A DNA stretch of 64,000 bases from Rosa chinensis (Eukaryota > Streptophyta > Magnoliopsida > Rosales > Rosaceae): contig NC_037092.1 of assembly GCF_002994745.2 (NCBI RefSeq), forward strand, positions 23,895,001-23,959,000, in the 5' to 3' direction. The notes beneath the pieces are model-generated. The model saw nothing but the letters and a program-made list of their open reading frames with translations, searched no databases and was not told the origin of the DNA. The translations under genes were made by a program, and so were the position numbers. Positions 1 through 64,000 of the stretch are shown one piece after another (the first letter of the stretch is position 1; every line of letters starts with the position of its first letter).

Positions 1-1011
1 TGGAAGTACTGCTGGTAATGGCACAGAACTTGTTAGATCAAATGTGCCTCTGACGGTCGTCGTCGTCGTCTTAGATGAAGCAGAGCAGAGCAGGAGTTGG
101 TCGGGTTGCTGCCGGAGTAGCCAGCCTTCGAGAAAAACGACGAAGCGCTCTCAGATTAGGTGAGACATTTTGGTAAGTCACTGATGGCTTTGATGTGAGG
201 CTTGAGACATTGGCGAGTCGGCGATTAGTGTGATTGGGACATCGCGGTGGCGGTGTGGGAGTTGAGGGAGGAGGAGATTGGAGAATTGGCTGGATGTCGA
301 ATGAACGGAGACTGCCTGGTGGGGACGAGATCGTGCCGGCGTGGCTTGGATCCGATCAATTTGATCTGGTTTGGACTGGGTCGCATGAGTCCGATCTAGG
401 AAAGGGATGGGATGGAAAGGTTGTCGCTGCTCCATGGTTAAATGGTCGACGGCTCGATGCGAATGGCGGTGGGATGAAGGCGGCGGTCCGGCGAACATGG
501 CTGTGCAGCATAGCGAGTGGTTCGTCGAAGGTGGTGGGGTTGGGCCAGGTTGAATGGTTTGTTGAGTGGGTTGAGATCAGAGGTCGAAATGGGCCTGTAC
601 TTGGTGGTAGTTGGGCCTGGGCGTTTGCCATGGCCTTGGGTATTTTTTGTATTTATTTTTTTTGTGCGTATTTTTATTTTGTATGAATTGTTTTGTGATA
701 ATTTATTTTAATAAACTACATTTTATTATATGAAATTTGTCTGTGACATAAAATGAAAATGGTAAAAAAAAAGAAGGAAGAATTATGAAATTAAGCTCTC
801 TAATTGGACGTTGAACGGTTGTCGGAATAAATTTTTTCTAGATTTTGTATATAAGTCACAAAGTTAGAGCTTATGCGAGATAGTCATGAACAAGGTGCAG
901 ATAGATTGGAAACTTGTGTTTTATTGTTAGTTATATCGAAGTTAGTATGGTTGATTCAGTGGATCGATTTGAAATAAAGTCGAAAGTTGTTAATATTTTG
1001 ACTATGAGTCA
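1..1011. other. Left-edge DNA, no recognised gene
   Basis: An open frame enters from the left edge on the + strand and stops at 163 (about 53 codons, with a run of Val from a GTC repeat). It could be the tail of a gene or chance. A second open frame at 234-686 is rich in Gly and Trp and resembles no family I know. Its antisense frames are open too, as expected for GC-rich DNA. From about 690 the sequence turns AT-rich and runs into the satellite array. I assign no function. Confidence 0.3.
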
Positions 1012-4000
1012 ACACACTTTGTACAAGGCAACTTCTCTAAGGGGAGCGGCACCATGTGTGGACAAACATCCTGAAATTTTAACAACAGTTGGTATAACCC
1101 CTACACACGAGAGTGTGGGAGCTGAAAGATCGAAAAAATGAATTGGCAAGGGCCGGTTACGAGCATATTCAATGCATGTTCTATTTAGGGTATCGAGTTG
1201 ACCAGATAGATCGAGGCCCAACCGAAGGCGAAAAAGGCTGAAATTTCTACCACTTCCATATATTCGTATGTCGACAACATCCGACGGTGCATTTTAAAAA
1301 ATTCCAATTCGTCCCTCATTTTGCTCATATAGGGTAACAAGCCTAATAAACAAAATACTACATTACTAGGGATATAAGGATTATGTGCGATCCAAAAATT
1401 ATGAAATGGAAATCGGTCAATCCAAAAATTGCCATATGTTTATACAACAGTGATAGGTATTGTGTAAAAAAATTAGGCCGATCCGCCTTGAATAAGGCAC
1501 CCAATGGAGCGGTCAACGCTTTGAACACGGAAACTTCCCTAAGGGGAGCGGCACCATGCGCGAACAAACATCCCATCATTTTTACATCCGTAAGAAGACC
1601 CCATACACACGAGATTGTGGGAGATGAAAGATCAAAAAAATGAATTGGCAAAGACCGGTTGCGAGTATATTTGTTTTATGTTCTATTTAGGGTATCGAGT
1701 TGACCATGTAGATTGATGCCCAACCAAAGGCGGAAATGACTGAAATTTCTACCACTACCATATATTCGTATGCAGACAACATCGGACGGTACATTTTAAA
1801 AAATTCCATTTCCTCCTCCATTATGATTATGGAGGGTAACAAGCCTAATAAACAAATTATACAACATTACTATGCATATAAGGATTATGTGCGATCCAAA
1901 AATTCTAAAATGGAAATCGATCAATCTGAAAATTCCCATATCTTTATACAACAGTGATAGGTATTGTATAAAAAAATTAGGCCGATCCGCCTTGAATAAG
2001 GCACCCAACGGAGCGGTCAACGCTTTGCAAAAGAAACCATCCCTAAGGGGAGCGGCACCATGCTAGGACAAACATTCTGGAATTTTGACATCCATAAGTA
2101 GACCCCCTACCCACGAGAGTGTGGGAGCTGAAAGATGGGAAAAAATGAATTGTCAAGGACTGGTAACGAGCATATTTGTTTTATGTTCTATTTAGGGTAT
2201 CGAGTTGACCGTGTAGATCGAGGTCCAACCGAAGGCAGAAAGCGCCGAAATTTCTACCACTACCATATATTCATATGTGGACAACATCCGATGGTGAATT
2301 TTAAAAAATTCTATTTCATCCCCCATTTTGCTCAAGGAGGATAACAAGCCTAATAAACTACATTAGTAGGCATATAAAGATTATTTGCGATAGAAAAATT
2401 CAAAAATAAAAATCGATCAATCTGAAAATTCCTATATGTTTATACAATAGTGATAGGTATTGTATAAAAAAATTAAGCCGATCCACCATGAATAAGGCAC
2501 CCAACAGAGGGGTCAACGCTTTGCACACGCAAACTTCCCTAAGGGAAGCGGCACCATGCGCGAACAAACCTCCGGGAATTTTGACATATGTAAGTAGACC
2601 CCCTACCAACGAGAGTGTGGGAGCTAAAAGACGGAAAAAAAATGAATTGTCAAGGACCGGTTACGAGCATTTTGTTTTATGTTCTATTTAGGGTATCGAG
2701 TTGACTGGGTAGATCGAGGCTTAGCCGAAGGAGGAAATGGCTGAAATTTATACCACTAACATATATTTGTATGCGGACAAAATCCAACGGTGCATTTTAA
2801 AAGATTCCATTTCGTCCCCCATTTTGGTCATAGAGGGTAACAAGCCTAATAAACTAGTTATACTACATTACTAGGCATATAAGAATTATGTGCGATCCGA
2901 AAATTCTGAAATGGAAATCGATGAATCTGAAAATTCCCATATGTTAATACAACAGTGATAGGTATTGTGTAAAAAAATTTGGCCGATCCGGCGTGAATAA
3001 GGCACCCAACGGAGCGGTCAACGGTTTGCACACGCAAACTTCCCTAAGGGGAGCGGCACCATGCGCGAACAAACATCCTGAAATTTTTACATCCGTAAGT
3101 AGATCCCCTACCCACGAGAGTGTGGGAGCTAAAAGATCGAAAAAAAGTGAGTTGCCAAGCATCGGTTCCGAGCATATTTTTTTATGTTCTATTAGGGTAT
3201 CGAGTTGACCGGGTAGATCAAGATCCAACCGAAGGCGGAAATAGCTGAAATTTCTACCACTAACATATATTCATATGCGGACAACATCCAACGGTGCATT
3301 TTAAAAAATTCCATTTCGTCCCCCATTTTGGTCATGGATGGTAAGAAGTCTAATAAACTAGTTATACTACATTACAAGGCATATAAGGATTATGTGCGAT
3401 CCAAAAATTTTGAAACTGAAATCAATCAATATTAAAATTCCCATTGATTTATACAACAGTGATAGGTATTGTGTTATAAAATTTGGCCAATCCGCCGTGA
3501 ATAAGGCGCCCAACGGAGCGGTCAACTCTTTGCACAAGCAAATTTCCCTAAGGAGAGGGGCACCATGCGCGGACAAACGTCTTGAAATTTTGACATCTGT
3601 AAGTAGACCCCCTACCCACGAGTGTTGGAACTGAAACATAAAAAAAGTGAATTGCCAAGGACCTGTTACGAGCATATTTGTTTTATGTTCTATTTAGGGT
3701 ATCGAGTTGACCGGGTAGATCGAGGTCCAACCGAAGGCGGAAATCTCCGAAATTTCTACCACTACTATATATTTGTATGCGGACAACATCCGATGGTGAA
3801 TTTCAAAAAATTCCATCTCCTCTCCCATTTTGCTCATGGAAGGTAACAAGCCTATGAACAAGTTACACTACATTACTAGGCATATAAGGATTATGTGCGA
3901 TCCAAAAATTATGAAATGAAAATCGATCAATCCAAAAATTCCATATTTTTATACAATAGTGATAGGTATTGTGTAAAAAAATTAGGCCGATCCTCCGTGA

Positions 4001-6400
4001 ATAAGGCACCCAACGGAGCGGTCAACGCTTTGCACAAGCAAATTTCCCTAAGGGGAGGGGGGCGAGGGGCACAATGCACGGACAAACGTCCTGAAATTTG
4101 TCATCCGTAAGTAGACCCCCTACCCACGAGAGTGTGGGAACTGAAAGATCTATAAAAATGAATTGCCAAGGACCGGTTACGAGCATATTTGTTTTATGTT
4201 CTATTTAGGGTATCGAGTTGACCGGGTAGATCAAGGTTCAACCGAAGGCGGAAATCTCTGAAATTTATACCACTATCATATATTTTTATGCGGACAACAT
4301 CCGACGGTGCATTTAAAAAAATTATATTTCCTCCCCCATTTTGCTCATGGAAGGTAACAAGCCTATAAACAAGTTGAACTACATTACTATGGATATAAGG
4401 ATTATGTGCGATCCAAAAATTATGAAATGGAAATCGATCAATCCGAAAATTTCCATATGTTTATACAATAGTGATAGGTATTGTGTAAAAAAATTAGGCC
4501 GATCTGCCGTGAATAAGGCACCCAACAGAGCAGTCAACGCTTTGCACAAGCAAATTTCCCTAAGGGGAGGGGCACAATGCTCAGACAAACGTCCTGAAAT
4601 TTGACATCCGTGAGTAGACCCCCTACCCACGAGAGTGTGGGAGCTGAAAGATAAAAAAAAAAAAAAGAATTGTCAAGGACCGGTTACGAGCATATTTGTT
4701 TTATGTTCTATTTAGGGTATCAAGTTGACCGGGTAGATCGCGGTCCAACCGAATGAAGAAATCATCGAAGTTTTTAACACCACCATATATTTGTATGCGG
4801 ACAACATCCGACGGTGCATTTTAAAAAATTCCATTTCCTCCCCCATTTTGCTCATGGAAGGTAACAAGCCTATAAAAAGTTAATAGTACATTACTAGGGA
4901 TATAAGGATTATGTGCGATCCAAAAATTATGAAATAAAAATCGATCAATCCGAAAATTCTCATATGTTTATTCAACAGTGATAGGTATTGTGTAAAAAAA
5001 TTAGGCCGACGCGTCGTGAATAAGGCCCCCAACGGAGCGGTCAACGCTTTGCACAAGTAAATTTCCCTAAGGGGAGGGGCACCATGTGCGGACAAACGTT
5101 CTGAAATTTTGACATCCGTAAGTAGACCCCCTACCCACGAGAGTGTGGGAGCTGAAAGATCGAAAAAAGTGAATTGCCAAGGACCGGTTACGAACATATT
5201 TGTTTTATGTTCAATTTAGGGTATAGAGTTGACCGGGTAGATCGAGGTCCAACCGAAGGACGAAATTGCCGAAATTTCTACCACTACCATATATTTGTAT
5301 GCGGACAACATCTGACTGTGCATTTTTAAAAATTCAATTTCCTCCTCAATTTTGCTCATAGGTAACAAGCCAAATAAACAAGTTATACTACATTACTAGG
5401 CATATAAGAACTATGTGCGATCCAAAAATTCTGAAATGGAAATCGATCAATCTAAATATTCCCTTATGTTTATACAACAGTGATAGGTATTGTGTAAAAA
5501 AATTAGGCCGATCCGCCTTAAATAAGGCACCCAACGGAGCGGTCAACGATTTGCACAAGCAAACTTCCCTAAGGGGAGCGGCACCATGGCAGGACAAACG
5601 TTATGGAATTTTGACATCCGTAAGTAGACCCCCTACCCACGAGAGTGTGGGAGCTGAAAGATCTAAAAAAGTGACTTGCCAAGGACCGGTTACAAGCATA
5701 TTTGTTTTATGTTTTATTTATGGTATTGAGTTGACCGGGCAGATAGGGTCCCAACCAAAGACGGAAATCACTGAAATTTCGACCACTACCATATATTTGC
5801 ATGCGGACAACATCCAACGGTGCATTTAAAAAAAAAATCCATTTCATCTCCCATTTTGCTCATGGAGGGTAACAACCCTATAAACACGTTATACTACATT
5901 GCTAGGCATATAAGGATTATGTGTGATCCAAAAATTCTGAAAATGGAAATTGATCAATCTGAAAATTTCCATATGTTTATAAAACAGTGATAGGTATTGT
6001 GTAAAAAAATGAGGCCGATCCGCTGTGAATAAGACACCCAACGAAGCGGTCAACGCTTTGCACAAGCAAACTTCCCAAGGGTAGCGGCACCATGCGCGGA
6101 CAACCGTCCTGGAATTTTTACATCCGCAAGTAGACCCTCTACCCATGAGATTGTGGGAGCTCAAAGATCGAAAAAAGTGATTTTCCAAGGACTGGTTACG
6201 AGCATTTTTGTTTTATGTTCTATTTAGGGTATCGAGTTGACTGGGTAGATCGGGCCTCAACTGAAGGCGGAAATCACTGAAATTTCTACCACTACCATAT
6301 ATTCATATGCGGACAACATCCAACGGGGCATTTTTTAAAATTTCATTTCCTCCCCGATTTTGCTCATGGAGGGTTTTAGTTTTGAATAATGCTAATAAAA
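1012..6400. repeat. ~503-bp tandem satellite array, about 10.7 copies
   Basis: The landmark ctaaggggagcggcaccatg and its variants recurs near 1036, 1541, 2041, 2538, 3043, 3547, 4047, 4559, 5066, 5569 and 6074, giving a period of 497-512 bp. Each unit also holds gtgataggtattgtgtaaaa and a cctacccacgagagtgtggg block. Copies differ by scattered substitutions and small indels, so this is a moderately aged array. The first copy is 5'-truncated near 1012 and the last fades after about 6375. Most units keep an open frame of about 70-100 codons on each strand; I treat these as by-products of the repeat. No transposon termini are visible. Confidence 0.95.
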
Positions 6401-9400
6401 AAATTATACTTAAATTGCTGAGAAGGTTTGAGATGTACCATGTCTTTATTTTTAGTTTTGTTGATTTATATCGTTAGTAGTAAATTGGTATGACATGAAT
6501 AAATTGTCCAATTTATAGTGTTGTGGACACAAACCGTGCATTATTTAACCGTAATTAATGAATTAAAAAAAAAGTTGATACCAAAAAAAAAAATTTTAAA
6601 CGGCGGCGTTTTTCAATTTTCAATTTTCATTCTTTCCCTCCGCCGGACGAATTTTACCTTTATGTCCACTAGTATTTATAGAAACTAACCTTAGAAAGAA
6701 ACTCTTAACACAATCACTCTGTCTCTCTCTCTCTTCCTCGGCCGCACACTTAATTCTCTCCTCCCTCCTTTCCACTTCTCTCTGCCATCATCGGAGACCA
6801 CCACTTCCGGCCACCAATTCACAACACCGCTACCGCCAATCAATTCTGGACCCAATTCCGATCAAAACCCAAGAAGATCACTGCCATCCACCGCCGCCAG
6901 CCTCATCACGCGACCATCAAAGTCGCGACGGCGCTGCTCCATAGCTCTCATCAAGTTTCCGCCATTTCCTCAACACCCCCCATCAGCGTGCGCAGAGCAA
7001 GCCGGACATCAAAATACAGAAGCCTCGCCGCCGGCCGTACCTCGAAGGACCCCGCACGTTCCATCGCCGGAATCCTAGGACCCTGGGTTTCTCCGGTCTT
7101 CCTTCTCCAAATCGAATCGAGCTCCAATATCTCCAAGAATGGAGTCAGTGCCTCTCCTTTTATGAAAACCAAGGGCCCGACTTCTGATTTCAACCAGAGC
7201 CACCGCGGACGCCGCGGGATTATCCCCTTCGTTCTGGTAACCCATTCTCCCAAGCCTTTCATTCGTTAATAGGCTGAGTTTCAATTTCACTCTAATGGAG
7301 TTATTAATGTTCAGTTCTTTTGATTGTTGTTCTTGAATTTTGTACTTGAAGGAAATTGAAATGTAAAGGGGAGCTTCTGGTCTTGATTTCGATTGATTTT
7401 TAAAGGGATGATGAGGAACTAAGGAGGACTGCATGAAGCAGCAGGTCATTGAGACTATTGTCTCCGCAGAAATGGTGCAAGGTAAGAATTCCAAGCCTTT
7501 GAGTTGTGATTGTGTTTCTGTTGGGATATTGAGATTAATTAACTCTGTAATTTTGTGGTGGAGATGAATGTATGGAATTGATGTATAAAAGCATTAGATT
7601 GATTGAATTTGGGATGTCTATGAATTTTATTAATACGAAATTAAAATGCTTCTGCAATTTGTTTTGAGTTTACGGTAGTTGAACTAAAATTTGCAGTCTT
7701 TCTTATGTTTAAATATCTGCAAAAGGAACTGCCAGAAAAGAAGATGGGTATTCCTAATCCAGTAGCGATCAAGCAGGTTCAATTGACAATGGAGGAACGT
7801 AGAGTTTGAACAACCCATTTCAAATATGTACTGGTTACCTCTATTAATGTTAGGTTCTCCATAACTAGTTACAAAAGAAAAGGAGTCATTTTCGCTGACA
7901 AGTATTTGCCAATATAGGGTGAGTGGTTTTATTCCCCAGTTCATTGCTTCATTGACATGTAGCTGTTGGTTATTTGGTGGTTTTTTTTTCTCATGGTGCA
8001 GGTCGGGCTTTTTCCTCAGTGGACATATACGATTTTGCTAGTTCATACCAACTTGCTGTGGTTCAATTTGAGAGTAGCTCCATTTGTTCTCTGCTATGTT
8101 GGAGATATTCATTAAATCATGTCTAATTGAAAATTGAAGTAAAAAACCATGATGAAAACAATATGACCTGTGCCAAGGTTCAAGATAGTTTTCATTTTCA
8201 TTAATGGTTTGATTATTTTCATTATATTGTGTTGGCAAAAGGAGAGTCACAGACTGTTCTTAGTTGGCGAAATGTGTAATGAGTGTTATCTTTCATTTGG
8301 TTGTAGCTAGGTTTAACCTATTAGGTTAGTACCCTGAGGACCTGAGGTTCTATATTCTAGGTGATTGATTGTTCTGTGATGGTAAAATTCTTACAAGCTA
8401 TTCATTATTTTATTTATTTTTCTATTTGCTGTTGAATGAATCATCAGCTGAGCAAGCTCAGCGTGGTATCTACTGTGATTTTAGATGTTACTTGAGCAAA
8501 CTGATGTTGGGTAAGCTTCTCATCCATTCGAGTCTGCACAACAGTAGATAGATAAAGCAGAGTGAAAGACAGAGAAGAGGCCAAGGTGTGCGACCTACAG
8601 AGAGGCAACATGGGCTCCATCTGTAAGACACTGATCACATCAGTATATATATGGACATATTTGGAAGAATGATTATTGGATGGAATTGTCGGAATGATCT
8701 AGTGTTGGAACACGAAGAATAGGCTCGTGGAAAATAGTCGTACATGCACAGGATACCATATGACTTAAGTGAAGTCTTCTGTTCTATGCCTGTAATGCTG
8801 TCAACAATTTTAGTTTCCTTTGTGTTTGTCAAATAGTCAATCAATCAACTTCCATTTGCTGGTAACTATTTGGATTGTTGACAGGGTAACTTCGTGAAAC
8901 TTTTGCACGGACCTGTGCAAATTTGCCGCTTTGATCCATCCAAAGCTATCTTTTTGTAATTATAAACCACAACAATGAAGATGAGCAAAATATAACTGAA
9001 TTGAGGAAACCTCAAGAGTGATACAAGAGTTGATAAGAAAAAGGAACTGCCATAATTCAAACCTTTTCGAATGGTGCAACCATGCAAAAATACTCTGTAC
9101 ATATATATACACAAGTAGGGATCTCAGAGCTTGCTGCTCAACAACCACACTAGTTGTACAAATTTAGGTTCGGCTAGAAACTATAGTGAGGAAGTGTAAA
9201 TACACAAAATCAGTGTTATGCAGCAACTCCGACCTTGTTTTGATGACAGCAGTATAAGCAAGCAGTACATTAGTTTTCCTTTGGACTCACAACCACGACA
9301 GCCTTAGTAAATCTCCTTATTCAAGTGTGATGCCAAGCACTATCCTTTTCAAGGACAGAGAACATGGATCAAGAATTTATGAATCCTAACAACTTATACA

Positions 9401-9757
9401 GGTTTAACAAATAGAATAGTGATAGCAGAAAGCCTTTGTAATCTCTGTCTCAAAAATTTCATTTCAGAAGTGCTAAACATAAATATAAAATGCAGTAATG
9501 AATTAAGCTCAGTAATCAAGGTTATCAGACAAAACATATCAGAATGAAACAAAAAAGGGAAAGCGATACACGGAAACAACCCAAAATCAGACTTGATGAT
9601 CAAGATTCAAACTTGATTGAAGAGTAGTTTACCCACAAAGGCAAAGCAGCAATCTTTTGTGAGACTAAGCCAAAGCAATCCACATCCAAGAAAATTGAGC
9701 ACTGCTCCAATGGTCAAAAGCCCCCACATTATGATGTAGTTAGGAGGAAGTTGTTAC
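6401..9757 (+). other. Possible spliced transcript, product unrecognised
   Basis: A TATA-like tatttatag lies near 6672, followed by a CT-rich leader typical of plant 5' UTRs (6715-6780). A GC-rich exon-like stretch ends at 7236 before gtaacc. A second candidate exon is 7406-7481, between an acceptor ending aag and the donor gtaaga. An open frame at 6988-7269 gives a basic, Ser-rich peptide that I do not recognise. The rest, to 9757, is AT-rich with short frames on both strands and no protein similarity I can name. This could be a non-coding RNA gene or the promoter and first exons of an unknown gene. Confidence 0.25.
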
Positions 9758-9892
9758 CATGGAAGAGGCACTTGCATGTTGTGTTCCAGACAGATTAGCA
9801 GATCGTTGTTCTTCTTTTTCAGTTGTCGAAAACAGTGTGGACATGCTTGGTACCACCGACCGTTATGTATTACAAATCTGGAGATTAATGCC
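9758..9892 (-). CDS. Exon of an RPA1-like (replication factor A C-terminal domain) protein, partial
   Basis: Read on the minus strand, an exon opens after an acceptor ctgctgcag and closes at a gtaac donor. It encodes about 45 residues including RWYQACPHCFRQL and, 14 residues after the CPHC pair, CLEH followed by VPLPW. The CxxC...CxxH spacing and the WY.ACP.C signature are those of the zinc-ribbon inserted in the C-terminal OB fold of replication protein A 70-kDa subunits, a domain widely copied in plant genomes as RPA-like genes. RPA1 binds single-stranded DNA in replication and repair. I could not find the neighbouring OB-fold exons downstream, so this may be part of a divergent gene or a relic. 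The exon is open with sound splice sites. Confidence 0.5.
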
Positions 9893-12800
9893 CTGCAGCA
9901 GATATATTTGGGATGTAAACAATGTTAATGTTAGCTGGTTAATTTGTTATGTTTCAATATGTTATGCACATGAAAGCCACACCCAAAACCAAAAACATGG
10001 AATATATTAGGAAAGCTACCAACTCTTACTGAATCATATTGAATGCCAGACTGACAGAACAAAGCATACTTGATCTGGATTGCATGCCAGATAGTACCTA
10101 AATAAGACAAAGAAAGGATTAAAAATGTTGGAGAGTACCTAAAACACACACAGCAACTTCAGAATCACTTCAATTTAAAAACATGAAATTCTACATATTA
10201 GCAACAAAAAACGTTAGTGCAGCGTAGGCTTGTACAGAACTTTACAAAGATAAGCACTTGAGTGCATTATGGAACCTAAAGGAGTTAACTCTACAGAGAT
10301 GAAGTTGGCAAGAATGCTGAAAGTTCAGTCCGTATCTATGCTAAGTCTCAAACATATAACATTGGTTATGTGTTATAGTCATCAAGACAGGTGTGTGGCA
10401 ACATGTGTGTGTGTAGAATTTCATTCAGTTCACAAACACTTAAATCCTAATTGCCTAAAGATTTAAAACTAATGGCAGTATGGCACCCATTAATGGTGAA
10501 GCTGATTAGCTAATTCAAAGCTAGGTTCTTCATTTTAAAATATGTCATTCAATGAACCTGATATACATAGTGCAGGAATCATGCATGCGTATATATGGGA
10601 TATATAGATATATATTGCACTGTATCTGGTCGACCAAGAACATTTGCATCTCCATTTACATCACACAGGTGAAATCTCTCATACACATACCAACCAAATG
10701 AAAACAAACGTGCATTAACTCAACTTCAGGCTAAAAATTAAACCAAAGCATCACCAAGTTTTTGCACCAATTATCAGAACACACCCTGAGTACACGCATT
10801 CAAGAGAAAATAACCTTGGGATTGCAATTACATGAAGCAAGAAACTCCTTTGACAGAAGACACCTAACACACACTTCTATAAAAGCTGAAAGTTCATCAC
10901 CATAATTAGAGAGAGGGGGGAAGTACAGGAATACTCAGATGTAAAGGAGTCAAATTTAACAATAAGTACCGATATCAATGAATCCTTCCTTTTAGATTCC
11001 AAAAGCTGATCAGCATCCTGCATCGAAAAGTACTTTATCAGTAACTGGTCTGAATCCAATTCATCAATAACCATTCAAACAATATACTCTAACTACTACC
11101 ACGAATTTCTCTTTTGGGTATGTTTTAACAATAAGAAAAGATTAAAAGAGGTGGTGCGCTGTCACTTACTCAAGAAATTGATATTCATACCGCATCGGTA
11201 TCATTTTCTACAGGATGACCCTTTCTTGCTGCTAGAGCGGCGGCTAGTTCAGCTTATTTGATTAATACCACCAGCATTAGCATCTTGAAATGATTAATAC
11301 TACCTATATGTTCTGCACCTTAAATCTATTTGAATTCTCCATTAATAAGTCACGATTTCACCATATTTGATATATCTGTACTGAAGTGGGTAAAAAAAAA
11401 ACTGCTTCAGTTTGGTGGTGAGCTCATCATGCGACTTGAATCTCCATGAATGCCTGTAAAATATTGACTATGGTAAATAGCTAGCAAGTAAAGAAATTGG
11501 AGAATTGAGAAAGGATAAAGAGGGGCATACAGCTCTGTTGGCTTCATCGGCCATTTTTAATAGTTTCAAACAGACTATGCACTCTGCTGTGTTGGAGGAG
11601 ATTTAATCTGAAATTCTATATATCCACCACTTTGCGCACCTTGAACAGAGACATTAAGCTCATACAATCAAACCCATAGTTCAAATGATCCCAAAAATCA
11701 TGCAAACACAGCAAACCCAGAAACCCCGGGGGGAAAAACATACCAAAACCTACAAACAAATCGGGTTGTGATTCCCAAAAAAAAAAATAATAAAAAAAAC
11801 CAAAACTCTTCTGCAATCAAAACAAAACCCTGAGAGCTTCTCGTTATTGTTATAAAAATAATACCAAAACTCTTGCGCAATCAAAACAAAACAAAACCCT
11901 GAGACGCAAATAACCATTAGACCAAATCCAGAGCAAATGTGATTTTTCCTCCTCTAAACTATAGAGCCTAAGAATAATAAAAATGCAAAAGAACTTCTAT
12001 AAGTAGCCTAAAAGTACAAAACCCAGAAGCAATGTTAGCAACTAATCCTATCCTATATAGATACAAAGAGAATAATATCACTTTAGAAGTTTCAGGAATT
12101 AAGAACGCAGGAGACCAAAAAAAACCAAAACGGTCCTGTCCTGCTAAAGTCGATCCATCTCCCTCAGGTTTTGGAATAAAGAAACACACAGGAGAATATA
12201 TACATAAAGGAAGCATCAATATTGATTCCTTTAGCTGCTAGCTATCTTTTAGAATAAGTCTTAATTTAATAATAAAGGAGGTATCTGTTAAGTCATCTTT
12301 TGTCAATAACTTATATGTAATTTGTTATTAATTCATAAGCAATCTCCCTACAAAACAAAATTAATCAATCTGAGTATGACTACTGCAATTGAAGAATGAA
12401 TGAATAATGCAGAAGAAGGCGTATCCCACTCCTCTCTCCCCTTTTTCAGCAACCCCCAATCAAACAAAACCCAATTACTCAAATCCAAACCCTACTGATC
12501 TAAAACTCCAATTGAAGAAATCAAAATCAATAAATTTCATATTGATGCAACGAACCCTAATTGCAGCAATCCAGATCAAGCACAGCAATAATTGATGCAA
12601 CGATCCTAACAGAATACAGAAACTAAAGAATAATAGAGAAAATTAAATGATGACATACCGGCAGTCAAGGCGAGTACAAAGTCTCAAACTTGGGGAAATG
12701 GCAGAGAGATCCATACGCGTTTTGGGGGCAAACCCAGACCAATCTCTCATGTTCTTCTTTCGACTACAACTTCGATCACTTGCTCAATGTAAAGGAACTA

Positions 12801-13200
12801 ACTTTAACACCTCCAGTCAAAAAAAATTAAAACTCCATCATTATAGTATACTGAAAACCAGTTCATGAATCAAAAACATATGCCATTATCAAAAACACAT
12901 ACCAGTATGATCACTTCTAAATTTCTCAAAGGCTCAAGCCCGGTATCTTTTCCTTCCTCAGCGCCGATCTGCGGTCTTCCGATGGACGCCGATGACAATC
13001 TCGGATCTTTCTATCAATCTTCTCGATTTCCATGCTCATTCGTCAAGCCCAATAACTGTTCCTTCTTTAACACCAACACTCGAATCTAATTTCACCGGCG
13101 ATGTTGCAGATCTACGGTTTTTTTTTTTTTTTGCTGGGCTTCGGTTTGGAGTTTGGAGGCGTCGAGGTGAGTGAGAACGTGAAAACTGAAAACAGCCCTA
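9893..13200 (-). other. Exon-like islands of an unrecognised minus-strand gene
   Basis: Several short minus-strand blocks have good splice borders and coding-like sequence. One near 10030-10105 reads WHAIQIKYALFCQSG; one near 10975-11020 reads DADQLLESKRKDS; one near 11195-11270 reads AELAAALAARKGHPVEN; one near 11405-11457 reads HSWRFKSHDELTTKLKQ; one near 11527-11585 reads ECIVCLKLLKMADEANRA. A possible first exon lies near 12655-12750 before gtatgt. A transcript start near 13180 would put them all, with the RPA-like exon, in one gene, but phases do not join convincingly and I recognise no single protein. Non-coding exons are an alternative. Confidence 0.25.
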
Positions 13201-13413
13201 ATCATATGTCAAAAGCAATCAGACTGGTAAAAAAAAAAATTTACCAAGTCAAACAGGGCTTTTTTGGTTTGCCACTGTTCTGTCAGCGTTTATACCCCAC
13301 GCGCTGTTAACAGACAATTAACTCCCACTATGGTTTTAGGAAAGTAACAGGCCCCAGAACCTAAAATGGACTAGGAAAAGGATCGAGGTCGGCAAAACTT
13401 CATAAATATCTCC

Positions 13414-13421
13414 TATAAATA
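13414..13421 (+). promoter_or_regulatory. TATA box of the first F-box gene
   Basis: TATAAATA lies 58 bp upstream of the ATG at 13479. With a plant TATA-to-start distance of about 30 bp this implies a short leader of roughly 25-30 nt. Confidence 0.6.
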
Positions 13422-13478
13422 ATCTCCCATTGCGTGCTTTCGATCTCTTTGTTTTTCTAGAAGTCTTCCACAAGCGCA

Positions 13479-14651
13479 ATGGGGAACATCATCTTCATCT
13501 CTTTATCATGCTATGGCGTTCTTTCCCGTTGCTGGGATTCCATCACCAGACGAGCGACATATGTAGGGCTTGAAGGTGCTTTGAGCAACCCCTCTCCCTC
13601 ATGGGATGGTTATATTAACGATGACCTAATTGTTGAGATACTGTCGCGGCTTCCAGCCAAATCTTTACTACGGTTTCGTTGTGTATGCAAGTCATGGCTT
13701 GCTTTGATCTCTGATCCCTATTTTGCTAGGAAGCACATCAGCACATACAACAACAGGTTGAAGCTTCTTGAGACAGTCAATCCCACCAGATCCATAGACT
13801 TCGAAGCAATATTAAAGGATGACGATCGGGTGGGATATACCGTCCTACCAGAAGCACCAAGATTATGGGTTCTGGGTTCCTGCAATGGCTTGATATGCCG
13901 GGAAGAAGACGAGGGAGGTGATCTTATCTTATGGAACCCTTCTACTCAAGATACATACAAGTTACCGGAACAAATTAAAACTAGAAATCGTCAGTTTTTT
14001 GGATTTGGTTATGATTCCACCAATGAAGATTACAAGGTCATAGTAGGCCTTGAAACCGAAATTACAGTCTTTACATTAAAAACCGGCTCATGGAAGATTG
14101 TTGAACAGTCCGAGTACGTTGGAAGGTTTTGTGGGGAGGGGTGCTTATTGAACGGAGCTCTACATTGGCTAGAGGACAGTCGGTCAAAATTCACAATAAT
14201 CTCTTTTGATCTGGTGGAGGAGAAATTTCAGGAGTTGCCACCACCCGATATTTGGAGGAGGAAAGAAGTCTCCCTTGGTATTGGGAAAACTATTGGCAAC
14301 TGTCTCTTCCTATATCTTTATGATTACAAGCGTCATACATCCCAAACAGGTATTGCATTTACAATATGGGTGCTGAACGAATATGGGGTGAATGAATCTT
14401 GGACTATAGTTGTTCAAATTCCTTCTTCTAGTCTATCTCCTTGTCATATTTTTGATTATGAACCGATTTTGGTTTTAGAGGATGATAAAGTTTTGATGAA
14501 TCGGATCAGCAATAGAAGCGAGTGGAACCAATTGGTATTGTATAATCCCAAGGAAAACCGTCAAAAGAAATATAGGCGTCTTATTCATGACTATTACATA
14601 ATGCCCAAATTATACGTGGAGACTTTAGTATCGCCAAAAACAGGTAGATAG
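13479..14651 (+). CDS. F-box protein with F-box-associated interaction domain (CPR1/SLF-like)
   Basis: A single uninterrupted 390-residue frame. An N-terminal extension of about 45 residues precedes an F-box at about residues 46-88, with DDLIVEILSRLPAKSLLRF and VCKSWLALISDP as the diagnostic blocks. The rest matches the F-box-associated (FBA) region: GSCNGLICREE, then LWNPSTQ, FGYDSTNEDYKV and LNEYGVNESW. Such proteins bind SKP1 through the F-box, and the FBA/kelch-like part selects substrates for an SCF ubiquitin ligase. The family includes CPR1, At3g06240-like and Rosaceae S-locus F-box proteins; I cannot say which substrate this one has. The start is the only in-frame Met upstream of the F-box and is supported by the TATA box. 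Intronless structure is usual for the family. Confidence 0.9.
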   Translation: MGNIIFISLSCYGVLSRCWDSITRRATYVGLEGALSNPSPSWDGYINDDLIVEILSRLPAKSLLRFRCVCKSWLALISDPYFARKHISTYNNRLKLLETVNPTRSIDFEAILKDDDRVGYTVLPEAPRLWVLGSCNGLICREEDEGGDLILWNPSTQDTYKLPEQIKTRNRQFFGFGYDSTNEDYKVIVGLETEITVFTLKTGSWKIVEQSEYVGRFCGEGCLLNGALHWLEDSRSKFTIISFDLVEEKFQELPPPDIWRRKEVSLGIGKTIGNCLFLYLYDYKRHTSQTGIAFTIWVLNEYGVNESWTIVVQIPSSSLSPCHIFDYEPILVLEDDKVLMNRISNRSEWNQLVLYNPKENRQKKYRRLIHDYYIMPKLYVETLVSPKTGR

Positions 14652-15614
14652 TGGTTCATACTCTCAAAATTAATGAAGCGTGGGTTAGTCGATCTTTGCT
14701 ATTGTGGAACTTTTTGGGTTTCTTTCTTTAGTTTAATAACATTCAGAGTTGGACAATTTGTTTATTTTTAATTTGACTTGAGTTATAATAATCTTTGTAT
14801 TAAGCTGGCATGTTATTCAAATTTTCTGCGTGAGCTTTGGCATGCCGCATGCTAGCTTCTTTCTCGTTTAGCTCTCTCTCTCTCTCTCCCTCCCTCATGG
14901 GCAGTACATATTGCAACTTTTAGACAACCCATTGTTTCAAAATTTTTAACAATATAATATACTACTGTATTGCATGTAATCTTTTGACAACCAACTTTGT
15001 ATGTGGTCATTAATTTTATTGGTATTGTCAATAATTAAATAAATTTATTACAAATCCAAAAATCTGCTGATATTTTTATTTGTGTGCGAACGTGTATAAA
15101 AATTCATCATTCCGTACTGAATCCCATTCAGCCAACTATGTAAAAGACAAGTACACCATACATCCATTCAACACCAAATTGTTTGATCCATCTAGAGTAG
15201 TGAAAAACAAACAAAACTATCGATTTAATGGATAGCTGCTATTCGTAGTATGTGAAGTTGTGAATTGAGAATTTGATGAGATCGTGTCTTGTGGAATCGC
15301 TAATTCATCGATCTGCTTGTCGACAAGCTAAGTTTGAAGATGATTCACAGTAATGGTGGTCGGTGGTTGTGCTGCAGTGGAGGACGACTTACAAACTCCT
15401 CTAATTGGGGCTGGGGTCTCCATTTTGGTATTTGGACTTGGAATTCAATGGTGTGGCTCTAAATACTGGCTCCTCATGCTCTTGTCGATGCTAGCTATTT
15501 CTATTAAAAATGGACAGTTAAGTTGTCTGTTTGGCTGCAAATCGGAAGCGACGCGCGAACCGTAGCTCCACGGCCTCTCCGACGACGCCGATTACGTGGC
15601 CTCTCTTTTTCTCT
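14652..15614. other. Intergenic, no gene seen
   Basis: AT-rich DNA with a short (CT)n tract near 14872-14890. A small open frame at 15353-15565 has no recognisable similarity. A ~22-bp block (aaatcggaagcga...) at about 15539 recurs at about 15618, a direct repeat with 79-bp spacing at the edge of the CHLM relic. Confidence 0.5.
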
Positions 15615-15841
15615 CTGGAAATCGGAAGCGATGCACGAACTGGAGCAAAGCTCGAGGCCGTCATCAAGGACTACTTGAACAAGTCAGGGTTTAAGCGGTG
15701 GAAGAAGATTTACGGCGAGAAGAAGGTTCGCTTGGTAGCGTCACCGTCTGTGACGCCGGTTGTCTCGCTATCCCACTCGCTAAGGAAGGCGTCGTCGTCA
15801 CCGCCACTGACATTTTCGCCGTAATGATGGAGAAAGTTTGA
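15615..15841 (+). pseudogene. CHLM: CHLM (Mg-protoporphyrin IX methyltransferase) gene fragment, deleted and frameshifted
   Basis: The first part encodes KLEAVIKDYLNKSGFKRWKK followed by IYGE, matching the segment just before the methyltransferase fold of CHLM, the S-adenosylmethionine enzyme of chlorophyll synthesis in plastids. A few codons later, in another frame, GSVTVCDAGC continues as LAIPLAKEGVVVTATDI and then a stop at 15839-15841. This matches the SAM-binding motif I region of CHLM. The roughly 25 residues that normally lie between the two parts are missing, as are the GTGS residues after CDAGC. The fragment has no transit peptide, no intron and no C-terminal half. It is a dead fragment; I infer that a deletion brought the two parts together. 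Confidence 0.75.
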
Positions 15842-16161
15842 TTTTGGAATGGGTTTGAAATTTTCTTTCCCAGGAATTTTATTTATTTTCTACTGGCAGC
15901 GACATCTAGTCCAATTTTGCACACCACTTGTTTGTGTAAATGTCCCAATGAATCTGCTAGATCCGTATGTTGAGTCATTGACATATAGAATGATTCTGAC
16001 GTTGGGGTTTAATCATTATATGCACAAAGATTGAATTTTTCATTCATTGCCCACCTTGCTTCTGGGAGTTCTCAGAGCCCAACTTCTGTAGTTCCTGGTG
16101 ATTCCAAGTCTGATTCATCAAGACACAGGAGGCATTCTATCTTCTAGGGTGGTATCTTATA

Positions 16162-16323
16162 TTCTTATTTGAATCAAGTGAGGAAAATTCAACTGCCAAG
16201 TGTACAAAATGGTAGGATTCGTAGTAGCTAATAATCATGTTGTTCTTATTTGAATCAAGTGAGGAAAATTCAACAGCCAAGTGTACAAAATGGTAGGATT
16301 CGTAGTAGCTAATAATCATGTTG
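16162..16323. repeat. Two-copy 81-bp tandem duplication
   Basis: The block beginning ttcttatttgaatcaagtga and ending ataatcatgttg is repeated head to tail at 16162-16242 and 16243-16323, with a single visible substitution (aactgcc/aacagcc). This is a recent local duplication in non-coding DNA. Confidence 0.9.
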
Positions 16324-16499
16324 TCTTTCTTTGGCCGGCATATTATTTTTTCAAATGAAAATTGCTATTGGGTTTTGGCTTTTGGGTAAGTCTTGGTAAA
16401 GGCTTGGTGCAAATGTAATGCAATTATTTTGGGTTTTGGCCTTTAGAGATAATTGTTGGGTGTTAAAGAGTTTTCTTTCTCCAATAAAATTCTTCTATT

Positions 16500-17280
16500 G
16501 AGGGTCTGTAAAAGTTTTGTTGCCCCTCAATAAATTTTTAAGGCCCCCAATAAAAGATTTTGAATGAAAGACTTTGAATTGATATCATCTCTCCATTTTC
16601 GTCGATCAAAGTTTTATTTGTCTAATTTTATAGAGATTAGTCCCCCTTTCAAATACCCAAATTTTATTAGTTTATTGCCCCCACCCCCCAACAAAAGATT
16701 TTGAATTGATGTAATATTCTCATCTTCTTCCTCAATCAAAGTTTTATTTGTCTAATTTTAGGGAGATTAGTCCCCTTTTTAAATGCCCAAACTTTATTGG
16801 TTTTATTGCACCCCAATAAAGTATTTTGAATTAATTTATGACACGTTTACTTACTTGGAATGAAAAATAATCATGAATTGGATTGATTCTGGAGGAGTTG
16901 ATTCCTAAACCCCCCTCCCCCCCCCCTTCGTAATTAAATTCCTGAGTATTCAGGAATTGATTCCTTATAAGGAGGTGAGACCTACACCGATTCTGATTCC
17001 TTCATGTGTTAGTAAACGCATGAATATTTTTATCCGGAATCATTCCGATTTCTTTATGTGTTAGTAAACGTATGATTAGTTTTACCCCGTAATCATTACC
17101 TCCCATTCCAAGTAAGTAAACGTGCCCTTAATCTGCTCGTTGTCTTCCTCAATCAAATATTTAGTTCTCTAATTTTTTAGGGAGATTAGCCTCCCCTTCC
17201 AAATGCCCAAATTTTATTGGTTGTTTAGCCTCCAATAAACTTTTATTGCCCCCCAATAAAAATCTATTTTATTATAGGGC
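16500..17280. repeat. Diverged direct repeats of a CCCCAATAAA-type module
   Basis: A motif order of ccccaataaa, aatcaaagttttatttgtc, gggagattagtcccc and aaatgcccaaattttattgg recurs near 16550, 16680, 16740 and 17150. The copies are unequal in length and partly broken, and the MITE at 16839-17127 sits between two of them. Origin unknown. Confidence 0.6.
16839..17127. mobile_element. PIF/Harbinger-type MITE, 289 bp
   Basis: The ends are inverted repeats: cacgtttacttacttggaat at the left and attccaagtaagtaaacgtg at the right, about 22 bp with small mismatches at the extreme left tip. The 3-bp target duplication TTA is present at 16836-16838 and 17128-17130. TTA/TAA duplication and a GGGCACG-like tip are typical of Tourist-like MITEs mobilised by Harbinger transposase. 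The interior has no coding capacity and contains shorter internal echoes of the end sequence. Confidence 0.8.
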
Positions 17281-17572
17281 AATATAAGTCTTTAATGACC
17301 TATGAGATCATCGACGACATTTTTGGTGACCTCCGGTGAGGTTTTCGGGGAAGTCCAGCTGGCAATAGGTGACCGGAGTCTGGCGATCGGTGACTGAATT
17401 TCGGTGGCTGGAGTCTAACAAAGTCTACTATGGCGAATTGGGTGGTGCATTTGAAAGTATATTTTGTAGTGCGATCTGTTTTTTGTGTGAGTTGAATGTG
17501 TATATTGTGTTGTTCTTTTTCATATGATAATGTTCAATGTGTTGATTGAATTTTAGAATTATACTTGTCTAG

Positions 17573-17758
17573 GCCCCCAAGCCCTCACTGGACCTCTCAC
17601 AAATCCAGATAATGTCTTTCGTTGATCATTATCTTGCGAAACTTGTTGAAGTATGCTTTGACATACCGTGAGGTCATTGCCATCTTGATGCAAAGTCATG
17701 TTTTGGTCGATGGGAACGTTAGGCCGGACTGATAAGACTTATCCTTCTGGTTTCATGG
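17573..17758 (+). pseudogene. RPS4: Ribosomal protein eS4 (RPS4) internal exon relic
   Basis: After an acceptor-like ttgtctag the sequence encodes APKPS, then, after small frame changes, HKSR, a stop codon, and [30 protein letters not shown], and in a third frame [10 protein letters not shown]. This is the second coding exon of cytosolic 40S ribosomal protein S4. The block ends at atgg|gtacgt, where the parent gene would have a donor, so intron-like DNA flanks it on both sides. It was therefore copied at the DNA level and not through a processed mRNA. Three frame disruptions and a nonsense codon make it non-functional. Confidence 0.8.
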
Positions 17759-18004
17759 GTACGTGCAGCGCTGCCTCCTTTTCTATATTACTGCTTCATT
17801 GTTCTTTATCCTCTTATTTTATTTCTTAGCTATGGAGTTTAATATTGAATAAATTCTCTTAAAAAAAAAAATATTACTGGCAGCAAGTGATTTATAGGAG
17901 GTCTTTCCTTTTGGGTGCCTTTTGTTTTTTCGTAGGTTGTAAAATTTATCAGTGGTCTTGATTTTGGAATGTGGCACTTTTTTAACATTTGGCTTTACTT
18001 TGAC

Positions 18005-18200
18005 ACAGGCCTCATCATGGGTCAGGCTAGGGCCAGCCCTACCCTAAAATTTAGGGCTTAGGGTAGGGTCGGGCCGGGCTGAGGCCTCAAAATGCAAACC
18101 CTTACCCGCCCTTAAGGCCCGTTTTGCAAGGGCCAAAAGGGCTGGGCCGGGCCAGCCTTTCCGAATAGGGTCAGGTCGGGCTTTTGTCTAACTCACATAA
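18005..18200. mobile_element. GGGCCGGGC-type hAT element end, truncated
   Basis: A GC-rich stretch of repeated gggccggg/ggcccgg words opens with aggcctcatcatgggtc, close to the terminal taggcctcatca of the complete element at 28123-33189. No matching opposite end is seen before the poly-A-like run at 18226-18247, so this is a remnant. Confidence 0.5.
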
Positions 18201-19022
18201 AACCAAATTTTGCTAATTATAAAATTAAAAAAAAAAAAAAAAAAAAACATCACTGAGTACTTTGATATTTCAGAACCTAAGTTAATACAAATAATTACAA
18301 ATCCCACATAAACTCAAGTCTCAAACTCACATTCTCAGTTCCTCAATCTCACTGATTAATTGCACTGAGGCACTGAGGCTACAAAAACTGATTTGATACA
18401 AGAACTGATCGAGTCCTCATCAATTCCCAAAAACCTTGTAATGTTTGATACAAAAATTGTATCAATTCCCAAAAAGTTGCAAAGGTTTGTTGTTTGCACA
18501 ATCAAGTCTTCACCAAACAAAGAACCTGCACAAAAACATATAAATAATTTAGAAATTGGACATATATTTCAGTTCACACAAAAAAACACAAACAAAACAT
18601 ACCAACTAGACACATATATATACATATTCAGTGATTTAACAGACTGAAAATTTTGCCCGTTGCTTTATATAAACTCTTTAAAGTGTAAATTACTCAAATA
18701 ATCAATACATAACATCACTGCCATCAACAAACTGAATGGGAATGAGAGATTACCTCACCAAGTGGGTTAAATCCACATTCCATACCTGTCACTACATGTC
18801 CAGCATTTAGGTACAGCCAAAGTGTGAAAAATTTATTTTGTATTACATCTGGTAATAGATAGGAAATGTTTAAAGATTCCTTTTTAAATTTTTACTACTA
18901 CTTTTACATTTCTTTCAGTATGTAGTTAGAAATAAAAGCATGGATAACCAATCCAATTGCAAAATTCTGGGGAAAATTCACAACTTTCAGTCCACATTAC
19001 AATTTGGATTTAAACATAGTTA
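18201..19022. other. AT-rich intergenic DNA, no gene seen
   Basis: Starts with a long A-run. An 84-codon open frame at 18393-18647 is of low complexity and matches nothing I recognise. Confidence 0.4.
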
Positions 19023-19559
19023 TTGTCATGCCCCGAATTTTGAATAACAAATTCAAATCCGAAACATGAATAATAACCAATACAAATAACGTCCTGAATT
19101 TTTTCTTAACCAACGTCTCACAAACCAACATAAATAAAATCTTAAGTCCGAAAGAGTCTACAACCACACCAAAATAGGTTAAGTGCAGCACTTATCACCG
19201 ATGCCGTACTCCGCTCGATCTCCACCCTGATACTCCTGACCTGCAGGGTTATCTGCTGCACCGTTTGAATAGTGTACCGGGATTGCAAACACAAAACCCT
19301 GTAAGCTTTTTGCAAAGCTCGTGTGTAAATAAGAAATGAACGGTTGATTTATTAAATCACAATTCTTTTAATTCAAGTAAAACAATCCAACAAACTGAAC
19401 ACACACAACAACCCCAGCAATTTAATCAACAACCCAACTCACGTGGCACAAAGTACTCACAATACAATAACCTAGTTACCACCATGACCGTACTCCCACA
19501 ACAGACTAGAGCTCTATCTGAATCGTTACCTGTCACCTTGGCCCAGGTGCAAGCATCCG

Positions 19560-19735
19560 ATATACTTCGGTTACTACTATAACTGTCGAACTTTGGGCAT
19601 TTCTGCCCGGAGAACAAAAATACTTCGTTTATCACAATGATAACCGTCGAACTTTGGACATTTCTGCCCTCAGAACAAAACACTCTGGTTATTATAACCA
19701 TCGAACTCTGGACATTTCAGTCCGCATAACAAAAT
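19560..19735. repeat. Three-copy ~62-bp tandem repeat
   Basis: The phrase cgaactttg(g)acatttctgccc, with flanking ggttatta/gataaccgt words, occurs three times in tandem with moderate divergence, inside the suspected LTR-derived block. Confidence 0.7.
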
Positions 19736-19904
19736 ATAAACAGAATCCCACCCGATTCACAATATCACGTCTTCACCCAAATCATACTCACAACAATACC
19801 AATTATCATAATATTCATGGCAAATAAATCTTTCATTCAAGTATATAAATGAATCATCAAAAAACCACATATTTCAATGTCACACCATTCCGTATAAAAT
19901 GACG

Positions 19905-19939
<35 letters not shown>

Positions 19940-20038
19940 GTAATCATCCACTCAGGAATAACCACTAATACCAACTATATATATATATATATATATATGT
20001 AATCATCCACTCAGGAATAACCACTAATACCAACTATA
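19940..20038. repeat. Two 40-bp copies separated by (TA)n
   Basis: gtaatcatccactcaggaat followed by aaccactaataccaactata is present at 19940-19979 and 19999-20038. TA-dinucleotide runs lie before and between the copies. Confidence 0.85.
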
Positions 20039-20559
20039 GTTTACACATAGTAAAACCAAGAAATTCATTTTCTTATATACTTTAAATCTCATTTTCTTAA
20101 AATCATTTTCTCACACATAACAATTAATTGTGAAATAAGGAAATTTGAATTGTAAATGAACCATGTGAGATTTACTCACCTCCAATCCCGCTGTGTCTTC
20201 TCAACAGCTTAAAATACAGTTCACAATCGTCCACCAACTCAAACCGTCAATTACCTAACTAAATACGATAATTAACTTAGCGTACAATTCAAAAATGCAC
20301 TTATCTGAAGATCCAATGGTCGGATCTTCACCCGTGACCACATAAAGTTATCGGAACAGTCCTACGATCATTATATAAAAACTACAAGTCGATTAGACGA
20401 TCCGATTGGCACAGATCACAAATCAAACTATCGAAATCGATCGAAATTGTAAAATTCATAACTTAATCATACGATCTCCAAAATTCATGAATGCTAATTC
20501 TTTTGTTCATATTCCACTTTTTAAAGCTTATCTAACCACATTATTGTTATTTTGGTATT

Positions 20560-21424
20560 TTGTTACTTTTGTTCATTAATTGGTCTTGATCTTGCAGGTG
20601 TGAAAAGATTTACTTGTCTTTGCTACTGATTTTGGCTTGGAAAATCACTTGCTATAAGGGTATTATATATTAAAGGTACTACTCTGGACATGACCTTTTT
20701 CTTGAATGAACTATCAGGACATTAAATTCTCAGTTGAATTCACAGCATGCTCTATACTGCTTCCGATTAAGCAGCTGAACATAACAAACCATTTAAAGCT
20801 GAGGTATAAAAACCCAGGATTCAACTATACTGTAAGATCATGACTGCCATGTTTGAGTTCTTGGAAAAATCCAGTATGATATCTTCTGCCATCTTCTTGG
20901 CTTTTACCTACAGATCGATTGGAACCTGACCATGACAGAGAACAAAATTTTCATATCTACCACAGCTTTGATCCAGGTATTAGTGTCTGTTGTATGGTTT
21001 GATGTATAAAACAATAAACATATGATAATACACTTGTACAGATAACAGACTAAGATAATGAATTATTGGCACTGCCTGTTTATGTTTTTGTATATAATGG
21101 CCATGTGATTTTGGTGGACGGGTATGATTCTATATTAACATTTATAACGGTACAACTAGCTTCTATCGATCATGTAACTGTTTTCTTCCCTATTGTAATG
21201 AGGATTAAAATGACACACACACAAACTCTGAATATCTATCGAGCTACACATCTAGATAGTGTTTGAATTTCATCATGACTGTCGATCTTTATCAAACAAA
21301 CAAATAAACCACAAGCTAATAGCAGATTTGAAATTGAAGCCAACGTCGTACAATTGATTTACGAATTTGGTAGATCTAAACTAAATAAATAATCCAAGAG
21401 GAGCTAGCTAAGGTGGTATTGGCC
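20560..21424. other. Intergenic, no gene seen
   Basis: AT-rich DNA with only short frames (longest 66 codons at 21066-21266, no similarity). It forms the 3' flank of the zinc-knuckle gene. Confidence 0.4.
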
Positions 21425-22143
21425 TTATTGGAGACAAGAAGGAGGATCAAAGTCGCAATCGTTGTCGCTGGAATTCATAGAGCAGGTATCTTCCCAGTGT
21501 TTACCGATAGCTCCACAACAGTTACAACGCATGAGATATTCATAATGTTCTTCCTTGTGGTCTGGATCATCCTCATTTTCACATGGACCGTCATCACAAA
21601 TCCTACAAAGGGTTACATATCCCTCTGATTTGTCCGGGCAATTTATAGTTTCGTGGTCGCCATTCCCTTTACAGATCAAACAAAACACAAGTTTTGGTTT
21701 TACTTCGTCGCTGCCTGTTTGCGGTTCCACTGTTAAAAAAAAAAAAAAAAAAAAAAACTGTGATTGTAATGACGAACTCCCAAAACCTTATATTCACAAA
21801 AGTAGGCTCACAGAAATTGCTGATAATCTTTCCCCTAAAACAAAATTACAGAAATCAAAAGCATACCAGGAGACTGAGGGCGCTCAAGGATCTTCTCCGG
21901 CTCTTCTGGTCCAGGATCTCCGGCTGTGTCTGTGTCAAAGAGAGAAAGTTGGGGAGTTAGGTTATCGCTTAGGGCTTGGAGCGTTAACATGAGATGAGAG
22001 AATACTAAACACTCAAAAAACTAACCTTCTTTTCCTCGAAAGAAGCAGAAAAGACCAACAAAATTCCAGATCATCTTCCTCCGGAATCCTGATGTAAAAA
22101 TCGTAATCATACCGGAAATCACAGGGTGCACGAGGTTGTACAT
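21425..22143 (-). CDS. Small protein with two CX2CX5HX4C zinc knuckles (three exons)
   Basis: Exons on the minus strand: 22143-22026, 21929-21867 and 21729-21425, with GT-AG borders and phases 1 and 1 that join cleanly into 161 residues. Exon 2 is Pro/Glu rich (GDPGPEEPEKILERPQSP). Exon 3 carries C77-x2-C80-x5-H86-x4-C91 and C129-x2-C132-x5-H138-x4-C143, with further Cys at CRICDDGPC between them and an acidic linker. The repeated CX2CX5HX4C spacing is one residue longer than the retroviral knuckle and suggests nucleic-acid or protein binding. The N-terminal exon is hydrophobic around MIWNFVGLFCFF. I recognise no named family. Another frame of exon 1 is also open, so the N terminus is the least certain part. 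A TATA-like stretch lies about 95 bp upstream. Confidence 0.6.
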
Positions 22144-22232
22144 AAAGCTTCCAAATAGACGGTTTTCTGTGCGTGAAAGAGAGCAAGAGAGTACAGAAGT
22201 TGGGTTTGTAAATTGTGGGATTAGGTTTTTAG

Positions 22233-22240
22233 TATATATA
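22233..22240 (-). promoter_or_regulatory. TATA-like element of the zinc-knuckle gene
   Basis: tatatata read on the minus strand about 90 bp upstream of the ATG at 22143, followed by a CT-rich leader. Confidence 0.4.
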
Positions 22241-22249
22241 CATATGTTA

Positions 22250-23316
22250 TGCTCTTAAAAAATAAGGGTAAAGTAATTACTAATCAAATTAGGACAAGAA
22301 AAGAGACTGTACTTTCCTATTCCTATTCTGTGTTTTGAATTTTCTTACTTGCCCAGTAACGAAAACTCATAAAAAAATTTAATTTCACATCTCATGAGAA
22401 AGAGAAATGAATTTTATTTTATTTTTTGTGAACCAAACACCAAAATGGGAAGTTACTATGTAGTTCACTGGATTTTTAAAAATGTATAAGAAATGAACTT
22501 CCAGGACATCATATTATGAATTTCGTAGACCATGCTTACGATTGTTGGAATGTACATTTTGATTTAAGCTACCAATTGCCAATGCATCATTTTGGTATTT
22601 AATCATTTATATTAAATATGATATTTTAATTTTTGGTAAATAATATCAAATAAGTTATTCTCGACCTCCTTGCAATCTTAAATGACATGTTTTTGCTTTC
22701 CTTTCCTGTACCAACCAAACACTAGAGGGAAAATCAAATGGTCTTTCTTGAATACTTTTCCTATTTTACTAAACATAGGAGAGGAAACCTGATAAGAATT
22801 TTAATTTCCCATCCTCATAAAAAAGACATGAGAATTGATTTACCTTCCGTGAACCAAACAAAGCCTTAATCTCAAAACAACATGACTCCCCCTAAGTAGT
22901 ACAAATTATTAAAGTCCGAGAGAAATTAGTTATTTCACCTCATCTTTTGTTGAAAGCTAAAGTTTCTCAAGATTACGTTTTTCCTTTTATCTTTCCATAC
23001 TTTATTTTAGTCCCGGGTCTCTCAAACTCTCAATTATTGGCCAGACAAAAAAAAAAAAAAAACCTCTCTACTATTTTGTCGCACGTTTACGGCGAGAGCC
23101 ATTTATCCCACGAGTAATAAAATTAAAATTATACTAATCCGACTAATTTTGACTCCACGTTCAAATTGCCGTACTGAGAGACTACTCCACTCCTCCAGGC
23201 TTTGAGCTCTCACAAGTCACACCTTCGCTTATAAACAATCTCCCCCATTTCTCTCTTTCTTTCATCGAATTCATCTCCCTCCATGCCAACCCAAACTCGC
23301 TTCCCTCTTCCCCAAA
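22250..23316. other. Intergenic region upstream of GGH, repeat-like
   Basis: No gene seen. The phrase gtgaaccaaacac at about 22430 and ccgtgaaccaaacaaagcc at about 22850, each preceded by tgagaa...attg words, suggests remnants of a small MITE whose termini I cannot close. A CT-rich stretch just before 23317 is probably the GGH leader. Confidence 0.4.
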
Positions 23317-26300
23317 ATGCCCTCCCCCTTTCTCGCTAATCCCACCTCTATCCCTCCTCCCAACTCCGCCGAGTCCACCTCCTCCGACGCCCCAAACGAC
23401 GCCGTTCCCGCCTCCTCCTCCTCCTCCTCCTCGCGCTGCTCGGAAATGTGGAACTATCTCTGGATCCCCTTCCTGATTTCCCTCTCCAAGGAGCTCACCT
23501 CCGCCAAGGCGCAGTCCACGCCGACGATTCTGCTCCCGAGTCAACTCGCTGGCTCCGACTCGTCGCAGAGGTGTACGGCGCTCGACCCCAAGCTCAATTA
23601 CCGCCCGGTGATCGGTATTCTCAGCCATCCCGGCGACGGCGCCTCCGGTCGGCTCAGTAATGCTACCGGTACTTCCTACATCGCCGCCTCCTACGTCAAG
23701 TTCGTTGAATCCGCCGGTGCTCGCGTTATTCCGCTCATCTACAACGAGCCTTCTGATGTTCTCTTCCAGGTAATCAATCACTTCTGCAATTTGGTTTGTG
23801 ATTATAGTTCCTTTGCTTTGATCAAAGTTCATAATTGAATAGTGTGTGGCTATGATTGTGATCGGTTTGAGCTATATGAAGAAGAAGAAGTTGATTCTCT
23901 GTTTTTTAGCTCAGCTTTTTGGTTATTAGATCAAAATCTGCTTTGTTCAGTTGTTCATGCTCTTATCTAGTTAAAGAATTCCACTTTTATTTGTTTATTT
24001 ATTACTTTTCACTTTATGGAAAACAGAACTACTAAAGAAGGATTTACCTTTCAACCAAAAGTTAAGTTGATCATTGTGGACTTCAGTTTTGTGTCTCTTT
24101 CTTTTGTGCCCAGCAAATGGTGTGCTTTATGTACTCTGTTTCGATTTGTATATATGTTAGTTTTGCTATCGTTTGCTTAGGATGAGGAATAATGTGAACT
24201 GTGGTAGTTTGGTCATGTGCTTACTATATCCAGCTGCACTGCAGAAGCTCAATCTGGTCAATGGCGTGCTTTTCACTGGAGGCTGGGCTAAAAGTGGGCG
24301 GTACTATGGAGTTGCTGAGAAAATATTTAAGGTACTGTACATTCTTTGCAAAGAATTCCATACTTTCTGCATGAAATGCTGGTCAATGCAAAACATTTTG
24401 AATATCCCAATGCACTTGTAGTAGCTCACGCTGGTCCCAGCATTAAACCCTGCTGCCATTTCCATTCAAGGTGCCAGTAGCAAAATGGACTAATATGAGT
24501 CATCACAGCATAAATATCGTGATGCTCATAATGCATGGACATGATATTAAGCTTAGTATCATGTAACTGTCCAAAATCATCAGCATCAAACATAATTTCT
24601 ATGTACCACAGCCTACACTAGGCAAAAGAAAATTCTGATTATGCAGGTTAGACCGAAGAGCTAAATGGGGCTTGGAAGTGAATGGTAGAAGAGACATGGG
24701 ATGTTGATAGTTTGAGTATGTATTGCAACCGTGGCATTGTTGTCATGGTCAGCTAGCATCAAAAGTTTCAAGGCTTCCCTTCACAAAATTTCCTGTAGGA
24801 TAGTTCCACTGCTTTTCTTAGTGATTTATCTATGTCCACTATTCAAAAGCAGTGTATCTACTTAAGTACTTATATCAGCTATTCTCTTATTGTTGTCTGC
24901 AGATGATTTTAAAGAAGAATGATGCTGGTGACCATTTTCCATTATATGCCATCTGCTTGGGTTTCGAACTTCTAACAATGATCATCAGCAAGGTAAATCA
25001 TCCAGTTCATAATTCACTGTAACTATTCAGTCTCTTGCAGTTCAAATTGCATTTTGTTTTTGGCCTTTTTTAGTACAATATATGCCTACTAATCACTTTC
25101 GATGATCAGATTCAATGCAGTCAATTTTATTATTTCCAATGATGCTTTAAATGATTCAATTGTTGAGAGAAGTAAACTAGGATTTCTGGTTCTTGGGTAA
25201 CACCTTATGCATGATGAAACAATCTCAACTATTTACTGCATGTGTGCTATTCCCACCCTAGTGAAAGGCCTTCTTTGGTTTCTTAGGTTGATACAACTTG
25301 AGACTTCAAAAAACAAAACACCCTTTTCACGAGTTAGAAGAAGTTGAATGTACTACTTTGCATTCACAGTTGAAATTGTGGAACAATTGTTCGTTGTCAA
25401 TCTGAATCACCTTAGTTCAGTTAGATGTAGTGTTAATTTTAACTTTTGTATTTCTTATCTATATATATGTCTCAACAATGCCTTTTATAGAATTGTCTCA
25501 GTTTCATGCATGACCATTTTCTTTCTTTCTTTCTTCATAACAGAACAAGAAAATTCTGGAGTCATTCAGTGCTGCAGATATGGCATCAACTTTACAATTT
25601 ACCGAGACAAATATTGAGGGAACTGTGTTTCAAAGGTATATACCTCGTAATATGGTTTTGCCATTCATGCTGTATGTACTTGCGCTTTACAAGGCCTCTA
25701 CCTCTCATTAAACAAAATTTTTATTAATAATATTTAAGTCAGTCTTTCACGTTTTTCTTCAAACAGTGTGCATTGATCACCCTTAACATGATCCATGATC
25801 CATTATCGAAACAAACTGTGAAATCTATGAGCATGTGCGTAAACGAAACACTATAGTTTTGATTTTTACAGCTGTACAAGCAGCATGTTAATTGTTTGCT
25901 GGGCCTCTAAAAGCTACCTTGAATTCGTGGTGGAACAAGTGAATTTCCATTTGTTATCTCTGTTTAGTGGTTATGACATTTATTCTCATCATGACTGGGA
26001 GGATGGTTGATATCTAGAGTTGTATGGTCTTATTTTTATAAACTTATTTTGATGTAGAAACTTCTGTGGTTACCGAATACCCCGGCTGATTTAATTTTTG
26101 TGACCTCCGAATGATTGTTTTGCAGATTTCCGCCTGATTTGCTTAGAAAGTTGAGCACAGATTGTATTGTCATGCAAAACCACCATGTGAGTTATAATGA
26201 ACTTTATTATCTATGCCTATAAGCACAGTCCTGAATAATCACCTGAAAATAAATTATCTGGTTAAATCTTAGCATTGTTTATCTCTTTTTTCACGCGTAA

Positions 26301-28015
26301 CCCACTTTTTTTTTGGGTTCAGATGGGTAACCCACTTTAAAACATATATCATTGGCTTTTTTGTTCATTTGTTCTTCTAAATAATGAATTATTAATAGTC
26401 TGAGAAAGTTTAGATTGTTTCATTATGATGATGAGCTGTGGCCTATCATCTGACAAAGCTTGATGAGAATAATTTGATTCTTATATCATGACATTGCTGA
26501 ATGTTGTTGAGACTTGAGACAAGGATTTTTGTCGCTTCTGCTTCTCTGAACTATGCATTTTGGTTTTGGTCCTGCTTTAATCTATATGATTATGATTACA
26601 AAGCAAACTATTGGTTTTCTAAAGTAACCCGAGTTTACAATGATTCAATGCAACAGTATGGTATCTCACCAGAGACGTTGGAAGAGAGCCAAGATCTATC
26701 AAGTTTTTTTAAGATCTTGACAACCAGTACTGATAAAGATGATAAGGTAGTGGATCTTGTTACATGTTTTCCAAAATCAATTCCAAAATTTCCTTTTTCC
26801 CGTGAAGAATTCTAATTCTTGTAGCATTAATACCAGGTCTATGTCTCCACAGTACATGCATACCACTATCCTGTGACTGCCTTCCAATGGCATCCGGAGG
26901 TATTATTATAATGTTGTTATGTCTTTTGATTGTATGTGACTATTAATTTATTTAAGTCTGCCATAGCAGCAATAGCACAACAAAACACTGTTTACAAGTG
27001 GAAACATGTTGAGGTTCTTATATCTATTAGTGTCTTCACGGATATCTAACATGTGTTATTGTGGAATTTAACACAAAATAACATTTTTCTTTCCCACTTC
27101 AAACAATTGCAATATGGCTACATTTGTATTCTTAGAATTTGTTCAAATAACTATTTCCATAAAGCCAGTAAAGCTTTGCATTGTAACATAAATAATTGGA
27201 TGAACCCTGCAGATTAAGTGAAGAATAGTAGATTAAGAAAATGAATAGACTACTGACTAGTCTTTGTATTCTTCTCCCTCTGTTCTTGTCTCATATATTT
27301 TGGTTATTTACATATTGGAGCGTTTCCAATACATCTGTTAATTTCATATATGATGCAGAAAAATGCTTTTGAATGGGGGTTACCGATGATTCCACACTCA
27401 GAAGATGCCATTCACGTGACTCAGCACATAGCAAACTTTTTATCAGGTCAGGGCTTATGCTGTATCCTTCTTATGTTCTCCTTTGATTAAATTTCTATGT
27501 TAAACCTCAATATGTAGTGTACAACTCTCTTTAGGAAGGAAGAGGCCATGCAACAATTATCGGACGATGTTGAAATTTAGGTTTAGAACTGTACAAATGC
27601 ATTATTAGTTTTTTCATTTTTCAAGGTATCAAATTTCAGAATACACGTAGAGCTGAAAAACTCGTGGGATTCCAAACATAAGTTAGATTCAGTATCTTAC
27701 CGAAACAACAGTTACCTGGTTTATCCAACCAGAATGATAGAAAAGCCAAAACTCATTGCAATTGAATTTTTGATGCAGCGAGGCAAGGAAGTCATTAAAC
27801 AGGCCACCTATTCAGGATGTCCTCGACAATCTCATCTACAATTACAGTCCAACATTTTGTGGGAAGGCAGGGTAAGCCAAAAGTGCCCTTGAAACTGCAT
27901 TACTATTTTCTTTATTTGAGTTTACTAACTTCTAATTTTTCATATGCTTTCTGATTGTAGGAAGGGATACGATGAAGTTTACATCTTTAAACAACCTTCA
28001 CTCGCACATTTGTAA
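23317..28015 (+). CDS. GGH: Gamma-glutamyl hydrolase (folylpolyglutamate hydrolase), ten exons, possible frameshift in exon 8
   Basis: Exons: 23317-23769, 24245-24331, 24903-24992, 25544-25635, 26126-26186, 26657-26746, 26837-26899, 27359-27446, 27779-27871, 27961-28015. The enzyme trims poly-gamma-glutamate tails from folates, in the vacuole in plants. [14 protein letters not shown] opens the class I glutamine-amidotransferase-like fold. [10 protein letters not shown] holds the nucleophilic Cys and FQWHPE the catalytic His; QNHHYGISPE and [17 protein letters not shown] are family blocks. A signal-peptide-like [20 protein letters not shown] begins at 23446, so that Met may be the real start; the upstream 43 residues are Ser/Pro rich. 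Phases join except between exons 8 and 9: as read, exon 8 lacks one T in a T-run, which would end the protein 6-7 residues into exon 9 and remove about 45 conserved residues. This could be a true lesion or a homopolymer error. Confidence 0.9.
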
Positions 28016-28523
28016 ATCGAAGTGTACGTGCAAATTTGTAATAATGGACGATGAAAGTGAAAATATGTAATGAGCATTTCAACTCCAAACATTTGTATTT
28101 ATAAGGCAGTAGACCTCTCATTTAGGGGTCGTCAACGGCCCGGCCCGGCCCATTCATAGCGGGCTTGGGCCGGGCCTTGCTATATTTTTAAATAATTGCG
28201 GGCCGGGCCGGGCCGGGCTTTATTAAAAATCAAAGGATCCAAGTCCGTCCATATAAAGCGGGCCTTGCGGGCTTTTTCGGGCCGGGCCGGGCTTGGCCTT
28301 GCGGGCTTTTTTGGGCCGGGCCTTGCGGGATTTATTTATAAATAAATATTTAAAGACACAAGTATTTTTTTTTTAATCAAGCTTTGGAAATTCAATGGAT
28401 AATGATCAAATACAACCAAAAATAACATATCTATATAACTATATTGTACCAAAAAAAATCTATATTTATATATAGATACTAATTTATTGATAAATAAATT
28501 TTTAAAGACACTAATTTTTTATA

Positions 28524-30140
28524 GGGAAAAAAATACAAACAGTACTCCAACTAAGGCCCGTTCTAAATTTCTATACCCAAGTTTTTGAAACTATCACAAT
28601 GGTACCCAAAATTGTCAGCCCGACCCAACATTCGTACCTGCCGTCCATGACGGCGTTAAACTATTATACCAGGTGACATATTTTGAGGGGTAATTCCGTC
28701 CCAACGTTTTTTTTTTCACTTAATTAATAACCACTCTGGTTACTTTCTCCTTTCCCACTCTTGCGGCATAACTGCGATGATCATCTCGAACAATTGATCT
28801 TCAGAAATGCAAGACTCATTGGAATCAAACCCAGACTTCAAACTCAGGCAGCGAGTCCACTCCACGGGTGACCCCCGTCGAATCAAGACAGTGGAGGTAC
28901 TTGGGACACGTTGAAGGCTATTCGGCCACATGGGTCGGAGTCGATTAGGACAACAGAGATGGCAAGCATGATGGGTCGATCAATGGGGTCAAGTATTTCT
29001 AGGAAAGCTTTAAAAGATTTGGCTTTTTTGTTCGAGCCCACAATAAGCTCTGGAATTTCATTGCTGCAAGCTCTTGAGCTTGTGTAAAATGTTCAACTTG
29101 TTGGTAAAGACTGGAGACAAAATTCAAGACAAGCCAAGTTGCTTCGAAGAGAGAGAGGTGGTGTTGTGAAGTTGGTGCTGTTGTGCCAAATTTGAAGATC
29201 ATGATGAGATTCCTCTACCCAAGAAAGCTATGGCTTCAGAGCCACCAATTTTTGAAGAAGAAGATCATGATTGGATTAAGCCTCCCAATGAAAGGTAGTT
29301 ACTTAGACTCTTTATGATGGATTCTCTGTACTTTGAGAAACGACACAATTGAGAGGTTGGAGGAGGTGGATGCAATATAATAGAACAAGAATGCAAACGG
29401 AGAAACGACAATTGAGGTCGCAATCGGCACCTCCTGGTGTTCGGAATTAAGGTCACAATCGGCACCTCCCAAGCCTTACAACCCTGATCTGATGGTGTTT
29501 CTGCTTGGTGGCTTGGGTGGTGGCGTCTTGTCTCCGGTTGTGGCTTGGGTGGTTATGGCTCAAAGAGCCTTGGAATTTGTTTTCTGTATGGGTTTCTTTT
29601 TGTTGTTTGGGTTTGGCTTTTGGCCATTCTTTTTCTGTGTTTAGATTAAGGTTTGTTTGCTTCTGCATTTCCTACCCAGTTGCTGGGTTTTGCTGCCAAA
29701 ACCCGATATTAAGCCCAGAAGAAAAAAGCACCCAACTGCTTTCTTCTTTTCCGATCACTACGTTGCTATCTCTGGTCTCCTCCGGTCAAAATTTTTACAC
29801 CGTTTTCTTCCTCTCTTAAAGAGAAACACACTCATATAACTTTCTTTATCTAACACCCACGGTATACAACAAATCGAAGAGAGAGAATCAGAGACCAGAG
29901 AGGCGACAAGAGGAGGGAGATGATCTGCGACTTTGCTTTGGTGGAGGAGACAAATAAGAAATGACCCAAATATCCCTCTAAAATTAGCACGTGGCATGAT
30001 AGTTAACACCGTCATGGACGGCAGGTACGAATGTTGGGTCGGGCTGACAATTTTGGATACCATTGTGATAGTTTCAAAAACTTGGGTATAGAAATTTAGA
30101 ACGGGCCTTAGTTGGAGCACTGTTTGTATTTTTTTCCCTT
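28524..30140. mobile_element. Non-autonomous Mutator-like element, 1617 bp
   Basis: Terminal inverted repeats of about 150 bp (28524-28672 and 29992-30140) begin gggaaaaaaatacaaacagt and share tacccaagtttttgaaacta. The 9-bp duplication TTTTTTATA flanks both ends exactly (28515-28523, 30141-30149), the length expected for MULEs. The interior (about 28690-29960) has coding-like stretches on both strands, for example 28740-28931 and 29505-29819, but I recognise none. Pack-MULE capture of host DNA is possible. The element sits inside the hAT element, so it is the younger insertion. Confidence 0.88.
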
Positions 30141-30152
30141 TTTTATAAATCT

Positions 30153-32404
30153 ATATTTATATATCTTACACTCCAAAGAGCAACCCCTATCAATTCAAAG
30201 AAAATGAAAAAACCGACTGTTGGATGAGTTTATTACAATAAATTATGAGTGTGGTAAAAAATTTAGCCAATTTCACCATATTTTCGAATCCTATCGGATT
30301 AGTCAACCGTAGACACTTATATGTTTTATTGGTTGACCGATGCCGTGACAACCTCGAAACTTGCTTATTTTTTCACATCACATTTGTATATATTCCATCA
30401 ATGGATGTGCTTGGACATAAGATAAAAAAAAATTAATTTTAATTACAAACACATTGGTCTATACCAATTTTCCTCCTAAAGTTGTATGACATATTCATTG
30501 TATTTAAATTTTTTAGGTTCATTCTAAAGCAAACATGAAGTGGAAAATGAATTCAGAGAAACCAACCGCTCGATTGAGAGATTGTAATGTTTTATGGTGG
30601 TTGTAGAAAATCCAGCCAATTTGGTTATCGTTTCGAATTCGATCAACTAGGTCAAACTTAGTTACTCTTATAAACCTATATTTATATATCATATACTCCA
30701 AAGAGCAACCCATATCAATTCAAAGAAAATGGAAAAACCGACCGTTGGATGAGTTTATTACAATAAATTATGAGTGTGGTAAAAATTTAGCCAATTTCAC
30801 CATATTTTCGAATCCGATCGGATTAGTCAACCGTAGACACTTATATGTTTTATTGGTTGACCGATGCCGTGACAACCTCGAAACGTGCTTATTTTTTCAC
30901 ATCACATTTGTATATATTCCATCAATGGATGTGCTTGGACATAAGATAAAAAAAATTAATTTTAATTACAAACACATTGGTCTATACCAATTTTCCTCCT
31001 AAAGTTGTATGACATATTCATTGTATTTAAATTTTTTAGGTTCATTTTAAAGCAAACATGAAGTGGAAAATGAATTCAGAGAAACCAACCGCTCGATTGA
31101 GAGATTGTAATGTTTTATGGTGGTTGTAGAAAATCCAGCCAATTTGGTTATCGTTTCGAATTCGATCAACTAGGTCAAACTTAGTTACTCTTATAAACCT
31201 ATATTTATATATCATATACTCCAAAGAGCAACCCATATCAATTCAAAGAAAATGGAAAAACCGACCGTTGGATGAGTTTATTACAATAAATTATGAGTGT
31301 GGTAAAAAATTTAGCCAATTTCACCATATTTTCGAATCCGATCGGATTAGTCAACCGTAGACACTTATATGTTTTATTGGTTGACCGATGCCGTGACAAC
31401 CTCGAAACGTGCTTATTTTTTCACATCACATTTGTATATATTCCATCAATGGATGTGCTTGGACATAAGATAAAAAAAATTAATTTTAATTACAAACACA
31501 TTGGTCTATACCAATTTTCCTCCTAAAGTTGTATGACATATTCATTGTATTTAAATTTTTTAGGTTCATTTTAAAGCAAACATGAAGTGGAAAATGAATT
31601 CAGAGAAACCAACCGCTCGATTGAGAGATTGTAATGTTTTATGGTGGTTGTAGAAAATCCAGCCAATTTGGTTATCGTTTCGAATTCGATCAACTAGGTC
31701 AAACTTAGTTACTCTTATAAACCTATATTTATATATCATATACTCCAAAGAGCAACCCATATCAATTCAAAGAAAATGGAAAAACCGACCGTTGGATGAG
31801 TTTATTACAATAAATTATGAGTGTGGTAAAAAATTTAGCCAATTTCACCATATTTTCGAATCCGATCGGATTAGTCAACCGTAGACACTTATATGTTTTA
31901 TTGGTTGACCGATGCCGTGACAACCTCGAAACGTGCTTATTTTTTCACATCACGTTTGTATATATTCCATCAATGGATGTGCGTGGACATAAGATAAAAA
32001 AAATTAATTTTAATTACAAACACATTGGTCTATACCAATTTTCCTCCTAAAGTTGTATGACATATTCATTGTATTTAAATTGTTTAGGTTCATTCTAAAG
32101 CAATCATGAAGTGGAAAATGAATTCAGAGAAACCAACCGCTCGATTGAGAGATTGTAATGTTTTATGGTGGTTGTAGAAAATCCAGCCAATTTGGTTATC
32201 GTTTCGAATTCGATCAACTAGGTCAAACTTAGTTACTCTTATAAACCTATATTTATATATCATATACTCCAAAGAGCAACCCATATCAATTCAAAGAAAA
32301 TGGAAAAACCGACCGTTGGATGAGTTTATTACAATAAATTATAAGTGTGGTACAAAATTTAGCCAATTTCACCATATTTTCGAATCCGATCGAATTGGTC
32401 AACC
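30153..32404. repeat. 524-bp tandem array, 4.3 near-identical copies
   Basis: ctatatttatatatc...ctccaaagagcaaccc recurs at 30153, 30676, 31199, 31723 and 32247, giving periods of 523-524 bp. Copies 2 to 4 differ by only a few bases and copy 5 stops at about 32404. Each unit includes ccaatttcaccatattttcg and ggttgaccgatgccgtgaca. Frames of 64-85 codons persist on both strands because the copies are nearly identical; I do not call them genes. The array lies within the hAT element. Confidence 0.95.
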
Positions 32405-32466
32405 GATATGTAGAATATATATATATTCACATATTCTATATAGAATAATAGAATTATAAGAACTTC

Positions 32467-32502
<36 letters not shown>

Positions 32503-32524
32503 AATATATTATATATATATATAA

Positions 32525-32572
<48 letters not shown>

Positions 32573-32620
32573 ACACACACACACATATATATATATATAT
32601 ATCTATATATATATATATAA

Positions 32621-32654
<34 letters not shown>

Positions 32655-32817
32655 CTATATATATATATAAACACACACACACACATATATATATCTATAT
32701 ATATAATTATATATATATATATATAAACACACACACACATATAATATATATCTATATATATATTTATTATGCGGTAATGCATATATATCTTTTCTATATA
32801 TATATATAACACACACG

Positions 32818-32872
<55 letters not shown>

Positions 32873-32944
32873 ACACACACAAATATATATCTATGTGTGA
32901 GTGTGTGTGTGTATATATATTTATAAACACACACACACATATCT

Positions 32945-32970
<26 letters not shown>
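32405..32970. repeat. Compound (CA)n/(TA)n microsatellite
   Basis: Alternating cacacaca and tatatata blocks fill about 560 bp and join the tandem array to the GC-rich right end of the hAT element. Open frames here (Tyr/Ile or Cys/Val runs) are artefacts of the dinucleotides. Confidence 0.95.
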
Positions 32971-32978
<8 letters not shown>

Positions 32979-33270
32979 TTACGGGCTTTTACGGGCCGGG
33001 CCTAGCTGGGCTTTGGCGGGCCGGGCCTACGGGCCGGGCCGGGTTTTTGCGGGCTTTAGGCGGGCCGGCCCTCGGCCCACCTAGGCGGGCTTTTGCGGGT
33101 TTTTTGACGGGCCGGGCCGGGCTAAAAGCCCTTAGGGCCGGCGGGCCTCCATCGGCCCACTTGATCCGCGGGCTTTTTGATGAGGCCTACTCTCATTAGT
33201 CATTTGCTTTGATTATTGTACACTCGAACATTATTACACTTGAAGCTCAATTGGGCCCAGCGACTCTTAC

Positions 33271-33379
33271 CTATTAGCGGCTTGCTCTTCACAAAATTCT
33301 TATGTGCATGGTCAAATGGCTTGTAATGGTTCAAGTAGCGCAATGCTTCGAAGTCATAAAGATAATCTTTGCCACCCAT
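33271..33379 (-). other. Coding-like exon fragment, unrecognised
   Basis: Minus-strand reading from an ATG at 33379 gives MGGKDYLYDFEALRYLNHYK, then continues PFDHAHKNFVKSKPLI to a clean donor (gtaaga) at 33270. Amino-acid composition and the splice site look genuine, but I recognise no family and see no partner exon. It lies between the hAT element and the POLD3 remnant, where the missing 5' exons of POLD3 would be expected, but on the opposite strand. Confidence 0.25.
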
Positions 33380-33693
33380 TGTCTTATGATCTTATGGAAA
33401 ATCACAAATTTGCGTGGCACAATTTGAGTATGCCGGAGCATCTTCGATGGTTGAACATTTAGGTTTATAGGTGCTTTGGTTTATATATTCTACAAAACTT
33501 TAAAGATTTTATATTTTGCTGGATGACTCAGTCCCTCTGTTATGCTAATTTGTAGTAATATATACTCTTGCTTAAATTTAGTATAGTATATAAAAATTAT
33601 GCACCTATGCAATTATACATGTGATAACTATTCGCTATGCTTCTCCAGGTTCTGCGGCATTCTCAATTCCTTTGTTTTGCGTAATGTAGAGGG

Positions 33694-33951
33694 TGCTAAA
33701 AATCAAGGTTATGATGATGAAAGCTTGAAGGTAAAGCAACAATGGTGAACGAAACCCTAAGCTAGAGGAAGAAGACGAAGAACAGAGAGATAAAAGAGAG
33801 GCTACTGGTATTGTGGTATTTTTCCTCTGTAATTGTACAATTGCTAACTTGTATCAAATGAAGAAACCAAGGCTTTTATACTAAACAGCTACTGCAACAG
33901 ATTTCACCAAGTCTCCGGATGCTTGACACGTAAGTGGTCTTCATCTTAACA
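33694..33951 (-). repeat. 3' LTR of the POLD3-inserted element
   Basis: Begins tgctaaaaatcaaggttatg and ends cttaaca on the + strand. It reads the same as the other LTR base for base. Confidence 0.93.
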
Positions 33952-33960
33952 TCCCCCCTC
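33952..33960 (-). promoter_or_regulatory. Polypurine tract
   Basis: GAGGGGGGA on the minus strand, directly next to the 3' LTR; it primes plus-strand synthesis in LTR retroelements. Confidence 0.8.
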
Positions 33961-34080
33961 AAACTAGTGCTTGGGGAACCAAGAACTAGGTTGCAGCAGA
34001 GAGTCCTTTGGTAAAAATGCAGAAATCGATCAGGCAAGAAACCAGTTGCAGTCAATAGAAGCTAGTACTTGAAACTTGTC

Positions 34081-36114
34081 TCAATCAGGAGGAATCTCAA
34101 TCTCAGCTCTTTTGTCATCCAGCTCTTCCCACTCTTTCTCAAAAGACTCCTTTTGCTGCACCAAATTTTCCTGCACTTCAAGGTCAACACTAGTAGATGC
34201 ACATGATATATGTACTGTATATTGTACTGAAGCATTATCCTTCTCAACAACAGAAACGTCTTTGGATGGAAAATGTCCCAAGTTCCCCAATGGGAGGCCT
34301 TCAATAGCACCAACAAACGAAGTCTGACTAGATACCTCAGACAAAGGAATTTTAGAGTTGAAAGGATCCACATAATATGGATCACAATCATCCCCAACAG
34401 TGACATTGTGCTTCGTAGAGGAAAGTTTAAGATTACTACAGTTCATGCTTTCATTTTCTACACACACATTTGTGTCATCATTTGACTTAGAGGTGTACTC
34501 CACGCTGTCTCTGTATCCAATCTTAGTCACATCAGAGCTAACCTTTTCAGAATGGGAAACAAGAGGCTGTGCAACACCAAATACTACTTCTCTAGCACAA
34601 ATTTGAGCCTCTGCACTAGCTCCAGTATGTGGAGGAATCAAAATATTATTTTCAGCTATACAATTTGACTTTGGCTTCACAGATGCACAACCCCACAAAT
34701 TTTCCAACGAACCTCCAAAAGCAAAAGAGCTTTTATCATGCTGGACCTTCTTTTTGTTAGCAGGAAGAGGAGCAACTTTTTCTTTTTGCTTTGGTGCAGT
34801 ATTCTCATAGCTAGCAACCATTGCAATATATCCATTCCCTTGAGTAGAATTTTCTTGTGGTTTTCTATATTGATGGCTTGTGACCGAATGGCCCAGCTTC
34901 TTGCAAATTTGACACTCCATGTATGAGCTTGCTGCTAGATTCTGAGGTAGTGAATTTCTATGATGGCACTTGGAAGCAAAATGCCCAGGTTTATCACAGA
35001 TTTGGCACACAATATACCTATTAAAGACTTGATTCCGATTGTTGTTGTAGCATGATCTAGGTCTGTGATTGAAGCTTTTGTCATTGTTGCCATTGTTCAC
35101 AGTATAGGGAGCATTTGGTGTAGGTATTAGACCATATCCAGTAGCAAAACTTGTACCATTGGAGTATGCAGGTTGGTAGCTTGTATGTGTAGCTTTTGAG
35201 AAATCAGTGCTATTGGTCATAGTATTTGAAGGAGGCACAAATCCAAATTGAGTAGTTGCAGCAATAGGAGTGGCAGTGAAGTGATTCATGGTTGTCACAT
35301 TAGGCAATACAACAGATGAATGAGACATACCATTCATACTAGGCAACATAATAGATGGCACAGGACAACCATTCACATAAGGGTACAAGCTTTGATTCTG
35401 AGCAACTGTATTCATTCCAAACTGAAAATTCTGTGGTGTGTGATTAACCAAACCATTATGTGCAATCATAGCAGTCAAAGATGACAGTGATAATGCCTTG
35501 TTCTCTGATTCAATTTCAGCTTCAGCAGACAGTAATAAAGACCTCACTTCTTCCATATCTATATGACCCTTTCCCCTTATAATTTGCCTAGTATGTCCAT
35601 ACTCACAAGGGAGACCAGCAAGAACAAGAATTTTAACCTCTTGATCTAACATTTGAACTCCTGCAACTGCTAACTGATTTCTTATTGATTTGAAGCGTAA
35701 CAAATACTTTTCTATAGAATCAGATCCCTTTTGAATGTTGTGTAAGTTGGACTTCAATTTCATAATATGAAAATCAGAAATTGGTGCGTATCTTTGCCTA
35801 AGAGTAGTCCATACCTCCATTGAAGTCTGGCATCCAATCACTAGAGTAAGTGCATCAACAGAAAGTGTAGTTGTGATCATAGAAATCACAGAGCTGTCTT
35901 GCTCCAACCAACGCTCATAAAGCCCAGAATTATCTGAAGATAAAGTGCCAGCGTCTTCAATGCGAAACTGAGAAGGGCAAGGATAAGAACCATCAATGAA
36001 TTTGAGCAAACCATGGCCTCGAAGATGATGTTGCATCAGATATAACCAAGTTGGGTAATTGGTATCATCGAGACAAACAGAGACTGCATTACAGTATTGT
36101 GATGAAGACGCCAT
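34081..36114 (-). CDS. Copia-type Gag-like protein fused to captured host segments
   Basis: About 677 residues from the ATG at 36114. The N-terminal 250 residues match copia-type gag (UBN2/retrotran_gag): NYPTWLYLMQHHLRGHGLL, EVWTTLRQRYAP, LAVAGVQMLDQEV, ILVLAGLPCEYGHTR. A CX2CX4HX4C knuckle, CQICDKPGHFASKC, is followed by a degenerate one, CQICKKLGHSVTSH. At about 34585-34785 comes KEKVAPLPANKKKVQ through GASAEAQICARE, which is POLD3 with the 175-bp host intron 37085-37259 removed. The C-terminal tail VQQKESFEKEWEELDDKRAE resembles the coiled coil of plant CRWN/NMCP nuclear-lamina proteins, a probable second capture. The region between the two is acidic and unrecognised. The open frame extends further upstream without an ATG. 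Confidence 0.85.
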   Translation of the reverse strand: MASSSQYCNAVSVCLDDTNYPTWLYLMQHHLRGHGLLKFIDGSYPCPSQFRIEDAGTLSSDNSGLYERWLEQDSSVISMITTTLSVDALTLVIGCQTSMEVWTTLRQRYAPISDFHIMKLKSNLHNIQKGSDSIEKYLLRFKSIRNQLAVAGVQMLDQEVKILVLAGLPCEYGHTRQIIRGKGHIDMEEVRSLLLSAEAEIESENKALSLSSLTAMIAHNGLVNHTPQNFQFGMNTVAQNQSLYPYVNGCPVPSIMLPSMNGMSHSSVVLPNVTTMNHFTATPIAATTQFGFVPPSNTMTNSTDFSKATHTSYQPAYSNGTSFATGYGLIPTPNAPYTVNNGNNDKSFNHRPRSCYNNNRNQVFNRYIVCQICDKPGHFASKCHHRNSLPQNLAASSYMECQICKKLGHSVTSHQYRKPQENSTQGNGYIAMVASYENTAPKQKEKVAPLPANKKKVQHDKSSFAFGGSLENLWGCASVKPKSNCIAENNILIPPHTGASAEAQICAREVVFGVAQPLVSHSEKVSSDVTKIGYRDSVEYTSKSNDDTNVCVENESMNCSNLKLSSTKHNVTVGDDCDPYYVDPFNSKIPLSEVSSQTSFVGAIEGLPLGNLGHFPSKDVSVVEKDNASVQYTVHISCASTSVDLEVQENLVQQKESFEKEWEELDDKRAEIEIPPD

Positions 36115-36420
36115 TGTAGATCTTGATGCAAATAGGTACAAGATTGAATCTTGAGACAGTATCGACTTGAATCTTCGAACGAGCTTCGTGAAAAGTAAGG
36201 AACTGAGAAATTGAGAATGAACAACTACAAATCTACTAGAACCTTGAGATTTCTTCACTGGTAATTATACAAATCTTGCTTTCTTTGTGATTTTGCTTCG
36301 CAATTGTACAGGAATTTGGTATTTGATTTGGTAATTGTACAAATCTGAATCAATCTAGGGTTTTAATGGATGAAATTGCAGCGGAAGAGGATAGAGTGAG
36401 CAATGGTCAGGCCGCCATGA

Positions 36421-36432
36421 GCTCTGATACCA
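36421..36432 (-). promoter_or_regulatory. Primer-binding site (initiator Met-tRNA)
   Basis: TGGTATCAGAGC on the minus strand, abutting the 5' LTR at 36433 with no spacer. This is the usual primer site of plant Ty1/copia elements. Confidence 0.9.
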
Positions 36433-36690
36433 TGCTAAAAATCAAGGTTATGATGATGAAAGCTTGAAGGTAAAGCAACAATGGTGAACGAAACCCTAAG
36501 CTAGAGGAAGAAGACGAAGAACAGAGAGATAAAAGAGAGGCTACTGGTATTGTGGTATTTTTCCTCTGTAATTGTACAATTGCTAACTTGTATCAAATGA
36601 AGAAACCAAGGCTTTTATACTAAACAGCTACTGCAACAGATTTCACCAAGTCTCCGGATGCTTGACACGTAAGTGGTCTTCATCTTAACA
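36433..36690 (-). repeat. 5' LTR of the POLD3-inserted element
   Basis: 258 bp, TG...CA. It is followed on the right by the target duplication GAGGG and then by the remainder of the POLD3 exon. Confidence 0.93.
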
Positions 36691-37150
36691 GAGGGAACAC
36701 CATTGAGCACTGCAGGTCCACAACTGAAGACCAAATTAGCTTCAGAGCCATCAAAAATTAATTTAGCTCATCAAGATAGTGTGATTTTAAAACAGCAACA
36801 GAATAAAGGAGAACAATCTAGTCCGAAAGTTGGTTTGCCGGCTCCCAATGTGGTAAACGATGTCAAAAGTGAAAGCAATGGCATAGGAGTTACTCATCAG
36901 CCTAACAAACATCCTGCAGACAAAGAGAAAGTTGCTCCTCTTCCTGCTAACAAAAAGAAGGTCCAGAGTGATAAAAGCTCTTCTGCTTCTGGAGGTTCAT
37001 TGGCAAATTTGTGGGGTCGTGCATCTGTGAAATCCAAGTCAAATTCTACAGCCGAAAATAGTAATTTGATTCCTACGCATACTGGTAGGTTTCACTAGTT
37101 TACCAAGTTTTAATATTTCATTCTTTTATCTTCTTTAACATTGATAGAAG

Positions 37151-37187
<37 letters not shown>
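37151..37187. repeat. (CT)n microsatellite in a POLD3 intron
   Basis: About 18 CT units between exon ends 37084 and 37260. Confidence 0.9.
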
Positions 37188-37189
<2 letters not shown>

Positions 37190-39354
37190 TATTCTTTTGT
37201 AAGATGCTCACGATTTGTAGCACTAGCTAAGTTACTTCTTTATATCCTTCCTTCTTCAGGAGCAAGTGCAGAGGCTCAAATTTGTGCTAGAGAAGCAGAA
37301 CCTGGTGTCATCAGCGACGATGATGATCAAGATGTTAATTTTAAGAGAGCTTCCGGTTCTGAAGTCACTAGGAAACGGAGGGTTGTCTTTGATTTCTCCG
37401 ATGAAGACGAATGTGAAGATGCAGTCAATTTAGCATCACCAGAGTATCCAAAAGGAAAATCATGTCAAGAGCTCAAAGAAAGTAGCAAAACTTTGGTTCC
37501 ACTTAAAACCAATTTGAACTTTGACGAGCAGGTAGAAGATAAACCAGAGGTCAAGGAAGAGATATCAGTTGACGGAAAATCTGACCCACCTTGCAGAGAA
37601 GATTCTACTGTTGTCAGCAAGGAAAGTAATTCTGGGATTATCCTGACAGAGAAAACAGACAGATCTGTTCCTGAAAAAGATGTGAACAAAATGGATAAGC
37701 TGGCCACTGCTGCTAAAACACAGATAGATGCTGGGATTATCCTAACTGAGAAAAAACGTAACTCTGTGCCTGAAAAAGATGTGAACAAAATGGATAAACT
37801 GACCAACGGTGCATCAAGATCTCCGCAAAGAAGAAAATTTTTGAAGACGCGGATTGATGAACGTGGAAGAGAAGGTATTCCCTGCTTTCTATGCCTCAGT
37901 TTTCATAGAGTCCTGCTTGTAGAATGTCAGTTTGCATCTTAGCATATATTCTCTGCTGCAAATGGCTTGCGGTTATTCAACAAAATATAATAAATTAAGA
38001 TGGACTCATTAGTAACTGCTTACAAGCAATCTATTCTATAAACATTCCCACTCATATCTCTGATACGGCTGGTTCTAGTTTCTTTTCTTACTGCAACTGT
38101 TTAATGTCAATATATCATATGTGATTTATATTTCTGAAATTTATCCTGAATAAATATGTTGTAGCAAGGTGAGCTAATAAATTTTTTTTTTTTTTGTTGT
38201 AGAAGAAATCACATGTCCATCTAAATTTTATTTTTCATTTGTTGTTCCAACGTAATTTATACAGTAACTGAGGTAATATGGGAGGGCAAGGAGACAGAAG
38301 CAAAGAAAGCTGACAGCAGTGCAACCATGAAAGCTGACAGCAGTACAACAAAGAAAGCTGATAATACAGTTACCAGTGTTACGAACAGGTTAATTTATAT
38401 CTTGCTATTATTTTATCCATTCAGTTCTTGATCTAAGATGATTGTAGCAAAAGATCATTTGTGTTTTTTCGTTTTTACTTTCTATTCCTCTTAATGTCAT
38501 ACAAATATGAGTCCATAGGATTTAAGTGAAACATTAAGCCAAAAGATGTCACATCATATTTAACTATACCAATTCTGCATTTATGGGTTGAAACAAATGT
38601 AGTCAAGATCGTTGGCACAATTGAGAGAGGCCTTAAACTGATAGAATATTGAAATTTTATGTTACCCACGACAGACTTAGACAAACATGTAGTTCAGAAG
38701 CTAATCAATATGAGTCTAGCCTTTGTGTACTTCTAGTAGTGTAAATAGTAACCAAGGCATTTGTTTGGTTTATTTGATGTGTTCGTTATTTTTTTTATTC
38801 CCAAAAGCTTCATTTGATTAAATTTTTCTAGCTGAAGTTGGAGCTTTTCCCTGGTGACTGAACTCTAAATGTTGGTTTTATTAATCCAGGCCTGCCGCAG
38901 CTCAGAAGTCAGTGGCGAACACTGGGCCGAAAAATCAAACTGCCAAAGCAGGAGGCAAGAAAGCAGTAAACAAGGATCCTAAGCAAGGAAATATTCTTTC
39001 ATTCTTCAAGAAGGTCTAAGGCGTTTTTCAAATATCCTTGCAGGGGAACTCTCTGATATAATGCTTCTTACAAAATCAAGGTTCCTTCGGGCAATGAAGG
39101 TTTTTGAGTTGCTTAAATCTTTGCTTTGCCTTGTGTCTGGAGGGGAGTCGCAGAATTCGGGTTTAGGGTACATTGCTCTTACATCTTGTTATTTTCAGAT
39201 GATGGAGACTGGAGAGTGTTTGCTTTTCTTCTCTGCTGTTAGTTTAAGCCTTTAAGGCTCCAAATGTAAATGGATATAACGGTTCCGTCGTGTCTGGTTG
39301 CTCCTATACTGTTTCATTCTTAAATTTGTGCTGTCGATTATTTAGCGTACTTTT

Positions 39355-39391
39355 GGAGCTATGGATGCTATGGTTTAGCATCCATAGCTCC
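39355..39391. other. Perfect 16-bp inverted repeat (hairpin)
   Basis: ggagctatggatgcta, a 5-base loop (tggtt), and tagcatccatagctcc. It lies about 340 bp past the POLD3 stop. It could be a structured 3' feature or a tiny foldback remnant. It is not followed by a T-run. Confidence 0.7.
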
Positions 39392-40000
39392 ATTTAGATA
39401 ACATAATTACTTGAAGGTTTAGTACCCACGAAGTACTTTAGCAAGACAACTCAGGTTGCTAAACATGGCGTCAAATGAAAGGCTACTCGTCGAACATAAG
39501 CTAAAAAATGGGGAACCCTCTATCACTTGGGCAAATTCAACCACCATCCAAGTAAACTCTGAAAAAAAAAAAAAAAATTTTAATTCGTAATGTCTTCTTT
39601 TTCTGGTAGAAACTTGAAAGAGGAACCCATAGTCCCATGCCCAAACGACTTGATCATAATCCCAAAAACTGGGATTTTCCCTATGTTCATTAATACCAGA
39701 ACTGCGTAATCCCCGAGACTAGGGAAGCCACTTTTGTAAACTAGCCGTTGCTTATATAGTGAGGTCAAATTACATGATTTCCTCTCCTCCCAAGCTCTAT
39801 AACGGTTAGTTCGAGGGTTAACAGTGTCATTTGACCCCAAAACTTTCTGTACAAATACTCTACCCATTCCTTGAATTTTCCTCTCGTCTCCTTTCTCACA
39901 CAACTCTCTCCCTTCCTTTGCAACTCTTTCAAGTAACTACAAGTTTATCGCTCTCTCTTCGAAGCTTTGTGAGGTATTTTCTTCATTTTTGCTTGAGAAT

Positions 40001-41780
40001 ATGGATGATACTGAAATCAGAAACAGCGTGGATGATGTTGAAATGAATGAGTCTGATAATGAATGTGTTGGCCAAGAAAGTCGTATTGGAAGTTCTTATA
40101 TGCCAACTTTTCAATACTCTCAGCAGAAAATGAGACAAGGTTTGACCAAGTACATTTCTTCAAGTGGGCAAGTTTATTCTTCTGCTCAACATGCTAGATT
40201 TGAAAAGTTTATTCAAGAATATGTTCAGTCTGAGTATTCTAGTCTTTGCCTGCACACTATCAAAAGTGATTCTCTGAACTACTTCAATGATATGAAAAGA
40301 GCACTGGTATCCGAGCTTTCTGGTTTCAATGGTACGTTTTCTTTCAGTACTAATTTCTGGAGTAGTGCCGATGAACAACTTGTGTTTCTGCACATTATAT
40401 TGACTCTGCTTGGATGTTGCAAAGGAGAATCATTGCTTTTCGTATGCTCGAATATCCTCATAGTGATACTGTTATATTTCAGAGCATAATGGATATATTT
40501 AGGGAATATATGATTGATGATAAGGTCTTCAACATTACTTTTGATGATGTTACTGGGAGTGATGCCATCATTGACATGTTTAAAAACACTTTGCAACCTC
40601 CTTGTGGAGGTCAATTTTCTTATATGAGATGTTTATGCCATATGGTCAATTCAATGGTGCAAGAAGGCTTGAAATTGATGGAAGCTCATATAGAGAAAAT
40701 TAGGGGTGCTATTCTTTACATTGCTTCCTCTTCTGCTAGGCAACAAGAATTTTCTGCTTTATGTGAGTCTCGAGGTCTGAAATATAGAGAGCTGAAACCT
40801 GATTTCAAGGATCATTGGAACTCTACTTTTCTCATGTTAGCATCTTGTGTCAACTACAATGCTGCAATCAGTGAACTTTACAATGGCAAACATGATGGTA
40901 GCAATCTTTTATGTGAAAGTGATTGGGAAATTAGTTTTCTTTTTATGAACTTTCTAAAAGTATTTTGCTCCGTGGCACTCTCAAATTCGAAGGTTTATTT
41001 GCCCACATCTTCTGGTGGTCTTTTTATTTTGAGATATATTAGCAAGTGTTTTATTGACAAACACAGAGGTCATTCAATTCCAGAATTTACAGCAGTTTAT
41101 GAAAAAATGGAGTCGAAATTCAAAAGTTATTGCGAGTGCATGTTACCCAGTTACTGTTTAGCTGCAGCAATGGACCCTAGATTCAACGGACAGGGTCTAG
41201 ATTTCTTAGTTAAAGACATTTCTGAATACTTGAGCATGCCATTGTTGAATATGGATACAAAAGCTATTGAATCTAGGTTACATGATCTCTACAAAGTTAT
41301 GAATCCAAATTTGCAGAAAAAGAAAAACCCACCTCTGATCGAATCCCAAAACGAAAGAGATTTGATGACGGTGATGAAAGTGCTGTCGAAAAGTTTCTAG
41401 AATGGAGGAGACAGAAGGAAATAAAGACCTATGGGCCAACTGAGCTTCATAAATACTTGGGAGTTAACTATACAGCCTATATGACCAATGAAGAGTTTCA
41501 GAATTTTGATGTTTTAGCTTGGTGGAAAGACAATGCACTGTCATTTCCTGTGCTTTCAAAAATGGCATGTGAGCTACTAACGGTTTCGGTGTCTGCAATA
41601 GCACCGGAGTTTGTGTTCAGTAGTACTTCAGGTAACCAGGTCCTGGACTATAAGAGGAGTATGGAACCTTCAGAAATGTTGGACTGCCTTTTCTGCATGA
41701 AGGATTGGGAAGATGCACGACTTCGAGCTCAGAACTGGACGGATGATGATATGGTCGAGTACTATGCAGATTCAGAGTAG
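40001..41780 (+). pseudogene. hAT (RICESLEEPER-like) transposase relic
   Basis: Three frames together give a near-complete transposase body. 40001 onward reads SQQKMRQGLTKYISSSGQVY and NDMKRALVSELSGFNGTFSF. After a frame change near 40390, HYIDSAWMLQRRIIAF, FNITFDDVTGSDAIIDMF and RQQEFSALCESRGLKYREL follow. After a second change near 41335, ESAVEKFLEWRRQKEIKTYG leads into the C-terminal dimerisation (hATC) block FPVLSKMACELLTVSVSAIA and MLDCLFCMKDWEDARLR. The zinc-finger BED domain expected at the N terminus is absent, and the hATC motif is degenerate (APEFVFSS where SExxFS is usual). The two frameshifts make it inactive. No terminal repeats could be paired. A CT-rich leader precedes the ATG. 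Confidence 0.85.
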
Positions 41781-41875
41781 TGTTGATTAATGGATGAAGG
41801 ATTGGGAAGATACATGAGACTGAGCTCAGAACTGGACCAATGATGATATGGTCAGACTAGTTTGCAGATTCAGAT
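41696..41875 (+). repeat. Tandem duplication of the transposase 3' end
   Basis: The stretch atgaaggattgggaagat... through gcagattcaga at 41696-41778 is repeated with several changes at about 41793-41873, just past the stop codon. Confidence 0.75.
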
Positions 41876-42066
41876 AGAAGCATTGATAAGCATCAGCCAA
41901 TTTTAATTTATAAGATATGAGCAATGTGTTATGCCAAAGCAATATCCTCGGACTGATGCAATGAAGAAGCAGAGACATGAAAGTTAATGGCCACCGATCA
42001 GCTTTCTGAAGATCACAAAGTAATCAATATCTCTATTTTATTCTCATAAACATGGTATTTTACTAC

Positions 42067-42290
42067 TTGCCTGTACTTCTCTTTTCTATATAGTAAATCT
42101 AGGGGCTATTTGTAATCAGAACTAGTTGTACCAATTTGAAGCAGTAAAAGAAGCAGACATTGTATTGTACCACTATCTTGCCTGTACTTCTCTTCTCTAT
42201 ATAGTAACTCTACGAGCTCTTTATTGATTACAAGTTTGGCCAATTTCAAGCAGTAAAAGAAACAAACTTCGAATAGAAAGACCATAAGAC
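42067..42290. repeat. Two-copy ~110-bp tandem repeat
   Basis: cttgcctgtacttctctt...ctatatagtaa...tttcaagcagtaaaagaa occurs at about 42067 and 42177 with moderate divergence. The DNA between the hAT relic and the copia relic shows no gene. Confidence 0.7.
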
Positions 42291-42552
42291 AGTGACATAA
42301 CCTTCTTTTTAGTAGTAGGAGAGTAGGAATCAGTGAGATGGTGATAAACCCAAACTGTTGCAATCATGTCCAGCTAACCAAAGAAACTTACAGCAAACTA
42401 AGAAGATCAAAGTGAATGGCATAAGTGGAAGATCAAACTTACACCAACATAGAGAAATTTGACCTAAATGGAAAGATGCGATCCATATTAAGTTGGATTC
42501 TCTAACGAAGGAGAAGGTTTTTGAGCCAGTGATGCCAACACCTCCTAACATA

Positions 42553-44376
42553 AAACCTATTGACTAATGGGTCTTCGTTAAAAAGCGTGATGAGAAAAAA
42601 AGATGGCAATCTCGCCTTATGGGGCAAGGTTTCTCACAAAACGCCCTGAAATCGACTACGATGAGACATATTCTCTCGTAATGGATGTCATTGCACTCCA
42701 CTACCTTGTCAGTTTGATAGTTTTCAAATAACTGAACATGCAGCTTACAAATGTGGTCAGCACGTACCTTTATGGGGATCTAGATACGGAATATACATGA
42801 AGGTTCATGGTGGACTTCATTTACCCAAGTCAAGTGGTTCTTGACCTTGGAGCGCGTTTGCAATAAGGTTGAAACGCTCACTAAAGTGACTACTTGATTG
42901 GGAAGGGATATGCCCGCGCGTTTTCATAACAAGTTTCAGATTCTATCGCGGTTCATGTTGGATATGGTCTTCATTAGAAGCCCGTAAAGAGTTAAGGGAA
43001 ACCGCTGAATACTTGAAATTTGAGTTTGAGATGAAGGATTTTAGGAGAACATGATTATGTCTCGGTTTGGAACTTGAGCATCGTGTTGATAGATGCTTAG
43101 GCATTTTAACAAGGTCAAGCCTTCAAGCACCCCTATGATCGTCCGTAGTCTTGATCTTGAAAAGGATTTTCTTCGTTCAAAGGATGATGACGAAAATGTG
43201 CTAAAGGCAAGAGTGCCTTACTTGAGTACAATAGGCGCATTATTGTACTTAGCTCAATGCACAAGACCGGACATCTCATTTGCCATGAACTTGTTAGCTA
43301 AGGTATACCTCTGCGCCAACGCGACGCCATTGGATTGGTGTAAAAGATATCTTTCGATACTAGAGATGTACGACTGATATGAGCTTGTTTTATCCCTATA
43401 GAGAGATGATGGATTCGGACACATCACACACCAGGAACGCCGCCAACACTGGCCTGCGTCCTCTATCCTCATCCCAAAACAACATGTGTTTTGAAAGGTT
43501 TTGCTGATGTTGGGTATCTCTCTGACCCACACAAAAGTCTTCCCAAACTGGTTAAGTGTTCACGATGGGTAAAGACCGTGATATCTTGGAGGTCTACAGA
43601 AATAGACCCTAGTCGCTATATCTTCGAACAATGCAGAGATTATTGCTCTTCACAAAGTGGTTCGTGAATGTATATGGATTGGATCCATAATTACGCATGT
43701 TCGAACAATTGTGGTTTGAAGTCTACCACAGATGAGCCTACGAGCATATAGGATAATGTTGCTTGTTTTGAACAAATGAAGTAAGGCTACATCAAAAGCG
43801 ACATCACCAAGGATAATCAGCAACAACAAACTCTCCTCAAGATCAAAGTGAACTAGGTTCAATCTGAAGACAGTGTGGCAGACTTTCTCATTAAGTCATT
43901 GCCTTAATTCCACTTTCGAGAAACATGTTGGTAGCATCGTTTGTGGAAGTTATCCGAACTCCCATGACCGTTGTCATCAGGGAGAGATGTCTACATGTAT
44001 GGTCTCGAAACGTGAAGGGTGTGTTGTGCTCTTTTCCCCCTTCGATCGAGGTTATTTTTGTCCCACTGGGTTTTTGTTACTTGACAAGATTTTTAGCGAA
44101 GCAACGAGAGAAACACCACGTTTGGGTGACACAAGGGGGAGTGTTCAAGTAAATCCATAACATGTGTCTGACCCAAACTTGAGGTTACTTGCTCTAGTTG
44201 AAATATGGTTTATATTTGAGATATTCTCGAAGAATCTTAAGAGATATTCAATCAATGTACGATTATGTTTCTATGTACAACTCTATCTCTATGTTTGTAA
44301 TCCTCTATATAAAGAGGTCCCTATTATCAATGAAAGTACGACTGAATTCTCTCATAATTTCAGTTTTCCTTAAACA
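42553..44376 (+). mobile_element. 5'-truncated Ty1/copia relic (reverse transcriptase, RNase H, 3' LTR)
   Basis: Broken frames encode WVFVKKRDEKKRWQSRL, GQGFSQ, IDYDETYSLVMDVIALHYLV and YLYGDLDTEIYMKV from reverse transcriptase. The 43093-43377 frame gives TPMIVRSLDLEKDFLRSKDD and LSTIGALLYLAQCTRPDISF, and the segment near 43860-43960 gives VADFLIKSLP and STFEKHVGSIV, from RNase H and its tail. A purine tract (caagggggag) precedes a probable 3' LTR at 44142-44376 (tgttcaagt...ccttaaaca, with a TATA-like tatataaag). Stops and frameshifts are frequent, and gag, protease, integrase and the 5' LTR are missing. Confidence 0.85.
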
Positions 44377-46107
44377 AAAGTTTTTTTTTTTTTTTAAAAA
44401 AACCACAGAATAGTTCATGTTATTTTCTTGTTAATTAGAAATTAATTTTTGAAACTCAATACCTTGTATTTGATTTTTTTTTAATTGAAAAAGATATTTA
44501 TGTTGCCTGATTAAGGAATGGATATGTACTTAAGATTTATAGAGTAATTAAATCATTGAAATGACTAAGTTTTTTTTATTTTAAAGATAATAGTATGTTT
44601 GCAAATTATATGAGTGAGATTATTTGAGGAACTTTAGTGAGGTTTAGTGAGTAAATTTAGTATTTGGAAATTTGATAGGAGGTGTAAAAAGCATAGGAGG
44701 TCAAGTGAGTATATTTGAAGGTTCCAATAGAAAAACTAAAAAAATAATAATAAGTGAGTGGTGTAAGGGGGAAAAACTTCCCTAGAATAGGTGTAAAGAG
44801 ACATTTTCCAAAAAAAAACCCTCGAGGATTATGAGAAGGGGTTCTTAGACCAAAGGGAATGCTTCTAAGCCTAGTCCAAAGACTAAAGGAAGGAGAAGTT
44901 ACTAGTTGAGGAAGTTGCTAGTTGAGGAAGTTACGGCGGTGATTCTTCGGAGGATCCTCCAATTGACTAGCAGTGGCGAGGCTATTCGTCGTGGGAATGT
45001 GGTGATGAGGGCACTGGCAATCCCTTTGCTCGTGTTTCTCGTCATCGTTGGCTGGTGTAGAGAAGATATGAGTCGATGGTCTTTTTCCACCTCAGATCGG
45101 TGCTGCATCTGTGCTAACAGACGGGAACTGATGTTTTGTTTGGCTGACCACCTATTATGGCGATGGGGTAGACCATCGGATGTCGGCACGGTGACGGGGA
45201 TGGTCAAATTATGTGGCCGAGGATGTCATCACCTGGATCTTTTGTCGGGGATGGAGAGATCTAAGATGGAGGCAATTGAGGGCGTGCTGATTCCAGGTGT
45301 GAGACCATCGGAGGTGAAACAAGAAGCAGCGGTGGTACCGGTTCTCTGCTTCGGCGCTTGGTCCTGCCTTGATTGGGTGCCCATATCATATTTCTGGGTG
45401 CCCAGTATAAGGTTATAGGCTTGGGAGTTGGGCTGGCTTTGGGCCCGCGACAGAGCCCAGTGGTTGGGCTTGATTTCTCCACATATTTGGATTTGGGACC
45501 TAGGCAATGGTTTGAGTACTTGCTTGCTCAAATGTGTTCTTATAATTTCGGGTGTGTTGTGCTTACGTACAGGTAGATTCCTCATTGCTATATTCTACAA
45601 AAGATCTCGGTATAATCACGCTATGAGTACCACAATTGCGTGTCTGGCGAGCAGTGTTAATTGTGTTGGGACAAACATAGTCTTGAGTCATCCACCGATC
45701 TCTTGCATGCTCGAGTTACAGATTATGATGATTTGGTCTCCAAACCTCAAGGTCATGGCAATGGTCTCATTGTTGGTAATTTTTTTGAGGAGCCTGAGAA
45801 TTTATCTTCAATTTTCTGTTAGTTTCTCTATAAGTGATCCAGAGCAGTATTTTATTGTACATGAACTACATGTTGGTATGGTACACCTTCTGGTTTGTTC
45901 TAGCTTTGCTCTAGCTTCAAGCCGTTTGTGGCTTGTGTCTGCTCCCAATTGGGATGTCATTCTAAACGATTGTAATCGTTAAAAGTTTCAATGAATTCAC
46001 TTTGAAAAAAAATAAAAAAAAGGGAAGCAATAAAGCTTCTAATATCTAGAGGGGCATACCCACTCCAATGTGGGCAATTGTATTGCCCTATATTATATAC
46101 ATATCCA
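44377..46107 (+). other. Repeat-like DNA, possibly an old non-LTR retroposon
   Basis: AT-rich to about 44880, then a GC-richer segment to about 45970 that ends gttaaaagtttcaatgaatt followed by an A-rich tail near 46000. Open frames at 44906-45418 and 45428-45982 are Trp-rich, overlap open antisense frames, and match nothing I can name with confidence. The tail SRLWLVSAPNWDVILNDCNR is faintly like the end of plant LINE RNase H. I found no target duplication. Confidence 0.25.
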
Positions 46108-46470
46108 GAGCTCCGCTTTGAAATTAAAGTGCGCATTTAGATTTTATGGTCACTTTTTGGTCGCATATCCACATCTCGACCATTCACTTTTTAGGTACTA
46201 ATATATAGATTATCTCTGCAAATTTTCAGCCAAATTGATGATCATTAAGGCATTGATAACTGCCTTAAAGCTAGTACGGTTCAGGTTGGACAGGTTCAGT
46301 TCGTCCATTAGTTTAAGTGAGTTAGATACCTTAACAATCATCAATTTGGCTGAAAATTTGCAGAGATGATCTATACATTAGTACCTAAAAACTGAACGGT
46401 CGTAATGTGGATATATGACTGAAAAGTGACCAAAACTCTAAATGCGCACTTTAATTTCAAAGCGGAGCTC
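46108..46470. mobile_element. Foldback/MITE with ~155-bp inverted arms
   Basis: gagctccgctttgaaattaa at the left and ttaatttcaaagcggagctc at the right are perfect inverses, and similarity continues inward for about 155 bp per arm (for example caaattgatgatcatt against caatcatcaatttg). The centre is a ~45-bp spacer around ggttcaggttggacaggttc. Arms differ by scattered substitutions. No coding capacity. Target duplication is unclear. Transcripts would fold into a long hairpin. Confidence 0.85.
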
Positions 46471-46481
46471 CACTATGAATA

Positions 46482-46523
<42 letters not shown>

Positions 46524-49094
46524 CCATTTAGCAGCTCTTTCTGACATTTATTGAATTTGTACTATTATGCTATTTACTGAATTTGTAATAAAGTCTAACA
46601 TTTCTCTAAAGAAATATGCATCCTCTTTATAATTTAATAACTAAGATTAAATATAAAAATAAAGAAAGAATTTGAAGAGAGAAGAGAGATGAGTGTAGAA
46701 AATTCAAAAAATGATTCTTTATAATTTTAAAGTTTGTATAAATTAAAAAAGATGATTTTTCTACGGAAAGATGTGTTATGTGTAATGATATTTTTTTATG
46801 ATAGAGTAACTTTTTTGTTATGTCACAGCTTTGTTAAAGCAAATAGAGTAGTTAATTGTGCATTCTTTGCTAACTGGTGCTTGTTATAATACATAGATTT
46901 AGTAGAGACTCGAAGCTCATCCCACTCTTATATATGTCAGTGAGATTCGTACCCATGACCTTTATAATGTTGGAATTATAACTTACCAACGGGTCACAAC
47001 TCCTGTTATTATTTCAAGACGTTCTTTTGATGCTTATTGTAATCTGGGGTTCCGGCTTTACGTTCCCCCCCTGTACTCTGCAATTTCATTAATCAAGGCT
47101 TGAGAGTGGCCGCACTAGCCCAATTTTTTATTTTTATTTTTAAAAAAGATTCTTTATCTGTCCTTTGTCTCTAAAATTCAAAAAAGAGTTACATTTTTTT
47201 ATTGAAAAGAAGTCTGTCTTTATTAAAGAATTTAAAGTTTAGCAAATAGTACAACAATTAATACAAGACCGTCAGAAAGACCCTAAAATCTAATTGAAGC
47301 CCAAGTACAAGAGTAAACTCCAAATAGTTGAAAAAAGGTAAAAAGTTGCACCTAATATTTCCTTATCTTAATTTACAATAAATAAATAAAGTGGAGTGAA
47401 ATCCACACTTCCCATTTTACAATTCATATTCCCTTTTTTTTTCCCGTATAAGGAGACAAAATTCAAGTCAAATTTAGATTACTCAAAAAGAAACATGGAA
47501 TGTGAATTGTAAAATAAGAAGTATAGATTTCACTCCCCTAAATATATTCTTTCCTAGTTTTTTTTTTAATCAAACCCGAACCCAAAGGGCGGGTGACAAT
47601 ATATTCATCTAAAGCCAGAATAGGCAGTTACATACCCTTCCGCTGCCATCTACAGACAGACAAGAAAGTAGTGGTAGTACCCACAGTGGTACATAGAAAT
47701 AGACTTACCCATTAGACATTCATGAACGTAGATATAGCGGATATCCTCTTTTGGTACTACTCCAGAGGTGCTAGAGAAACATAGAGTGCGCGTAAATGTT
47801 TAACTTCCTAAAACAAGGAATTATTGTAATTAGACTAACTAAAAACAAAAAGATGGGCTTAGGGCAAAAACTCTAGCCCAAAATACTACAGTCCAAGTAG
47901 CCCAAGAAGGCGGCGCACCCAAGGCCTATCAAGCTTGGCTTAGCGCGCGCAGCTCCAGCCATCACCTCCAGACCACCAAACTTCCAGCGCAGCTCCTCCC
48001 GTAGTTTAGTTTCTAGTGATACCATTATATTAATATCCACATTTTAGGAATAATACCTAAATAGTTTTTTTTTTTTAGAAAAAAAAATTGCATAACACTA
48101 AGAATTTTTGTTGTAAACAGATATAAATACATTGGAACAATCACTGTACGTGGTTCTTCCTCTACTCTAACTTGACAGGAAACAAAAGCGTGATCCTAAC
48201 TACAATGTCTGCTGCTTGAATACATTTTCCAGAGGCAATATGTATGCATAACTATAGAGAAGAAGTAAAATAAGTTGCTTGCTTCCTTTATCACTGCACT
48301 TTCCACTGCACAAAATAGGTTTCACATATATATAACTCACCCTAAGCATAAAAAAAAAAGAAAAAAAAAGAAGAAACTCACCCTAAGCATCCATCGACAA
48401 TAAATTCTTCATCAATTGAACTCGAACGTACAAAAATAACATGCTCAATTAACTCTGCAGTTTTGTACCACCTCCGCAATCCTAACTAAACTCCGAATAG
48501 TTGAAAAGGGTAAAAATTTACATAAAAATCTTCCATGTCTTAATTTACAAGAAATAAATATATTCTTTCCTAATTTAAGTTTCCAGTGATATACTATTAG
48601 ATTAAGGTATATATAGCCGTATAGTGCTTTATAAATACTAACAGCCCTCCACTTCTATATTCAATTCACATTGACTTTGTTTATTAAGAAAAACATTGGT
48701 GTAAAGGAAGATCTTTTTGTAGTTTACTATACGTGGTCAAGTCAGGTACGATCCTATAATCCATTACATGACAGAGTTATTTTTCAGAAATCTGTTTCCA
48801 TCAAAAGAAATATTAAGGTTTTGAATGTTTTGGTGCATATATATATATTTTGATCAGTATATTCTTCTTAGGGTTTATATGTTGGTATTTCGATCAGTAT
48901 ATTCTCGCTTAGGGTTTATATATCGTATGCACGGTGTGTGTGTGTGTGTGTCTGTGGATGGGGTTTCAAATATCAAAGACATGCTAAATAAGAATTTTCT
49001 TTATGATATATAATTCCTTAATTTATCTAGTAAATAAATAAATAAATTCCGTTAGCTCGTTTTCTTAGCTGAATTTGTGTTTCTCTCTCAAAAA

Positions 49095-49149
<55 letters not shown>

Positions 49150-49297
49150 CACACACACACACAATATCTTTTTGTTTTGATTTGATATTGGTACGTAAAG
49201 CCGAAAAAAAAACACGACACACACAACTTTTTAATTTCTTGCATCAAGTCTTGCTGAAATTTAATAAATATATATAAAAAAAAATTATGAGTTTTGC
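46471..49297. other. Intergenic, repeats, no gene seen
   Basis: (AT)n follows the foldback element at about 46487-46516. About 46930-46960 carries tgagattcgtacccatgacc, a phrase common near plant retroposons. About 47580-48010 is a GC-richer block of unknown repeat type. (TA)n and (CA)n runs near 49100-49165 lie just upstream of the proteasome-like gene. A ctttataaata at about 48629 could be its TATA box. Confidence 0.4.
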
Positions 49298-49351
49298 TTG
49301 CTATGTTTTATCTTTCCACGTCTTACAGGAGGTTTGCCTTTTGACAGGAAT

Positions 49352-51167
49352 ATGGGTTGTAACAGTTCGAAGTACTCTTCAGAGCAAGATAATGCAATGG
49401 ACTCAAAGAGAAAGGGGACAACCATTGTTGCATGTTTTATTGAGGAAGGCATCGTGTTTGCCGTTGATTCCAGGTCCTCAAATGAAGGGTCTCAAGGGAT
49501 CAGGGAACGTAATAAAGAATATAAGCCTAAAAGTAAACAATAACTCTTCCATGCATGCATGTTTTGGATATTAACAATGAGTTTACCTATCAATTCTTTT
49601 ATTTAATATTTCATATTTTCAGTCAGAGACGATACGGATAAAGTGTTTCGTATGTCTTCCAACATAGTTGCCGTAATGGCAGGAGAAGCTCGAGCTGGCA
49701 GAGAGATGTGCAACTCGGTGAAACGTAAATGCTCACGATTTTTAAAATCCAACGGCGTGCTTTCAGTTTCATTTGTATACAAAGAGATGATTAAATATTT
49801 AGAAGATCTCGATGACGAGAATAAAGAATTTGGGACCATCATTGCTGGATGGGATGAAACAGAGGTAATGAATATCGTCTCACTTAGAACTTCTCATTTA
49901 TTCATATTCATGAAATAGATCACTTAGCTAAGCTTCTGTAACTTTGTTTGGTACTTTGGTTGCAGGGTTTTCAAGTTTGTCGTATTTTCATATCTGACAA
50001 CCAAATTGTGAAAAACAGAAATTGTCGCTATGCGTCACTCGGATCTGGTCAACAATATGCTAATGATGTTATGGCACCTTGGTATGTGCTTCTTCACACC
50101 CTTGTGCACTCGTTATTAATTAATTAATTAATTTATTTTACATAAGTATAACAACTGCATAATTTGAGTTTCACATACTCGATTAACATGCATGATCTGC
50201 TAGGTATTCCTATAACATGACCGTTGAAGATGCAGCTGAGTTGGTCCTAAAGTCTTTATTTTTTGCAACCTTGTACGATAAGTACACTGGCGGAACTTTA
50301 AATGGTAACATTTCAACCTCTAAATCTATCTTCTCATTTTAGCTGTTAAGAAATTAAAGATATCAATTATTTGTTCCCATGTAAAACTTTCTATTTAATC
50401 CTCACTAACACTGTGGAGATCACGGGTTCAAATCTCACTGATATCAGGGATGGGGTGGGTGGGGAGTTACATTGTCGTCCATAATAAAAAATATAAAATA
50501 AAATAAAATAAAAACTTTCTATATAATTCTCACTTATCTTTTATGTTTCAATCCAGTTTATCACTTGGACAAAAAGGATTATCATAAGAAATCTAGTCAT
50601 AGTTCTTTGGAAGCGTATTGTAAATTTTACGACCTTTGCAATGAGAAAGATACACTTTTTTTGGTTTGTTCTTCGACGCATCAGCCTTTTACTGCCGATG
50701 ATCTCATGACTTCCTTCTTCAGGTACATATAAATTAACATTTTCCCTCTTTAATGTAATCGAGGAAAAAAAAAAAACATTTTCCTCTTTGCATATATTAA
50801 TATATGATTAATTTACTTCACAGTAATTATCGGTTACAATTTTGACAGAAAATATGGAATAACGGCGATGTCAGGCCATCGTGTAGGCCATTATGTATCA
50901 AAGAAATTGAAGGAAGGCGTCGCCCTCTTCTTCCATCGTCTTGTGTTCGGAGAGTGTGAAGCTTCAGAAGTATATAACAAAATTATGGCGGAAAATGGTC
51001 ATAAATCACGTCCTTGTGACTTATCTATTCCCCAGATATATAAGATGTTCGACTACCGAGTGGAGTTGAATACTAAAGTCGATGCTCGAGAGGTAAAGGT
51101 GCCAGTTTATGTGAGTCGGAGCTCAAAGGAATTGTTGCTCGGAATGTCGTCAGAGTTGAAAGTATAA
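49352..51167 (+). CDS. Divergent 20S proteasome beta-5-like protein with C-terminal extension
   Basis: Exons: 49352-49508, 49623-49864, 49966-50081, 50204-50304, 50557-50722, 50849-51167; all GT-AG, phases join, 366 residues. KGTTIVACFIEEGIVFAVDS places the nucleophile at Thr23 after Gly22 and the Asp17-equivalent at Asp39. DKVFRMSSNIVAVMAGEARA aligns with the Lys33 and MAGG region of beta-5 (Lys59, after a 4-residue insertion). GTIIAGWDE, ASLGSGQQY and YDKYTGG supply the Ser129-, Asp166- and Ser169-like positions (the last is Thr). Normal beta-5 is about 270 residues and ends soon after VYHLD-like sequence. This protein runs about 130 residues further, with DTLFLVCS, TADDLMTSFFRKYGITAM and GVALFFHRLVFGECEASEVY arranged like an RRM fold (inference). 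The start MGCNSSK resembles an N-myristoylation signal; an in-frame ATG lies upstream at 49298. Exon 1 could use a later donor. Confidence 0.75.
50406..50510. mobile_element. SINE-like insertion in intron 4 of the proteasome-like gene
   Basis: A short body contains gggttcaaatctcac, resembling a Pol III B box, and ends in an A-rich tail of ataaaataaaa repeats. About 23 bp beginning aaaactttctat flanks it on both sides (50383-50405 and 50511-50533, two mismatches), as expected for a retroposed element. It is 5'-truncated: no A box is seen. Confidence 0.65.
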
Positions 51168-51727
51168 CTAGAGGGATCTCATAGAGAATCAACTTGCATG
51201 CGGGACAGTTATGAACTTATCGAAGATAAAATGCGCTTAGCCTTGCCATTTAAAATTTTGATACTACTTTTTTCCTTTCGTTATTTTAAGAGAGAATTTT
51301 TATAGTTCTAATTTTAAGAGCTAGCTTCAGTTGGTTGGAGCGTACATTCAATCATTACATTGTTCAAGTTTAATTTAAGGATAAATTTCTTCTATGGTAT
51401 CGATCTGAGGTATAGTCAATTAAACACTTTGATATTTAGTCTTCAAAAGAGGACAATTTGATACCTAAACTAGGCTACGTTTGATATTTTGGTACTTCTA
51501 TTAATTTTTTCTGTTAAATATAAGGATACAATTGACATTTAGAATATATGTACAATCAAAGATGGTACGGTCATGATGATGGAGTGGTGGTGATAGGCCT
51601 ACCCTTAAAAAAATTTCTAATCCTAATCCTAATATGTTTAGATATAGATCCTACCTTCAATTAGGATTAGAAGAAAATTCTAGTTAAGATATACTGTGCT
51701 TATTGATGCAGCACTCAATCTAAACGC
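51168..51727. other. Intergenic between the proteasome-like gene and the F-box gene
   Basis: No gene seen. AT-rich, with no obvious repeat structure; it includes the promoter of the downstream F-box gene, but I find no convincing TATA box. Confidence 0.4.
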
Positions 51728-52972
51728 ATGGGTTGTCGGAGAGGAGCACAAATGGCTATGCATGGATCAGCAATCGTGCCTTACCTTCCACTCGATGTAA
51801 TCGCCGAAATACTTGCAAAACTTTCTGTCAAATCCTTGTTGCAATTTAGAGTTGTGTGCAAGTCATGGTGCTCCTTAATCTCAAGTCATCAATTTGTCAA
51901 AAAGTATTTGTCACAAGTCACCACCAGTCCTTCAAGACTAATCATGAATCCTTTTGGCTTGGTTAACGACTTGACTTTCTACCATCTTCATGATTCCATA
52001 GTAGTCTGTGAAAGTTCAATCGATTTCCGGATCGAAGAATCTGAGTACTGTGTCATGGGTTCTTGTGACGGTTTAGTATGTGTAAAAGAATGTCACCATG
52101 GTATGATCTTCCTCTGGAATCCAAGTACAAGATGCGCCAAAATATTACCTTGTACTTCCGAAGTACATGGGAAAGTGTATGAACTTGGATGGAAGTATGG
52201 ATTCGGTCACGACTGCAATAGTGACGACTACAAGGTGCTAACATTGAGTCCTGAAGAAAATACTCTTGATAAGATGGAGTACTTTAGTTATAAATCCATG
52301 ATGTACACATTAGGAACAGACTCTTGGAGGAGGATTCGGGATTCACCACTTGGTTGTGTGTTTGTCGACAAGTCTGCTACTTTTGTTAGTGGAGCTCTAC
52401 ACTGGATGGCGGATCAAGAACCAAGTCTTACTAGGGTAATTATTTCTCTTGATTTAACAAGTGAGACATACATAGAAGTGCCACAACCTGATTATGAGTA
52501 TTCTTCTGAACTTGCTGAAGTCGGGGCTTCAAGAGGATGCTTATGCTTGCTTGCTTACGACAATGATGAATATTATGATATTTGGGTGATGAATGAATAT
52601 GGGGTGCGAGAGTCTTGGACCAAATCGATCAAAATCCCATTTATGTGGGAATTTCTTGGCTGCTTAAAACCGCTGACATGGTTTATCGAGAACGGGGAAA
52701 TTATATTGAGTATAGGTGGGAATGTGGCTTCCTACAATGCAAACAGAAACTCAGTTAGGTATCTTTCAACTAAAAATGATGATTATTTATATCGGACCCC
52801 TGAATATGCCTTTTATGTAGAGAGCCTAGTCTCACCCAATGCCTACAGTGGAGACAACGAGATTAGTCATCTCAATATCAATATCGTACAAGAAAAAAGA
52901 GTGGTGATAAATGCATGTGGAGCAACAGAAAACGGCTTCACTTCAATCACTTGGCAGCTCCAGGATGCATGA
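51728..52972 (+). CDS. F-box protein with F-box-associated domain
   Basis: One uninterrupted frame of 414 residues. The F-box is at about residues 17-60: LPLDVIAEILAKLSVKSLLQ, then VCKSWCSLISSHQFVKKYLS. FBA-type blocks follow: MGSCDGLVCVKE, FLWNPSTRCAKILP, YGFGHDCNSDDYKVL, GALHWMADQ, WVMNEYGVRESWTKSIKIP. As in the F-box gene at 13479, the product should bridge SKP1/cullin to a substrate. The two share layout but differ in sequence, so they are not recent duplicates. A second in-frame Met nine residues in (51752) also fits as a start. After the usual ending VESLVSPN there are about 40 extra residues with no similarity I know. Confidence 0.88.
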   Translation: MGCRRGAQMAMHGSAIVPYLPLDVIAEILAKLSVKSLLQFRVVCKSWCSLISSHQFVKKYLSQVTTSPSRLIMNPFGLVNDLTFYHLHDSIVVCESSIDFRIEESEYCVMGSCDGLVCVKECHHGMIFLWNPSTRCAKILPCTSEVHGKVYELGWKYGFGHDCNSDDYKVLTLSPEENTLDKMEYFSYKSMMYTLGTDSWRRIRDSPLGCVFVDKSATFVSGALHWMADQEPSLTRVIISLDLTSETYIEVPQPDYEYSSELAEVGASRGCLCLLAYDNDEYYDIWVMNEYGVRESWTKSIKIPFMWEFLGCLKPLTWFIENGEIILSIGGNVASYNANRNSVRYLSTKNDDYLYRTPEYAFYVESLVSPNAYSGDNEISHLNINIVQEKRVVINACGATENGFTSITWQLQDA

Positions 52973-53386
52973 TTCAGCAGTACTGCTAAGCCAGGAAGGC
53001 TAGTGGTTGAACTGAACTAATGTGTCAGGCTTAGCGGGGGTATAATCCATTATCACAACTGGACGATGATGATGGCAGGCAGCAAGTTTCGTGGTACCAG
53101 CCACATAAACCAAGGAATACGCAGCAAATTTCATGATGATGATGATAAACCAATACATCAATGCATACAATAAAGATTCCTAATTCTCAACAGTCAGGAA
53201 TGGGATAAAAGAAGTCTTGCTCAGTATATGCAGCTAATTTGTTCAAACATAAAATTTGCTAATGTACTTGGTCTAAATCTTGCTCATGAAAGTCTTTGCA
53301 ATTTACTAACTGCAATTAGATTCCTGCAATTGAAAACTTGAAGTCGCCCATTTAAATCATCCCCAAGTTTTTCCAACTTCTCCTCT
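52973..53386. other. Convergent intergenic region
   Basis: 3' flanks of the F-box gene (+) and the oxidoreductase gene (-). Contains a short gatgatgatgat run near 53135. No gene seen. Confidence 0.5.
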
Positions 53387-56300
53387 CTAACTCTGTTCTA
53401 TCCTTGAATTCTCAAATCTGTCATTAGGAATAAGCAGGATCTTTCCAAAATGCTTGCCACTCTCCATGGGCCGGTGAGCCTCTGCTGCTTTAGCGAATGG
53501 AAAACGATGATGCACAACAGGTTTTACCTTACCAACTTCTATTAACGGCCACACATGCTTCTGTACCTCCTCGACAACTTTTGCTCTCTCTTCTAGCTTT
53601 CTAAACCGAAAGCCAGCCACTGCATGCATAGCCACCATATGAGATAAATTTTAACTAATACTGAGAGAAATCAGAAAGTGTTTTTCTGATTTGGGGGGAA
53701 TTTTAGCACTACCCTTTTGACAAGTAAATGTAATGAATGTTTTTTTTTTTTTTTGGAAAAAGAATAGTAGGTTCAATTTCGGTTTTGGTATTATTAATGA
53801 AGAAGGTAACTCAACAAATAATTGCAAAACTAGATGTCCGATTTCATGATAAACTAGCAGAGTTCACTAAATTTACAGGAAAAAAAAAAAACTCTAACCA
53901 AGTATATTCTAGTCCAGTACCTCCTATGTTCAAGTTCGCCTGAAGCTCAGAATTCACTTTTTTTGGCTGTGGAGTGCTAGCACGAGTATCTTTTGGTAGC
54001 ATCCAACAACCATTGATCTTAATAACTGTCCCACCTTGCTTAACACAGGCATGGTTCCATGGCATATATTCAATCGGGAGGCTACTCAAGACGACATCAA
54101 CACCTGCCATTAGGCATACATCAATATGATTTCTCATCCACAACAGTAAATAAAACCAACAATAGAAGGCATAGTATCGTTCTTATTGAGGTTATTACTG
54201 AGATGTTGATAAAAGAAAACAAACCTTTGTTGGCATCTGTTTCTCTATTTACCCTTTCAATAAAGTCATCTTCCTTGTCCTTGTAATTGAAACTGATGCA
54301 TGCATCAGCTCCAAGTGTCTTACAGAACTCTAACTTGTCACTACCTGATTGTCATGATTCATATCCTTGAGTATGTGTATGAAAAATAATTTTGAGCTAG
54401 CTGATTCGTAAATGAAAAACTTAGAATTACCTGCTGTGACAATCACCTTTACACCCCGGGCTTTTGCTAACTGTACTGCAAATGAACCAATTCCCCCGGA
54501 TCCCCCATGAACCTGAAATTTGACAGTAGTTCAGGGATATATGAAAGCTTATCATAAATAAGAAGAGTCGTACTATGGAGAAGATTTACCATCGTAAACA
54601 GTCAGAGAGATATATTTATTTAATCCCTTTTTGGGTGAATGATGCTTTAATTTGTCATAACTTAATTAGCAAAAGTATAAATATTCCAAATCACTTCAGA
54701 TTGGTGGACTTGGGGGAAGTTACCAATATAGTTTCACCGGCAATTAGCCGACTGTTCCTACCAGCGGGTAACCAATGTTCAAAACATAGCTTGTTTTCCA
54801 TAAAAAGTGCGGCCCAAACACTACAAGCCACTTGAGGGAAACTAGCAGCCTCCTCCACAGAAATACTTTTGCGGATAGGAAATACCAATCCTTCTTGAAC
54901 AGCTACCATCTCAGCGTATCCTCCTCCACTCAGAACAGCACACACCTAGATAACAAAAATTGGTACAGTTAAAGTATTTGACATGCATTACAAATGCTCC
55001 AATTCTTGGCAATCCTTGGTGGGAAGAGAGCTCAAAGAGAGCTGGCACTAACACCCTACAGAATGCTCACCACACCCATAAATCAATTTTCATTTTTGTC
55101 ATGGGGCTCATTCATGAAGTTCTATAGCATTAGCATATAAAATTATAATGATATATATAAATATATGAGACCATCAAACAAGAAGTTCGATTCTAATAAA
55201 TATGAGCTCAGCCAAGTGCAGCCACAAGAAGCAAGAATTTTTTTTTTTTTTGGATGAAATGAGTGCTAGAATAGGAACAATAACCTCCCTAACACTCCAA
55301 TTATTAATCCAAAATGAGTTGAATGACAAAGGAGGGGGGCCTAACCAAAACATCTGGATGCAACAAGCATAAACTAACAAGTTAACGAAATCTAAACTGC
55401 TGAAGACCTAAAATATCACTCTAAATTCCCGTGATTTTCCGAACAAAAGAAATATATATATTTTTTAGGAGAGAAGTAGAAAGCTAAAAGCAGGTCAGGT
55501 CTATAAAGTACGGTCAGAAGTTTCAAGTCATATGAGAACATAGTCACTCCTTGCTCGAAGCTCCAATTGGTGTTATAGTGTTAAACAGCACCTTGTGTCA
55601 ATGACAGCACCAGATTCCGATACACCTGACTAAATGTCCTGTGCTGCTATGAATTATGATGCTGGGCTTAAGTGGGTTGGTATGATCATCTCATCAGGTT
55701 CTGACGCAGTCGGAATGATAAACTAGGTTTACCAGCAATAAACCTAAGCAAACGATTCTGGAGTCCACCAGAGATAAAAGAGAATAATCTCAATATATTG
55801 ATAAAAGATGATAAGATGCCTTCTGCAGCCGCTTGCGGCTGCATAAATAAGAGAAAAGTACCCTAGGGTGACTAACAACGAAACCCTAAGGCCCATGGAT
55901 AAAAACGAAAACAATCCAAAAATAACTAAGAAAACCAAAAACGGGTAAAATAGAAAAATGCCGTTTTGAGGCCCTAAACGATCCCGAAAGCCCGAAAAAG
56001 GTCACACGTCGTGGCATAGCGACGAGTTTGCTTTCTGGCGCGATTCCCTTTCCGGAAAGCTAAAGTGCGTCCCGATCGGACTCCGGAGGCCCATTTCACG
56101 TCTACTAGTCCCTTTTCGGTTTCCACCCTTAGCACGATCCAATTGTTCTTGAAATTGGACCGCTATCTGTTCTACATCAGTCTCCTCCACCTCCGAAGAA
56201 CTCGACCCCGAGTTCTCTTCAGGATAAAGAACCTCATCTTCATGAAACTCATGCAGATCAGCAACATTGAAAGTGTGAGAAATGCCCATTGAATCTGGAA

Positions 56301-59300
56301 GTGCAACAACATAAGCATTATCATTGATCTTCTTCACCACCTTAAAAGGACCATATTTTCTGGGCTTCAACTTGTTATAGGTACCAACAGGGAATCTCTC
56401 CTTCCTCAGGAACACCATCACGTCATCACCTTCCTGGAATACTTTAACTCGCCGATGTTTATCAGCTGCAGTTTTATTCTTAGCATTAGTTGCTTCCAGC
56501 TTAGCCTTAACTTCATCTCGAACAGCTTGTACATCTCTAGCCATACTATCAGCAGCAACACTAACTCCAGGAACCTTAGGAAGCTTCACCAGATCAACCA
56601 CATGTTGAGGAACAGTAGTATAAACTAAGGAGAATGGTGACTTCCCTGTGGCGCTATGCACAGCACTGTTATAAGCAAACTCCACCTGGGGCAAAGCATA
56701 ATCCCACTGTTTGGGTCGATCTCCACAAACGCTCCGGACCATGTTACCCAAAGTTCTGTTAGTAACCTCTGTCTGGCCATCCGTTTGAGGATGGGCTGTG
56801 CTACTACGGTTCAAAGATGTTCCAAACATCCTCCACAAAGTAATCCAGAAATGGCTAAGGAACTTGGTGTCTCTGTCAGATGTAATGGACTTGGGTACTC
56901 CATGCAAACGAACCACTTCCCTGAAGAATAATTTAGCTATATTAGAAGCATCAGCAGTCTTTTTACATGCGATGAAATGCACCATCTTAGAGAACCTATC
57001 AACTACCACAAACACTGAATCCACTCCCCTTTGGGTACGGGGTAAGCCCAACACAAAATCCATAGCAAGGTCCTGCCAAATGTCATCAGGAACAGGTAAA
57101 GGTAGATAAAGACCTGTATTTTGGGACTGACCCTTAGATACTTGGCAGGTGTAGCACTTTCTCACAATAGTTCCTGCATCCTTCTTCAACTGTGGCCAGA
57201 AATACCGCTCCTCAAGACTAGCAATAGTCTTGTCTCTGCCCAAGTGCCCGCTCAATCCTCCTCCATGCAGATCTCGGATCAGTTTTTCCCTCAATGAAGA
57301 ACTAGGGATACAAAGTCTGTTGCCCTTGAATAAATATCCTTCATTCTCATAAAAATCTGCGACTGCATTGTTATTGCTGCACTTGGCCCAAATCTCCTTG
57401 AAATCAACATCTTCTTCATACAACTCCTTCAAGAGGTCAAACCCCACAATCTCCTGAGCTAAAGTGACCAGTAAGGACGCCCTCCTACTCAAAGCATCTG
57501 CGACCCGGTTAAGAGTACCAGATTTATGTTGAATCACAAAAGGAAACTTCTGCAGAAAACTCACCCACCTTGCATGCATTTTATTCACAGTTTTCTGGCT
57601 ATTGAGGTACTTCAAGGCTTGGTGATCGGTGAACAGTACGAACTCCCTCTGAATCAAGTAGTGCTCCCATTGCCTCAATGCCCGGAACACTGCATAAAAT
57701 TCTTGGTCATAAGTACTCCACTTCTGACGAGCTTCACTCAACTTTTCACTAAAGAATGCTACGGGTTTCTTCTCTTGTGACAATACAGCACCCACTCCCA
57801 CGCCACTAGCATCACATTCTACCTCGAATACCTTGTCAAAATTAGGAAGAGCAAGAACTGGTGCAGTACAAAGCTTCTCCTTGATTAAGGCAAAGCTCTT
57901 CTCTTGTTCCTCTCCCCATTGGAATTTGCCTTTCTTCAAACATTCAGTAATAGGGGCAGTAATGGTACTGAAATTCTTCACAAATCTCCTGTAGAAAGTA
58001 GCTAAACCATGAAAGCTCCGCACTTCAGAAACTGTTTTCGGAGCTGGCCATTCTCTTATTGCTCGTACCTTCTCTTCATCAACCTGAATGCCTTCTTCTC
58101 CAACCACAAATCCCAGAAATAATAACTTGTTGGTGCAGAATGTACATTTTTTTAAGTTGATGTACAGTTTATTCTCCTGTAAAGCTTCCAAAACCTGCTT
58201 CAAATGCACCAGATGTTCTTCTTTGGTCCTGCTATATATCAGTATATCATCAAAATACACTACTACAAAGGAACCCATAAAGGGGCGAAGAACCTGGTTC
58301 ATAAGCCTCATAAAAGTGCTGGGTGCATTAGACAACCCGAATGGCATGACCATCCACTCGTACAAGCCATCCTTGCTCTTAAAAGCTGTCTTCCATTCAT
58401 CTCCTGGCTTGATTCGAATTTGGTGATATCCACTTCGAAGGTCTATCTTGGTAAACACTTTGGAACCTTCTAGCTCGTCAAGCATGTCTTCCAAACGAGG
58501 AATAGGAAACCTGTACTTCACAGTTATCTTATTAATGGCCCTGCTATCAACACACATCCGCCATTGATTGCCCTTCTTAGGAACAAGGAGGACGGGAACT
58601 GCACAAGGACTCATACTTTCTCGGATGAACCCCTTTTTTAACAAGTCTTCGATCTGCTCCCTCAAAATCTCATTCTCCTTGGGACTCATTCGGTAATGTG
58701 GCAGATTTGGCAGGCTAGCTCCAGGAACCAAATCGATCTGATGTTGGATGTCTCTCATAGGTGGTAGTTCGTTGGGCAACTCATCTGAAATCAACTCTTC
58801 AAAATCTCCCAACAACTTCTGCACTTCTTTAGGGATCAACACATCTTCCTTTTCTGTAGCCAACAATCCCTTTATCACTACTGGGCAGAAAACTTCAGTT
58901 TCTCTAAAAGCCTCCTCCATCTCAAACTCACTACTAGATAAGGTCAGGAAACTCTCCCCTTTCTTCCCACCAGATTTTTCAAATTGACTCACGGGAGCCA
59001 TAGCAATTTTATGACTATCCCACATAAACATCATCACGTTATCTCTACCTTTGTAAATCACATCCACATCATATTGCCAAGGTCGTCCAAATAAAATATG
59101 ACAAGCATCCATATCAATAATATCACACATAACTTCATCTTTATAATGCTTACCAATGGAGACCGGTACTTTGCAAGAATCAATAACTCGAACTTGTGGA
59201 CCTTTCTTGACCCAACCAAGGGAATAAGGTGCTTCATGAGGCTGCGTAGGTAACTGCAAGTATTCCACCAGTTTCTTGGCTACAAAGTTTTCGCAGCTCC

Positions 59301-62300
59301 CATTATCCACAATCAAATTGCACACCTTGTTATTGACGGAACAAAATGATCTAAAAATATTGCGCCGTTGTCCATCTTCTTTGGGACATAATAAGACCCG
59401 CTGCAACACAATATTAACCTTTTCAGGAGACTCCTCCTCCGCGAACTCAGCCCCATCATAATCGTCACCTCTTCCTCCTTCTTCTTCATCTTCATCATAT
59501 TCACCTATAAGAGCAGTTTGTCTCCTCTCTGGACACACATTAGACCTATGTCCAGGCTTGTTGCATCGATAACAGACATCTCCCGTAGGTCTAGCATAAG
59601 GGTTATTAAATCTCTGATTCGGGGCTCTATTTTGAGCACCACTAGAACTACCAACACCTTTAAAAGGAGGATTGGAAGCCCTAAAAGCACCTTCTGTTTT
59701 CTGCAGTGTGGTTTTACCCCTGTCAGTTGAAGAATTTACTAGATCTGTGCTCCTTTGGTAGTTATATCTTTGGAAAGAAGAAGCTCGTGAAGGCTTCTCT
59801 AACAACTCTGCCTTCAATGCTAGGTTTGAAGCTTCTGCCATAGTATGAACAGTTTGCAACCCGATTTTCTCTTGAATGGAAGGCTTCAGCCCACTGACAA
59901 AGCGAGCCACCTTCTGACCTTCAGTTTCTCCTAATTCATTACGCTCCGAGTAACGCAAGAACTCAGCGGTGTATTCAGCCACTGTCCTAGTTCCCTGGAC
60001 ACATTCGATATACAATCTGTACAAAATCTGTTCATAATCGTCCGGTAAGAACCTCTCCATCATCAGCTGCTTCATTCTTCGCCATGTTTTAACACCCTGC
60101 TTCCTTTGTTTCTTGCGGGTGTTCTGCAATTTATCCCACCAAACTGCAGCAGTACTCTTCAATCTCCATGCAACATGCTTAACCTGCTTGTGTTCAGGAA
60201 CTTCCATGATCTCAAAGAACCTATCCACTTGAAGCTGCCAATCTAGATAATCTTCTACACCCAAGTTGCCCGAAAAGAAAGGAATTTCGGCCTTGACTTT
60301 GTAATCTTGGTCAGCTTGTCCTTGTGGTTCATATTGCACCGTTGTTGTTGTTGTTGTTGTTTCTCTCTCCTAACAACCCACGAATTTCTCCAATCTGCTG
60401 ATCCATCCGATTGTTCATGGTGTTGATGGCAGCGGTAAACGCTGCCGTGAGAGCTTCGATATCCGATTTTGTAACTTCACCCATTGCTACCAAGGTAAAT
60501 AGGAGAGACAGGAAAGACCTGCTTTGATACCACCTGACGCAGTCGGAATGATAAACTAGGTTTACCAGCAATAAACCTAAGCAAACGATTCTGGAGTCCA
60601 CCAGAGATAAAAGAGAATAATCTCAATATATTGATAAAAGATGATAAGATGCCTTCTGCAGCCGCTTGCGGCTGCATAAATAAGAGAAAAGTACCCTAGG
60701 GCGACTAACAACGAAACCCTAAGGCCCATGGATAAAAACGAAAACAATCCAAAAATAACTAAGAAAACCAAAAACGGGTAAAATAGAAAAATGCCTTTTT
60801 GAGGCCCTAAACGATCCCGAAAGCCCGAAAAAGGTCACACGTCGTGGCGTAGCGACGAGTTTGCTTTCTGGCGCGATTCCCTTTCCGGAAAGCTAAAGTG
60901 CGTCCCGATCGGACTCCGGAGGCCCATTTCACGTCTACTAGTCCCTTTTCGGTTTCCACCCTTAGCACGATCCAATTGTTCTTGAAATTGGACCGCTATC
61001 TGTTCTACATCAGGTTCTCTCACCAATAGTCTCCACATGAACACTCTCCACCCTTGAAATGGTGAAACCGGCTATTATCTCTGACAGTTATCTCTCTTCC
61101 GACAATCTTGGATATAAGTTTTGTTGCTGTATGACAATCCATACATACCCGAAGGTTTTTTGTTACTCGGTCCCAGCAGGAGTGGTAATGATGCCAAATG
61201 CTATGGCAAGCCTCTCACTGTGGTGACACAACAGGTACTTCTTTTGCTCCTCTTCAACATCTTGGAGCACCTCATTTGTGTTTGGCACATACCCTTCTCG
61301 CTCCTTCTGCTCCAAGAGAACTTCCAGAGCCTTGATTATCTCAATATAATATGGGTGGGGTTCATCTCCCGCTACAAAAGCATGAACATTGTTTTTAACT
61401 TCAATCCAGCTGCAGGCTGGCTTCATGCCCTTATCTCCTATCGAGATTCTCATTTCTGCTACTTCTCTTCATTTCTTAGCAGCAGAATATATGTTTGACA
61501 AAAGCACAAAAGCCATGAAAGCAACATAAGTAGGCTTTAGTGCCTCTCCTTTCGTCAGCTCAAATAAGGAAATGGTTTCACGGGCATGACCCTGCAATGC
61601 ATATCCCACAGTCATGGCTGTCCATGACACCATATCATGTTGCTCCAATTTGTCAAAAATCTACCTTGCCATCGTAATGTTACCACATTTGGCATACATG
61701 TTCACTAGCTTGCTACATAGATATTATCCTCAAATCCGCGCCAAATTATGTATCCATGGAGCTGCTTCCCCAGATGTAGAGTGGTCAAGTGGGCAAAAGC
61801 TGGAATGATACTTGAAAAGGAGACATCTGTTGGCTTAGTTTTAGCCATCAAACATACCATTCTGCACATACCCTCCAATAATCAAGTTCCATGAAATGGA
61901 ATCACGCCGACGTAGCAGGTTGAACACTTTCAGAGAGTCGTCCGTATGGGTAGAGTTTGCATACATGTCAATCAAGCTACTGCCAATCAGCACATCTGCA
62001 TCAAATCCATGTCTTACGGCATACACATGAATCTCCTTTCCCTTTAATAACATCTACATATTCTGCAAAAACCAGAAGAACACTAGACAAAGTAAAAGAA
62101 TCAGGCTTCAAGTTGGCATTCCCCATCTCTCACCCTTGCTAAAGCCTGTTCATACATCCCCGCAATCACCGTATTCCAGGACACAATATCTCGTTCTGGC
62201 ATCATGTCGAAGACCTTTCTTACACTATCCATTTTAATAACTCTTTCGCCTTTCTTTTGCTTATAAACTCGATCAATGTTCTCATTAAATTGATCATCTA

Positions 62301-63175
62301 CTTCCCTATACGTATCCATTTGAGGAAATTCATTTGAACAAAAGAAATAAATTAATAGAAATTGCCCTGATTTTCACAGCCTAAAGAACGCGAATGATTT
62401 AAAAACTGGACATTGGGTATAGAGGGGATAGCTAGCAGATAGTAGCAACAATGCAGACACATGTATAAACAATCCCAGCCAACAGAAAATCAAAGGTGTA
62501 TTGGTGTAATATCAGGATAAAGTTGATACTTAAATGTAGGTGTTAAAAATTGCGAAATTGTGTAATGAGCAATTTATGAGGTAGTAGTAGTCCCAATAAC
62601 ATGTTTAACTTGATAGATCAGATTGTACACTAATCACACAGCATTGATAAGCAGAGAGCTTAAGCAAATTAAATGTCTGATGAACTAGAGCATATATTAA
62701 TTCCTAATATGTAGCGTTTTACTAAAGCCCATTACCACCTCCTGGGAGGTTAAATGAACTCATGGTTAGCAAATCAAAATTTGTCTTACAATTACCACAA
62801 CAGGGAAAAAAAAAAATAATAAAATCTTTTTTCTTATTTACGACTAGAACTGATTTTCTTACACCATTTCCTCTGTGGCTCTGCAAGCAAACAAACCTCA
62901 AGACAAACAATATCTGAATTGAAAATCACCTCTTGGCCTACTTTCCATCGCTGGACGTCTTTCCCGACTTTCACGATCGTTCCTGCACATTCCAGACCTA
63001 GGTACTCCCTTTGCATCGGCGGCAAAGACCTCGTCCTCGCAGTAAGGTCAGGCTCATTCAGGGCGGTGGCTGCAACCTTTATCAGGACTCCATCGTCCTT
63101 TAGTTCTGGTTCAGGCACCTCGATTTCTTTGAGAACATCCGGACCACCTGGACTTGTTACTACTACAACTTTCAT
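53387..63175 (-). CDS. Quinone oxidoreductase-like (medium-chain dehydrogenase, PIG3/QOR type), six exons
   Basis: Exons on the minus strand: 63175-62930, 54945-54724, 54512-54431, 54344-54225, 54103-53921, 53619-53387. Total 1086 bp, in frame, 361 residues. [20 protein letters not shown] and [15 protein letters not shown] form the GroES-like half. [30 protein letters not shown] and [14 protein letters not shown] form the NADP(H)-binding Rossmann half, and [11 protein letters not shown] and HFGKILLIP close the protein. No zinc ligands are seen, as in quinone oxidoreductases that reduce quinones or enones with NADPH. Exon 2 carries about 15 extra residues ([15 protein letters not shown]) before RLIAGETIL. 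Intron 1 is nearly 8 kb because it holds a Ty3/gypsy element and a PPR pseudogene. The closest relative I recall is Arabidopsis At4g21580. Confidence 0.85.
55702..56179 (-). repeat. 3' LTR of the gypsy element
   Basis: TGACGCAG...CTACATCA on the + strand. It encodes the last ~59 residues of the polyprotein. Confidence 0.95.
56002..60484 (-). CDS. Ty3/gypsy Gag-Pol polyprotein
   Basis: The main open frame (60339-56002, 1445 residues without its own ATG) carries, in order: gag ([20 protein letters not shown]), zinc knuckle [14 protein letters not shown], aspartic protease with DNGS in place of the usual DSG/DTG, reverse transcriptase ([20 protein letters not shown], active site YFDDILIYS), RNase H ([18 protein letters not shown]), integrase zinc finger ([14 protein letters not shown]...CYTCQ) and DDE core ([34 protein letters not shown]). 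It ends past [17 protein letters not shown], with no classical chromodomain, in a basic tail coded by the LTR. The probable start is the ATG at 60484 ([16 protein letters not shown]), but that frame meets a stop after an AAC repeat and is one base out of phase with the rest, so a frameshift separates the first ~50 residues. Confidence 0.93.
60521..60532 (-). promoter_or_regulatory. Primer-binding site of the gypsy element
   Basis: TGGTATCAAAGC on the minus strand, two bases from the 5' LTR; one mismatch to the initiator Met-tRNA primer site. Confidence 0.75.
60535..61012 (-). repeat. 5' LTR of the gypsy element
   Basis: Same length as the 3' LTR. Visible differences include gggcgac/gggtgac and cgtagcg/catagcg. 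Confidence 0.95.
61163..62319 (-). pseudogene. PPR-DYW protein pseudogene in intron 1 of the oxidoreductase gene
   Basis: Consecutive minus-strand pieces carry pentatricopeptide repeats: [20 protein letters not shown] (about 62150-62230), [20 protein letters not shown] and [20 protein letters not shown] (62040-61860), then [20 protein letters not shown] and [20 protein letters not shown] (about 61740-61560). The E/DYW beginning follows at 61440-61170: [20 protein letters not shown] and [16 protein letters not shown]. Frames change and stops intervene. The 5' end is lost, and the final DYW zinc-binding half is missing. Intact relatives edit organellar RNA. This copy is a dead fragment close to the gypsy insertion (61012), which did not cause the truncation directly because about 150 bp separate them. 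Confidence 0.85.
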
Positions 63176-63663
63176 TTTCTTGTTGCTAATATGGTCTTCA
63201 CTGACTTAGAGCTAGCTCTTTTTTCTCTCTAGCTACCTCCTGGAGTTGGAGATGATCACCTTTATTTGCTGGTTAATTTATAATCCCTACCACAGTACGT
63301 ACCCAAATCAGCAAGAACAACAGCAATGAGTGTGAAAACCACAGTACCCAAATTAATCTAGCTAGCTAGTGAGAGTGTGTTCTGTTCTCCACTATCATAA
63401 TAAGGAACAGAAAGTGAAATCATAGAGTTTGGTGAAGAGCAATGAATTACGGTGTTGGTTGAAAAAGCAATGAATGTTAAAGACTATTGGGTGAGAGCAA
63501 TGAATTGCAACTCAGGTTTTGGGAGAAAGTGCATGGCTTACTTAGCTCCTTAACAAACGTAATGATCGAGATCTCATTTGAACTGTGGAATTACTTCAAC
63601 TCATTGGTCTTGGCCAATTCCAGTCAGAACTGCCTTACAAAATGTTGAATGATTTCAACTCGT
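63176..63663. other. Promoter region of the oxidoreductase gene
   Basis: No gene seen. Contains ctagctagctagtgagagtg and several aatgaattac/aatgaattgc direct repeats (about 63440-63520). No clear TATA box. Confidence 0.4.
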
Positions 63664-64000
63664 TTGTTTATTTTTATTTTTTATTGAATGAAAGAACTTC
63701 ATTAATAATGTTCAATTACAGTCTCAAGCTTTTTTTATGATGTGGCAAAAAAGAGTATCACCGACATAGCTAATGTGGGTTTAGTCTCCTTCCAATAACT
63801 CATCCCAAACAAAAGAGTGTCATCCTCGCTATTGTGTGAGCAGTTTGGTTTCATTTCATCTAGATCTTCCTCCATATAATTGCTTCAAAATCTCGTACCA
63901 AAAGTTTGATCTTATAAAAAATTGCACCCTCCATACTTGGGTCCAAAAATGTATTTTTCTGTTTCATTTTTATTATTGTGTGGTGTGTTGACTGTGACGT
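63664..64000 (-). mobile_element. 3' end of a LINE (RNase H tail), partial at window edge
   Basis: On the minus strand the sequence reads an RNase H-like tail (NQTAHTIARMTLL, then SYWKETKPTLAMSVILFFAT), a stop, and attaatgaagttctttcatt followed by an A-rich end. The NxxAHxIA motif and AATGAA...TTCTTT tail are typical of plant L1-type LINEs. It continues beyond the window. Confidence 0.55.

What the first reader, a model, noticed from the sequence alone, without database searches (positions are those of the whole stretch)
33652..37295. LTR retroelement carrying a spliced POLD3 fragment is inserted in POLD3 itself
The element (33694-36690) splits a POLD3 coding exon with GAGGG target duplications. 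Its own ORF contains about 200 bp of POLD3 (near 34585-34785) spanning an exon junction, with the 175-bp intron 37085-37259 cleanly absent. The capture therefore came through mRNA. The captured piece is antisense to the host gene and about 90% alike by eye, and the LTRs look identical. Host-mRNA capture by plant LTR elements is known (for example Bs1 in maize), but re-insertion into the donor gene is unusual. Antisense transcripts could form double-stranded RNA with POLD3 mRNA.
Basis: partly seen in the sequence, partly recalled or inferred. Interest (0 to 1): 0.92.

Follow-up and report, generated by a model that had tools for sequence, protein, structure and literature searches.

The report
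Gag-only retroelement inside truncated POLD3 copy
A small mobile element in a rose genome, which long ago picked up pieces of two host genes (one of them clearly through RNA), recently landed in a broken spare copy of one of those genes; it is real and curious, and most likely a coincidence.

Summary
A 2,997-bp LTR element (33694-36690, minus strand; identical 258-bp LTRs, GAGGG duplication, primer site, polypurine tract) splits a POLD3-type exon. The interpretation needs correcting. The genome is very probably Rosa chinensis. The window's POLD3 is not "POLD3 itself" but one of five tandem copies found, four of them 5'-truncated; the one with all exons lies 170 kb away. The exon is uninterrupted in three of the other four copies; the fourth has lost it. 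Three element copies on two chromosomes share the POLD3 piece, so capture long preceded this insertion. The element's own transcript would carry the piece in sense, so it cannot directly give antisense RNA to POLD3 mRNA. Best reading: a TR-GAG-type element with Bs1-like double transduction landed by chance in a dispensable duplicate of its donor. With only six close-LTR sites found in 515 Mb, the meeting was improbable beforehand, so homology-aided return stays open at low probability.

The parts
33694..36690 (-). gag-only LTR retrotransposon
   Evidence: Identical 258-bp LTRs, TG..CA ends, 5-bp duplication, PBS, PPT
36433..36690 (-). 5' LTR
   Evidence: 258/258 identical to the 3' LTR
33694..33951 (-). 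3' LTR
36421..36432 (-). primer binding site TGGTATCAGAGC next to the 5' LTR
   Evidence: read; match to initiator-tRNA-Met-type sites is recalled
33952..33960 (-). polypurine tract before the 3' LTR
   Evidence: read
33689..33693 (+). target-site duplication GAGGG, left
   Evidence: a single GAGGG in the uninterrupted exon of unit 3
36691..36695 (+). target-site duplication GAGGG, right
34081..36114 (-). 677-aa ORF: copia-type gag with two CCHC knuckles, then two host-gene pieces in frame; no pol domain found
   Evidence: Pfam: only Retrotran_gag_2 above its cut-off, E 6.1e-20; CCHC knuckles read by eye
34574..34785 (-). captured POLD3 piece, spliced, sense to the element and in POLD3's own frame
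34161..34558 (-). second captured piece, from an EEP-domain (CCR4-like) gene at C6:60058597-60059826, in that gene's own frame
   Evidence: 85% (337 of 398 columns)
34081..34160 (-). ORF tail, about 26 aa of unknown origin, possibly a third capture
   Evidence: Shared with P0121; origin untested
33458..39019 (+). 5'-truncated tandem copy of POLD3 (residues 139-570), split by the element
   Evidence: breakpoint about 33458 from comparison with unit 4
37085..37259 (+). 175-bp POLD3 intron that is absent from the captured piece

Best explanation
It is a non-autonomous, gag-only copia-type LTR retrotransposon (TR-GAG type). An ancestor picked up a spliced POLD3 mRNA piece and a piece of an EEP-nuclease (CCR4-like) gene, most likely when reverse transcriptase switched templates between element RNA and co-packaged host mRNAs (inferred). 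The chimera then moved a few times, with enzymes from an autonomous partner (inferred). Recently one copy was integrated in the ordinary way, with a 5-bp duplication (shown), in antisense orientation into unit 1, a 5'-truncated tandem duplicate of POLD3. A POLD3 with all exons remains in unit 4. Donor and target meeting is best explained by chance, helped by the tandem array (larger target, little cost) and possibly by a preference of copia-type elements for gene regions (recalled, not tested).
For: Structure. Spliced capture. Same piece with shared derived differences in three copies at C5:23.93, C5:24.42 and C2:13.87 Mb, so capture precedes the insertion. Captured versus host dS 0.185, against 0 of 258 LTR differences. 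Exon uninterrupted in units 3, 4 and 5; unit 2 has lost the site. Five POLD3 loci, all exons found only in unit 4. Second donor on C6. The integration has the normal signature, so no special mechanism is needed.
Against: Only six insertion sites with close LTRs (at least 94% identical) were found in 515 Mb (the tool calls such counts lower bounds). With about 27 kb of POLD3 target the prior expectation is about 3e-4 hits (my arithmetic; one search used three copies and gave 1.9e-4). A second capture-bearing copy lies 257 kb from the array. Template switching itself is not shown, the second capture gives no evidence on RNA or DNA origin, and no autonomous partner was identified.
Confidence: 0.8

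Rival explanations
1. Homology-aided return: the captured POLD3 stretch in the element's RNA or cDNA paired with the transcribed POLD3 array and tethered the integration complex nearby, after which integrase inserted it 226 bp from the matching stretch.
For: One of six close-LTR sites is in the POLD3 array and another is 257 kb from it. The insertion lies 226 bp from the matching stretch 36922-37085. Runs of 39 and 31 identical bases exist.
Against: A normal 5-bp duplication and no recombination scar. The other four sites (C2, C3, C6 and C5:29.43 Mb) are not near POLD3. One event, noticed after the fact. No mechanism of this kind is known to me for LTR elements.
Confidence: 0.08
2. Chimeric gene in the making: the gag-POLD3-EEP ORF is kept for a protein function, as proposed for maize Bs1.
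For: The window ORF is open over 677 aa and both pieces are in their native frames. P0121, an annotated 444-aa Rosa chinensis protein, is of the same type and contains both pieces.
Against: Read from the same start codon, the ORF stops after 185 residues in the C2 copy and after 75 in the C5:24.42 copy; in the latter the EEP piece is also broken by a TAG or frame change. The POLD3 piece carries 12 nonsynonymous and 7 synonymous changes against host POLD3. A young copy is expected to be open without selection.
Confidence: 0.05
3. Silencing source: small RNAs from the element, or a hairpin transcript across unit 1, lower POLD3 expression.
For: The 164-nt inverted arms are 89% complementary and 30 21-mers of the element are identical to POLD3 mRNA. 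A review reports that captured-gene elements in maize act as siRNA sources against donors (PMC13317346, section 8 read).
Against: LTR-driven RNA would carry the piece in sense. A hairpin needs plus-strand transcription of a copy that lacks its 5' exons and lies behind a 5-kb hAT insertion. No RNA data here.
Confidence: 0.04
4. Assembly artefact joining unrelated sequence.
For: A tandem array is a hard region to assemble.
Against: Perfect LTR pair, exact target duplication, and three paralogous copies of the exon without the element.
Confidence: 0.02

Closest known systems
TR-GAG (terminal-repeat retrotransposons with GAG domain)
   Same: Two LTRs and a single gag ORF without pol. The class is described so in PMC6022998, and PMC8704663 reports transposition of one in an Arabidopsis ddm1 mutant (passages read).
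   Different: The gag ORF carries two in-frame host-gene pieces.
Bs1 of maize
   Same: Retroelement with pieces of several host genes in its coding region; three genes according to PMC13317346 (section 4 read).
   Different: Different donors (POLD3 and an EEP-nuclease gene); one copy sits in a tandem duplicate of a donor.
LTR-captured genes of rice and sorghum (PMC3726574)
   Same: Host genes carried by LTR elements, some with matching small RNAs (passages read).
   Different: No insertion into a copy of the donor gene was mentioned in the passages seen.

Membership tests
TR-GAG | two LTRs with PBS and PPT | tested here: met
TR-GAG | gag as the only retroelement domain, no pol | tested here: met
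   Pfam: only Retrotran_gag_2 passes its cut-off in the ORF, the weaker hits are mostly other gag families; the other ORFs in the element are 114 aa or shorter
TR-GAG | integrase-type target-site duplication | tested here: met
   GAGGG; ATATG in the C5:24.42 copy
TR-GAG | mobilised by an autonomous partner | not tested
   whole-genome searches with the ORF DNA did not complete
Retroelement with transduced host genes (Bs1-like) | host coding sequence inside the LTRs | tested here: met
   POLD3 and EEP-gene pieces
Retroelement with transduced host genes (Bs1-like) | capture through RNA (intron absent) | tested here: met
   Met for POLD3: 175-bp intron absent. The matched EEP donor stretch lies in one open frame, so that piece is uninformative
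Retroelement with transduced host genes (Bs1-like) | chimeric ORF is expressed | not testable with these tools
   no RNA or protein data

The most novel reading that the evidence does not exclude
Captured host sequence can steer an LTR element back to the neighbourhood of its donor gene, by pairing of element RNA or cDNA with the transcribed donor, so that gene capture biases later integration.
Probability: 0.07. Interest if true: 0.85.

Novelty: new member of a known kind. Interest (0 to 1): 0.48.

Why it matters
As an ordinary case it is a compact, datable example of mRNA capture by a gag-only element, with both donor genes and uninterrupted versions of the target exon in one genome. If self-locus insertion proved more frequent than chance, captured sequence would be a targeting device for LTR elements. 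That can be tested directly by a survey.

Tried and rejected
Rejected: one particular POLD3 paralogue as donor (the five loci form one young array: in the POLD3 part, mismatches are 10 of 1418 between units 1 and 3, 17 of 1174 between 1 and 2, and 11 of 834 between 2 and 3, while the captured piece is about 11% away). Rejected: DNA-level capture of the POLD3 piece (intron absent). Rejected: the chromosome-5 copy at 24.42 Mb as part of the same duplicated unit (no flank similarity to the window). Too little for a claim: the closeness of that copy to the array.

Led nowhere: the 63-aa frame at 33200-33391 has no Pfam match and only four weak PDB matches, E 0.1 to 0.6. The ORF tail looked to me like a CRWN/NMCP-type coiled-coil piece (recall only); Pfam gave nothing and the genome search for it did not complete. 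Literature searches listed no title or abstract on re-insertion into the donor; this covers only the held open-access library and those terms. Pfam gave no family for the first exon of the upstream gene that I recall as gamma-glutamyl hydrolase.

Full report
WHAT IS THERE. The element at 33694-36690 has 258-bp LTRs identical at all positions, TG..CA ends, GAGGG duplications, TGGTATCAGAGC directly after the 5' LTR, and a G-rich tract before the 3' LTR. On its sense strand (window minus) it has one long ORF: 677 aa from the ATG at 36114. Its first part is copia-type gag (Retrotran_gag_2, E 6.1e-20, the only Pfam family above its cut-off), with two CCHC knuckles by eye. No pol domain was found. 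It therefore fits the TR-GAG class as described in PMC6022998 and PMC8704663 (passages read).

FIRST CAPTURED PIECE. Element bases 1906-2117 (window 34785-34574) match POLD3 exons on both sides of the intron 37085-37259: 164 bp at 89.0% and 50 bp at 90.0%, with the 175-bp intron absent. The piece is in POLD3's own frame and in sense in the element's transcript.

SECOND CAPTURED PIECE. A search with residues 508-676 of the ORF returned four proteins: P0121, which is another copy of the element's protein, and three others without gag, of which P0140 carries an endonuclease/exonuclease/phosphatase domain. The gene is at C6:60058597-60059826 in the same genome. Element bases 2133-2530 (window 34558-34161) match it at 337 of 398 columns, in the gene's own frame. 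The name CCR4-like is recalled. The last 26 or so residues of the ORF are unexplained.

WHERE IT IS. The window is C5:23895001-23959000 of a 515-Mb, 53-contig genome. Contig C2 has the same length, 88556329, as the contig of P0121, annotated Rosa chinensis, so the species is very probably Rosa chinensis. A 570-aa rose POLD3 (P0001, Rosa sericea) finds only residues 139-570 in the window. Across the genome (27 matches; all 34 candidates scored) there are five POLD3 loci, all on C5 between 23.93 and 24.16 Mb: unit 1 (window, residues 139-570), unit 2 (about 285-570), unit 3 (about 138-570), unit 4 (residues 1-570, all exons found) and unit 5 (37-570; its second exon is cut). The other three places in that search are the captured pieces. 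Units 1-3 are tandem segmental duplicates that also carry the upstream gene and downstream sequence. Mismatches in the POLD3 part are 10 of 1418 (units 1 and 3), 17 of 1174 (1 and 2) and 11 of 834 (2 and 3). Window 33458-33693 matches unit 4 at 99.6%; upstream of 33458 no match to unit 4 was found, so the truncation point is about 33458. The element thus sits in a truncated duplicate; the copy with all exons is 170 kb away.

EMPTY SITES. Unit 3 aligned to the joined window flanks is uninterrupted, with a single GAGGG. In units 4 and 5 the bases matching 33693 and 36696 are adjacent. Unit 2 has lost this exon. So the exon is without the element in three of the four other units and missing in the fourth, and the insertion into unit 1 came after the duplications, barring conversion. 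A hAT-type element at 28123-33189 (8-bp duplication CTCTCATT) is likewise absent from units 2 and 3.

OTHER COPIES. The LTR search scored 40 of 55 candidates. Eight matches of at least 94% identity define six sites; the other 32 are partial and at most 89%. Three sites hold internal sequence with the POLD3 piece: the window, C5:24417103-24420687 (L009; LTR pair differs at 2 of 258; duplication ATATG) and C2 near 13.87 Mb (L010; 5' LTR missing). The other three hold LTR sequence only within the 9-kb stretches fetched (L011, L012, L013). The three captured pieces share their main differences from POLD3, so they descend from one capture.

AGE AND ORDER. Captured against host: dS 0.185, dN 0.087 over 63 codons. 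The window LTRs differ at 0 of 258. With recalled rates of 7e-9 and 1.3e-8 per site per year, the insertion is younger than about 0.83 or 0.45 million years (95% limits), and the capture would be about 13 or 7 million years old if both branches were neutral; the host branch is constrained, so this is rough. In a protein alignment the piece is closest by eye to the Rosa and Fragaria sequences; no tree was made.

MECHANISM. Shown: retroelement structure, loss of the intron, shared capture, normal integration signature. Inferred: template switching onto host mRNA inside virus-like particles, and mobilisation by a partner's enzymes. A review describes both transduction and abnormal template switching in plants, and three host segments in Bs1 (PMC13317346, sections 4 and 8 read).

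CHANCE OR STEERING. Six sites and about 27 kb of POLD3 target in 515 Mb give about 3e-4 expected hits (my arithmetic; one search gives 1.9e-4 for three copies). This is small, but the case was picked after the fact from a scan, many plant genes are carried by such elements, and insertion into a spare truncated copy has little cost. The element at 24.42 Mb lies 257 kb from unit 5, which is suggestive only. The normal target duplication and four sites away from POLD3 argue against a special pathway. I keep steering at 0.07-0.08.

RNA EFFECTS. A hairpin would need plus-strand transcription through unit 1, whose 5' exons are missing. Small RNAs made from the element could still match POLD3 mRNA in two identical runs of 39 and 31 bases, i.e. 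30 21-mers. No RNA data were available.

CODING FATE. The window ORF is open. Read from the same start codon, the C2 copy stops after 185 residues and the C5:24.42 copy after 75. Frames of 502 aa (C2) and 464 aa (C5:24.42) are open over the POLD3 piece; in the C5:24.42 copy the EEP piece is broken. Nothing here shows selection for a chimeric protein.

VERDICT. Observation confirmed; interpretation partly supported. A new member of a known kind (gag-only element with transduced host genes) in an unusual position that chance can explain.

Noticed in passing
20490-48000 and C5:23974517-24050429: The window region is one unit of a tandem segmental duplication (three units compared as DNA, two more seen through POLD3), mostly 96-99% identical, carrying an upstream gene (recalled as gamma-glutamyl hydrolase, unconfirmed), truncated POLD3 and downstream sequence.
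   Followed up: partly
28123-33189: hAT-type element with 8-bp duplication CTCTCATT, absent from units 2 and 3; by eye it holds a nested terminal-inverted-repeat element and tandem repeats of about 550 bp.
   Followed up: partly
40375-41777: hAT transposase-like ORFs (Dimer_Tnp_hAT E 3.1e-18 at 41286-41777) just downstream of POLD3.
   Followed up: partly
56002-60369: Gypsy-type element with one open 1455-aa gag-pol frame; stretches on both sides of it (55702-55941, 60535-60774) match 239 bp of an insert in the L009 element copy at 82%.
   Followed up: partly
L035:248-510: In unit 5 the non-POLD3 stretch matching window 33190-33460 lies directly before the POLD3 part, suggesting that units 1-3 arose from a unit-5-like truncation with later deletions.
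   Followed up: partly
34081-34160: The ORF tail after the second captured piece is shared with P0121 but has no assigned source; possibly a third captured gene.
   Followed up: no
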